Part shown: positions 1 to 64,000 of the stretch, piece by piece | Numbering within the stretch: position 1 is the first letter of the stretch | Layout of the letters: each line of letters starts with the position of its first letter | Assembly: GCF_009727055.1 (NCBI RefSeq) | Contig: NC_052351.1 | Span: 59,542,860 to 59,606,859 of the forward strand | Origin: Benincasa hispida | Lineage: Eukaryota > Streptophyta > Magnoliopsida > Cucurbitales > Cucurbitaceae | Direction of reading: 5' to 3' | DNA length: 64,000 bases | The notes under the pieces: model-generated | The model's database searches: none | What the model was told of the DNA's origin: nothing | What the model saw: the letters and a program-made list of their open reading frames with translations, nothing else | Made by a program: the position numbers and the translations under genes

Positions 1-35
1 ATATATCATATATTAGTTAGTTGAGTATATATCTT

Positions 36-212
36 CGTCGGGGTGGAGTGGGGAATCGGGGTGAGGACAGGGTAGGGTAGGTGTCGGAGAATGTAATCCC
101 GTCCCTGTTTAGTCAACAAAAAAAAAAATTTCCCCACTCTCTCCCTCATTCCCCGTCTAATCGGGGATTCCCCACCCCATTTGGGGCGGGGCCACCTCGC
201 GGGTTAAATGGA
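36..212. repeat. G/C-run repeat, possible MITE-like element
   Basis: A block of GGGG-rich sequence (gggtggagtgggg near 40-60) faces C-rich complementary runs (ccccactc, ccccacccc) at 130-180, separated by a short A-run, so the unit can fold back on itself. It ends with tggacatcgctag. Such simple-word inverted units followed by 'gacatc-ctag' recur in plant genomes. Two compositionally similar units lie near 6978-7508 and inside the intron at 49636-50190. No coding potential. The element class is inference. Confidence 0.4.
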
Positions 213-270
213 CATCGCTAGTTATTTCTCACCTCTTTTTTGCAAATAAAAATCTTATTTTTTTGCTATG

Positions 271-640
271 ATCTCTGCATCTCAGGAGATTGTGTAGATT
301 CTTGATGTGTATGAAAAGGCATCTGGTCAGGTTATCAACTACAATAAATCTGCTTTTATCTTCGACTATTGATTCTTACTTCTAAAAAGACAACTATATT
401 AGGTCATTCGAAGGTCAAAATGGTCAACAATCATGGAAAATTCTATATCAAGTCATCTGAAGGTCAAAATGGTCCACTCGTCCTTATCCAAGAATATTAG
501 GTGTCATTATCTTATATTAAGAATAAAGTGTTAGGGTTGGAAAGGTAGTTTGTTTTCAAATGTTGAAAAGAAGTATTTATCAAAGTTGTGGCTCAGGCTA
601 TTCCTAAAATAGAGAGGACGAGAATATGGATAAACATTTT
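271..640 (+). pseudogene. LINE (L1-type) reverse transcriptase remnant
   Basis: Plus-strand translation gives fragments typical of plant L1-type LINE RT: EKASGQVINYNKSAF near 330-355 (the family's 'ASGQ-IN--KS' block) and KEVFIKVVAQAIP near 570-610 (family: 'REVLIKAVAQAIP'). Several stops (tag, tga) interrupt the frame between them. The match stops where the E-type LTR begins near 645. A LINE RNase H-like fragment on the same strand at about 6300-6420 is probably the other side of the same element. Dead fragment; identification rests on recalled family motifs. Confidence 0.6.
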
Positions 641-644
641 ATAT

Positions 645-1922
645 CTAAGCATGTTTTTCTATAGAAAAATTACAGAGAGGAAAGGGATGAAGATAGACTT
701 ACCTTTGAAGAACTATTAAGAACTATTTCTTTCACGAATTCCTCTTCGACAGCAAGATCACGAACAAAATCTCTTTCTCATGAACATTGATTCATAGCAA
801 GGTCTCGAACATGACAATGAGGACAACACCACAATGGTTACTTTGTTATTCTCTAGGTGAAAATCAAGCAGAGTTTCGTGGGCTTGTTGTTTAATTTTGG
901 TGAAAGGGAAAAAAGAGCTCTTGAAAGAAAATAACAGAGGAAGAAGATGAAGATTGAGAGAATTTTTTTTTTGCAGATTCAATTTCTCGTTTGAATCCTT
1001 CAATAATTCCTCTGTCAATCAACCCATATGAGAGATGCGTGAGGGAGTTATCAAAAAACTCCCCACATTCATCATGAAAGAGAGTTATTTCCTATTTTAA
1101 TTTTAATTTAATTATATTACATTAATATAATTAAGTACAACCATATATTATATCCTTTATAATATATAACCTATAGTTTATTATATCACATATAATATAA
1201 CCTATAGTATTAATATAAATCATATTCACATTAATTTTAACTTATAGATTTTATATGAATCATATTCATATAATTAAAATTTGAATCATATTCAAATATT
1301 TATTTCCCTCATTAAATTTTATATTATAATGTATTACACACATTATATTAATTGCATCTCATACAATTAATTTGAAGAATTTAAATAAATCCAAAATTAG
1401 TTAATTCTCATTAGTTCTTATTGAGCTAACAAAGAAATCTTATGGACCTACAGATTAAAAGCTTCAATGATACGAGATTAATTAATTAAACGCTTTAATT
1501 AAATTAATCCTCATTCATTAACTGTCGATCACTTCATTAAAGACTGATAACTGCACTCTTTGCACAATAGATATATTTTTGCATCCATTGGATATAACCA
1601 ATCAACAATGTGTTGATTCTTCACAAATTGCTTGTAAGTACAATTGGATGAAAATTACTGTTTTACCCCTGTAGTTACATCTAACTTCTTAAGTAACACA
1701 GATCCTTCTAATGAACAATTAGTTATAGTCCCATTATAACTAGACCTCCTATTTGGCCAGTGAGAGAGTGAGGTACCTCACTGTTTAAGACCCAAAGTCA
1801 ACGGGAAGGAGTGAATTCCTTGTTGTGTAGCTTGTTCTCAACTCTCCACTTGGACGAATCCCCACAATAGTAGACATATTGAGTCAACGAAACTGGCCGC
1901 TCTCATCCATGTAGATCAAAGG
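645..1922 (-). repeat. Copia-type LTR, family E, copy 1 (left part)
   Basis: AT-rich LTR on the minus strand. The stretch around 1500-1900 ('taactgtcgatcacttcattaaagactgataactgcactc') has a close counterpart at 4690-4740 in E copy 2, and the cttacctttgaag start (about 700) recurs at 3848 and, with changes, 16930. The copy is split at 1922 by a solo LTR and resumes at 3311. The outer edge (about 645) is approximate, set where LINE similarity ends. Confidence 0.6.
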
Positions 1923-3310
1923 TGTTGGATCGATATGGCAACCCTAAAGGGGGGAGGGAGGGAGGGTGAATAGGGTTTAATTAAACTTTTTTTTTTCTAA
2001 AAATCCAATTAAACTAATTAATACATTTTTTTTATAAATAATAAGAAAAATTCAAATTATGCAACAAATAAGATGACAAAAAATGTGATAATTTAATTCT
2101 ATCAAATTTTAGCAAATAAATAAGAACAAACTAAAAACATAACAATTAAATGTTAAATTAATTACAAAAATAAAAAGGAAAGAGTTAGAGAAGAAGACAC
2201 CGTAATTTTTATAGTGGTGCGATCAAACTCGCCTACTCCACTTCCAAGCGCCTCTTGGAAATTTGAATAAAATCTTTTCGACTCTTTCCACGGATTAGAG
2301 CAACCGTCACACCACCCCTCCTTTTATGGGTTAAGAGCAAACGCATCCTTTCCACAGTTTAGGATCAACCGTTACAAATGTTGGAATTTTTGAAGAACAC
2401 AATACAACTCTCACTAGAGTGGATTTACAAGTTTAAGCACTCAACAAGTCTATCCTCACAAATACATAAAACTCTTTCAAGAATAAGATGAAAAGAAAAA
2501 ATTGGGAACTTAAAGAGAGCAACAAATGGAACTTTTGAGTTTTGGAGATTATAAAATGTAAAATTTGGAGAGGAAGATGGTTTTATATAGAGATAGAAAA
2601 ATTTTGGAAATCACAATTAATTTGGACCATTGAATTTTAGAAAAGAAAAATCAATGGTGGAGATTTTAAACTAAACTTAGTCGTTAGATACAAACAAAAT
2701 ATATATTAAATTCCTTTTCTTTTGAAATCATTTTCTTTTAAAATTAATCCAAAAAATAAAAAAACATACATGTGTAAAAAAACTAGCCGTTAGACACAAA
2801 CATAAATAAATTTAAATTTATTTCCTTTTAAATTCATTCTTTTTAAAGTCGATCCAAAAATAAAAAACATATCATGTAAAAAAAAACTAGCCGTTAGACA
2901 CAAACATAAAATAATATTAAATTTATTTTCCTTTTAAATTTCTTTTAAATTTCCTTTTTTTATTTTAAATCAATCCAAAAATTAAAAGTCCATCATATGT
3001 TAATCTCTTAATGATCCACCATTCAACCAATATGCTGCCACATGTCTACATGCAAATGGTCTGTTTATGTCATGTCATCCACCACGGTATTTTCTCTATA
3101 GACTTATTTCGGTCATATCGTCTTCGTTTTAGCTCCGATTTGAGTGATTCAAGAGGTGTTGGAATCGTTGTTTTGAGCTCTACACTATGACATATTAAAA
3201 CACTAAGATTTTCAGTAATTAAAAATTGAGTTTGTTATCATCAAAACATTGATTAATTAATTAATTAATTAAAATTAATTAATGTGAGATTAAGGGCCAA
3301 AAAGCCAACA
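1923..3310 (-). mobile_element. Solo LTR (copia-like) with AAAGG target duplication
   Basis: The insert begins TGTTGGATCG and ends AAAAGCCAACA, so the termini are TGTTGG/CCAACA. It is flanked by the direct repeat AAAGG at 1918-1922 and 3311-3315. The E-LTR sequence on either side is contiguous when the insert is removed (compare 5110-5150 in E copy 2). There are no coding motifs, only AT-rich sequence, a G-rich run at 1948-1968 and a (TTAA)n run near 3251-3285. A lone LTR of 1388 bp left by LTR-LTR recombination fits best; a small non-autonomous element is the alternative. Orientation (minus, starting TGTTGGCTTTTTGGCC) is inferred from common copia LTR starts. Confidence 0.75.
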
Positions 3311-3695
3311 AAAGGATCGCCCTCATAGCAAGGATTTCACAACTCACTCAGGATTAAAGTCAAGTCACTTAGGTCATCCTGGTGAAATATAAGTCTCTTC
3401 TAGTAATGGTGTAATGGTGTTATAAAGGGAGACTAATCATTTTGTGGTCCAATCTTATACAAACTCTTTGTGTAGGATACCCCCACTCATATGCCTCCAC
3501 ATGAATGATGAGGATCAGATCATTTGTAATACTTTACAACAATTGTAACAATTATAAAGTGGGTCGTATCCGCAGTATTATTAGGATAAGATATCCAACC
3601 TTGTCCATCTACTACAGACCATTCAGGTTATTACTTAAACATGATCCATCTGTATGTCACCACATACATGTTTAAGTTAAAGGATCTCAATGAAG
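3311..3695 (-). repeat. Family E LTR, copy 1 (right part)
   Basis: Continuation of the LTR broken by the solo LTR. The segments for 'gatcgccctcatagcaagg', 'catcctggtgaaatataagtctc' and 'atgaatgatgaggatcagatcat' match 5125-5350 in copy 2, 5843-6292 in inverse orientation, and 41180-41330. It stops near 3695 before the part that in copy 2 leads to the LTR start, so this copy is truncated where the next LTR abuts. Confidence 0.6.
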
Positions 3696-3711
3696 GTTCT
3701 TGAGTGGAAGC

Positions 3712-5640
3712 GATGGATCGTCCCAAATCCAATTTTTCAGAATTGATAAATTTACAAAAAAACGTATAGATCATGCAATTAATTAAAAACTATATAGCAT
3801 GCTAATAAGTAATTACAGAAGAATTAATTAGGGTTTCAGAAAACCCTTACCTTTGAAGACTTTTTTTCACGAATTCTTCTCATCTGTGTAAACCACAAAT
3901 GAAATCCAAATGGGTCAAATGGATACTAACACTTGGGAACCTTAGTATTCTTTGGTGAGAATCCAGGAGGTGTGGGCTGGTGATTTTGGATTTTTGTGAG
4001 GGAAGGGAAAATGTTTGAGAGAAGAGAGGAAGAGAAGGGGAATTTCTTCTTCTGAGAACATCAAACCCTTTTATGTCTTTTTTCCAGGAAAAAGAAGAAG
4101 ATTTAGGAACCGTATCCCACTAATATAAAGTGGAGAGAAAAGAGGGGGAGGGGAGGGAGTTACAACCCCTCCCTTAATTAATTTAAATTGATTTTAAATT
4201 AATAAAATTTATTTATTTAATTTAATTTACTATATATATTAATATGATAACTTACTTATCATATGATATATCAAATAAAACATATAACCTATAGTTTTAA
4301 TATTGTATCATATACAATATAATCTATTGTATCATATATAATATAATCTATAGTTTCTTTTCTCTTACAAATGACATTTAATATAAATCACATTTACATT
4401 AAATTTAACAATATGAATCCAATGCATAAAATTAATATTTGAATCATAATCAAATATTTATTTTCTCTCATAAATAATATAGTGTATCAAATATAATAAA
4501 AAAATTAATTAATTATATCATATATAATTAATTCCCTCAATTAATTTGAAAAATTCAAATTAATCCAAAAACTTATTCTAATTAAATCCTATTGAGCTAT
4601 TGAGGGGTCCTCATGGACCTGTAGCTTGAAGCTCCAACGATACGTGAATAATTAATTAAATTCTTTAATTAAAATATTCACCATCCGCTAACTGTCGGGC
4701 ACTCCATTAAAGACTGACAGTTGCACTCTTCGCACTACAAATATATTTATGTGTCAATTGGATATAACCAATCAACAGTATAATAATCCTTCACAAATTG
4801 CTCGTAAGTACAGTTGGGCCAAAATTACCGTTTTGCCCCTGTAGTTACATCTGACTCCTTGAGTACTACTGATCCCTCTAATGAAAAATAAGTCATATTC
4901 TAACTATGACCAAACCCCTCTCTAGCCAGGAGAGGGTATGGCGCCAAATTGTTCAAGCCCCAAAATTAGCCCTTAAGGGAGCAATTTATCTACTTACCCC
5001 CGACCCTTCAGGGAAGAAGTGAATTCCTGCTTGTGCAACTCTGTTTCCCAGCTCCCCAATTAGACAAATCTCCAAAATGGTAGGCTTATTGAGTCGGCGA
5101 TCTGGCCACTCTCAACCATACAAATCAAAGGACCGCCCTCACAGGTAGGAGTTCACAATTCACTTAGGATTTAGGTCATGTTACCTGTGGTCATCCTGGT
5201 GAAATGTAAGTCTCTATTATGAACAACAATATATAATGATACTAAACATTTTGTGGGCCGGTCTTATACAAACTTCTTTATATAGAATATCTCCGCTCAC
5301 ATGTCTCCACATGAATGATCAGGATCAAATCATTTATAGCACTTTACAACAATTGTAACACCTACAACGTGGGCCATACTCATAGTGTCATCAGGATAAG
5401 GTATTCAGCCTTATCCATCTAATACAGACCATTTAGATTATCACTTGAACATGATCCACTCGTATGTCTCTACATACGTGTTTGAGCTACAAGATAACCT
5501 TGGATGTTAGTTTATTGGTTTGTGGTTAATGCAACTAATTTTGAAATAAAATATCAAATATTTTATTACAAAAATAAAATTTTTGTACATTACAATTACA
5601 ACCTATGGGACCCTACAAGATTTAGGGCATCAACCCCAAT
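3712..5640 (-). repeat. Copia LTR, family E, copy 2 (3' LTR, minus)
   Basis: About 1.9-kb AT-rich LTR. On the minus strand it begins TGGGGTTGATGCCC (plus-strand end 5626-5640), a start I recognise from plant copia LTRs, and is preceded by a purine-rich tract (minus CAAATGGGAGATTAT, plus 5640-5655) that acts as the polypurine tract. The adjacent DNA encodes the end of a copia RNase H, so this is the 3' LTR of a minus-strand element. The left edge is approximate. Confidence 0.65.
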
Positions 5641-5842
5641 AATCTCCCATTTGACCTAAAGCTAGATGGGTGTACAATGTAAAAGTCATACTAAGATACA
5701 AAGTATACAAAATAATAAACTAGGGCACAAACCGCCCAATAGAAATCTCCCACTTGTCCTAGTCTAAATGTGGTCTCTCCCATAGACTCATACTCTACAG
5801 GTGATCCTCAAACACCTTAGTTGTGAGGGCCTTTGTAAATAG
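5641..5842 (-). pseudogene. Copia RNase H C-terminal remnant and polypurine tract
   Basis: Minus translation of about 5840-5770 gives FTKALTTKVFEDHL then a stop in place of Y, then SMSLWERP: the canonical tail of copia pol ('DPFTK-L...'). About 100 bp of 3' non-coding sequence and the polypurine tract next to the LTR follow. The element is cut at 5843 where an inverted LTR copy begins, leaving only the last 30 or so codons of pol. Non-functional. Confidence 0.6.
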
Positions 5843-6292
5843 TGTTGGGGTTGATGCCCTAAATCTTATAGGGTCCTATGGTTTGTAAATTTTGTATGAA
5901 CAAACATTTCTGTGATTAATAATATATGATATTTTATTCACCTTGTCTATGAAATATATGATATTTTAGTTGCATTAACCACAAATCAATAAACTAACAT
6001 TCATGGTTATCGTTGTAACTTAAACATGTATGTGGAGACATACAAGTGGAACATGTTTAAGTGATAACCTAAATGGTATGTAGTATATGGATAAGGCTGG
6101 GTACCTTATCATGGTGACACTGCAAGTATGGCCTGCTTTGTAGGTGTTACAAATGTTGTAAAGTGCTACAAGTGATTTGATCCTGATCATTCATGTATTA
6201 GACATGTGAGCGGGGATATTTTATACAAAGGAATTTGTATAAGATCAGACCATGAAATGTTTAGTTTGTTATATAACGCCATTCATAAATGA
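5843..6292 (+). repeat. Family E LTR, inverted partial copy
   Basis: Starts TGTTGGGGTTGATGCCC and runs forward as the reverse complement of roughly 5250-5640 (same 'cctaaatctta-agggtcc', 'catgtatgtggagac', 'gatcctgatcattcatg' words). It ends near 6292 where LINE-like sequence resumes. Together with copy 2 it makes an inverted repeat with arms of about 0.45 kb around a 200-bp centre. Confidence 0.65.
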
Positions 6293-6299
6293 TCCTTCA

Positions 6300-6500
6300 G
6301 GAGGTTTCTCATTGGTCTACTCCTCCACTTGGCTATTATTAGTTGAATTCTGATGCTGCCATTTTGGATGGTGTTATGGGTTTCGGTGACATTTTGATGT
6401 GTAACTTGAAGATCACCCTTCTTGGGCGAATTCTACTCTCCTATTTTATTCCCTTCTGTCTTCGATCTTTTTGTTTCCCGTTGTCGTTTTAAAAAAAAAA
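6300..6500 (+). pseudogene. LINE RNase H-like domain remnant
   Basis: Plus translation near 6318-6410 reads like the start of the RNase H-like domain of plant LINE proteins ('W--PP-G--KLN-DAA---G--G-G'): STPPLGYY, stop, LNSDAAILDGVMGFG. A short A-run (6491-6500) follows and could be the LINE tail. With the RT remnant at 271-640 it suggests one LINE split by the E-LTR block. Short and damaged, so moderate confidence. Confidence 0.45.
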
Positions 6501-6824
6501 GATGTTATACTAATTTTCTTTGAATTGTGTATGCTTCTTTACATCCTCTTTAACTATTATATTGTAACATGTTACTTTCTCGCTATCGTAAATAGAAAAT
6601 GTGAATGAAAAATTGTAGGGCTCACGATTGATAATATTTTTCAAAACCTCCAAACATAATTAATCAAGGGCTTCACCATAAGTTTTTATTATCCATATTC
6701 CCATTTCTTGATTATGTGAGATTCATACCATTTTTTTTTTTTAATTTTATACCATTTATCTTTTGTCTCTCCTTTAACCACACTTTTTTTTTTTACCTTC
6801 CCCTTTGCTCTTACCTTTTTCTTT

Positions 6825-6855
<31 letters not shown>

Positions 6856-6977
6856 CCTTAGGAAGAGATCATTTGGACCTACATTCTCATTTCTTCTTGC
6901 GATAGAGTGACCTACAACCAAACAATTAACAAGAAATAAGGCAAAAACTTATTTCAAATTGAATCGGTCACCATTCA
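6501..6977. other. Intergenic, low-complexity T/A runs
   Basis: No gene seen. Contains poly-T runs (6729-6742, 6785-6794, 6821-6830) and a poly-A run (6831-6855). The short open frame at 6716-6910 reads through these homopolymers (phenylalanine and lysine runs) and is not credible as a gene. Confidence 0.6.
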
Positions 6978-7508
6978 TCGGGTGTACATGGGTTGGGTTG
7001 GATTGGGTTGAGGGTATTTTTTAGACCAGCCCGAAAATTCGGGTTGATTTGATTGACAACTTAAATGACCCAAATAAAGTTTCTAACCCAACTCAACTCA
7101 ACCCTTAAAATTCGGGTTGGGTTGTCGGGTTATAACTTATTTTTTTATTTTTAATGAAAAATATGTAAATTTATATACAGACTAATAACTAAAATCACAT
7201 AAAATTAAGATGTTAAATATCAAATATCTATGATATTTATTGTAAACTTTAAACAAAGACAAATATCATAATAATTTTAAAAGAAAAATATTAAAAATTC
7301 AAATATTAATCAAAATCAAACTTTAAACAAAGAGGAATATATATAAAAATCAGGTTGGGTTGGATCAATTCAATTTTTTTTAGCCAACCCACAACCCAAC
7401 TCAACTCAATAAAAATAGAAAAATTCAACCTAACCCAATCCAACCCCTTACATTTTGGGTTGGATAGTCTGGATTGCTCGGATTGTCGAGTTATTTGAAC
7501 ATCCCTAT
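6978..7508. repeat. GGGTTGGGTT / AACCCAACTC inverted word repeat
   Basis: Starts atgggttgggttggattgggttg (6988-7010) and alternates GGGTT-rich blocks (6988-7060, 7110-7130, 7350-7365, 7456-7470) with complementary CAACCCAACTC blocks (7083-7105, 7384-7412), ending near ttatttgaacatccc (7490-7505). Many internal hairpins are possible. This resembles a class of short plant repeats built on one word; class not identified. No coding content. Confidence 0.5.
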
Positions 7509-7666
7509 ATATATATATATAAAAGGCAGGACAGAGAGAAACTTTTTGTATCAAATATACCCTTTGTTTAAAAGGATTTTCAATTATACTTTGATGGCAA
7601 TTTTGTCTTTAGACACAAATGTTATCTTATTAATTTCTAATTTAAACGTATATATATATATAATAA

Positions 7667-7697
<31 letters not shown>

Positions 7698-8729
7698 CAG
7701 CAGCTTACAGAAGAAGAAAAAGCAGCTTACCTTTTTTGTTTCAATCTCATTCAATGTATTATTTTAAATATATTACTTTTTAGTTTATCTTTCTTAATTT
7801 CAAATTTTCGTATAAAATATTTACCATTTTCTTAAAGAAAAATATTTAAAATTTAAGCAATAAGAAGTACATTCATTCAAAATTTAAATTTCATCGAACT
7901 ATATTATGTTCCAACACTAATTACATTATATTAAATAAAAAAAATATTTCACATACTCGTATACTCGCATTAACATGAACATTAATAATAACTTTTTAGT
8001 CATACATTTAATTTAAACGCTTTTAAAAATATCTAACTAAAGAATTTAAAGTGATAATAATATGTCCTATAGTTTAATAAAAGAATACTAACTATTTTTT
8101 AAAAAATAATCACGTAAATTAACACGCAAACAACATATTGTTTTTGACATTTACATTATAATTATAATTTAACAAAATAAAGATGCTAAATGTTTGGATT
8201 ATTATTATTATTATTTAAAAAAAACACTTATTTTTCATTCATTTGACACAAAAATCTTAATGTTTTTCTCTTTTCTTGATGAATATGGAACAGAGGATTA
8301 CATATTTCTTAGTCGTTAACACACAAGTTGTGCTAGGGTCACTTTTGTCCTTAATGTTGTTTTTTTAGTGTTTATTATAGTGAAAAAAGATATGAATTTT
8401 ACCTCTGAAAAACCATTTATAGATAAGGTAAAAGCCTTATGTTTCTCACTTGCTATTATTATTCTATAATTGATGGTGTTTCATTACAAGATAAAAAAAC
8501 AATAGAATATTAGAACTAATTTGAGATAGATCATAATTGAATTTGTATTCAATATTTTTATTATTAAAAAAACTTAAATTTGATATGATCAAATAAAATT
8601 GAAATTCCGCGTGCAATGCATGTACTGAAAAAAACTAGCAGAAAAAAAAAAGCATAGATACATTATATAAGACTAATCAATTCTATGTTGTCACTAAGCA
8701 TTAAGTAAACTTTTTTAGAAACAGAAATA
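7509..8729. other. Intergenic AT-rich DNA with an AAG microsatellite
   Basis: Contains a (TA)n run at 7507-7520 and 7647-7660 and an (AAG)n microsatellite at about 7669-7698, followed by cagcagcttac repeated imperfectly (7696-7730). No recognisable protein or RNA gene. An open frame across the microsatellite (7474-7767) encodes an arginine run and is an artefact of the repeat. Confidence 0.6.
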
Positions 8730-9072
8730 TGTTGTGAATTTGAGAAACACAACGGGAACACAGATATAGAGAAAATATAATATAATAACATATTTATATA
8801 AGAATATTAAATATATAAAATAAAATAACTAAAACATAAAATAACTAAAATTATAAAATTGGATAATATGAAAACTAGTGAAATTCTCACCAATGTACGT
8901 GTGATTTTAAGATCAACCAAATGTCACTATTTATAGGCAAAGTGGCAAGTAGAATGTGGGACTTATATGGACATCAAATATGAATAATTACAAAACATAT
9001 AGACAACATGAAGGGTGACATATAGCTTTGAGACACTAAACAATAGGCATCTATTTATTATTATAATATTCA
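8730..9072 (-). repeat. 3' LTR of the 8.7-14.4 kb Ty1/copia element
   Basis: 343-bp LTR, plus-strand ends TGTTGTGAATT...AATATTCA, matching 14080-14428 along its length with scattered differences. A TATA-like box (minus ctataaata, plus about 8927-8935) lies inside. Just to the right, the minus strand carries a purine-rich tract CTAAGAGGGAGTATTA (9073-9088), the polypurine tract, which fixes this as the 3' LTR of a minus-strand element. Flanking 5-mers are AAATA (8725-8729) and TAATA (14429-14433), a 4/5 match consistent with an aged target duplication. Confidence 0.85.
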
Positions 9073-9239
9073 TAATACTCCCTCTTAGATGCCCATAAAC
9101 ATATATATATGAAATATGTTTTGTTAAAACCTTACTAGGAAAAACCCAAAGGAAAAAAACTTAGTGAAGGAAAAAGAGTACATATTTTATATAATACATA
9201 CTCCTAGAAGAATACAATATATTTACTCCCCCTCACGAA

Positions 9240-12200
9240 AACATCACTTAAGATCTCTGAGTCGCCGCACTCCAATGTTGTGTACCATTTTTTCAAAAGT
9301 TGTGGTTTCTAATGTCTTTTATTTAATGTCTTTGTAAATAAGTCTGTCAGGTTATCCTTCGAACAAATTTGTTGTACAGTGATGTCGTCATTTTCTTCAA
9401 GATCATGAGTGTAGAAAAGCTTCGGTGAAATATGTTTTGTTCTATTTTCTTTAATATATCCTCCTTTGATTTGAGCTATACAAGTTGTGTTACCTTCATA
9501 TAATATTGTTGGAAGATTTTTATTAGAAGACAAGTCACATGGTTCACGAATGTGCTGAGTCATTGACCTTGGCCATACACACATTCTCAACTAGCCTCGT
9601 GAATTGCAAGAATTTCAGCATGATTTGAGGAAGTGGTCATCATAGTCTGTTTCACCGATCGCCATGATATAACAGTTGCTCCACATGTGAACAGATAACC
9701 TATTTGAGATCTAGCTTTGTGTGGATCAGATAATTATCCAGAATCTGTATAATTAACTAGATCAAAATTTGATTTATTTGAATAAAAAAACCCATATCGA
9801 TTGTTCCTCAGAGATAACGGAGTATGAGCTTAATTTTGTTCCAATGTATTTTTGTAGGAGAAGAACTACATCTAGCTAATATATTTACTAAAAATGGAAT
9901 ATATGGTCTTGTATTATTAGCAAGATACATAAGTGCACCAATTACACTAAGATATGGTACTTTAAGACTAAGAAGTTTTTCATTATCTTCTCGAGATTGA
10001 AATATATCTTTCTTTATATCCAATGAACGGATTTCTATTGGAATATTTAATGGATGTGCTTTGTCCATATAAAATATTTGCAAAATTTTTCCTGTATAAG
10101 TTGACCGATGAATTATTTCATCTACTAATGCTCAATTTGTATACCAAGGCAAAATTTTGTTTTTCTGAGATCTTTCATCTCAAATTCTTTCTTAAGATAT
10201 TCTATTGCCTTTGAAAACTCTTCAAGAGTTCCAATTATATTCAAGTCATCAACATATACAGTTATAATAGCAAATCCTTTATTGTGATTTCTTTATAAAA
10301 ACATATGAACATATTGGATTATTTTGATATCTTTCTTTCAATAAATATCTATTCAGGTGATTGTACCACATCCGTCCTGATTGTTTCAATCCATATAGTG
10401 ATCTCTATAACTTTATTGAGTACCATTCCCGGGAATTTGATGTATATATTTCAAGTACCTTAAATCCTTCTAGGATTCTCATATACATATCATTATCAAG
10501 AGATCCATATAAATATGTTGTGACTACATCCATAAGATGCATATCTAGATTTTATACACAATCAAGCCAATTAAATATCTTAATGTAATTGCATCAACCA
10601 CCGAAGAATATGTCTCCTTAAAATCAAATACCAGGTCTTTGTGAAAAACCCTGTGTAACTAATCTTGCTTTATTTCTTGTGACCTTATTATTTTCATTTC
10701 TTTTCCTCAAAAATACCCATTTGTATCTCACAGGTTTAACGCCTTCTAGTGTTCGGACTACAGGTCCAAAAACCTGACGTTTTGAAAGTGAGTTTAATTC
10801 TACCTCGATTGCTTCTTTCTACTTAAGCCAATCTTTTCTACGTCGACATTCTTCAACAGATTTTGGTTTAGGGTCTTCATTTTTAGGTATAATATCAAGA
10901 GCAACATTATATGCAAAAATGTTGTCAATAATTACATTAGTTCAATTCCATCTTTTTCCTGTCATAACATAATTTATTGAAATCTCATTATTATCTTTAG
11001 GTATTTCACCTTCCTCACTAGTCATGTTGAGGATTTCTTTATGGGTATTTACATCCTTAACCAAGTCTTTTTCACTATTAATTATTTTTTGTTTTCAAGG
11101 ATTTTTATCTTTGGAACCCACTGGTCTACCACGTTTCTGGCGTGTTCTAGACTCATTAGTGACAACTTGTTGTGTTGGGATATCATTTTTTTATGGAACA
11201 TTTGCAGCTGGTATATGTGACTTAGTCATTGTATTTGCATCTATAAATGGATCTAGTAATTGATTTTCTATATTTTTCAAATGAATTATTTGTTGAACTT
11301 CAAGTTCACATTGATCTGTACGAAGATCTAAATGAGACAATAACAATGCATTCCATGTAATTTCTTTTTTTCAACTTCTTATTTCCTCCCCTAATGTTGG
11401 AAAATTTGTCTCACTAAAATGACAATTAGCAAATCGTGCAGTAAATACATTACCCGTCAGGGGCTCAAGATATTTAATAATTGATAGGGAATCATATCCA
11501 ACATATATTCCTAATCTTCTTTGAGGACCCATCTTAGTGCATTGTGGAGGAGCAATTAGAACATATACTGCACATCCAAAAATTCTCAGATGGGAAATAT
11601 TTGACTCATGGCCATAAGCTAATTGTAATGGCCAATACTTATGATACTGACCTAATGCATACAAGTGACACTGCATGCAAAATAGCATGTCCCCATACAA
11701 ATGAAGAAAATCTAGCTCTCATAAGTAATGGTTTTGCAATTAATTGCAAACGTTTTATAAATAATTCTGCTAAACCATTTTGTGTATGAACAAAAGCTAT
11801 GGGATGTTCAACACTTATCCCAATTGACATACAATAATCAAAAGCTTGGGATGTAAATTCACCAGCATTATCAAGACGAATGGTCTTAATTGTATAATCA
11901 GGAAATTGTGCTCTTAACTTAATCAAGATTTCGACTTGATAATAAGCACATGTATTACCATTTGCTGGATGCATCTATTAATACCATAAAATATTTAAAT
12001 GGTCCACTTAATGCGTTAATGGGTCCACATATATCACCATGAATTCATTCTAAAAATGCAGGTGATCCAGTCCCCACTTTAGTTGGTGATGGTCTAATTA
12101 TCAATTTTCCTTGAGAGCAAGCATCACAAGATAATTCATTAGATTGAAGAATCTTCTGGTTCTTCAATGGGTATCCATTTGAATTCTCAATAATTCTCTT

Positions 12201-14000
12201 CATCATTATTGATCCTAAATGACTTAATCGGTCATGTCAAATTGTAAATATGTCTGGATTCATTAACTTTAGGTTCATTGTTGCATATGTTTCAATTACT
12301 CGTATATGAGTATAACACAATCCAGAAGATAAAGCAGACAACTCTTCCAGTATACGTTTTTCATTTGAGACAGTGGATATGATATATAGATATTCCACAT
12401 TATTCTTACTATCAGTCTCAATATGATAGCCATTACAACGTATATCTTTAAAAGTTAGAAGATTTCTCTTTGATTGACTAGAGAATAATGCATTGTCAAT
12501 TGTAAATTTTATTCATTTAAGAAAAATAATATTTGCTTTTCCAAAACTTTCAATCAAGTTTGCAGAACCTGATATTGTATCTACTTTTGCTTTTAACATT
12601 ATCAATTTGGAAAAGTATTTTTTATTTGCAAGTATTGTGCGTGTAGTTGCACTATCTGCCAGACATAGATCTTCTTTGTTCATTTTTTAAACACTCAACA
12701 TATAAAAATGATTCATGTTTCTTCATTACAAGAAAATAATTACAATACGAAAAACAACACTTAAAATGTACAAAAGTTACTAAAACAAAAACATGAAGAT
12801 AGATAAAAGAAAACAATAACATTAAATCTGGATATTCTGAAAATCAAAAGAAATACTTGATGTTCCATCAACTACGCCAATCTTCTCTTCAAGAGATTCA
12901 AAAAAGTCCACCACATCCAAATTTGTCATATGAGATGAATCAAATATGTCATTGTCCACCACATCCAAATTTGTCATATGAGATGAATCAAATATGTCAT
13001 TATCCTGGTATGCAAAATTTACTTCCACATTTTTCTCTTTTTCCTTCAGGGAGGCTTGATAGAGGTCAACTAAGTGTTTTGACATACGATAGGTACGTGA
13101 CCAATGCCTTGTCATTTCACATCGGAAGCATTTATTTTCAACACTTTTTGAACTCTTATCTTGTGGAGTTTTTCCTTTGTGATCATCATTTTATGTGGTT
13201 CTTCTGAAATTTGAATGATTAAAACGATCACCACGAAAATAATAATTATTTCTTCCTTTTTCATGGTCATGATCTTGACCGCGACCATGACCTCAACCAC
13301 GATTATTATTAAAATTCACATCATTCACTTCAGAGAATGGTGTCATTTCAGTTGGTCAAGATTCATGATTTTTCATCAATAACTCGTTATTTTGTTCGGC
13401 CACAAGAAGACATGAAATTAATTCAGAATACTGTTTAAAACATTTCTCTCGATAATGCTGCTCCAGGAGCATATTCGAGACATGAAATGTAGAAAATGTC
13501 TTCTCTAACATATCGGCATCAATAATTTTCTATCCGCATAATAACAATTTCAAACTAATTTTAAATAATGTGGAGTGTAATCACTTAATGATATGAAATC
13601 TTGTAGCCTCAAGTGCATCCACTCATAACGAGCTTTATGAAGAATAACTATTTTTTTATGATCATACATCTCTTTTAAATTTTTAAGATACGGGGATTTT
13701 TTTATTGTAAGATACTCCATTTTCAATCCCTCGTGGAGATGATGGCGAAGAAAAATCATAGCTTTTACTTTATCTTGATTAGATGTCGTATTTCGTTATT
13801 TAATAGTCTCCCCAAGATTCATAGCATCCAGGTAGATTTCGGCATCAAGTACCCATAACAAATAATTATTGTCTTTAATATCAAGGGCGACAAATTCTAA
13901 TTTTGTGAGATTTTTCATGGCAGCACTATCATGAAATATTGTACTTATGTTAGAAATTTAATAGATATTGAATATGCAAATAACATTAAATCTATTAATT
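9240..14000 (-). pseudogene. Ty1/copia gag-pol polyprotein, inactivated
   Basis: Read on the minus strand from 14000 to 9240 the domain order is gag, protease, integrase, RT, RNase H, which defines Ty1/copia. Gag: a start resembling 'MKNLTKLEFVALDI' near 13920-13880; a zinc knuckle near 13125-13085 with CFRC but a Tyr where the last Cys should be. Protease: ADSATTRTIL near 12665-12630. Pre-integrase: HDRLSHLG near 12240. Integrase: HGDICGP (about 12045) and LDNAGEFTSQAF (about 11870). RT start: VRYKWVF near 10730; RT end: GALMYLANNTRP near 9920; RNase H: KHISPKLFYTHDL near 9435-9400, ending in DLFTKTL. Frameshifts and stops break every domain, so no full polyprotein can be made. Confidence 0.85.
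12907..13002 (-). repeat. 48-bp tandem duplication in copia gag
   Basis: Two consecutive copies of a 48-bp unit beginning tccaccacatccaaatttg (12907 and 12955), nearly identical. In frame on the minus strand they repeat NDIFDSSHMTNLDVVD in the C-terminal part of gag after the zinc knuckle. The high identity means the duplication is young compared with the other damage in this element. Confidence 0.8.
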
Positions 14001-14079
14001 ATAATGAAGAGAGAAAAACCAACATACCTTTAGGACCTATCTTTAGTGGGAAAAATGATAGGAGCTCATGTTGATAACA

Positions 14080-14428
14080 TGTTGTGAATTTGAAGCGCAC
14101 AACGGGAACACGGATATAAAGAAAATATAATATATTAATATTAAATATAAAAATATAAAATAAAATAAAATAACTAACACATAAAATAACTAAAGTTATA
14201 AAATTGGATAATATGAAAACTAGTGGAATTTTGAAGTGAAATTCTAACCAATGTATGTGTGATTTTAAGATCCACTAAATGCCACTATTTATAGACAAAG
14301 TGGCAAGTAGGATGTGGATTTACATGAACACCAAACATGAATAATTACAAGGCACGTGGACAACATAAATGGTGACACATGGCTTTGGGACATTAAGCAA
14401 TGGACATCTATTTATTATTATAATATCA
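14080..14428 (-). repeat. 5' LTR of the Ty1/copia element
   Basis: Plus-strand ends TGTTGTGAATT...AATATCA, 349 bp, the partner of 8730-9072. Immediately inside (plus 14064-14079, catgttgataaca) the minus strand reads TGTTATCAACATGAGC, the place and rough form of the tRNA primer site (the initiator-Met type is TGGTATCAGAGC), so the site is degenerate or uses another tRNA. The TATA-like box is at plus 14286-14294. Confidence 0.85.
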
Positions 14429-16150
14429 TAATAAAATAAACCATTTTTCAATTGTTATTGAACTCAAAAAAGAAACTTTCTAGTCAAACCAACCTGACTA
14501 CTTAAATAATTTTTTAAAAAAATAACTCATACTCCTAAACGTCATGGAAGTTGTATCATTAAAACCTATCATTATATTAATAACTATACTAATTTAAACT
14601 TTAGATTTTCGTAAGTATATCAATTTATATAATTTATTACATTCCATTTTGATAAACATTGTATGAGACTTATAATTTTATCAATTAAACCCAACATTCA
14701 TAAGCAAATCAATATAGAATTAAGTTAGAATTTTCTTTGAAAATTGTCTATGCTTCAATTCCAATAATCCATTTTGTTAATCTATTATTTTAAGTTTACA
14801 CACATGTGTAAGAATTGATGCATTGACGATTTTCAAAGGTAATATTAATCAAGGATATTAATTAATTCACTTATGGCTATTAAACCCATTGGTGTGACGT
14901 TGAAATCTAACAACTAAAAGTCAATTCGAGCCTTGCATAACTTAGTGCATTAAGGTACTTATTATCATTTTAAAGATTAATAATTTGATCATTGTCTTGT
15001 AATTTTTTTGGTGCAACAAGTAGGATATGAAGATTTAAACATTTGATCGATTTCAAAGAAAAAGAAGTGTATATCAATTATCATCGAGTTATACTCCCTT
15101 TGAGATTCTTATCTCGCAAGTGGTGAAGTAAAAACTAAGAAATAGATAAAATCTTATTGTCAAAATTGAATATTTGGATATGCAAACAAATGTTGATGGG
15201 AATGTCACATGCTTATAGGAATCAAATTAGGGGAGATATATCATTTAGATGTATGAGGTTTGAGTTTAATTTCAATTTGGTTGCTAGGTTTTAAAATATT
15301 ATACTTTTATCATTAATTCTAAATTATGTTTTATTTTATCCTTAAAAGTTTCAAAAAAGTAAATTTTACCACTGAATTTTGAGTTTAGCTTCCATTTAAC
15401 CTATAGATTTCAAACTCTATTATTAAGTGTTTTTTTTTTTTTTTTTTTTTTTGCTTACTTTAAGAGTGTATTTGAAATCACTTTTCAAGTGTTTAATTTT
15501 GAAAACAAATCATTTTATCAAAATGTATAGTATTTTTTGCGAGTTTGCGACCACTCAAAATGACTTGTTGGAAAATGAGCTTGACACAAAAAATCGTTTG
15601 AATGAAATACTTGAAATTAACTTTTAAGAAAAAAAATGTTTTTGAGTGTTCAATAGGAACTCTATCAAATTTTCATAATTTATAAGGACCTAAATATTCT
15701 TACACTAGCCCCTCACAAATCTCTCCATCTTCACTTCTACCATGGTTGTCACCAATGAATACTGCCCAACATCGACCACCACCAATTTCTGCCGATGAAT
15801 CTCTCAAATGTTTCTTTAATGGTAAATCATAAATGAAGGTTGTATGAAAAAATTATCATACTATGTAGTACTATAAATTTTTCCTTAAGAGAGAATATTT
15901 AAAGAAAAGAATCCCACATGATAAAGATAATGATTTTTTTCATTAAATTAACTTAGCTCAAAGTTAACAATAAATAAAATTGCTAACTTTAGCAATAATT
16001 CAATTGATTTAGAAATATGCTCTTAGTCAAAAGGTTGGAAGTTTAAATCTTCTATCTTGATATGTTGTTGAATAAAAATTCTAAGCATTAGTGAAATATG
16101 AAAACTAAGATATAAAGAAACAAAAGTGTAACATTTGAATTTTTTTTCCA
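14429..16150. other. Intergenic AT-rich DNA
   Basis: No protein gene recognised. A run of about 28 T at 15428-15455 is the main simple repeat. Near 16015-16060 ('gctcttagtcaaaaggttggaagtttaaatc' in pieces) there is a worn tRNA-like promoter pair (boxes A and B) suggesting an old SINE fragment. The rest shows no structure I can name. Confidence 0.5.
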
Positions 16151-16164
16151 AATAAAATGGAAAA

Positions 16165-16275
16165 AAAAGAGCTTAACTCAACGGTAGTTGGTGTAACTTT
16201 CCGCCTTAGAAGTTTTGGTACGAACCCCCATCCCTACAATTCTTGTACTAAAAAAAGAAAAAGAAAAAACAATTT
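16165..16275 (+). mobile_element. tRNA-derived SINE remnant
   Basis: An RNA polymerase III type promoter is visible: box A-like TTAACTCAACGGTAGTTGG (16173-16191) and box B-like GGTACGAACCCC (16217-16228; consensus GGTTCGANNCC), about 30 bp apart. A short body and an A-rich tail (about 16250-16273) follow. This layout is that of a tRNA-derived plant SINE. It is not a tRNA gene: no anticodon arm or acceptor stem can be formed. Confidence 0.6.
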
Positions 16276-16839
16276 TTACTATAAAGCAAAACTTGTATTT
16301 ATCATTAAAACCTCAAACTAATGATTATATCAATTAAACACATTGAATCAATTTAGACCCTTAATTGGTGATTTATAACCATCTTCACTTGATTTCATTT
16401 AAAGTCAATCTAAAATGGCCTAGATAAAAATTATTCTTCTCTAATGTACATAATGAGATAATCCATATGATGAACAAAAGAGTCTAATAGCACCTGAAAT
16501 GTGCTATCTTACTCAATTTAATTTCGGGTCGTTATGATTTAATGTATTTATTCTATGATATTGTAGGATCAAGCAACAACGGACTATTTGGAGCCCTAAC
16601 GAATCAATTAGGTTAAAGGAGGAGGAAAATAACGAAAACACCCTTAAGGATCAGTGCCTCAACACTGCACAACGCTAGCCTTTGCTATAAAAAGTCGAGG
16701 CTTGCAAAAGCCATAGCGTCAAAACGCTACATGATTTTTCAGCCCTATTGCACGACATCACTATAGGGTACCAGGAAGCTTATGAAGGAATTGAATTCCT
16801 TGTGAAGGCATGTGAACGTCGTGCATTTGACAATCAATT

Positions 16840-17705
16840 TTTGAAATCAACAAAATGAAAAGAAGAAAACAGAATAAACACGTTAATTAAAGCATACTTT
16901 TGGAGAGAAAGGAAAAAAAACAAGAATCTTACCCTTGAAGAAAAATCTTTTTGTACATCCTCTCCCTGAAATGGAAGATGAACCAAACAATGTTCCTTCA
17001 AATCAACGAACTACATGTTCTTCCCACGAACATTGATGGATCACATACAGGGGACACCACCATTAGGACTTCCTTGCTATTCTCAGGAAAGGAGTAAAGG
17101 ATTGTGGGATCCTTTGGATTTTTAGAAAGGAGGGGAATTTTCTATGGCATTCAACTTGAGAGAAAAAACTATTTTGTATTCTTTTGAGAGCCAAATCCGT
17201 AACCATTACAAAATAACATCATGAAGAGATTGATGATGTAGGGGAAGTTACAATTCTCCTCCAGTTAATGTTGAATAACTCTCTTATTAAATTAATTATA
17301 TTAAATTTTATTTAATATAATTAAATTAATTGTATATTTAAATTTTCATTTGAATATCCTCTCACATAACCTATAGTTTTAATATGAATCTCATTCATAT
17401 TAATTGTAATTTATACTATTTATATGAATCACATTCATATAATTAATATTTGAATCTTATTCAAATATATTACTCTCATACATTATATAGTATTAATTAT
17501 AAATCATATTTTATTTAATTATATATTGTAGTGTACCAATATACATTATATTGATTTGAATCTCATTCAAAAATTATTAATTTGAATCTCATTCAAAAAT
17601 TTATCTCTCTTATTAATTATGAATCATATTCATAATTAACTATAATGTATCCTATATTAAATCCTTATATGTAGTATTAATTATAAATTACATTCATAAT
17701 TACAT
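16840..17705 (-). repeat. Family E LTR, copy 3 (left part)
   Basis: The series 'cttacccttgaag-aaaaatctttttgtac', then the AT-rich 'atataattaaattaattgtat' and 'cataacctatagttttaatatgaatc' (16930-17705) parallels 3848-4500 and 700-1370. It ends at about 17705 against gypsy gag sequence. The other end of the same LTR type reappears at 41174-41555, so gypsy element G1 sits inside this LTR with roughly 0.7 kb of LTR missing. Confidence 0.55.
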
Positions 17706-18720
17706 TTGGGGAACAAATGATGACTAAATTGACTCAAGAACTTGTTGTCAATGTGAGGTCCATGCAAGATAATCCTTAAGAGAACTTTGGGTAGAATGTT
17801 TGAAGGCCCTGAGAGCCACAACATTTCCAGGGACAGCTGATCCTGCAGATGTAGAGAAATGGATGGAAATGATAGAATAGTTTTTTTGGAGTAATGAGAT
17901 GCCTAAATGATAGGAAGGTGGGACTTATCACTTTCTTACTACAAAGAGGGGTAGATGACTAGTGGTATATGACTCAGTTATGCCACGAAGACATAGTGAT
18001 TAGTTGGGAGGAATTTAGAAGATTCTTCTATGACAAGTTTTATCCAAGGTCATTCCGTGATATGAAACAGAATGAATTTTTTAGGTTAGTATAGGTAATG
18101 ATGACGGTGGAAAAATATGAGAAAAAATATACTAAATTGTCCAATTATGTTGTTTCAATAATTGAAGTTGAGAGGGACAAATGTAAAAGATTTAAAGATG
18201 GTTTGAGGAGAAGATTCATACACCAGTTACTGCCAATGCTGAATGGAATAACTTTTCCAGTTAGTAATGAGGGTCGAGAAGAGTCTATCTGAGAAGAAAA
18301 TAGAGAAAAAAGTTGCAAGGAATGTTCGTGCAACTACCTCTTCAAGCCAACTGCATGATAGATCCAATAGGAGGTTTACTCTTGGGATTTCGAACAAATG
18401 AAGCTTTAAACGAAGATATTGCGATTCTTCCAACTTTAGATGAGGAAGATGAGGGGATTTAGACTTTGAATAGTTCAAGATGACCAATAGGGTCCACAGA
18501 AGGTTCATAGGTTGAATCATCTAGTGGTGTTTTAGTAGGAGTTGAGAAGAGACATTTATATGCAGAGTATGGCAGGAGTCATTGGGGTCCGTGCTTTAGG
18601 AAGAGTAATATATGTTTTAATTGTGGATAATCTGGACACTTCCACAAAGATTGTCCTCAATTACAATGAGAGGGAAATAATAATCAAAGTACCAATTTTT
18701 AGACAATGGATCAGCCACTT
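17706..18720 (+). pseudogene. Ty3/gypsy element G1: gag
   Basis: Gag of a chromovirus-type gypsy element, missing its N-terminus and its 5' LTR. Recognisable parts: FYDKFYPRSFRDMKQNEFF (about 18030-18085), then the 'MTVEKYEKKYTKLS' block (18101-18140), and a zinc knuckle CFNCG-stop-SGHFHKDC at about 18617-18657 in which a TAA stop replaces the residue between CG and SGH. Multiple stops and frame changes make it non-coding. The reading resumes in protease downstream. Confidence 0.75.
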
Positions 18721-18746
18721 GTGCCATTGCTAAGCAGAAGGCACCA

Positions 18747-19158
18747 ATGGATCGTCCTCGGGCTCAAGGGAAGATTTTTACAATGACCCGACAGGAAGTT
18801 GATGAAACACCTAATGTTGTGACTGGTACGTTATTTATTTTTTATAAACCTACTCATGTATTGATTGATCCTGGTGCTAAATATTCTTTTATGTCTTGTT
18901 TGTTTGCTAAGGGTATTAATAAAAAGTTAGAATGTCTGCCGGAAATGTAGTACACCATTGGGTGTAACATTTGTGTCCAAAGATGTATATAGAAAATGTA
19001 TAGTAAGAGTTAATGGAAGTGATTTGTCTGCTGATTTAATACCCCTAGATATCCAGGAGTTTGATGTAATTTTAGGGATGAATTTATTGTCAAAGTATCA
19101 TGTCTCTTTAGATTGTCATCGAAAGGAGGTAGTGTTTAAACAACCTGGAAAAGCTTAA
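18747..19158 (+). pseudogene. Ty3/gypsy element G1: aspartic protease
   Basis: Two frames together cover the retropepsin domain: VLIDPGAKYSFMS (about 18858-18896), in which the active-site triad D-S/T-G has become D-P-G, and DVILGMNLLSKYHVSLDC (19063-19116), the conserved C-terminal block. A TAG stop at 18948-18950 separates them. The changed active site and the stop both indicate a dead enzyme. Confidence 0.75.
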
Positions 19159-19349
19159 GTGAATTTTAGAGGTGACAAATGAATCTTTTCCACCTATGTA
19201 ATCTCTATGTTGAAAGCAAGTAAGACGCTAAGGAATGGTTGCACTGCTTATCTCGCTCATGTGATAGATAAATAGGTTAATAAGAAGTTAAGATTAGAGG
19301 ATATACCAGCGGTATAGGAATTCCCAAATGATCTGTCAGGATTACCATC

Positions 19350-19949
19350 TAATAGTGAGATAGAGTTTGCCATTGATTTAGTACCTAGAACAAATCTGAT
19401 CTCTTAAGCACTATACGGAATGGCACCAACAAAACTGAAAGAGGTGAAAACTTAGTTACAAGAACTAGTGGATAAGGGTTATCTGACCCAATGTTTCTTC
19501 GTAGGGTGCATCAGTACTATTTGTGAAAAAGAAGGATGGTACACTAAGTTATATATTGATTACCGACAGCTAAATAAGGTAACAATACGTAATAAGTATC
19601 CTTTGCCACGAATTGATGACTTATTTGACCAACTAAAGGATGCCTCAGTGTTCTCCAAGATTGATTTACAATCAAGGTACCATCAGTTGAAAATTAAAGA
19701 GTCGGATATTCCAAAGACCGCATTTAGGACAAGATATGGGCATTATGAGTTCTTAGTAATGTCGTTTGGATTGACTAATGCACGTATGATATTCATGGAC
19801 TTGATGAATAGGATATTTCACTCTTTTCTAGACCAGTTTGTTATTGTATTTATTGATGATACAATGATTTACTCTAAGAGTAAAAAGGAATATGTCAAGC
19901 ATCTTAGAACAGTATTGCAAACATTACGAGATAAAAAAAAATTGTATGC
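19350..19949 (+). pseudogene. Ty3/gypsy element G1: reverse transcriptase, 5' part
   Basis: The open stretch 19468-19949 covers RT fingers and palm: [54 protein letters not shown] and FIDDTMIYS (19850-19876), the last replacing the usual F-I-D-D-I-L-I-Y-S but keeping both catalytic aspartates. The frame breaks off in LYA at 19943-19949, exactly where the TATGC duplication marks the insertion. RT resumes at 34466. Confidence 0.9.
19945..19949. repeat. Target-site duplication TATGC, left copy
   Basis: TATGC at 19945-19949 is repeated at 34466-34470. The intervening DNA begins TGATG and ends CATCA, as expected of LTR-element integration with a 5-bp staggered cut. Removing one copy and the insert makes the G1 RT reading continue (LYA then KFSKCEF). 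Confidence 0.9.
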
Positions 19950-20668
19950 TGATGCGTGGAAAATGAAGTAGATAAATATGCGTTCGTTATTCGTTCTCCA
20001 TGTGTCGCTGGTCATGCATTGAGCTAAGGGATGTGCAATATGCATCTAAGAATCTGTGCAATGACCATGCATTCTTGCCACAAGTTTTCTTGCTCTCTCG
20101 CCAAGTATAACGAGATCGCAAGTTTCTCGGGATGATCAAAGGTCAAACTTAGGGACTTGTATTAAATGTCATGTAGTAATGTGTTGCGGCGAAGAATAAA
20201 CGAATATTGAAGTTTAAGGGCTATGCGCTACTCCTACTCCTAACTAAACAGATTAAGCAATGGAAGTATAACTATGAAAGTTAGAGACACAACAACTGTT
20301 AACACGTAATAATATGTATGGAAAAAAAGATAAAATGGTGGAGGGGATGACTTCACCGCATCAATAAGCTTGATCTCAAGGGTAATCCTAGCTAACGCAA
20401 GTTATGCGATTATGCTATACACAATTGACTAAGACGCATGCGATGCATATGCGATAATGTCGATAGGACTTATGTCTAAGTCTCTATTCTTGTTCACGTG
20501 CTCCCACACATAAACAAGGTGATCGCATACCACCGTATCCTACTTCTGAATGCATCGATGTGACCACATACTATCATATCCTATCTATAGGGTGCATGCG
20601 TTGTGTAATAGCAAACAGAACTTATTCCTACGCCTCTATTCTTGCTTATGCGATCCAATCTGACTCTC
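19950..20668 (-). repeat. Family A LTR, outer edge copy (partial)
   Basis: Matches 32483-33190 in the right-hand copy nearly throughout ('gataaatatgcgttcgttattcg', 'aacgagatcgcaagtttct', 'cgatgcatatgcgata' and so on). It is the 3' LTR of the inserted minus-strand element. After about 719 bp it breaks at 20668, where B-type LTR sequence starting TGATAACTTG begins; the missing remainder probably corresponds to 30063-31299. Confidence 0.8.
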
Positions 20669-20810
20669 TGATAACTTGTAGAAATACAAGTTATTTATAT
20701 CATTTTATTTAAATTATGCGGCAAAAAGAAGGAAAAAGTTGCATCGACCGTAGAGAAATTGGCTTAGAAACGCAAAAGTTGTAAAGTGTCGTAAGCACAC
20801 CCGCTAACCC
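20669..20810 (+). repeat. Family B LTR start (plus orientation), fragment
   Basis: Begins TGATAACTTGTAGAAATACAAG, the reverse complement of the end of the LTR at 23090-23133. About 140 bp are present before the sequence stops at the adapter. The final words 'cacccgctaaccc' resemble the reverse complement of about 22990-23005. The copy is therefore B-type in the opposite orientation to 21381-23133. Confidence 0.6.
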
Positions 20811-20848
20811 CTGTCTCTTATACACATCTAGATGTGTATAAGAGACAG
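20811..20848. other. Nextera mate-pair junction adapter (assembly artefact)
   Basis: The 38 bases are exactly CTGTCTCTTATACACATCT (20811-20829) followed by its reverse complement AGATGTGTATAAGAGACAG (20830-20848). Each half is the 19-bp Tn5 transposase mosaic end. The two ends joined outward with no base between is the known circularisation-junction adapter of Nextera mate-pair libraries. There is no transposase gene, no resistance gene and no 9-bp duplication, so it is not a natural Tn5 copy. It marks a point where two separate genomic pieces were ligated in the library and kept in the assembly. Confidence 0.97.
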
Positions 20849-21340
20849 ATCCAGGGAGAAAGACGAGACAAGACCGAAAGGGAAGTCTCTGGAGCAAGAA
20901 ATTCATTCCCATTCCCGAAGAGAAGCTCTGTGCAAAGATCACTTCTACTTGGAAAACAAGCCTGAGAAGGAAGTTCTCTACCACATTCCTCCTACACGCC
21001 GGCAAGCAAATCGTCTCCGATCGGGATCCGTGTCAAGACATTGACACGCTTTCCTTATTTGTTCTCACTTTCTATTCATTAACTATGTTCATCTCTAATA
21101 TTTCATTCATTATCTGTAACAAATGCTTATCTCTAGATTTTAATATCATTATTATATTCATCCTCATTTCCCTGTTCTCCACCGTACATTCATCATCCAT
21201 TTCCTTCACCATGTGTAACTAATTCCCCAGGGAAAAGGAAAGGATTAAGCGAGTAAGTTAATCCTTGATGAAGAAATTAGCCGAGTTTAGCTAACGCATG
21301 CTCAACGGCATCTTCACCTATGAGAGCAGAAGTGAAGATG
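20849..21340 (+). repeat. Family B LTR piece in inverted orientation
   Basis: Reverse complement of about 22010-22490: the pieces agacgagacaag (compare cttgtctcgtct at 22470), gcaagcaaatcgtctcc (compare ggagatctgcttg at 22327) and gagagcagaagtgaagatg (compare catcttcacttctgctctc at 22016) appear in reverse order. It begins directly at the adapter and diverges at about 21340. About 490 bp of the LTR that should lie between 20810 and 20849 is absent, as expected if the join is artificial. Confidence 0.75.
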
Positions 21341-21380
21341 TTATTTGATGCTAAAAGGATATGCTATGCTATGCTTGAAA

Positions 21381-23133
21381 TGATGCGATACTACTACTAG
21401 ATATGCGTTAATTATGAATGTTCTTGTAGTATGCCATGTATTATCACAAGTTTTATTACGTTGGAACCAAGTGTAATTCCACCGCAAGTTTCTCAGTGTG
21501 ATCCAAGGTCGAACACAGGGACTGTTTGAGGTTATTGTGGTATGTTTATGATACATGCGACCAAGTTTTTCAATTTAATAAAAGTATAGTTTGTGCAAGT
21601 ATATAAAAATTACGATAAAGTAAAGGAAAGCAGTAAAAAATGCGATAATAAAATAAGTACGGTAAACCTAAGCTAGATGATACAAGATACAGGCTTCATG
21701 ATACAAGATGTTGGGGTCTAGGCTGGCTGTAAAGGTTATACAAAGAACATAGAATGCGGCGGCAAGTCTTATGTACAACACAGAAAGAGAAAGATAACTA
21801 ATATAAATAGTGCAAGTTTCTTAATTACGTTGAAGCCATAAGTACGGTTCCATTTTTCTCTTGGCGTACACCTTTCAGTGATCGGCCGCACTCCCATATG
21901 TCTGTGGTGAAACAGAGACGAACGTAATGAACGCAAGGTTTTTTTCCATGTCTGGAAGTACTACTCACTTTAATTAACGCATTCTTCTAACCTTCTCTCG
22001 ATAGATCAGAATGGCATCTTCACTTCTGCTCTCACAGATAAAGATGTCGCCTAGCATGCCTTAGCTTAACGCATTTATCTCTTTAACACGAGTTAAGTAT
22101 AATTCATATTAACTACCAAGGGATTGGAAAGACATCATGGAGAAAGTGATTAACGGAGGAACGGAAGTAGATAGAAAATGGGGTATGAAAGCAATCGAAA
22201 CATTTAATATATCTATCAAGCGTTTGATACATGGTGTAAATGAATAGATAAAGGAGGTGAAATACAATGATGAAAAGAGATAGAACAGATACAAACAAGC
22301 GCCAACATCTTGGCACCGATTCGGGTGGAGATCTGCTTGTCGGATTGGATGGATCAGATGGATGGATGAACTTCCCTCTCAGGCTTGCTCAACCGATAAC
22401 AGGGTTCTCAACACAGAGCTTCTTGGCGGGTATTTGGCAGAATAGAACTGAGACTCACCTCTCAGCCTTGTCTCGTCTTCTTCCCGGATTTCTTCAGTTA
22501 AACACTCAATTCAGCCTTTCCTCTCAACACTTTAGCAGCAATTAGCCCCGTATCCAATAGCATATTTTTTCCTGAAATCTATGGGGTATTTATAGGTGAA
22601 GATCTTTGACTCTGGCCTTGTGCTCCCCACTTGTTGTTATAGAAATTTCGAAGATAGAGAGATATTATTCCTTCTATTATGCAATCAGACCATCAATTCT
22701 ACACAATCGTTAGTTGTACACGTGTCTCAATCCTCCGCTTTTGCGTTGCTCAGCTGCATCTTTCAATCGTGAGTTCGCATGTGATGTTGTTTTAATTACC
22801 GCATGCGGTTGAAAGTCAGCTTTGGATCAACTGTCGCATTGCGCCATCATTGTGTTAATCGTCTCTTCATTGTTGGTTAACGGGCGCATTGTGACATAGA
22901 TGCGTTGATCAGTTCTTCTTGAGCCTTGAGCACAAGCGGTGACTCGGTTCCCTACAAAACAAAGTAAAATCTCCTCTTCTTCCATCTTAAAGATGTTAGT
23001 GGGTGTAATTGCAATAATTTATAATTATTGTAATTTTGAGCTAATTTTCATACAATTGGCGCATATTTATTCTCTTTTGGCTGCAATATCTAGATAAGAC
23101 AGTATAAATAACTTATATTTCTACAAGTTATCA
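21381..23133 (-). repeat. Family B LTR, complete copy (minus)
   Basis: 1753 bp with ends TGATGCGATACT...ACAAGTTATCA (TGAT/ATCA). On the minus strand it follows a purine-rich tract AAATTTGGGGGTG (plus 23134-23146), making it a 3' LTR. A TATA-like box is at plus 22585-22598 (minus cacctataaatacc). Related partial copies are at 29811-30056 and 63613-64000. No coding content. Confidence 0.8.
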
Positions 23134-24334
23134 CACCCCCAAATTTAGATATATGCTTGTCCTCAAGCATATCTTCTACTTAGGCAATAAAGCTTAATTC
23201 CTATCCTATATTTTGCATCGATTGGTTGCTCTGAATGTTACACTTAGGCACATTACTTGACATCGCAACTTCTTTTCTATCCTTGCTAATTCTTAACAAA
23301 TCCCTATTTTATTCTTCTATATAACAAAATTCTGCTAAAAAATGCTTTTCTCATTTTTCACAATAGAATGTTTACCTCTTCTTTGTCAAAATAACTCGAC
23401 ATATCTATATACGGTGAGCAAAACTTTGCATCATTTGTTAGAGATGGTTGATCATGGTTACACTCTTCGTTTTGGCTTGTCCCCACGGGTGTGCGAACAT
23501 CCAACTACTGTTGTGTGTCAATTTCAATTTTAACTCATGAATTTGAGAGGAGTTGTCTCTTGCATTTATTTTTCTTATTCCATATTGCGTTGTTCTTGGA
23601 AACCCACCTTCGTTTTGGCTTGCTCCTACGGGTTTCATACGAACATCCAACTACGAGTAGGCTCCTTTCACAACTAAACTCTTATCAGGTTTGGAATATT
23701 TCTAAGGATTTCCCTTGTGCTGACATTGGAGCTTTGTATGGAAATTTTTTTTTTAATTTTTTTTAATCTTATAATTTTTTATTTTTGTAATGAAAATGAA
23801 CGCATTTTCTTAAATACTGCATATTCTGATCTTATCTACTTAGACCTTCCCCACCCCCAAATTTAAAGATGAGCAAGGTCCTCATTACGTTGTTTGGATA
23901 GACTAGACAAATACTTAGAAGAAAAGTTCCAAGAAAAAGGTTTGAGCAAAACTTTGAAAGATAAAAGGTAAAGTACTGCTAAACTAAGAATTAACTAAGT
24001 GTTAGTCAGAATTTACAAAGTATGGGAAATGTTTCTAAGTATAAACATATATTACATCATAGCAACGCAATGAAGAATACAAAAGTGAAAGATTGAAAAT
24101 ATCGCAATTATTGACAAAGGATGATAAAGAAAAAGGCACAGGCAAAAATGGAGTGAATATATACTCATTATATTGAATATTAACAAAGTATACAACAAAT
24201 TACAAATTAACGCAATAAAAAAATTTTGCTTGTACAAGAATCAAAGAATTGATTAACTTATAAAATAATAAATGAATTTAAAAAAATACATAATGGTCGC
24301 ATAGAAGGGAAAAAAAATATAGGAGGATTATTGT
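23134..24334 (-). mobile_element. Family B element: 3' non-coding internal region
   Basis: Begins at the polypurine tract and runs to the end of the damaged ORF. On the plus strand it holds two copies of a motif TTCG-TTTTGGCTTG-CCC-ACGGG-...-CGAACATCCAACTAC at 23466-23508 and 23609-23654, 143 bp apart. The same pair with the same spacing occurs in the family A element (31627 and 31770). Conserved start words 'cacccccaaatttaga-----gcttgtcctcaagcat' are also shared with A (31300-31345). No protein recognised. Confidence 0.65.
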
Positions 24335-26104
24335 TGAGGGACTGGCGGGTCTGGAGGGCAGATTTTGAGGTGGTGCAAGAGGAGCTTCTTCAAAATTTAA
24401 GTGCTACCGGAGATGTAGGGTCACCATCGGACCATGAAGATATGCGGTGAGAAAGTTGAAGTACACTTGATTACGCTCCGCAATCATTCTCTGGTGCATA
24501 TGGACTTTATAAATGTTGCGCTACATGTTGATCAGCGCCTCTCTTGATGTGGCAGTACTGCATTGAATATCATCAATCCGCTTCATTACCACTTCAAATC
24601 TTTGGTTGAAAAAGTGTCGTTCTTGAGAGAAAAGTTGTTGTTATTGGGAGAAGAGGGATCTCATTTCTGTTAACTCGGCAGCCATGGAGGTGATGGAGGG
24701 TTGCGCCTGCAATGTCTCGCCAACATCGTTTTGGGGTTGGGCAGAGGTGCCTTCACCCAAATCGTGTGGGTCCTTAACTTACGGCAGTGGAATGGTGGGT
24801 TGCGACGATGATGCTGTTGGTGAAGGTGGGGCTGTTGGGTAGACAGGTGAGCAGGTTGGGACAAGGAAGAGATTGGTAAAATGTTCGTGAAGAGGGGAAA
24901 AGGGTTGCGCTGGTGGGCTCGAAGGACTTAGAGGGAAAATGACTAAGGGAAGAGGGTCTGTAGGGCCTGGATCTTGCGCTGGTGACTCTTGAACCCTTTC
25001 TTTTCCCTTATCTTCTTTGTGTCGTCTTTTTTGCCTGGGTTCTTGCGGCACATTCAAATCGATCGCGAGCCTCTTTGGTGGCAACTCGAGGCAGTGTGGG
25101 GAGTCTTTGAGGAGCAACCTCAAAATTTTTATGTTGATGAGACCGTGGACTTCTGACATGGGCTCCTCATCAATGCCTACGCCCATACACAGGCATAGAC
25201 TTGAAACGATCCACAGAAAGAAGTATTGCCCTCGGTATGCCCCACCAATTATCTGATCTACCATGCGATCAATCGCACTACGTCGATAGGAATGCCGCGT
25301 GTGATACAGATACGGCCATAACCCGATCCCTTGGTATAGTTCTGTCATGCGTTGTTGGGATCAGTTGCTTCTTGATCAAGTAAACCCAGAGCCTTCCTTC
25401 TGGTAGCAAGGACCCGAACTCTAGAGTGCGGATGCCTTTAAGCGAGACCGACCACTTCATGCCCCATTGCGTTAACACCCTCAGTGCATCATCCATCTTT
25501 TATTCTGTGGGATCATCAATAATCCTCTTCCCTGGTGCATCAGGGTTGTCCTTCATCTGATAAATTTCATTGATGTCCCTTGCGCTGAAGGATACTGTTT
25601 CTCCTTTAAAGGTCACCGCATCCCTGTTTCAATGGAGACGCTCGCGATAGAAGCTTTGCACTACCTGAGGCACGATGATGGATGGGCACTGGCAGAACAT
25701 GTCCCACCCATGTTCCACAATTACGCTCGTGATAAGGTCTGATAGTGGATTCGTCGCAGGAAAGAAGCCCATCTCAAACAACATATCATTATTCTCCTTT
25801 TTCCTTAATGACGCTTCCTGGCCGGTGCGGGTTCGCTGCTTTCTGCGATTGCCTTGCCTTGTGCCAATGCAAGGCGGGCTGCTTGTCTTTCTTTCTTTTC
25901 CTGCTCCTTGCGTTGTTCTTCTTTCTCGAGCTTTGCGAGTTCTTTTCCCTTCTTCTTGTATAAGCACCGCTTATTGGCTTCACGCTTTTTCCTTTTCTCT
26001 TCTTCCAATAATTTTTCCTCTTCTTCTTTCTTCCTCCTCTCTTCTTCTTCTTCTTCTCTTTCTTCTTTCGCAAATTCTTCTTCAAATCGCTCAGAGGCCA
26101 GCAA
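24335..26104 (-). pseudogene. Family B element ORF, 'putative plant transposon protein' type
   Basis: Read from 26104 down to 24335 on the minus strand, broken by several frameshifts and stops. N-terminus: strongly charged, about 90 residues rich in Glu and Lys (probable coiled coil). Middle: GHGWDMFCQCP-like and VVQSFYRERLH (about 25680-25630), TFKGETVSFSAKDINEIYQM (about 25610-25560), then MDDALRVLTQWGMKWSV and LIPTTHDRTIPRDRVMA (25496-25320), which match my recollection of the plant retroelement-associated domain Pfam lists as 'putative plant transposon protein'. C-terminal part: Pro/Ser-rich (24800-25000), then a Gln/Arg-rich helix ending PPDPPVPQQ. No RT or integrase. Function unknown; such ORFs occur in long-LTR gypsy-like elements. 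Confidence 0.6.
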
Positions 26105-26115
26105 TAGACGCTGTT

Positions 26116-27140
26116 TGTAAAGCTTGAACCCTAATTATTTTAAGTAAGAGAAAGTAATGAGACGTCTCTTAATGAGTTGAATGAAGCTTGACGTACTATG
26201 TTTCAAATACCTAAAGTTGCCAAAGTACATGCGTTGGTATTTCTAAACATAATGAGTAGGGATACTGGTAGGGAAGGTATCTGAATAGATATACCTAAGG
26301 TGTTGACAGTACGTAACAAACTTCGTGTGTATGTAGGCAGGTCTGAAAGAGAGGCCGAGGTATAGGTCTTTTGGCCGGTAATAGACGGTAGGAGCTAGAG
26401 CAGTGTATGCTCGTTCTCAACTAGGATGTAATGAGGATTATTGATGTAGAAAAGTTGTTATCAATGTTTATGTCTTAGGGATGTTGCTTGAGATGCCATC
26501 AGTATACTTAAAGAGATCGACGTAAGGATCTCTTCTAGCCATAGTTTAATGTGAACAGGTTGAAGTAGAGGTCTCATCTGGCCATGGCTTGACGTTGGGA
26601 ATTAGAGCCGTGAATGTTCATTCTCAACTAAGATTCAGGTTTCAGATACATTGGTTTAAAAGGTTTTAAGTACACGTTTGCTTGGTGTCTTTTAAGTTCC
26701 AGTATTATATTTTCAAGCTTTCAGTTTAAGCATGAGTTTTACGTTTTATTAAGTCACTCATTGAGCTTCTAGCTCACGCTTTCGAATATTTTCCTTTCCA
26801 AATAACGGTCAATTCCCAGAAGACTTTTCTGCTGCTGCTCTGCCACTCAAATAAACAGGTTGAGGGAAGCATAATTGAAGACCTGTATTAGCTAGTACAC
26901 ATGTGTTTGTCTAGACTAGTATTCTTGATAGGGCTCACTAGGTGGTAGAATCCGTGTATAATCAATGTTACGGAACCCTGTAGTGTAAATGTATTAAGTT
27001 CTGAGTTAATATGTATGTATTCAGGGTTTGAGAATTAGTTAACAAGTAAAATAGGCAGTAAGTGTAAGCAAAAGGGTTGGTAACTACTACAGTCACTATT
27101 CCGTCCAGGTTAGGAAGGTAATCTGGTGCGGGGTGTGACA
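26116..27140 (+). repeat. 5' LTR of gypsy element G2
   Basis: Starts TGTAAAGCTTGAACCC (26116), comparable to TGTAAGCCC (36724) and TGTAAGACCC (61261) of the other gypsy LTRs here, and ends GGGGTGTGACA (27130-27140). The next bases hold the primer binding site. Length about 1025 bp. It interrupts the B-element internal region. Words such as 'gttctcaactaggatg' (26415) and 'cattctcaactaagattc' (26620) recur within it. Confidence 0.7.
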
Positions 27141-27143
27141 AGT

Positions 27144-27155
27144 TGGTATCAGAGC
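27144..27155 (+). promoter_or_regulatory. Primer binding site, initiator-Met tRNA type
   Basis: TGGTATCAGAGC sits three bases after the LTR end. It is complementary to the 3' end of plant initiator methionine tRNA, the usual primer for minus-strand DNA synthesis in copia and chromovirus elements. It is intact although the coding region behind it is badly damaged. Confidence 0.9.
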
Positions 27156-27239
27156 AAAAACTTTGGGAAGAGAGGGGAAAAGTTTATATATACATGTCTG
27201 AGTCTTGAGTCCTTAGCATGTGTACTAACTAAGTAAGAC

Positions 27240-28760
27240 GAAGATGTCAAGAAAAGTGGCAAGCAAAGCATGCAGACAGACAATGGGAACCCTGACCCTA
27301 CCTTTAGAAGTTTCGAGATTCGAGGGAATCCAAATGTTAGTGAATGGAAAGGTAAAGACCTGGTAAATTAGGAAATGACTTCAGGCGGGGAATCAAGGAT
27401 TCCACAGATAGGAAAAGAATATTTAACAAGATCGCCAAGGGGTTGGCAGAAAGTGTTGAATCCATTCTAGCGGATTCGAAAAGGAAGTATGGTGTTGGGA
27501 ATGACCTAATAGGTATTGAAAAGGACAGGGAGCTATAAGTCAGCATAGAGTAAGAAGGAAGAAGCCAAAACTTGTGATTAGTATGGATGATAGATCAAGG
27601 TTTTGGCATCCTACTAGGTTGGTAGCTGGTACGGGTAAAACCTTTATGTACGAATTGTGGTAAGCATCTTCGAGGGACCTGTTGTAAAGGAAAAAATGTA
27701 TGTTTTCAGTATGGATAGGCAGGACATTTCAAGGAGGAATGCCCAGCTAGGTCGAGGAGTTCAGATAAAACACGACATGACTTTACAGATGCAAAGAAGG
27801 AAAATGAGAAAGGAAGCAAGACGCCCTCAGTGTCAAGGCGGGTTTTAGAAAGTGTCCTACCGGGAGGCAGAGGAGTCACCTAATGTTGTGAATAGTAAAG
27901 TAACTTTAGGTATTAGTATATTTATGAACTAGTTGCTTATGGTATTATACCTTTATTGTTACTTAGCATGTGGCACTGCTTGTAAGAAAGATTGTGGAGG
28001 GCATGTCCCTAAATGGTTATTGTTATGGTGTGGAGGGGTTGTAACAGTATAAGAGTTTTATAGGCTCTGGGGTAGTGGTTGATAAGTATGGTTATGAAGT
28101 GATTCCATTAGATTTCCTGGAATTGATGTCACTCTAGAGCATGGATTCTCCGAATAAATGTTACAACCGTATGAATTGATTGAAGGATGGATAATGTTCA
28201 AGAAATTTGGTAAGCAAGAGACAGTATTTATGAAAAAGCAAAGGAATACTTCAGGAAGCTTAATAATAGCAGTGAAGGCTATGAAGCTACTAAGTAAAAG
28301 GTGTGAAGCCTATTTGGCCAAATGACGGTTTCATAGGATGAGAAGATGAAACCTGAGGATGTACCAATTATACAAGAGTTCTTGGATGTTTTCCCTGAAA
28401 AGTTATCAAATTTACAATCTGACCAGGAAGTTTAGTTTACTATCAATTTAAGTCCAGATACAACACCTACTTATCAGGTACCATTAAGCCAGAAGAACTT
28501 AGGGAATTGAAAGTTCAGTTACAGGAATTAATAAATAAGAGTTACAACAGATCCAGTGTGTCACCTTGATGACATATTGGTGTATTCAAGCAGTGCGAAA
28601 GATCACGGGAACCATTTGAGGATAGTTTTGCAGATATTACGAGAAAAGCAGTCGTATAACATGTTCAGCAAATGTGATTTCTTGTTAGACCAGGTTGTAT
28701 TTCTTGGTTATATGGTCCCAGTAGGGGGAGTGAGTGACTCTAAATGCTTTAAAAGTTTTA
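27240..28760 (+). pseudogene. Gypsy element G2: gag and deleted RT
   Basis: Gag remnants from 27243 (a start near MSRKVASKACRQTMG) to a degenerate zinc knuckle about 27690-27740 (AGHF-type words in shifting frames). After a long damaged stretch the RT start PEELRELKVQLQELINKSY is readable at about 28488-28545. It jumps at about 28552 directly to HLDDILVYSSSAKDHGNHLR (from 28559), the catalytic DD and what follows, so most of the fingers and palm (some 300 bp) are missing. The reading then dies near 28760. No RNase H or integrase follow. Confidence 0.75.
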
Positions 28761-29810
28761 AGTAAATTTCTAAAGCTTATGAATGTTTAGCAATGTATGA
28801 TCACTGAAAGTTATTAATGATAACTATTCTCAAATAGTTACTAAACAACACACCTCACATCAATGTTGTATATATACTATGCTTTATAATGATCATGAGG
28901 ATGCGTTAGTAAGGAATGCGTTTGGGCAACTAAGTTGTTAAGAGATAAGAATATGCAAGCATGTAAGTATAAATAGCTCAATACTGAGGTACACGAAGAA
29001 GGTACTGGAGCTTAGACTAGAATGTCAATAACTCAGTACAGAAGTACATAGAGAAGGTACTGAGGCTTTGCCTTAGAATTTGAATAGCTTGATACCGAAG
29101 GACACAGAGAAGGTATCTGAGCAATAGTACCTAAGACATGATGGTATTTGAACTAGAATTGTGCAAATAGGGGAAAAGTTGTGATTGATAGTGTTAAGAA
29201 CACTCCATTCTAACCATAAATTGATGTTGAGGGATTGAGTAAAGATTCTCTCTCAACTAAGAATGCAAATTATGATTGTAAGAAGAGAACCAGAAGAGTT
29301 CCTTCCCAATTAAGTGGTAACGCAGCAAAGAATGTTAGGGAGTGAGCAGAACGGCCACTCTAGACTAATAGACTAAGGCATAGTTTAGCAAAATAAGAAA
29401 AGTGTTATGTGATGTTTGTTTTGTCAACAAGTGAAGCCTGGAAGGAAAAGGTCGATAGGGTACTTAATCCACTACTAGTACCTGAGTGGAAGTAGATATA
29501 CAGGTAAACATAGACTTTTCACTGGAAATAGAATGTATAGTACGTCTGTTCAGAGGTTGGTGGCAAACGTGAAGTCTATTCCAGTGAATTCAGAGGAAGG
29601 GGTGTAATCTAGAGGAAGTCCTAGTCAGATTACTCCTAAGATGAGGGGAAAAAAATGAGCAACAATGAGCTCAAAGTGTACCAGGGGTACATTGAGTATA
29701 AAGGTAAGGAATAAAAGGGTCAGCAAAAGACAAAAAGAAAAAGGTCCAGATTTACTGATGTTCCAGGTAATAGCTGGAAGTTTGAATTGTAACTGAGCTA
29801 GGGACTGGTA
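28761..29810 (+). mobile_element. G2 3' region, undefined
   Basis: No coding motifs. Contains three imperfect tandem units of about 55 bp at 28972-29137 ('aata-ctca-tac-ga-gtac---gagaaggtact'). Some words ('ctctcaactaagaatg' near 29255) resemble the G2 5' LTR (26620), so this may be a worn 3' LTR, but I cannot place its ends. It stops at 29810 where B-type LTR sequence begins with caatttaataaaag. Confidence 0.4.
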
Positions 29811-31299
29811 CAATTTAATAAAAGTATAGTTTGTGCAAGTATATAAAAATTACGATAAACTAAAGGAAAGCAGTAAAAAATGCGATAATAAAATAAGTAC
29901 AGTAAACCTAAGCTAGATAATACAAGAAACAGGCTTCATGATACAAGATGCTAGGATCCAGGCTGGCTGTGAAGGTTATGCAAAGAACATAGAATGCGGC
30001 GGCAAGTCTTATGTACAACACAGAAAGAGAAAGATAACTAATATAAACAGCGCAAGTATGTCCAAGTATGCCCAAATGATGAATGATGTACTCATAAGAC
30101 AAGGTAATCACATAAAGCATGGTCGACATAAGATTATTCATATCCATAGGAACACTGCTTACTTCGCTTAGTGAGTTCAACTACTTACCCTCTCGGGCAG
30201 TTAGTCATTGCTGATTCTGCTCATAGACAAGTATTGCGACCACTCATGGACAAGCATTCCTACAGACCCACACTAAGCAAAGAGGATTTTCCCACAACAT
30301 TCGTGCAACGCACACCTCTCGATGGTTTGCTACATGCTTCATATATCTATGCCACATGATTAAGTATGCGATACTCTAGCAATCTTACTTAGTCGTTGCA
30401 ATGAAAGTAAAAGATGATAAGAAGAGGTAAATGAAGATGGAATCGAAGGAGATAAAGAAATGCATTGATCACAAAATGTATTAATGTCTTAAGCCACAAT
30501 GTAATACAATATAGAGATAGAAGAGAGATGGAGAGCCAGATAGGCAATGTCTTGCTTCCATCAGATGTGTGTCAAGGCTACCGATGGTGCCATGGATGAG
30601 CAGTGGAGTAGTCTCTCTCGAGATCTATCTCCGGCGAAGCTCCGATCGTCACTTAGAATGGTTGGAGAATGAAGAACTCTTAGAGAATGTCTTCTCACGC
30701 TTTCATCTAGATCAGAAGGATCTACCCTAAGACAGAAGCTCAGATGATTTGAAGTTGGGCTCTAAGGCTTTTTTTTATAAAGCTCGATCACCGACAGCAT
30801 TAATGGTTCTTCTCTGAATTTCTGCTGCTAACGGCGTGATGGACCTTCTCTAAATTTCTTCTACTAATAGCATGGTAGGTGAAATGTCAACATCACCTTT
30901 CGATACTCGCAAGGTATGTGTTTGTGCTTGGTTTTCGAAGTATCATCGCATTCCACCACCCTTGCGTTCATCCCTCTATTATGGTTATTACTCTGTAGCC
31001 ACAACCTGTATGTGATGGACGCATGCAGTTAATGGCCACAACATCCATGCGTCAAACATATGTGATCACCTCTGCGATGGTGAGATTCACCGCATGCGAT
31101 CGATTCCTGCGATAGCTACAAAAATAGACAATTGGACGCAAAAGAACGCATAATAATGGGTTAGCCGAGATTTTCAATGTCGATCGACGCAAGCTCACTT
31201 TTCTCATGAATTCTTAGTATAATCACCACATATTCTACTTATCAGCCCTTATAATTCTAATAAAAGGCTTATAATATCGTGCATTCCTGCCCTTCATCA
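29811..31299 (-). repeat. Mosaic LTR: family B piece joined to family A
   Basis: 29811-30056 is nearly identical to 21571-21816 of the B LTR ('caatttaataaaagtatag', 'acaggcttcatgatacaag', 'gcggcggcaagtcttatg'). From about 30063 it is nearly identical to 33228-34465 of the A LTR, ending CCCTTCATCA. On the minus strand a purine tract (plus 31300-31312) adjoins, so the A part is the 3' LTR of the A element. The switch could be an old recombinant LTR, a nested insertion edge or an assembly join. Confidence 0.7.
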
Positions 31300-32482
31300 C
31301 ACCCCCAAACTTAGAATCATACTTATTCTCAAGCATGCTTTATACTTAGGAAATTCATAATTCACCCTCTGGCTTTCCTTTGCGATGACCATCCTCTCAA
31401 AATATAATCTACTCATGCCTCTAACCTTGGCAACAAACGCTCTTCTCAATTTTGGCTACTTCTTCAAAGAGAACTTTTCTTAGCTTAAATTAGGTAAGCC
31501 TCTGCTCAAAAGTTTTTTACTCATTTCCAGCAACTCTGCTTTTAGCTTTTAACAATGTGTTCGTTTAAAACAACTCAAAGCTTTACGATTTATCATTAGA
31601 ATGCGACGTTCAACCTGGTTACACTCTTCATTTTGACTTGCCCCTACGGGTGTCATGCGGATAGCCAACTTTGGTTATGTGCCATATTCAACTCAACTCT
31701 TGCCTTAGCTTAATTTGGGTTTGCGCTAGACAGAGGAGTTGCTCTTATGCATTGATCTTGGCCACATACTTTTGTTTTGGCTTACCTGCACGGGTGTCAT
31801 GCGAAGTATCCAACTACAGGTAAGTGTCTTTCACAACTTAACTCTTATCAGCTTAAGTTTCCCCTTTGCGCTGACAGTGGAATCATTATTACCGATTTTT
31901 TTTTTTTTTTTGAATAGCATCCCAATGTGATAGACGTATTTTTTGGGACCTCTTCCACCCCCAAACTTAGAGAGCAGCAGTGCTCTCACCGAAAAGCTAA
32001 AGACAAACTCATCAAGAATGCGATAACAAATGTTTGAGTAGAGGTTTACACATAACAAAACTTAGACTGTCAAATCTTGAAAAAGCTATTAAAAGTGAGG
32101 TGAGCCTTGCGATGTTAGGTAGCAGATGTTGTGAATTATAAGTACCATCATGGACGCTAAATTATCAATGCAAAGATAGGTAAGTGGACAAAAAGAGAAT
32201 TTCAAAAGGATAATGTGTACAAGATAACAAGAAAAGAACCTTTGAGTAGAATAACACTTGCGACCATGCTTTAGAATTCATGCGGTCAAAGCCATGCATT
32301 GAATGATAGAGAGAATTCTTCCGCTGTAACTGCGCACCGAGGAGAATTCTTGTCACAACTACAAGGAGCAAACGCACCGTATCCAAGAAAGCAGCCACAT
32401 ATCCAAAATAACAATAATTAAATAAATAAACTAAACTAGGAAAGCAAGGTAAATATAGAGTAGAATACATCCCTGGAGAAAT
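31300..32482 (-). mobile_element. Family A element internal region, non-autonomous
   Basis: Only about 1.2 kb separates the two A LTRs and no gag, protease, integrase or RT motif is visible. On the minus strand it ends in the purine-rich tract (cacccccaaactt on plus). The paired TTTTGGCTTG-type motifs lie at 31627-31670 and 31770-31816. The longest frame, 32165-32521 (-), spills into the LTR and resembles nothing I know. I could not identify a primer binding site next to the 5' LTR at 32482. It must depend on proteins from another element. Confidence 0.6.
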
Positions 32483-34465
32483 TGGAGATCTAGAAAATGG
32501 AGTAAATAAATATGCGTTCATTGTTCGTTCTCCATGCGTTACTGGTCATGCATTGGGCTAAAGGATGTGCAATATGCGTCTAAGAATCTATGTGTCCTGC
32601 CACAAGTTTTCTTGCTCTCTTGCCAAATATAACGAGATCGTAAGTTTCTTGGGGTGATTCGAGGTCGAATTCAGGGACTTGTAGCTAAATGTCATGTAGT
32701 AATGTGTTGCAGCGAAGAATAAAAGAATATTAAAGTTTAAGGGGCTATACGCTACTCCTACTCCTAACTAAATAGATTAAGCAATGGAAGTATGACTATG
32801 AGAGTTAGAGACATGACAACTGTTAACGCATAATAAGATGTATGGAAAAATAGAGAAAATGGTGGAGGGGATGACTTCACCGCATTAATAAGCTTGATCG
32901 CAAGGGTAACCCCAGCCAACACAAGTTATGCGATTATGCCATACATAATTGACTAAGATACATGCGATGCATATGCGATAGTGTCGATAGGACTTATGTC
33001 TAAGTCTCTATTCTTGCTCACGTGCTCCCACACATAAACAAGGTGACCGCACACCACCATATCCTCCTTCTGGACGTATGCGATGTGACCACGTACAATC
33101 ATATCCTATCTATAGGGTGCATGCACTGTGTAATAGCAAACAGAACTTATTCCTAAGCCTCTATTCTTGCTTATGCGATCCAATCTGACTCTCCTAAGCC
33201 TAGATTTGGTTTTTAGACTACTCTCTCAAGTATGCCCAAATGATGAATGATGCACTCATAAGACAAGGTAATCACATAAAGCATGGTTGACATAAGATTA
33301 TTCCTATCCCTAGGAACACTGCTTACTTCGCTTAGTGAGTTCAACTACATACCTCTCAAGCAGTTAGACACTGCTGATTTTGCTCATAGACAAGCATTGC
33401 GACCGCTCATGGACAAACGTTGCTACAGCCTCACACTAAGCAAAGAGGATTCTTTCACAACACTCGTGCAACGCACACCTCTCGGTGGTTTGCTACATGC
33501 TTCATATATCTATGCCACATGATTAAGTATGCGATACTCTAGCAATCTTACTTAGTCGTTGCAATGAAAGTAAAGGATGATAAGAAGAGGTAAATGAAGA
33601 TGGAATCGAAGGAGATAAAGAAATGCATTGATCACAAAATGTATTAATGTCTTAAGCCACAATGTAATACAATACAGAGATAGAAGAGAGATGGAGAGCC
33701 AGATGGGCAATGTCTTGTTCCCATCATATGTGTGTCAAGGCTGCCGGTGGTGCCATGGATGGGCGGTGGAGTAGTCTCTCTCGAGATCTATCTCTGACGA
33801 AGCTCCGGTCGTCACTTGGAATGGTTGGAGGAATGAAGAACTCCTAGAGAATTTCTTCTCACGCTTTTGTTTTGAATCACAAGGATCTACCCTAAGGCAG
33901 AAGCTCGGATGATTTGAAGTTGGGCTCTAAGGCTTCTATTTATAGAGCTCGATCACCGACAGCATTAATGGTCCTTCTCTGAATTTCTGCTGCTAACGGC
34001 GAGATGGACCTGCTCTGAATCTTTGCTACTAACGGCATGGTAGGTGAAATGTCAACATCACCTTTTGATACTCCCAAGGTATACGTTCGTGCTTGGTTTC
34101 CAAAGTACCATCGCATTCCACCACCCTTGCGCTCATCCCTCTATTATGGTTATTACTCTATAGTCGCAACCTTTATGCGGTGGACGCATGTGGTTAATGG
34201 CCACAACATCCATGTGTCTATCATATGTGATCGCCTCTGCGATAGTGAGATTCACCACGTGCGATCGATTCCTACGATAGCTACAAAAATAGACAATTGG
34301 ATGCAAAAGAACGCATAATAATGGGTTAGCCGAGATTTTCAATGCCGATCGACGCAAGCTCACTTTTCTCATGAATTCTTAGTATAGTCACCGCATATTC
34401 TACTTATCAGCCCTCATAATTCTAAATAAAAGGCCTATAATATTGAGCATTTCTGCCCTTCATCA
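32483..34465 (-). repeat. Family A LTR, complete copy (5' LTR, minus)
   Basis: About 1983 bp; minus strand begins TGATGAAGGGCAG and the outer end abuts the TATGC duplication. It matches 19950-20668 in its left 700 bp and 30063-31299 in its right 1240 bp. A TATA-like box with flank (minus gagctctataaatag, plus 33935-33950) recurs in the plus-strand copy at 59591-59604. The inner edge (32483) is less certain than the outer one. Confidence 0.8.
33935..33950 (-). promoter_or_regulatory. Predicted TATA box of family A LTR
   Basis: Minus strand GAGCTCTATAAATAGAAGCC. The same GAGCTCTATAAATA- or GGCTCTATAAATA-type word is present in related LTRs at 59591-59604 (+) and 38136-38148 (+), although surrounding sequence has diverged. 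Conservation across copies and the TATAAATA core support an LTR promoter for polymerase II. Confidence 0.6.
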
Positions 34466-34470
34466 TATGC
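34466..34470. repeat. Target-site duplication TATGC, right copy
   Basis: Partner of 19945-19949. RT sequence of G1 resumes here as [10 protein letters not shown] short local duplication follows: gtaaatgtgagtttt occurs at 34477 and again at 34498, repeating SKCEF. Confidence 0.9.
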
Positions 34471-36672
34471 AAAGTTTAGTAAATGTGAGTTTTGTAGTAA
34501 ATGTGAGTTTTGGCTTGAACAGGTGATGTTTCTTGGACATGTGATCTCAACTAAAGGTGTTTCTGTGGATCCACAGAAGATAGAAGCAGTACTTAAGTGG
34601 GAGCGACCCACGACAATTACTGAGGTACGTAGTTTTCTTGGTTTAGCTAGTTATTATTGTCGCTTCATAGAGGGATTCTCAAAGTTGGCACTTCCACTAA
34701 CCATTCTAACCAAGAAGAATGCTAAATATGTGTGGACGGAGGATTGTGAACGAAGTTTCCAAGAATTAAAGAGGATTAGTTTCGGCACCTATTCTAACAC
34801 TTCTAACACCTAGTGTTGAGTATGAGGTTTATTGTAATACTTCTTGACAGGGTTTAAGGTGTGCTCTTATGCAGAAAGGTAAAGTGATAGCTTATGCTTC
34901 CAGACAACTGAAAAACCATGAGTATAACTATCCAACACATGATCTAAAGCTAGCAACAGTAGTGTTGGCGCTAAAGATTCAGCGACATTATTTATCAGGA
35001 GAAAAGTGTCGTATACTTACAAATTATAAGAGTTTGAAGTATGTCTTTCATCAGAAGAAGTTAAATAGAAGGCCAAGAAGGTGGTTAAAGTATCAAAGAT
35101 TACAATTGTACTATTGGTTATCATCTAGGAAAAGATAATGTAGTAGTTGATGCTTTGAGTAGAAAGTCATTATGCTCGAAAGTTTCACTAAATGCTATCA
35201 GTTCATCTTTCCTATGTGAACTAAAGAGCGGTAATGTAGTGTTAGCAACAGATAACTAGGGAGGTTTAATTACAATTTCAGGTAAGACCTACCCTAATTG
35301 GCAAGATTATTGAGGCACAAAAGGATGATGCAGTTTTGAAGTAGTTAAGAGGACAGTGAAACAAGGCCATCATACAATTTATAATGTGAGGAACGATGGA
35401 GCTATAGTAAGGTATAACCGTGTATGTGTTCCTAATAGGTCAGACTTAAAACAAGAAATCCTAGAGGAAGCCCATAGCTCAGCTTATGCGATGCATCCAG
35501 ATAGCACTAAAATGTATCGAGCCTTGAAATAGTTTTACTAGTGGCCTAGAATGAAACGTGATATATCAGAATATGTATTGAAATACATGATTTGCCAGCA
35601 AGTTAAATCCAATAGAAAACAACTGGACTTCTAAATTCACTTCCAGTTCTAGAATGGAAATGGGAGCATGTTACCATGGACCTTCTATTTGGACTTCTTC
35701 GCACTCAAAATGGTCATGATGGCATCTGGGTGATAATTAATAGGTTGACTAAAACAACGATATTTTTGCCAGTTAATGCCACTTATTCCTTGGATAAGCA
35801 CCAGTATTGATATCTCTAACTGAGATTTGAGATTCATGTCTAAATTTTGGCCAAGCTTGCAACAGGCTCTTGGTACTAAACTTAAATTCAATACAGCCTT
35901 TCATCCTCAGACGGATGGGCAATCAGAACGAACTATTTAGACTTTAGAGGACATTCTTTAAGCTTGTGTGCTACAGTTCAAGTGCAGCTTGGATTCTCAT
36001 CTTCCACTAATGAAGTTTGCATATAATAACAATTATCATTCCAGTACTGAAATAGCTCTGTATGAGGCTTTGTATGGGAGGAAGTGTAGAACTCTAGTAT
36101 GTTGGGATGAAGTTGGTGAAAAAAAGTTTCTTGGTCTATAATTAGTGCAAATCACTACAGATACCATTAAGATTATCGTGGAGAAACTTAAGATGACTCA
36201 AGATTGCCAGAAAATTTACGCTGACAAACACCATAGGGATCTAGAATTTGAGATGGGAGATAGAGTTTTTTTAAACCTTTCTCCTTGGAAGGGAATGTTA
36301 CGTTTTGGTATAAAAAGAAAACTGAGTCGAAGATATATAGAACCCTACGAAATCCTAGAATGCATAGGACCATCAATCTATCATTTGGCATAGTCAATGG
36401 AGTTTTCCAGGATACACGATGTGTTCCATGTGTCGATGTTGCATAAATATGTTCCAGACCGGTCACATGTCCTAGAAACACAACTAATACAACTTAAGGA
36501 AAATCTATCCTATGAGGAAGAACTTGTATAGATCTTAGACAGGAAGGAACAAGCATTGAGAAACAAAACGATTCCACTAGTTAAAGTGTTATAGAGAAAC
36601 CATGCAGTGGAAGAAGCAACCTGGGAAAGCGAACAACAAATGAGAGCTAAATACCCTCAGTTATTCTCCTGA
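34466..36672 (+). pseudogene. Gypsy element G1: RT end, RNase H, integrase, chromodomain
   Basis: Second half of G1 pol. RT connection: [20 protein letters not shown] and [14 protein letters not shown] (34526-34670). RNase [23 protein letters not shown] (34875-34938). Integrase zinc-finger and core: HQ... region 35480-35600, [12 protein letters not shown] (35898-35933), then NNNYHSSTEIALYEALYGR (36020-36080). C-terminal: RFGIKRKLSRRYIEPYEIL, and a chromodomain-like end with RNHAVEEATWESEQQMRAKY (about 36595-36655). Stops (TAG for Trp/Gln codons, several) and frameshifts throughout. The chromodomain places it with Tekay/Del-type chromoviruses. Confidence 0.85.
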
Positions 36673-36723
36673 TGATTTCCAGTTGAATTTTGAGGACAAA
36701 ATTCTCAAAAGGGGGTATTGACT

Positions 36724-39700
36724 TGTAAGCCCTTGTTCATTTTCCTCTTGTTTAAGCTTAGGATTAACTTAAATAAGTAAGTTTAGAGTTTATCTAAATG
36801 AATCATTTGGAATATATGACCTAAATATGTTTTATAGCTAAGTGTTAAAGTTAGTAGTGGGAATTTACTACACTAGTGCAAGTTCCTTTTCATTTATTTA
36901 GTAAGTTAGTAACTTTGTTAAGTGTTGGAGTAATTTGATTATGAGTAGATAATTGGCTATGTGTTAGGAAAAGAAAGAAAAAAAATAAAATTTTATAAGT
37001 GAAAGAAAGGGGACCCAAAAATGTGTGAGTGTGTGGAGGAGAATAAATTATTTTGTTGAAAAATAATTTTTGGATTAATTTTCTAAGGTTAAAAATTAAT
37101 TTAACTTGATAATATTGTTAAGGGGCAAGGAGGATAAGGAAAAATGAGAAAAAGCAAGCAAGTAGTTGGTTGGTTGAATATGATTGGAGGAAGAAAAGAT
37201 AGATTTTGGCTAGGCATGAAGGATACATTTGATAGGTCAGTTCTTCCAATTTACTCATGTAAAATTTGTTATTTTTTGAACCAAATGAAAGCTGAATGAA
37301 TGTAGAAAACAGTTGAGAGTTGCCAAAGTGATTGGAGATTGGAAAGGTTGAGAAAACTTGAAGGAAAAAGAAGTTGTCTGAAAATCGCGTTAGACAGAGC
37401 TTGTTGTGTTGAAGGACTTTTCAAGGAACTTTAGGGAGGATTTAGGCACCCAAAATTTTCGGTAAACTAGTTAAAAAGTTCCTCTTGAATTCCAAAAAAA
37501 TTATTTGAAGTTTATTTGATTAGAAATAATGTTTGAAGCTCTGGAAAATCAGGTTGAAATAAGGAGATCACTGGCTGAAGATAGCAGGTTGGCACCCTAG
37601 CCCAGCCGCTCAGTGTCGCCTAGGACGCTTGATAACGAGCAGAAATGAACGTTATTACAGTGCTAAGTTCTTAAAAAATGTTGGCTTGCGTTGATAAAAT
37701 ATATAAGATTGCGTCCAAAAAGTATCAAGTTCATAACATTGCGGTCATATGCGTTCATTGCATGGAAATAGTTAATTTTTGTATTTTTATGCAGAATATG
37801 CGTTGACGCAAGGTAGAAAGCGCGATCACAAGAAATCAACGGACGAGCGTAACATTACCGCAAGGCTTTATGGTGATTTATGTTCGCAAACATCTGCTCA
37901 AGAAGGATTGCCGCATAGAGTCACCGAAACTTGGTGGGCGCATCTGGGTGAAAGGCATAATTAATCACGATGGGACAAAAAGCTGATGACGGTCGAATCC
38001 AAATTAAGTTGACAAGTCGCTAACGATAACAATTACACTCAGCTTTTCGGTGACAAATATTCGGCGCATCAGTCAGAGAATTAAAGCTATCTCATCTATG
38101 CAATCATAAGAGAGAAGCCGTCTTTCACCTTGAAGGCTCTATAAATACCGAAGGCAACTTTCAGAAAAGGAGTTCGGCAGTTTAGCAAGTTCGAACACTA
38201 AGAGAATTTCCCTTAGAATAGCCTAGTCCATAGTTTTCCTTTTATTTTAAGGCAGAGCGAGAGAAGGGAAGAGACTCTGGAAGATCGCTCAGGGCAACTC
38301 GAGAGAGAACCCGGAGGCGTAGAAAGTAGAGAGTGGGCCGACTCTGGCGAGAGCGAGACCATCTTTTGAACAAGAGTAGAAAATGCAGTGTAAAAGCTTG
38401 GGAAGCAAGAGATTACTACCAGGCTCTTTATTCTCTCCTTGCATTGTTATTTTGTATTTCAACTTTATATTTATACAATGAAAGTTCTTATTCTACATCT
38501 GTTCACTCTCTTAGCACACATGAGTAGCTAAACTTATCGAATGGGTTGAGAAGAACTAAGCTAACATAACCTAGGATCTTCATCGCATGCGATTATCTTG
38601 TTTCATGTTGTGCCCAACACCCCTTTAGAGCTACTCGAGAGGGAGTCTAAAGAAAGAACCTAAAGACTCAAAAAAGCTAGGTTAGAATCTAGACTCGAGA
38701 GAGTAAGATTAGATCTGCATAAGCAAGAGATAGGGACTTAGAGATAAACTTTGTTTGCCAACCTGCATCGCATGCACCCTAGAGATAGGTATGATATTAT
38801 GTGGTTGCCTTATTTGTGTGTGTGTCATTTTGTCATTGCATAAATAAGAATAGAGGCTTATATGTAGGTCCTATAGACTTATCGTATATATCACATACGT
38901 TCTAGCATTAGAAGTCGTAGCATTCGCGTCGAGAGATGGTTTACTATTGTATGTGTGTTGCATGGTCGCATAACATAAACGCATCCTAGGGAGTGTTAGC
39001 CGAATCTCTTCTCAACCCATTCACCGCATACTCATCTCATCTCCCGTATTATCAACTTTTTTCGAAACTCCGTCGCATTTTTTTATTTTTATTACCATAA
39101 ACAACAAACCAAACAATTATTTGAGTTACCGGTTACCGCAAAGTCTTTTAAAAAATTATCATCGCATACCGTTTTCCCAAGTCCCTAAGTTCAACCCTAG
39201 ACTTACCAAGAAACTCAGTGGGGTTTATACTTGGATTCCAATGAGAAAACTTGTTGCTCAATGCAATTCCATCATCGCATTTCATTCCATATTTTCACCA
39301 CATAAAATAACACATCAACGTTCACCCATATGTTCGTCTTCTGCCCATTAGCCCACACTCACACGTGCGCTTCTTGTTGTGCCAGCACCCTCAACGCACG
39401 TCTCACGCCCACGCCTACCTAGCCTCGCCCACACCTATTTTTGTTGCCCATTGGCTTTACCACGATCATTTCTGATGTTGATGAGCATTTTTTAAGCCCA
39501 ATTAAGATTTTCTTGATATTTTAACCCTAAAATGAATAATTTTGGATTTTAAAGTAATTTTTGGGTTATTTGGATATTTTAAGAAAATGTGCTTAAGGTT
39601 CAAAATGTGAAAGTTTAGGGCTCAATTTGTGTTTAATCGGTCTTGTGGAATTATTAAGGGTTGTTTAGAGTTATTTTAACCTATCATGAGAGTCTAGTAA

Positions 39701-41173
39701 CCATGGGATCTTATTTCAAGTCAGATTGAGATCGAGAAGGCCTATAAGCCAAGGAATTCATGTCTGTGACTGTGAATGGTTTTATTTTAAGAATTTTTAT
39801 TTGAAAAATATATTCGTATAATAGTATTTTATAATTTGTGAAATGCATTGGCATGATATGTTTACTTGACTATTATTTTAGAAATGCTTGAATAATGATT
39901 CTTGAATTATCACTAGTTTTATATGAACTGGATTTATGAAAATGCAGTTTGGAACCTAATTTTACTTTTCTATGAATTGTACGGTTTTGTAAGAAAACCT
40001 CGTGATGGTGGAATGAGTGATATTGAATGGTTTATAAAAGTGGTTTCAAACTACTAATTCTTGTACCTGAGAGATGGTTATTTTTTTCATGCTACTTGAA
40101 TGTGTTTCAGTAGCACTGGTTAGGCAATCAAGGGGCTTTCGAGTTCAGATGTGGCTAGATGTGGCCAAAGTACACCAGGAAGTCCAGAGGAACCTGCGCC
40201 TGTAGTGCCACCCAGGCGATCAAGGGGCTACCGAGGTTAGATATCGCCAAAGTATACCGGGAAGTCTAGATGAATCTGAGCCTATGGTGTATATGTATAT
40301 TTAACCTTGAGGCAACTTTGTGTGCACGTATGACCTTGTTATTTAGTTTACCACCACGGGGGACATTCGATGTGTGGTATGTCTAAGACAACCATATATC
40401 CTTGTCCAGAGTAACCCACCGTTGTAAACGAGTATTTGGGTACAAAGTTGGTGTGATTTTCTAGTAACTCATGAATGTTTAATAATTCGCTTTATATGAG
40501 ATATAATCATGCCAATATTTTATTAGCACGTGTTTGAAATGATACTAAATCTTTTTTACTTTGCAAATGACTTACTGAATTACTTGACAAAACTCATTGA
40601 CGTTTTAGAAAGAGAAAATTTATGTTCATATTAAATTACCATTTACTGGGCTTTAGCTCATGCTTTCAATATTTTATGTTCTCCCCTCCCCCTCCCCCAA
40701 GTAGCGATCAAGTTCCGGAATCAAGCTGAGTTGTCCATAGTCACACGACGAGAGTATCTTGCAGCATTGTAGGTTTACATATTTTGGAGTCTTGTTATAA
40801 ATAGACTACATACCAAGACCTATATGTATATGAATTTTGAGAACATGGGACATAGAGTAATGGTTTGGTTGTGTGGTTGTAAAGGTGTTCTGATGTGCAT
40901 AAACTTTGTTGATGATTTTTATGTATATATACTTTCAAATAATGTGTTTGAACTGAGATTTGGCAAAACAGGAGATGGAGAAAGATATGAAATGCATTTA
41001 ATGTCATAAAATCAATATGGTGAACGAAAGTCAAATAAATTGAATGATCTTTGTGGAACTATATAGTTTCACATACAGATGGAGCTGGTTAGTTGGATGC
41101 TAAATATTATCGAGGGTTGGTATCTTCGTACCTTTCTCTAGATTAGGATGGTAACCTGGGAAGGGGTGTGATA
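36724..41173 (+). repeat. 3' LTR of gypsy element G1 (interrupted)
   Basis: Begins TGTAAGCCC after a purine-rich stretch AAAAGGGGG (36707-36715) and ends GGGGTGTGATA (41163-41173), where CA has probably become TA. It contains a foreign 1664-bp insert at 37654-39317; without it the LTR is about 2.78 kb. The pair 'caccgggaagtc' type segments near 40135-40215 and 40230-40280 are tandem, related copies ('gcaatcaaggggctttcgag' and 'gcgatcaaggggctaccgag' about 90 bp apart). The E-type LTR resumes immediately after. Confidence 0.75.
37654..39317 (+). mobile_element. Solo LTR related to families A/B, ACGTT duplication
   Basis: Flanked by ACGTT at 37649-37653 and 39318-39322. It ends CACATCA but begins ATTACAGTGC rather than TG, so the first bases may be mutated. 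It shares with A/B LTRs the 'catgcgat', 'cgcat' vocabulary, the TATA word ggctctataaatacc (38135-38149) and the motif 'cccaagtccctaagttcaaccctag' near 39176-39200 (compare the reverse complement of 20130-20165). The gypsy LTR continues on both sides. No genes inside. Confidence 0.65.
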
Positions 41174-41555
41174 CACAGTCTAGTCTTATACAAACTCTTT
41201 GTATAGGATACCCCCACTCACATATCTCTATATGAATGATTAGGATCAAATCGTTTGTAACACCTTACAATAATAATAACAATTACAAAGTGGGTCGTAT
41301 CCATACTGTTACCAGGATAAGTCATCCAATCTTATCATACTACAGACCATTTAGATTATTACTTAAACATAATTCACTTATATGTTAACCACACACATAT
41401 TTAAGTTACATTAAATAACCTCAGATCTTGTTTATTGGATCAAGTTACATAATTCTAAATGTCAAATAAAATAACTCCTTATTTTATTAAATAAATGAAT
41501 TTTATTTATACATTATAAACCACAAGATTTAGGGTACAATCCCCAACAGTTTGAC
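41174..41555 (-). repeat. Family E LTR, copy 3 (right part)
   Basis: The run 'gtcttatacaaactctttgtataggatacccccactcacat' (in pieces) to 'ccacaagatttagggtacaatcccca' parallels 3450-3690 and 5255-5640. On the minus strand it opens TGGGGATTGTACCC, a mutated form of TGGGGTTGATGCCC. With 16840-17705 it brackets gypsy element G1. Confidence 0.65.
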
Positions 41556-43402
41556 CTAGCGTCGTAGTGCTATCGATAAACTGTAAATACCATTTTTTTT
41601 CATTTTTAGGTCATTTAGCTCCAAGCTCGAACCTTTTCTTCTCTGTATAATTGTTTCCCTTTTCTTCTCTATTTAACTTGTTCTTTTATATTTTGGCTTG
41701 TAATAATCCAACTTTGAGCTTAAACTAGATGGCTAAGGTGAGTTTTCTAACTTAGGTTAGAAATTTTCTTCAATTATAATCTTGTGAGACTTTCTACTTT
41801 GTTTATAAATTTTCATCTTAAGATTATATTCATAGTTGTATTTCTTTGAAATTGTCTGACAAACTAGTCAAAGTTGCACAATTGATTGTTATAGATTGAG
41901 ATTTATAATCCGCATTAATGCTCTTAATTGCTTTTTAATATAGTTAAGTCAAAGTTATGGATTGTGTGTCATTTTGTCTATTAAGCATTGTTTATTTAAC
42001 TAGATGAAGATCATACCAAGTGACTTGTCATAGTGTTTTCTTTAATTGGTAACTAATGTATTTGGCATGCACTACATCTAAAAATATTGGTTAATTAGTT
42101 GTTGTGGACTTCTTTTTAGCACTAGTGAATGTGGCAACTAAGCATGGGCAAAGATAGGAATTAACTTGTATGAATTCAATGATCAAGCAAGCTATTGAGG
42201 ATATCTTTAAATATAGGCTAAGCCGATTTTACTCTTGTTGCACTTTACATATCGCATTTTATTTTCTTGTGCTTACTTCTCAAAGCACACCAAACTCATT
42301 TACCGTTCAATCTAGGAATTCAACTTGTGCGAACTTACTTTACATTTTCCTGCAGGACGGTTTGGTCTTACTACTAATACTACTCAATAGTAGAGGTTGT
42401 ATTGATCTATATTATAAATTCATTTGATCTATTGAGGGCCTCGACAATCTTCGGCCCATCAAAGTCCTATCAAAATGAATACAAAAGATAGTTCCAATTT
42501 AAAACAAGATAATTTTAAGTTGAGATCTTTAAGTGATATGTTTACACCAAAAAAGAGCATTAATAGAAGAATGCAAGATGTTTATGAAGTATTTCTCTCA
42601 CATACATTAATCTTTACATTTTTACATTTAAATAAGTCTTATACACCAATGAAAAATGTACATTAATCATTTTGAAATGGAACTCTAATTAAGCGTTTCC
42701 TTAAAGTTTAACATTTTAATTAATAGTATCATTAATTTTAGGTTATAAACTTAGATGTAAAAAAAAATACCTGGGTGCATGCACCCATCTTCATTCAAAT
42801 CATTCAAGTGTGAAATCAATAGTTGTCATGTGGCAATTTTTTTCAAAAAAAAATCTTTTAATATTTTTTGTCCTTTGTGATTGAAGGTGATATATAGAGA
42901 GATTACACTCAAATATTACTCGAAACATAATTTGATTTTAGTCGATACTATTTTGTTCGAGTTTACTTCACAACTGTGATAATGTCTTATCCACTTAAAT
43001 TATGCTCAAATCAACAAACCATCGAAATTTAATAAAAAGAAAACTAAACTCAAAATTAGATCAATTTTTTTTTTAATCCCAACAAATGATAGTTTAAATA
43101 ACAAAATAATTAGGACTCAAAACACCAAGCTTGATGGTTGGACACATGGTGGTTAGGTGAGAGGCAAAACCACAAACATCTTTTGCATCAAAATTTCTTC
43201 GATTCAAAGTTATATGTCAATCAACAATGCCGTATATGATTAATCCACAATTCTCAGTACTCACTGCTACTAATAATGCTCGATCCAAGTTCTTGTCCTT
43301 CAGCGGACGCGATCGATTTCTATAACATTTCATTGTTCGAGTGAATCGAATTTCAATCACTCTTCCGCTGTACATTTCAATTTCTTCCACTCTGCAAATT
43401 CC
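41556..43402. other. Upstream DNA of the O-fucosyltransferase-like gene
   Basis: No protein motif recognised between the E-type LTR and the gene. The stretch 41560-42480 reads like worn repeat DNA but I cannot assign it. Immediately upstream (43260-43400) there is a pyrimidine-rich leader ('ttcaatttcttccactctgc') fitting a plant 5'UTR. Promoter elements cannot be fixed by eye. Confidence 0.5.
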
Positions 43403-46400
43403 ATGGCATTTCCCAGAACCCAGAAGCCAAAACCCAAACCCAGATCCCCACTCATCTTCTTCTTCGTTGCCCTAGCCGCCATTGCCTTTCTTTTCCTCTT
43501 TTCCTCACTGGTTTCTACCAATGGGGCTTCTTCTTTTTCATCCTCGAATTCAATTCAGAAAATCTTCAGATTCAAGAATCTGACCCAGAAACAGAGACGT
43601 AATCGGCATGTTTTTAGTGTAAATGACAAGTTCTTGTACTGGGGCAACAGAATCGACTGCCCGGGCAAGCACTGCGAATCTTGTGAGGGTTTGGGTCACC
43701 AGGAATCCAGCTTGAGGTGTGCCCTTGAGGAAGCCATGTTCCTCCAAAGGTAATCTTTCTTGAAGTTCTTCTGAATTCTGGGGTTTAATCCTTACTTGAA
43801 GTTGTTTTCTCCTTGTTTAGTTTGTTGGATTGACATGATAAGGTTTCTGTATGAAAGGGATTTGGAATTGGGTGAGCAGTAACTCATCAGCATTGTTGTA
43901 GTTCTATCATTAAAAGGAGAATTATCATATTTTGAAACTTCTGTTTGCCCCTTGTTTGATTTTAGTTCTATGTTATTGCTATGAGGTGCTATTTAGTTTT
44001 GTCTCAATTTATCTTTGTAATGGTAATGGATTGGTCCAGTGCTCTTTAACTGCAGCATAATTTATTGGTAGATTGCTTTTGCATAGCCTACCTAGGCAAT
44101 TAACTACTTTTTTTTTTTTTGGTGCAGAATATTTGTAATGCCCTCTAGAATGTGTATCAACCCTATACATAATAAGAAAGGGCTTCTTCATCAGTCCACC
44201 AATGCAAGCTCAGAGGAAAGGTGTTTTTTCCCTCTTTTCTTTTCCAATAACGTTTTTCTTGTATGCACTCTCTCTTGCAACTGTGTTGATCCATATTGCT
44301 TATCATATAAATATTGTACCTATTAAACGTCACGTTTTCTAATAAGCATATACTTGAGGGTAGTTGAAACTGTACTAATTTGGTTCTCTTTGGGCTTCAA
44401 ACTAAGATGCAAACTTCATTACATAAAAAATTCACTGTTCTTTCATTTATATTTGTGAATTTTATAGAGAAAAAAGTAGAACCTGAATTTGTTCTCTGCA
44501 TTGCAGTTGGGAAGCAAACTCTTGTGCCATGGACTCTTTGTACGATATGGACCTTATATCTGACACTGTACCAGTGATTTTAGACAACTCAAAATTATGG
44601 TATCAGGTGCTGTCAACTGGTATGAAATTAGGAGCTAGAGCAGTTGCCCACGTTGAGCAAGTTAGTCGTCTTGAACTCAGAGACAACAGCCGCTACTCCG
44701 ATCTTCTGCTAATAAATCGAACTGCCAGCCCTCTTTCATGGTAAATCAAGCTTGGGGATATAACATTCCCTTTACCACTTTTGAGTGTATTGTGTGTTTA
44801 GATAGATTCAAGCATCATTGTATGGTAAATCAGTAAAAGCTCAATTAGGCTTATCTTTATAATGCTTTTTTTATGCCTTTCCTTGCAACTTAGTATGACA
44901 GATGTTTCAATTTAAGATCCCAAGTTATGAATTCTTTGGGTGTTAATGGCATGATAACTCATTAGGTTTATGGAATGCAAGGACAGAAACAACCGCAGTG
45001 CCATATTGTTGCCCTATAAATTTCTTCCTTCTATGGCAGCAGAAAACATGAGGGATGCAGCTGAGAAGGTATTGTTCTGAAATCATATTAAGGTTCTTTC
45101 TTTTGCGCTTGCACTCTTGTAAATCATGACATAGGACCTAACAAAGTTGCAAGCTGTTACCTCATTGCTTATGAAACATAGTTTCATTGCATTTCCATAT
45201 TTCTGGGTTTGTTTTTCATAGTTGTAGTAGATGCTTAAGCTCAGTGATACAAGATTAGGTATTCGGTTTATTCAGACTTCACGGATGCTTCTTAGCATAA
45301 AATTGCCACCTTAGAAAATATAATTATTGAACTCTGGGTCAAATGCAAATACTTTACTTTAGATACTCTTTGACAAGTATAGCAAACTCTAATTAAAGTC
45401 TCATTAATTATTTTATTTTATTATTGTTATTATTATTATTAATTTTTTCGCAATAACTGGGATAACAAGGGGTGCCACTCTGTTTTGTTACTCATGGCCC
45501 ACCCTTACTGTTTACCAAGAAACCTCTCTGCAGAAGGCAACAACGGTTTTATGATAATCAATTAGTTGTTGATACTCTTGATAATCAATTTGTTTTTCTT
45601 ATGTTTTTTAAGTCTTAGCTTATAAATACTATTTACACTCGTGTGTTTCTTTGCTTTGTCTTCCACTTCTTTAAGATGCTTTCGAAATCTAAACCAAATT
45701 TTAAAAACCAAAAGAAGTATTTTTAAAAAACTTGTTTTCTTTTTGGAATTTGGTCTACAAATTCATATGCATTTGCAAAAATGGTATTTAATACACTATT
45801 AAAATTGAGGGAAGTAGGCATAATTTTTTGGAAAAAAAAACTAAAATGGGGCCACTCCTAGGATGACCTCAGTTTAAGACTTTCCATTCCTAGGAATTCA
45901 ATTTAATCCACCATCCAAAGTACTTGGGAAGTCTTTCTTTTTTCTGTCTTTGATGAACTTTGAAGTTCTGCCATCAGGCCATGGTTGCACAATGGTGAAA
46001 GTCAGAGAATGAGAAAGAAAGGGCTGTATACAACCATTTGCAGAAGTAAGCCAGTTGTAATCATTATATGTGGTTAGGTTTGTAGAAAATTGGAAGTACC
46101 TGAAGTTTTATGGTTTTGAAATTTTATGGTTTTGGTGTCTTCTTGGAAACTGAATGGAAGGCACGCCATTGATTAGGGATCCTCATATGCTTCATAAAGC
46201 CAGGTTAAGATTACAGGTGTTCGTTTAACCTCTTAGCAGCGTTAGATAAATTCGAAAAGAGTAATTTGCTAGACGTGCATTGGTTAGAGACGAAGTTTGC
46301 TTCCAGTTCTCTGTTTCTGTTTAGTTTATTGATTTGTTATACTGTGCGTTAGATTACAGGTAATTTTTCTTTTTGGAATAGTTCTATAAGTAACTGTGTC

Positions 46401-47215
46401 TCCTGAAATCTTATTCCTCGAACTTTGTGTCGTTTAATAATTTCTTAGTGCACTTCATCAATGAAAAATCTCTCATTTTATTGATAATGCTGAAAAGAAT
46501 ATCTGATCAATAGATTAAAGCGCTACTTGGTGATTATGATGCCATCCATGTTCGTCGCGGAGATAAAATAAAGACCAGAAAGGACAGGTTTGGTGTTGAT
46601 AGAAGCTTACATCCACATCTCGACAGGGATACACGGCCCGAGTTTATGCTAAAGAGAATAGCAAAGTGGGTTCCGGCAGGGCGGACACTTTTTATTGCTT
46701 CAAATGAGAGAACTCCTGGATTTTTCTCGCCCCTCTCTGATCGGTGAGCCCATCTCACTCACCTTTTTAGTTCACTAGAGTACGAGATGAAGTATTGGTT
46801 CTTTGCCATTTAGTAGTAGAAAGACTTTACTCAAAGGATCTTCTTGTGTTCTGATAGTTATAATATAAGTCATCAAACCGTCTCTCATTTAGTTGCATAT
46901 CCCCTTAAGTATTCCCTTTTAACCAAGAACAAAGAACCAGGTATTGTGCGCTTTGTGCTTCAATATTGACTCGTGATACCCCGATTTTGCAGGTACAAGT
47001 TGGCTTATTCCTTGAACTATAGTAGTATTCTGGATCCTGTGGTTAAGAACAATTATCAGTTGTTCATGATCGAACGGCTCATTATGGCAGGTGCTAAGAC
47101 ATTCATCAGAACATTCAAAGAAGACGATACGGATCTAAGCCTCACCGACGACCCAAAGAAGAACACAAAAATATGGCAAATACCTGTCTACACAGCTGAT
47201 GAAGAAAGAAGGTGA
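43403..47215 (+). CDS. Plant O-fucosyltransferase-like protein, six exons
   Basis: Exons by GT-AG rules and continuous frame: 43403-43749, 44128-44220, 44507-44740, 44966-45068, 46514-46743, 46993-47215; 409 residues plus stop. The product begins with a basic stretch and one hydrophobic segment (about residues 18-38, FFFVALAAIAFLFLF), i.e. a type II Golgi membrane protein, then a short stem. The lumenal part carries YWGNRIDCPGKHC and CEGLGHQESSLRCALEEA, and the GDP-fucose-binding signature AIHVRRGDK (exon 5), followed by RTLFIASNERTPGFF. These fit the plant GT106/O-fucosyltransferase superfamily; the exact acceptor is unknown. The frame is intact, all splice sites are canonical. It ends AGG-TGA, but the same bases (AAG|GTGAGG) look like a splice donor, so a further 3' exon is possible. 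Confidence 0.85.
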
Positions 47216-48750
47216 GGAATTGTTGCCCAGTTATTTCTCTGGGAAAATGTCTTGCAGAGATCTTTTTGATCCACCAACAAAAGCCTTTCCTTGTTCATTG
47301 AAAAGCATCATAGTGAAGATAAGAATGTTTTAGGAAAGGCAGATGCTTGGCCGATGTAAATGTGTGGCATAAATTGGTTTCTGAATTTCATTAGTTCCAT
47401 TTGTTTAGTATACCCCCCTTAATTTCGTGACCAGTTTTGTGTTTTGTTTTGTTTTGTTTTTTTGTTTTTTTTCTTTGTTCTTTTTACAGAAATAGTTTAC
47501 TACCATTTTTTAAATCACGTTTATATGAATTTAGTGCGTATTCTGTAGTCAGCCAACCTTATGTGAGGTTTTTTCTTTTTTCTTTCTTTTTTTTTTTCCA
47601 AATGAAATTTAATTATAAATATAAGATCCTAAGATCGACGATATAGTAGAAAAGAATTCGTCATTAACTAACCATTTTTTATTTAAATTTTATGAAACAG
47701 TATCAATCAATATATAAACTTATTGTTAATTTGATAAGCCTATCGCTAACAATTTTTTAAATCAAAATTGTTTCTAAAAGAAAAGGACAGCGAATTTTGA
47801 TGTTTTTTTCCCTTTTTATTTGCAAGATCTTTCAAGTTATAGAAAGCTAAGGTTGGAAGATAAACTCTTGATTCCTAAATTGTTAAAACTCCCACATTAG
47901 GATGCCTTAATGGCATAATTTTGATTCATAGGTGAAATTAAAATTAACAAATCGTCGTAGTAGTACCTCGGCCAATCAACTAACCATTTTCAACATTTGG
48001 AGAGAAACGGTATCATACCCCTCCCAACATTAAAAAAAAAAAAAAAAGGGTACTCATAGCCAGAGCTTAATAGAATCAAAATATCAAAATATAAAAATAT
48101 TCTCATAAAATTCAGAATACAATTGGAACGTTCAAAGATTTAAGGCCAACATAGGCAAGAATCAAATTTATAACCTAACCCAGTTTTTATAAATCTTATC
48201 ATTCAAAAACCATTTCAACTATTAAGTTCAAACAGATTTAGTTCCTTTTATAACCATTCAACTTTTTTTTTTTAATCTAGAAAATTTAACTTATAAATTT
48301 ATTTGCTTTGTTAAATATTTTCTAAGAATGTTCTCAAAATACATAACAAGTTTTGAAAACTAAACAAATTAAATAAGAAAAAGAAAGAAAACTGTAGTTT
48401 TAACAATCTTGTTTTTGTTTTTAAAATTTGAACAAGTTTTTAAAATTTGACTAAGAATTCGAAGGTATCCATCACTTCCTGCAAAGACGTCGAAACTAGA
48501 AATTGGAACTCAGATATGAAACTGGCCAGTAAATTCAGGGACTGGAGACAACCTGATGATTTTCTCACCTTCGTAAATGCACAAGGCCACAGTCCTATGG
48601 TTTTTAAGTGAGGCAGAGAGGGGAGGAACATACTGTTGAAGGTTGTGGAAAGCACATTCAACACAACTCTTGTGCAGCAACATAAAGAAAAGATTCTCAT
48701 AACAATTTCATCAAACCACAGAAATAACCACAGCCAGATGATAAACACGC
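47216..48750. other. Intergenic region between two convergent genes
   Basis: The 3' ends of the two host genes face each other across 1535 bp. T-rich stretches (47440-47600) include a run of GTTTT repeats (47441-47470). An A-run of about 15 lies at 48031-48046. No further gene is seen. Part of this will be 3'UTR of both genes; poly(A) sites were not determined. Confidence 0.6.
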
Positions 48751-51700
48751 TTAAAGACCTAATCCAACAGTTCGACCATCTCTTCTTCGAAGTCCAGCAG
48801 TGTATTGTTTTTCTAAATCCATCTGGAGTTCCTTTTGCTTTTCGGCCCGGAGAAGTTCGTTGCCATCTTGGTTGGTCGGTCGGGGCTCCATCTTCCGCTC
48901 GCCCTTCACACCCTACAATTGGCCATAGGCACCAAGGCAACCTCAGACTCTAAAAATGTGTTAGTAGGTGATGAAGAAACTCTAACGGACTAAGTCATGA
49001 CTAAGCAATGAAAGGTTGCTAACTAACATTCAGGGATATATTGAATAGAAGGGAAAGGGAGGGGTGGGGAGGGGGGAGAGTTTACCATGAGTTTATTGAA
49101 TTTTTCTTGCCGTTCGCGATCAGTAAACAATGCCGTATCCCAGTGGTGTCCAGACTGTAACCAATGGAAAAGCATTATGAATAACAAGGAAAAGGATATT
49201 ATTCATCAAACGGCTAGAGCAGCTGGGTTCTTCAAGGTAATCCAATTGTGAATCAAATGCACAACTATTTCATGCCAAACAAAATGAAGAGATGATTTAG
49301 TAGATGATCGCACATACCTCCTCTACGGCAGTGCTCTTTTTGCTCCCCCATAGCAACTTCTTCTTTTGATCGGTGGTCATATAACCCACTCCAACAAGGT
49401 TCTTATTAACTGTTAATGGGAAGAACTACCAATTTTAAAATATTCAAGGTATAAGGATATCAATCATTCAAATCTGAACTATTGTTATTCTATATAATCC
49501 ACGTCATTAATCAGAATTAAAATGAAAGGTAATCTTCAAAACAGAATCTTGTTCCATTTTCGGTTACTGAACTAAGAAAACCTAACTACAATTGTGAAGA
49601 TTAAAATAGTGTAACAAAAAACTGAAAAACGATCCAATGGTTTGGTTTGGTTTGTTAGTATAAAATTGGACATACCTTGAAGAAAACCAAAAAGTATTGG
49701 TTCGGATCGGTTTTTTGATTTGAAAAACCAATCAAAACCAAACCGAACTGAACCGAGGATAAATATATACCCTTAAAAATAAATTCTAACATTAAGTATC
49801 CTTTAGTATTTTAATTATTATGCTGCATATATTTTTGTTGTTTAGAAAAAACACTCGTTATTATGGAGCTTGTATGTTTTTTATTTAAAAATGTGGCAAG
49901 AAAAAAACAAAAATATCAAATTATAATCTTAAAAAAAGGAAGAAATGTACCAAATTTTAATTTAAGATGAGCAAAAAGAACCAATTCAAAAGAAGTATGG
50001 AAAAAGAAATAAAAATTTGGAAGAGAAGAAAATACCAAAAACCAAGAACCAAACGAAATAAAAACAAATCCATCGATTTTATTCTTTATTAGACATTGGT
50101 TTGGATCCCTTCTTTTGCAAAACCATTGGTTTGGTTTGGTTTGGTTTGGTTCGGTTCTTGGTTGGCCTCAAAACCGACAAAACCCAACCACCACCCCTAG
50201 TGAAGATAACCAAATTAAACTAAACCCGGGAAAAGAAAAGAACGGAAGTAGGAGAACTCATATGCTAAATAGCTCCAGTAAACTTCTCTTTTTTTAGTTC
50301 GACAAGGAGAAGGGGAATATGAACCTCTCAACCAAGCAAACTCCTTAACCAGTTGAGTTATACCCTAAAACTTGAAGGATATTAAAGAAGCCAAGCATAT
50401 TTCATAACCATATTCTTTTAGAACTTGTTATTAGAAAATATCAGAATGCAGTCAATTATCTTCCAACAACCAAGAAAAAAAAAATCAAAATCAAAATTAT
50501 GAGCAAAGGCCAACAAAAATTTTCAAGAACTCTCAGCGTCTGATTCAGAATAGATTCAATAACTTTTGTCAGGCCTTAACTCATAATGAACTAACAAACT
50601 ACTTGAGAGAGAATATTGATCTTAGGGTAGCCTAAATTTTTAGATGAAAAATTAGATTTTACCTAATTCAGCAGCTTTCATTGCAGCAACTTTTGCAGCA
50701 CTAAAGTCAGCAGCAAAATCAGAGTCGCCAGATTGCCCTAGTCCTACACTCATTTTTCCATCCTGGTCTTGCTTAGAGGTTGAAGATTGATTCTCTTCAG
50801 CTGCATATTCAAATTTCATAACTGTTAAGGACAATAATGTGCGTGATGCTAACATTATTAGCAGGCAACAACTTGAAATAGGACATGACAAAGCACTTAC
50901 CATCCTCTTCATGATTAACTTCTTTTCCCAAGCTAAACAATTTAGGTTTCTTAGCAGGCAATCCTTGATTTTCATCAACAAAAACACCTTTACCATCATA
51001 TTTTCCCTTCGATTCTTTACCTTGGCCCTTGTCCCAGTTAGTTTCTCTGGCATCATGTTTCCTCTCCTCTTTAGCGAACTTTTCATCATCAAGGTCCTTC
51101 CGGTCACTCTTATGAATTTCTTTTGTACGGTGCTTACTTTCATCCCTGCCTAAGATTAAGTCATATCGATTTCCCTTAGGATTGTCATGGGAGAGAACCC
51201 GTTCATTTTTGTAGTCTCCAGAATGCTTCATATTGTCTCTCTTCTCATCTCGACCATCTCGATCTCTTGTATTCCTATGTTTCTCAATTTCTTCAGAGTT
51301 CACGTGCCTTCTATTCCCAAAACCATGTCTCTCAGATAATGAATCCCCATCCCTACTTCTATGTCCAGAACCATCATATTTATCTCGAGAACTTTTCTCT
51401 ACATCTCGGAAATATTCTCGTGAATGGAAATGTTCACTCTCTCGTCGTGCATGATCATAATGTGCACCACCCTTTGACTCCCTACTAGAACGAGAGGATA
51501 ACCGCTCATAATCTCTTTCTTCATCTGCATATTTGTCATGTCTGGCATAATCATCATGCCTAGAGTAACCATGCGAACTTCTAGAGGATTTCCGATCAGA
51601 ATATCTATAAGAATCAGAACTTCGACTATGATGATTTCTAGAATCCTTATTCAAATCCCTTTCATCCTCTTTCCTTCTTGGTTTCCGTTCAGAGTCTTTT

Positions 51701-51999
51701 GAAGCAACATCTTTCAAGAGCTTTGGACTAGAACTGCGGTCTCGTTTAGGACTTTCTGCAAAACAACGCTTATGATAAGCACAAACATACTAAATAAAGA
51801 AAAGTTAAAGAACCTACTGATGACACTAAGATCACTGAGCATCACGCGACAGTTGTCTCCAAAAGGAAAACCCCGAAACCAAATCAGACTAACCATCCGA
51901 TGATGATGACCCACTCACAGAAGATCGACGCCTATACTTTCTGCCAGTTGTTTCAGAAGATGGCTTACGAAATTCTGCTTTCATACCATTGTTCTCCAT
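48751..51999 (-). CDS. RS/DR-rich protein with C-terminal SMAP domain, RSRC2-like
   Basis: Coding exons on the minus strand: 51999-51894, 51755-50901, 50800-50663, 49409-49318, 49154-49086, 48912-48751; 473 residues plus stop, frame continuous with GT-AG sites. Residues 1-35 start MENNGMKAEFRKPSS; a long exon 2 encodes an Arg/Ser/Asp/His/Lys-rich disordered segment (SRSSDSYRYSDRKSSRSS and alike), then AKKPKLFSLGKE. Exon 3 has AAKVAAMKAAEL, exon 4 NKNLVGVGYMTTDQKKKLLW, exon 5 HHWDTALFTDRERQEKFN, exon 6 RKMEPRPTNQDGN and QMDLEKQYTAGLRRRDGRT. This ordered C-terminal block is the small-acidic-protein-like (SMAP) domain found in RSRC2 and plant homologues, nuclear proteins thought to be linked to RNA processing. 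A 5'UTR intron precedes the start (about 52673 to 52009). Intact; role inferred from family. Confidence 0.87.
49636..50190. repeat. GGTTTGGTTT word repeat inside intron 3
   Basis: Starts with ccaatggtttggtttggtttg (49636) and ends with ccattggtttggtttgg... (50122-50150) and caccacccctag (50187-50199), with complementary accaaaccgaactgaaccg at 49737-49757. Between them is A-rich DNA. It is built like the GGGTTGGGTT unit at 6978-7508 and the G-run unit at 36-212, each with its own word. Located in the large intron (49410-50662) of the SMAP-domain gene. Element class not known. Confidence 0.5.
50285..50372 (-). mobile_element. tRNA-derived SINE in intron 3, sense orientation
   Basis: On the minus strand: box A-like TAACTCAACTGGTTAAGG (50359 to 50342), box B-like GAGGTTCATATTCCCC (50338 to 50323), then a short tail ending in a run of A and AG (50295-50285). 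The spacing of A and B boxes is only a few bases, shorter than in tRNAs, so some sequence has been lost. It lies in the same direction as the host gene's transcript. Confidence 0.55.
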
Positions 52000-52008
52000 C
52001 GTATGAGG

Positions 52009-52690
52009 CTATAAATTAAATCCAGTTAATGAACCTGACTTCAAATGAAATTAGAATAGCCAACGGAGTGACCTGAAACACACACAACAAACAGTCAATG
52101 AACAAGTCCACTTAAAGAAATTATCAAATCCTGGAAACTTGATACAAAGGCGCAAATATTGTTCATCATCCAATCAAACCAAACATATCATTACCAAACG
52201 GAAGAGAGTAGAAGATTGCAAAAAAGTAAAGCAATTGCCACGAAATTCAGTTTATAATAGTACGAACCTCAGAAACCGGTGTTCATGTATCAACACAACG
52301 TTCTCACCAAGCTTTATAATCTACCAAAACAACAAATACCACATCCACAAGAAGACAACGACATCAAATGAGAAATGGGGGAAAACTTGATATTACAAAA
52401 CCCCAACACATATCTACCGGAACCAAACCAATAAAAACCAAAAAAAAAAACCAAGAAACCCGATTCAAAGCTTGAAGAGAGAAACCCTAAGTCAAGTGTA
52501 ACCTCTCTTCCAGTTCCTCAGGAAGTTCTCCCAGCAGAGAGACAAACAAGCAAAGCAAACATCAAACCCTAGGGTTTCAAACATCGACGCATTTCGATAC
52601 AAACCCTAAACCAAAAACACAAAGGCAAAATGGAAATATTGAAAGCAGAAATCGAAATTCATACCTTGGGATGAGATTCAATAGCAAACG
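52009..52690 (-). other. 5'UTR and 5'UTR intron of the SMAP-domain gene
   Basis: Just before the ATG (51999) the minus strand has an acceptor-like ATTTATAG (about 52016-52009), and at about 52673 a donor in CCCAAG|GTATGAA. Between them are 0.66 kb of AT-rich, CT-poor DNA with no start in frame. The upstream leader is thus probably short and located near 52674-52690 or beyond. Leader introns are usual in plant genes of this class. Boundaries are sequence-based predictions. Confidence 0.5.
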
Positions 52691-52699
52691 ATTTGATTC

Positions 52700-54537
52700 A
52701 TGCACGGCATTTGAATCATTTTGTACGCGATTGTTTGTTCATTCCCCCTTCGATTCTACGCATTATTTCTTGCTCGTCTGCCTGAGATATTTTTATATGA
52801 AGGAATGAGATTCCGTTGGCCACTCTATACGTGTCGAATAAATCTTTTCTCTCTCATGGAACCCAAAATTATTCGAGAAATATATGTTTTTTTTTCTAAT
52901 ACATGTTTAAATCCTACCAAATACACCCACGTATTAGCGACCATAAAATCTTGAGTTCTATTTTTTTCCAATTCTTATTGTACTAAAAAAATCATCGAAA
53001 ATATTTAGGTTATGTTTACCAATCCATAATAAAAGTTGATATAATTGTAATGAAATTCTATTGATAGATCAATTGTAATGAACTATAATTGCATATCTAA
53101 TTTAATTGGTTTTGGGCATTGTTTACTTTCCCTTTTGATATTTAAGGTGTAATCATAATTGCATTGGATTGTAAAATGATTGACTTGTAATGGTAAATAG
53201 ACTACTTTTGATGGTGTCTATGAACCTGTTAAATTATTAGGCTCAATAGTAAATTGACTAACTTTGATTGTGTTTACCAATCTGTGCAATCCTTTGATAA
53301 AAAACTGTATGTTTATCATAATACCCTCAAAACTTTTAAAATATCACGTAACAACCCATATTCTGATTTTTTTCCCTATACTTTCAATTTTCCTTCGTCT
53401 CACTTCACATATTCTCGCCTTCACTCTTCTTGTTGCTTCTCCATATGTGTTTTTTCCTTCTTCCGGACTTGTTGTTGCATTCAAAATTTAACCCTCGTTT
53501 TTCGAGATTTCCATTTATTAATTTCATATTTCTAAAATTTCAATTGGAAACCCCCATAATTGAGCATATTTGTCTCCATACTTCGTCCCAATAAACTTTG
53601 TAAGTCTGTCATACCTTCAGTCTCTTGGGCTCTACATTTTTTGCATGTCAATTGTTGTGAATCTTTGTTGGTCCTATCTTGTATTTTGATGTTAAAACTG
53701 AAGATTAGGGCATTTTCAGGTGTGAAAAAATGTGCCTCCTGGATGTACGTCGTAATTTGGTGTATTTTCTATTGAACATGTTGTGTTGGAAGTAGACTGA
53801 GAATGACAACTAGATCGTTGTTCGTATGGGATGAAGGAGAAATTACGTATAAGAGAGATCGAGAGCATGAGTATGCTACTGACAAGAACGCGAACATAAT
53901 ATGAACGAGAGTCCGAAATTTTTTTGACAACGAGAGCGTGTATGTGATAGTATACTGAACTATTGCATGTTATATGATAGTATACGCCTGTTATGGCCAT
54001 TGCATGTGTAGTTTGGTATGTTATGTGACGTTGTTTTCCAACGAGTAAATGACCATGTTATGTTGGCTTGCAGTGTTCAAATGGAGCATGTTCTAAAGGT
54101 ACTTGTTGGTGATCATCTTCCTGCACAATCTGTCGCATATTGGCAGTGCAATCAAGATCCTGAAGAAGAAGCTTACACCAACCTAGTTTGACATGTTCAA
54201 GAGAATTGTATTCGAGTGATTTGTTGGTATAGTTTTGGTGTTTAACAATCCTTTGGTTCATCAACTTTTGATGCAACAGGTCATCGATGAAAAGGAGGAT
54301 GTGCTGACCTTGGACGTTTGTGGTGCGATTGTCACATTGTCGAAAGAATAATTCTTATTAGTGACTAGATCGTGGCAATCCCAAAGACGGATGTTGAAAA
54401 CTAGGTACCGTCTATACTTCGAGCAAAGTATTTTGATTCGGAGGTGGACTAATGTCTTAATCAATTCAAGGATGAGTACCAAAAGTTGACGTCAAGAATG
54501 ACGATGATGCTTTGAAGGTGTCACTCATCTACTACAC
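52700..54537. other. Intergenic, unassigned
   Basis: No protein match. A decayed duplicated word is visible: 'gactacttttgatggtgtctatgaacctgtt' near 53201 and 'gactaactttgattgtgtttaccaatctgtg' near 53257 (about 57 bp apart), and 'ggttatgtttaccaatcc' at 53007. Further right (53990-54530) I see nothing I can name. The stretch likely contains the promoter of the SMAP-domain gene and old repeats. Confidence 0.45.
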
Positions 54538-55193
54538 TGTTGGGTTATTCAATCTTTACTAGGCCCAAATACTCAAGATCAACACTGGAAAGATGAAGAA
54601 AAAACTAAGAAATATTCTACCAAATCCTCGATGATGGATACTCGACGCTCGATGTCTTCCTACTCGATGATCGATACAAATTTCCTTCTTTGTCTGACGA
54701 GTCTCTATTCAATCCTCGATGGAACTCGATGAGAACTGAATGAAACTCGATCTTACTCGATGAGTTACTGATGAATCTTGATCTTTACTCGGTGCGACTC
54801 GAAAGTGAAAACGAACAACTCGAAGCTACTCGATAGTGAATATCGATGCATAATTCAACTCGATACTCTGTATCCGATGCGATTTGAAATGAGATTGTAT
54901 GGCGCGCGATTTGCAGAAAAGTAACAGTCGAATGAACAAGAAAGATAAAGACAGGAAGAAAAACCACAGAGGTTTACGTGGTTCGGCAAGATTGTCTACG
55001 TCCACGGGAAAATTCAAGTTCTTTTACAATAAAAGATTGCATACAACTTTTAGTTGTTTACAGAAAACTAAGAAATGATGATCACACTTTGTTTTTGTTT
55101 TACTAATCAAAGGTATTTATAATGCATACTGACTGACTGTTACATCACAAAGTTAGTTATAAACAAATAATAAGCTGAGGTATTTGAGTCACA
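54538..55193 (-). repeat. 3' LTR of the truncated Ty1/copia element
   Basis: 656 bp; plus-strand ends TGTTGGGTTATTC...GAGTCACA, minus strand TGTGACTC...CCCAACA. A TATA-like box (minus GCATTATAAATACC, plus 55112-55125) precedes a T/C-rich leader, and the segment near 54960-55010 contains 'ccacagaggtttacgtggttcgg', a common copia LTR word. The neighbouring pol C-terminus to the right on the minus strand makes it the 3' LTR. No matching 5' LTR is in the window. Confidence 0.75.
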
Positions 55194-58100
55194 ACTTCTT
55201 CAAATTCTCTACCTTGACTCTAATGTCTTGCAATCTTCTGATCTTCCTTATTTTGACCATTTTGTCTACCCTGTGTCTGGAAGATCGGAACCAACCTGTT
55301 CGACATTTAACCAATTTAAGCTTTGAAACAGGTTTTGTTAACATGTCAGCTACATTGTCTAAAGTATGAACCTTTAGAATTTCTCTCCCTTGTCTCAATT
55401 TTATCTCTGATGAAATGATACTTGATATCAATGTGCTTAGTTCTAATGTGGTATTGTGGATTTCGAGACAAATGGATAGCACTTTGGTTGTCACAGTAGA
55501 GTTTCACCACTATTTGATCTATTCCAAAGTTTTTCAGCAAACCCTTAAGCCACCATGCCTCTCTGATTGCTTCTGTTAAAGCCATATATTCGCTTCGGTT
55601 ATAGATAAGGCTACTATAGGTTGTAGTGTTGCTTTTCCAGCTAATTAAATTAGGGCCATAAAGGAAAAGGTCACCTGTTCAGGACCTCCTTTTATCCAAA
55701 TCACCAGTATAGTCAACATCCACATATCCATAAAGTTCTAAGTTTGGTTCAACTGACTTTTGGTAGACTAATCTTGAGTTTTAGACCAAACTAAGTACCT
55801 TAGGATCCATTTAGTAGCCTCCCAGTGTCTCTTTCCTGGGTTAGACATATATCTACTAACTAGGCTAGCTAAATATGAGAGATTAGGTCTGAAAGAAATC
55901 ATTAAATACATTAGGCTTCCGACTGCTTGACTATAGGGTATGACAACCATCTGTTTCTGATGTTCTTGGTCAGAATCTTTAGGAGAGTTAGCTGAGGAAA
56001 GCTTGAAGTGTTGAGCAATAGGTAAGCTCACGGGTTTAGCATCATTCATGTTGAATTTTCCATTTTGTGTGTGTTTATAAATACTGCTGCAGTGCTCACT
56101 CCCAAAGGCCAAATCCCCAATTAAGGCCATTGGCAATATAAAAAATCTTTGTAATTAAGTCGTTAATTTGGACATTTCAATTTTTGCATGGTCAGCAGTT
56201 GGAGGATTATTATTGCTGCTCCACGATTCTTATTATCATCTCCTCCATCGTCTCTTTCTCACAGTCATGTCTTTCCCTCCGCTACTTTCCTCCTCCGGTA
56301 TACACCTGTTTTTTGATCTATTTGGCTTTTGTATTTTACTTTATTTGGATTTTTTTTTCACAGTAATTGGACTAATTGATGCTTAAGATACAATTCTTCT
56401 TATTCCTTTGGATTTCAATTCCTAGGACCTTACTTGTTTCTTCCAAGTCCTTCATATCAAACTCCCTTTTTAAGAAGTTTTTAACATGGGTTAGATCTTC
56501 CTTGGACCCTACCAGTAACATATCATCTACATATATGAGTAGGTAACCTGTATTTACATAAACACATATGTCAAATGAACTTCTTTTGAATCTAATGCTA
56601 GAAATATAGTCATTGAATCTCTTATATCAACACATAAGGGATTGTTTTAACCTATAGATAGACTTGTTGAGTAAACACTAGAGGTTTTCTTTTCCTTTAA
56701 CTTCAAATCCTTTGGGTTGCATCATATAGATTGTCTCCTCTAGATGTCCATGAAGGAAGGCAGTTTTGACATCCAGTTGATACAATTCTAAATTATTTTG
56801 AGCAACTAAGGATAGAAGAAGTCTTATGGAAGTTTGTTTGACAACTAGAGAGAAAATGTCTGAATAATATATTCCTTCCCTTTGAGTGAACCCCTTTGCA
56901 ACCAACCTTGCTTTATACTTAGGCTTTTGATCACATGATGCTTCTTCCTTAAGTTTGAAAACCCATTTAGAGGCAATTGGTTTGTAACCCTTAGGTAGAG
57001 GAACTAAAGACCAAGTGTCATTCACTTTTAGAGAATGCATCTCCTCATTCATAGCTTCTATCCAATCCCTTGGATCAATAAAACTTATTGCTTCCTCAAA
57101 GGTTATTGGTTCTTGGTTAGTAGAAGCTACAACAACATTTAAATCCAGATTCATATAGTTCATTTTAGTATATCTAGTTGGAGGGGTAATGGTTCTCCTT
57201 TGTCTATCCCTAGCTAAGACATACTGACTTAAATCAGGTTGTTCACTTACTGTCTCCTCTTATTCCTCTCCATCTTCCTCAATTTCTCCCGTGTCACTAG
57301 GTTGGTTAAATTCTATTGATTGCTCAGTGGGTAACTCCACCTCAAATCCTGTGTTGGATGACTCACCTTCATCCTCAAGCTTTTTCTCCTTTTGCATAAA
57401 CATCTCATCTTCCCTAAAGGTGATGTCTCTGCTCACTATGAACTTCCTCTCAACTGGATGCCACATTTTAAACCCTTTGACATCCTCTGTAAATCCTACA
57501 AACATGCACTTGACTGCTCTGGCTTTTAACTTTCCCTTATTTTGGTGAATAAACCCTACACATTCAAAGACTTTGAGGTTATCTAGGTTAGGAGGATGAT
57601 TAGTCCACTCTAAAGATGTGTGAGGGCACCTATTTAAGGTATACACTGTGTAGGTTGTAGCTTATGCCCAATAATTTTCACCTAAGATAGCATTAGAAAG
57701 AAAACACCTAACTCTTTCCATTATGGTTCTGTTTAACCTCTCAGCAATCCCATTTTGTTGAGGTGTATACCTCATAATTCTATGCCTAGTTATACCATTC
57801 TCACTACAAAAATTGTCAAAGTACTCATTGCAAAACTTAAGCCCATTGTCGGTTCTAAAGTATTTTAACCTTTTAGATGTTTGATTTTCTATCTTGGCTT
57901 TCCATTCCTTAAACTTTCCAAAAACTTGGTCCTTAGTTTTAAGAAAGTATATGCAGCTTTTCCTAGAAAAGTCATCTATAAATATTAGAAAATACCTTGA
58001 GTCACTAAGGCTTGGTGTAGGAGATGGTCCCCATAGGTTAGAATGGACATAATCCAATGTTCCTTTGGTGGTATGCTGAGATTTTGTGAAACTTTGTCTG

Positions 58101-59002
58101 GTTGCTTTACTTAGAATGCAGTGTTCATAAAAGGAAAGGTGCTCACTAATACCTTTGGGTAGTATACCTTGCTTGGACAGTGTTTGCATCCCTTTTTCAT
58201 TGATATGGGATAGTCTTTTGTGCCACAAGTCAGCCTCTGTTAAGCTTGTTGTTGAAACCGTGTAGGCACTTGTCATCATCTCTACTCCTCTTACAATATA
58301 AAAGTCATTGACCTTTTCACCAACCAACACAACCTTGGAATCCTTAATCACCTTAAGGACTCCACCTTTTCCTCTGCACTCGCACCCAATGGAGTCAAGC
58401 ATACCTAGAGATATCAAGTTTCTCTTGAGTAAAGGTACATGTCTCACATTTTTAGAAACTTGATTGATCCATCCTTTAGCTTCAAGAATATTGAACCAAC
58501 CCCTTTGATCTTGCAGGCTTCATTGTTCCCCATGTATACAAATTTTCCATCCACATCCTTGTAAGTATTAAACCAAGGTCTGAAGGGTGTCATATGATAG
58601 GTACAATCGAAGTCAAGTACCCAGTCATGCTTCCCAAGAGTACTGATTTGGTTGGTTTTATTTCTTGTAGAGGCTAAGACATCATAATAAAAGTAGGAAC
58701 CTTCAACCACTGAAGCTTCTGGTTGTTTTCCCTTCTGATCCTTCTTTTTTTCCTGATTTTTCCATTTCAAGCTGTAACAATCTCTCATCAAGTATCCTTT
58801 CTTCTTGCAGTAGTTACATCTCAGCTTGGTCTTAGGTTTATGCTCTTCACCTGGCTAATTTTTATTTCCTTTAGACTGATTATGCTTGTTCTTCCCCTTG
58901 ACAAACAACCCCTCTGCACTAGGCTACTCCTTTTTTTCTGACTGAAGATCTAACTCTCTAATTCTCAATGCTGAAATGATGGCATCAGTGGTAACTGACT
59001 CT
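55194..59002 (-). pseudogene. Ty1/copia polyprotein, 5'-truncated and broken
   Basis: Minus-strand order from right: zinc knuckle CNYCKKKGYLMRDC (about 58820-58780) with Tyr where His should be; protease region (58650-58600) reading WVLDFDCTYHM, where the active-site D-S-G has become D-F-D; pre-integrase LWHKRLSHINEKGM (about 58225); integrase FIDDFSRKSCIY, FRTDNGLKFCNEYF, TPQQNGIAERLNRTIMERVR (58000-57720); RT with DWIEAMNEEMHSL, WVFKLK, YQLDVKTAFLHGHLEETIYM (57070-56720), then VGSLMYL (55900) and RNase H LYCDNQSAIHLSRNP (55490). A stop or frameshift lies between most blocks, and the RT is interrupted at about 56070-56390. The gag N-terminus is missing beyond 59002. Confidence 0.85.
56070..56390. 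mobile_element. Foreign ~310-bp segment inside copia RT
   Basis: RT reads LGIEIQRNKKN (about 56430-56395, minus) and resumes at FNMNDAKPVSLPIA (about 56055-56010); the 20-odd residues expected between them are replaced by about 310 bp of unrelated DNA. The insert has a TC-rich centre (56220-56295). I found no clear inverted or direct repeats at its edges. It may be an insertion, or replacement by gene conversion or assembly. Confidence 0.45.
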
Positions 59003-61112
59003 TGATGACATGTAGAAATGCATGTCATCTTAGGCCTTTTATTTAGAATTATAAGGGCTGTTAAGCATAATATGCAGCAATTATGTTAGGAATTCATGAG
59101 AAAATGAGTTTTTAGTGTTCATCATTAAGAATCTCGGCTAACCCATTATTATACGTTATTATGCATTCAATTGTCTATTTTTGTAGCTAACGCAGGAAGT
59201 AGACGCAAACGCGAAAGCCGGGCTACCGCATAGACAACCGCATGCAGAAAAATTCTCCATCGCAAAGGCGAAAGCATATGATCAACACATGGGTGTTGCG
59301 GTAATCAGCCGCATGCGGTGATCGCATAGGAGTTGCGATTGTGGTCATCGTGTAGAAGTTGCGGTAATCAAGCGAATGTAGTCATTTCAAGAATGCGGCT
59401 ACACAATAACGCATAATAGTGGAATCACTGCAAGGTTGATGGAATGGAAGCATCAACGCATATCTTGGGAAAACCAAAAGATGATGTTGACATTTCACCT
59501 ACCACGCCGTTAGTAGTAGAGAATTCAGAAAAGAACTAACGTGCCGCAAATGTCAGAATCAAAGCAGTTCATTAATGCTGTCGGCGATCAAGCTCTATAA
59601 ATAGGAGCCGCTAAGTAGAATTTCAATTCATCCAGGTCTTTTCGCCTTAGGGCGGATCCCTGTGATCAAAATTAATGTGTGAGAAAGAAGCTTGAGAGTT
59701 CTTCATCTCCTTTATCAATTCCGAGTGACAACCGGAGCCTTCGCCGGAGTTAGATCTCGAGAGAGTCAGCTCCACCGCCCATCCATGGCACCACTGGCAG
59801 CCTTGACACACATCTGCTGGAAGTAAGACATTGCTTCCAGCTGGTCATTTCATTTTCTCTTCTTTTCTTATATTGTATTGTATTACATTTTGGGATTAAG
59901 AAATTAATACATTGTGTGTTCAAAGCATTTCTGTGTTTCCTTCGATTCCATCTTCATCTTTCTTTACTTAACATCATTAACTTTCATTGCATCACTTAGT
60001 GAGATTGCTAGGATATCGCATACTTAGTCATGTGGATTAGAGATATGAAGCATGTAGCAAACCACCGAGAGGTGTGCATTGCGTGAGTGTGTGAGAAAAC
60101 TTTATTTGCTTAGTGTGAAGCTATAACAACGCTTATCTATAGGCGAATGCAACGCTTGTCTATAAGTAAAGTCAACAACAACTAACTGCCCGGGAGGATA
60201 AGTGGTTGGACGCATCAAGCAATGTAAGCTATTATTCACTAGAGATAGGAATAATCTTGCGTCAGCCAAGTTCATGTGGTTACCTTGTCTTATGAGCGCA
60301 TCATTCATCATTTAGGCATACTTAGAAGAGTAGTCTAAAATCCAAATCTAAGACTCGAGAGAACGGATTGAAATGCATAAGCAAGAATGGGGAACTTAGG
60401 AATAAGCTCTATTTGTTATTATTTTAATAGAGAAAAGTGAAAATTAGATTCTATTTCTAATAATATATAATATATTTAGAATATAGCTCATAAGGTGTGC
60501 TCTTTCGTTCATTCACTCCCCGCTACCGAATACAGCTGGAGCTCGAGTAGAAAGTATTGATTCATTTATCAAGGGCAGAGATCTAGGGTTAGTGTCAATC
60601 AATAAGTTAAAACTACTTCGTAAGTATAGGTTCGGTATAGAAATCGAAAGGATCCAATTTGAACAAGTTTCAAATTCAAACATCAAATTTGATCAAAAGT
60701 GTATATGCACCCTACGGAGAGGATATTGCATGCGTCCAAGAAGTAGGATATGGTGGTTGTATACGGTCATCTCGACCCTTGTGCATACACACCGCATACA
60801 TCCTAGATTTAGGCTTTTAGTGTGTGTAGCATGATTGCATAGCTTGCGTTGGCTGAGATTGCCCTTGCGGTCACTCTTAAGGGTTGCGATGAAGACATCT
60901 TCACATTTTATCTATTTTCCCATCCATTTATCTCACGTCAACAATTGTCGTATCTCTACCTTTTATTCATGCTCCTCATTACGTTGTCTGTTAGTTAGGA
61001 GTAGGAGTAGTATTAGCATAAAAACCCCTCTATCATTCTTTTATTCAACCGCCGCATGCACATTACCGCATACTTCTAGCTACAAGTCCCTGAGTTCGAC
61101 CTCGGATCACTG
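59003..61112 (+). repeat. Family A-like LTR, plus orientation
   Basis: Starts TGATGACATGTAG (59003) within the copia gag region. It follows family A in reverse complement order: the 'cggctaacccattattat' block (59133; compare 31165, 34325), 'gttgacatttcacctacca' (59488; compare 30877), TATA word 59591-59604, 'ccatggcaccac' (59785), 'catcattcatcatttaggcatac' (60300), and the start of the terminal part to about 61112 ('agtccctgagttcgacctcgg'). The last part of the LTR (about 140 bp in family A) is missing. An extra stretch of about 285 bp lies at 60421-60706. Confidence 0.7.
59593..59604 (+). promoter_or_regulatory. Predicted TATA box in the plus-oriented A-type LTR
   Basis: CTCTATAAATAG in the context agctctataaataggagcc, matching the minus-strand box at 33935-33950. 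About 60 bp downstream a stretch resembling 'aattcatccaggtcttttcg' may hold the transcript start. Family-wide conservation is the evidence; no transcript data. Confidence 0.55.
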
Positions 61113-61260
61113 TAACATTGAATTTATTGTATATCTTTAAATAAGCATGTGGACAAATATGAATGTGAATCATACAAGCTCATGTTGCCATAAACTTGTT
61201 GACTTGGAAAGATGGAGATGGAGTGTGGATATTGTGTTATGCTTATTTACACTTTATACG

Positions 61261-63612
61261 TGTAAGACCCTAACACTAAATCTAAAGTAGGAGATTAAAT
61301 AGAGAAGAAAAATCCTAAGTAAGGATATTGGAACAAAGGGTGGAAAACATTAAAATTATCCAAAAAGGTGACCAAAGATCCAAACGCCTATGAAGGGCTT
61401 AAAACATATGGGACGCCAAAATGCATGGAGGATGGAAGCAAGAAGACTTGAAAAATGGCTAAGGGTTGCATACAACCAACACAAAGGCATACATGAGCCA
61501 TGCGGACATGGGCAAGAAGCATGCGTCGAGTGAACATGCTAGGCGCGCAGGCCAAGCACATAGGCCATGCGCCAAGCGCGCAGTCCATGCGTCGATGGTG
61601 TATGCCGAGCGCTCTGCCTATGCATCGAACGGGCAAGCAAGCAAGCCATCCTATGCATCAAAGCACTGCTGAGTCTGCCGAGCAGCCATGCATTGATGCA
61701 CTATGCCAAGCACACGCCCACATGGCCGAGCATGCTTATGCGGCCAAGCACGCAAGCGCCTAGGCAGCATGCACATGTGTCGATGGTCAACACCGTGCGT
61801 CCATGCTTAGTAAGCTGAGCAAGCATACCTAGTAAGCCATTCGTTGAGGGTGAGCAGCCACCATATGCGTTGGTGATGGCCAACTCATGCGATGGCTAAG
61901 TAGAATTTTGATGAAGGAAGGGTGAGTTGCTATGCGTTAAGGTTAATTGATGGGAAACTTCAAGGGAAGATGCCAATGGTATACGAGCATAAGTCTTAAA
62001 CAATTTAAGTAGAGAAATATGTTAAGTATTTAAGTGATTTAGATGGCAAAAGGAGGATCACACAAAGTTCTAGTAGGAGGTGGACAAAGGAGATTTCATG
62101 CAAAAAAGGAGATTTTGACTGGCAAGCTGAGATGAGAACAACTCAAGGCTAGGCTGGGTAGACTAAGTGTTGGCAGCTCCAAAGTGAGACAAATGGGAGT
62201 TGAGTTGTCACCATGGGGTGAGTTTGGAATGGCTATAAATAGAGGGGTTGGGCAAGAGGAATTTATTCATACCATCACCTAAATCTTGTGTTGAGAGCAT
62301 ATTTAGAGAGTTACATTTGAGTTATTAGGTTGCCAAATTGATTGGAGATCAAAAGAAACAAAGGTTGCGTTGGTGAGGCATTGAGTTAGCCGGACGCACA
62401 GCCAGCCTACACCCTGCGCGCATGCCTTGCAGCGCTGTGTCCATCCGCGCGCCTCGCTCGACGCATCCCGCGTGCTAGCCCAGCGCAGCTGCCTTCCCTG
62501 TGCGATGCATCATGCCCAGCACAACGCACGCCTAACGTGTCAACCACCTGTGCAGCACAGCACACCCACCCTACCTACTGCCCAAACGCCCAGCTACCTA
62601 CCACGATCCAAATAACCTCTAAAGAGGCTAATTTGAGAATTTTAGCTAAATTGAAGTAGAGTAAGCTGGTATTTTCATTATATAATGATATTTTGGCTAT
62701 TTTGACATTATTTATTGATATAACAAGTATTAATTGAGGAATTTCCATTGATATGGAGGAATTCTTAGGAAGGTATCCTCAAGGTCGTGGAAAAACTTGC
62801 TTGCGGTGAGTGTTTACTTAGTTTTATGCGTTGATATATGGATAAATGCATATATAAGTGCAAAATACATGCTTATGATGTTATGTTGATTGCCATGATA
62901 TTGTTTGTGAAATTTCTATGGAAACTGAGATTATACCCGGACTACATAAGTTAGCATGCTTAACAAAAGGTACTTGGCAGGAAAATATAGTCGGCCTCGA
63001 TCGGCGAGAAATATAGTCAAGTTACCTAAGCATGACTAGCGGAAAAAGAATTGTCGATATGCACATTGGCGTGAAAAGTGGGTTATAGGAAAGTTTCCAT
63101 AAAAAGTTGTTATGATTGATAATGTGTCCATGATATGAACATGCCACGTATAGCATGGAACTGGAGGATGATGATTGAATGAATATACACATGATCATGC
63201 ATAAATTATACTGGAATGGTGATTATGTGATTGACTTCCCAAAAATATGTTTTGCAAAGTGATTATTATTTTAAAAGCACCACTCACTGAGCTTAGTAGC
63301 TCACACTCTTCCAAATGTTTTCTTATATTCCCTCCCCCCCAAGTAGCAAAGCGGAGTGTTCAGAAAGGAGTCTACTAACCACCAACACACTAGGACTTGG
63401 TTAATTCTCAGGGCATGGCTCGGATCATGTAATAAAGAATATAGGAAATTGAACTATGTGTATGAAATTTAGATAGAGTGTTGTAAACATGTGGAAATCT
63501 TTAATAGATAAGGGGAAAATGTTAAATTTAAATGTTGTCTTGGAATACTACTGGTGTACCTTCACGCTCCCTTTCAAGTCTTGGGGGCTAAGGCTAGGGA
63601 GGGGGTGTGACA
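61261..63612 (+). repeat. Probable gypsy solo LTR
   Basis: Begins TGTAAGACCCTAACAC and ends GGGGGTGTGACA, the same style of ends as the LTRs at 36724-41173 and 26116-27140, 2352 bp. Flanking pentamers are ATACG (61256-61260) and ATGCG (63613-63617), a 4/5 match. It has no pol or gag; near 61490-61800 and 62390-62600 are GC-rich stretches dense in 'gcatgcg', 'caagcac' words, as seen in the G1 LTR at 39340-39440. 'ttagtagctcacactcttccaaatg' (63290) parallels 26765-26785 and 40655-40670 of the other LTRs. Confidence 0.65.
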
Positions 63613-64000
63613 ATGCGATACTACTTCCAGATGTATGCATTATTACTGAAATGCTTGTAGTATGCTATGCATTGTCACAAGTTTCCTTGCACTAAAACCA
63701 AGTACGCAAGTTTCTCGGAGTGATCCGAAGTTGAACATAGGGATTGTTGTCGTTAGTGTGTTACATTTGTGATATAAGCGACCGGTATTTACAATTAATA
63801 AAGATTGTGTTTGTACAGGAAAGTAAATTACGATAAAGTAAAATTGTGCAGATAAACTAAAGTTGCGTTAATAAAATAAAGTGTGTTAAAAATAAACCTA
63901 AGCTACGTGATACAAGATACAAGATACATGATATACATGATGCTGAGTTCGAGACTGATTGTGAAGTTTATACAAAGGATCGTGGTATGCAATGGCAAGG
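63613..64000 (-). repeat. Family B LTR, partial, runs off the window
   Basis: 'atgcgatactacttccagatg' and the following 380 bp parallel 21383-21760 ('gcgatactactactagatatg', 'gtatgccatgtattatcacaag', 'acgataaagtaaa'), with about 20-25% differences by eye. The terminal TG is missing or lies within the neighbouring LTR's end. The remainder is outside the window. Confidence 0.7.

Follow-up and report, generated by a model that had tools for sequence, protein, structure and literature searches.

The closest described counterpart of the sequence analyzed here is the junction adapter of Nextera mate-pair libraries. As described for NextClip, this junction pairs a forward 19-bp adaptor with its reverse complement, the two being joined to each other (PMC3928519). 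The pair results from circularization of the library fragments (PMC3928519, PMC4074385), and descriptions of both NextClip and Skewer treat its removal by trimming as obligatory (PMC3928519, PMC4074385). A second counterpart is a biotin-labelled ring adapter for circularized libraries, which is printed with exactly the same 38-mer but is circularized onto sonicated DNA rather than being added by tagmentation (PMC7357533). The 19-bp end itself has its source in the natural ends of Tn5/IS50 (PMC3347997). Untrimmed adapters likewise harm PacBio HiFi assemblies, as described with HiFiAdapterFilt, although both the adapter and the platform differ in that case (PMC8864876).

The window, by which we mean the whole stretch of DNA that was analyzed, comprises 64 kb (G000:C3:59542860-59606859, where C3 is a contig label). 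Three features concern the adapter directly:

20811..20829, forward strand: the 19-bp Tn5 mosaic end, first half of the junction adapter (exact match)
20830..20848, reverse strand: second half of the junction adapter, the reverse complement of the same 19 bp (exact match)
20709..21005, reverse strand: spurious open reading frame through the adapter, which is read as SVSYTHLDVYKRQ / VSYTHLDVYKRQ

The 19-mer CTGTCTCTTATACACATCT is present at 20811-20829 (forward) and 20830-20848 (reverse) with zero mismatches in each half, and these two are the only matches in the 64 kb when as many as three mismatches are allowed (shuffle mean, 0.01; two matches in one shuffle, 0 of 100 shuffles). The two arms of 19 nt are 100% complementary and abut without a spacer, such that the 38 bp form a perfect palindrome, as is characteristic of a mate-pair junction adapter. 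An earlier note on this DNA had described the 38 bp as the Tn5 mosaic end and its exact reverse complement, and this description is borne out to the last base. No other parts of the adapter, and none of the pieces of Illumina adapters compared with it, were found in the window. The peptide VSYTHLDVYKRQ is a known sign of contamination; a literature search for it returned no paper.

The adapter is spread throughout the assembly (G000; 912,946,352 bases in 1,791 contigs), which appears to have had mate-pair libraries in its making. The exact 38-mer occurs 9,991 times (about 11 per Mb), compared with no occurrence of the reversed control. With up to two mismatches, the 19-mer is found in 11,214 forward and 11,208 reverse copies (control, 7 and 12). 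The number of exact 38-mers is a minimum because the adapter also occurs in a damaged state or as one half alone, as seen at L138:3091, L148:3001, L157:4843, L174:3001, and L175:3001. Given these numbers and the design in the literature, the claim of the earlier note that this is a mate-pair adapter can be accepted. We conclude that positions 20811-20848 are a man-made mate-pair junction adapter and no natural element, an artefact of a known kind. The ring adapter is identical over the 38 bases (PMC7357533), and the window cannot tell such an origin from tagmentation.

The assembly appears to be the reference of wax gourd (Benincasa hispida) B227, whose size is given as 912.95 Mb (PMC9905507). 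The paper on its construction names ALLPATHS-LG for the assembly and PBJelly for gap filling, lists five mate-pair libraries (2 and 8 kb), and reports 2,197 scaffolds, with 397 anchored to 12 groups, versus the 1,791 contigs here (PMC6856369). The words ‘Nextera’ and ‘adapter’ occur zero times in the main text of that paper (PMC6856369). Among the listed titles and openings of abstracts, a coverage outside which supplements and most subscription papers fall, there was no prior report of adapter copies in wax gourd B227.

One alternative is that the 38 bp are the remnant of a natural Tn5/IS50 element or a genuine palindromic insertion. The sole point in its favor is the resemblance to transposon ends, and we consider it improbable in the extreme. 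Specifically, the mosaic end is described as a chimera, constructed and optimized for in vitro work, that combines outside-end with inside-end nucleotides (PMC3347997), and the natural Tn5 end sequences come no closer in the window than three mismatches, at the adapter itself. There is no room for a transposase between the two halves, which are separated by zero bases, and no transposase-like open reading frame of this kind (at least 80 aa, between 14 and 28 kb) is apparent by eye. A 9-bp duplication is also absent around the window adapter, which is flanked by CGCTAACCC on the left and ATCCAGGGA on the right, and it is found around none of 48 junctions. Thus the rejection of a Tn5/IS50 copy in the earlier note stands. 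A 9-bp overlap from the same cut was likewise considered and set aside (0 of 48 plant junctions and 1 of 147 bacterial loci). L058:7830, the single bacterial junction flanked by an exact 9-bp repeat, possibly joins two fragments of one Tn5 cut or reflects chance.

Identical 38-mers in unrelated draft genomes also argue against a natural element. Contigs of bacterial genomes carry the exact 38-mer in at least 120 stretches, and by our own count 17 organisms are named among the 80 bacterial matches listed. It is present as well in seven stretches of viral contigs and in five public plasmid records (H1-H5), with no feature under the match in their incomplete gene table. It was not found in complete E. 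coli genomes or in a phage collection.

The surroundings of the adapter in the window consist of repeats:

20060..20668, forward strand: older repeat hosting the LTR-like repeat; its other copy in the window continues uninterrupted at 33194
20669..20810, forward strand: left flank, the first 142 bp of the LTR-like repeat, starting TGATAACTTG; copies genome-wide at 78-96% identity
20849..21345, forward strand: right flank, a later part of the LTR-like repeat, lying about 480 bp after the left flank in other copies
22368..23133, reverse strand: diverged relative of the repeat within the window, with both flanks likewise ordered and a distance of about 503 bp between them

We infer that the repeat around the adapter is an LTR. 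Nested LTR-like repeats lie within positions 18000-24000 of the window, and the open reading frame at 19468-19971 is presumably a piece of a Ty3/gypsy-like reverse transcriptase. The repeat start at 20669 looks like the outer end of the element because the older repeat, which abuts it, runs on in its other window copy at 33194 without the LTR-like repeat. This argument is somewhat weakened because the older repeat also lies beside the same repeat start at C12:56929152 (same strand) and C1:93467384 (opposite strand), and because a copy of it at C10:4691496 extends 27 bases into the LTR-like repeat. No target duplication can be read at the window junction because the window copy breaks off at 21345; the older repeat, which would be expected to resume there, is picked up again only at 33189.

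A search of the whole genome with positions 20560-21200 yielded 8,668 first-look candidates, of which 40 were scored. Besides the window, the right part is present in 39 copies; for 35 of them a left part to pair with lies within 5 kb, and the other four lack a partner. In every one of the 35 pairs, both parts are on the same strand, left before right, with 272-520 bp between them (median, 479 bp; one pair is extrapolated, its left match ending early). Three fetched copies have gaps of 480, 482, and 481 bp, one of them also with a more distant pair at 1911, and the copy at C7:35455162 has its own adapter in the gap, which measures 520 bp versus the commonest value of 481. The earlier note had stated that the true distance between the joined fragments is set by library size, and these uniform pairs do not support it at this junction. 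Its further warning that sequence order beside the adapter is unreliable fares differently in its two parts. The sequence of the join is indeed unreliable, with about 0.48 kb probably missing, whereas the order and strand look right at the level of the repeat. On the basis of these sequence comparisons, it is most likely that about 0.48 kb of LTR-like repeat has given way to the adapter, and not that ends 2 or 8 kb apart have been joined.

The rival reading, which follows the proposal of the earlier note, is a plain mate-pair chimera, in which the contig follows one circularized molecule and the right flank would lie one library length (2 or 8 kb) upstream of its left counterpart. The adapter is by design a circularization junction (PMC7357533, PMC3928519), and libraries of both lengths were made for B227 (PMC6856369). 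However, the right flank is found 272-520 bp downstream in all 35 paired copies, rather than one library length upstream, as judged from other copies of the repeat (35 paired of 39) and not from reads of this locus. Positive distances cannot come from circularizing a single fragment, which always places the right flank upstream of the left. More favorable to a chimera are the close pairs of copies on the same contig, of which three of four are about 8 kb apart (on C5, C7, and C4; the pair on C11 is separated by about 3.3 kb). The pairs at about 8 kb resemble the two LTRs of one element, and a circle from LTR to LTR could mimic the observed order. Such a two-LTR circle, which these pairs would suit with an 8-kb library, was rejected for the window, where the left flank appears to start at an outer end that no purine tract precedes. 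At L176 and L178, a purine-rich tract (TTTGGGGGTG and TTTGAGGGTA, respectively) is found just before the same repeat start. All told, we judge a plain chimera very unlikely.

The same comparison was extended to a sample of 48 junctions, made up of the window and the full set of 47 exact junctions that C1 carries in its first 5.87 Mb; three half-adapter places of the 19-mer list lie outside the fetched set. Copies at other loci place 27 of the 48, of which 14 are missing bases (positive values) and 13 have overlapping flanks (negative values):

Window junction: missing, +480 to +482
L137: missing, +102 to +152
L138: missing, +16
L143: missing, +68 to +117 in 21 full-span copies (three partial-range copies left out) and +83 to +224 in 11 split copies
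L144: missing, two copies at about +0.9 and +1.3 kb, of which one has its own adapters (derived by hand from tables)
L152: missing, median +212 (147 to 944), 20 of 26 copies paired
L153: missing, +116 and +146
L154: missing, +259 and +297
L155, second junction: missing, +555 (one other locus)
L158: missing, +1 or +2
L159: missing, +268 to +308
L161: missing, mostly +310 to +319
L166, second junction: missing, +681 and +815
L171: missing, 18 of 21 copies at +9 to +24 and three at +77, +52, and -30 (derived by hand from tables)
L139: overlap, -210 to -215
L141 and L142: overlap, -19
L145: overlap, -10
L148: overlap, -122 (one other locus)
L155, first junction: overlap, -514 (one other locus)
L156: overlap, -77 (one other locus)
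L157: overlap, -110 (one other locus)
L160: overlap, -178
L164, two junctions: overlap, about -157 and -56
L166, first junction: overlap, -659 to -761
L167: overlap, -17 to -21

By the commonest or nearest value, placed junctions range from -761 to +1255 (-0.8 to +1.3 kb), a range read with methods that favor short distances (loci of about 6 kb, a 5-kb limit on the nearest pair, and a 1.5-kb limit on same-strand pairs). Many placed junctions have further values from second copies within the same locus, and some have pairs on opposite strands. At a few loci, a distant pair is the only one (L159 in L166, -2044; L161 in L174, -5101; the first junction of L166 in L161, +1526). The flanks of L136 are linked by no scored copy, so that the join there may be a wrong one; L136 is one of ten junctions left unplaced, together with the first of L150, L162, two in L165, L168, two in L170, and two in L173.

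The remaining 11 junctions can be read from their own duplicated flanks alone (L140, L146, L147, L149, three in L150, L151, L163, L169, and L172). The same sequence of 61-296 bp stands directly on both sides at 11 of the 48 junctions (at most 4% mismatch; three of them in L150) compared with 0 of 1,608 random breakpoints. The same duplicated ends occur at 20 of 147 bacterial junctions, a count that has no random-breakpoint control. Within L150:3001-3539, four adapters alternate head to tail with an identical unit of 129 bp, an arrangement that looks like a loop in the assembly graph through the palindrome.

The strongest single test is provided by L152, where the adapter splits a transposon that carries the 11 bases AATTTGGGGTA on both sides. 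The surrounding repeat has an empty site in 13 of 14 listed copies, and 11 of these 13 overlap by exactly 11 bases (the others by 12 and 33). Because the 11-base target repeat is present on both sides and empty sites exist elsewhere, the two halves most likely represent one insertion at one place, welded in order with about 0.2 kb lacking.

We hold that, very probably, the palindrome of an untrimmed mate-pair adapter has acted as a universal overlap that welds neighboring contig ends, with about 0.48 kb replaced in the window. Mate-pair circularization adapters would have been left untrimmed in the reads. Since the palindrome is perfect, reads and contigs whose ends reach into the adapter would all overlap one another, irrespective of strand. 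Two neighboring contig ends that both ran into it could thus be welded through it while contigs were being extended or gaps closed, and in the window this weld would replace about 0.48 kb of the LTR-like repeat. We infer that the join was made in this manner and not by a single odd molecule, since about half of the placed junctions miss bases and the target repeat of L152 is intact, neither of which fits a single circle. Specifically, the 14 positive values among the 27 placed junctions are impossible for one circle without a second copy of the repeat. The 13 overlaps could instead be tiny circles, and the inner steps at L155 (-514) and L166 (-659 to -761), of 0.5-0.8 kb, do run in the order that a circularized short fragment gives, which counts in favor of a plain chimera.

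A variant of the weld account is that the join is local in repeat coordinates but connects two different copies of the repeat, and its odds overlap with those of the favored explanation. The repeat is common, as the 8,668 first-look candidates (40 scored) indicate. In addition, 4 of the 26 other copies listed for the transposon split in L152 (C1:11450557, C3:41980202, C1:27267031, and C11:45527151) have an adapter that follows at roughly the same base, as if a single patch with the adapter in it had served for several repeat copies. On the other side, the halves of L152 share one target repeat, so that this weld most likely joins a single copy. We regard a join between different copies as unlikely, and both halves in the window probably come from one copy of the repeat.

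Unlike the usual Nextera junction, which is trimmed from reads, the adapter here resides within a finished assembly, and the measurable joins are local and not of library length. We consider it likely that the assembly, a chromosome-scale crop reference, suffered a systematic failure in which strand-blind, palindromic overlaps weld neighbors at about ten thousand places, mostly in order, deleting up to about 1.3 kb or duplicating up to a few hundred bases, with adapter patches reused in several repeat copies. The type of artefact is known; it is unusually widespread here, and the copy number is the only notable part.

The finding is a practical matter and not one of biology. Each of the 9,991 copies is a false stretch in what appears to be a crop reference, and the measurable ones lose or double bases. 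Genes or repeats that span a copy of the adapter will be wrong, and false open reading frames will bear the peptide VSYTHLDVYKRQ. If the welds mostly keep order, then checks of marker order would miss them. A single search of any assembly with the 38-mer reveals such adapter copies at once.
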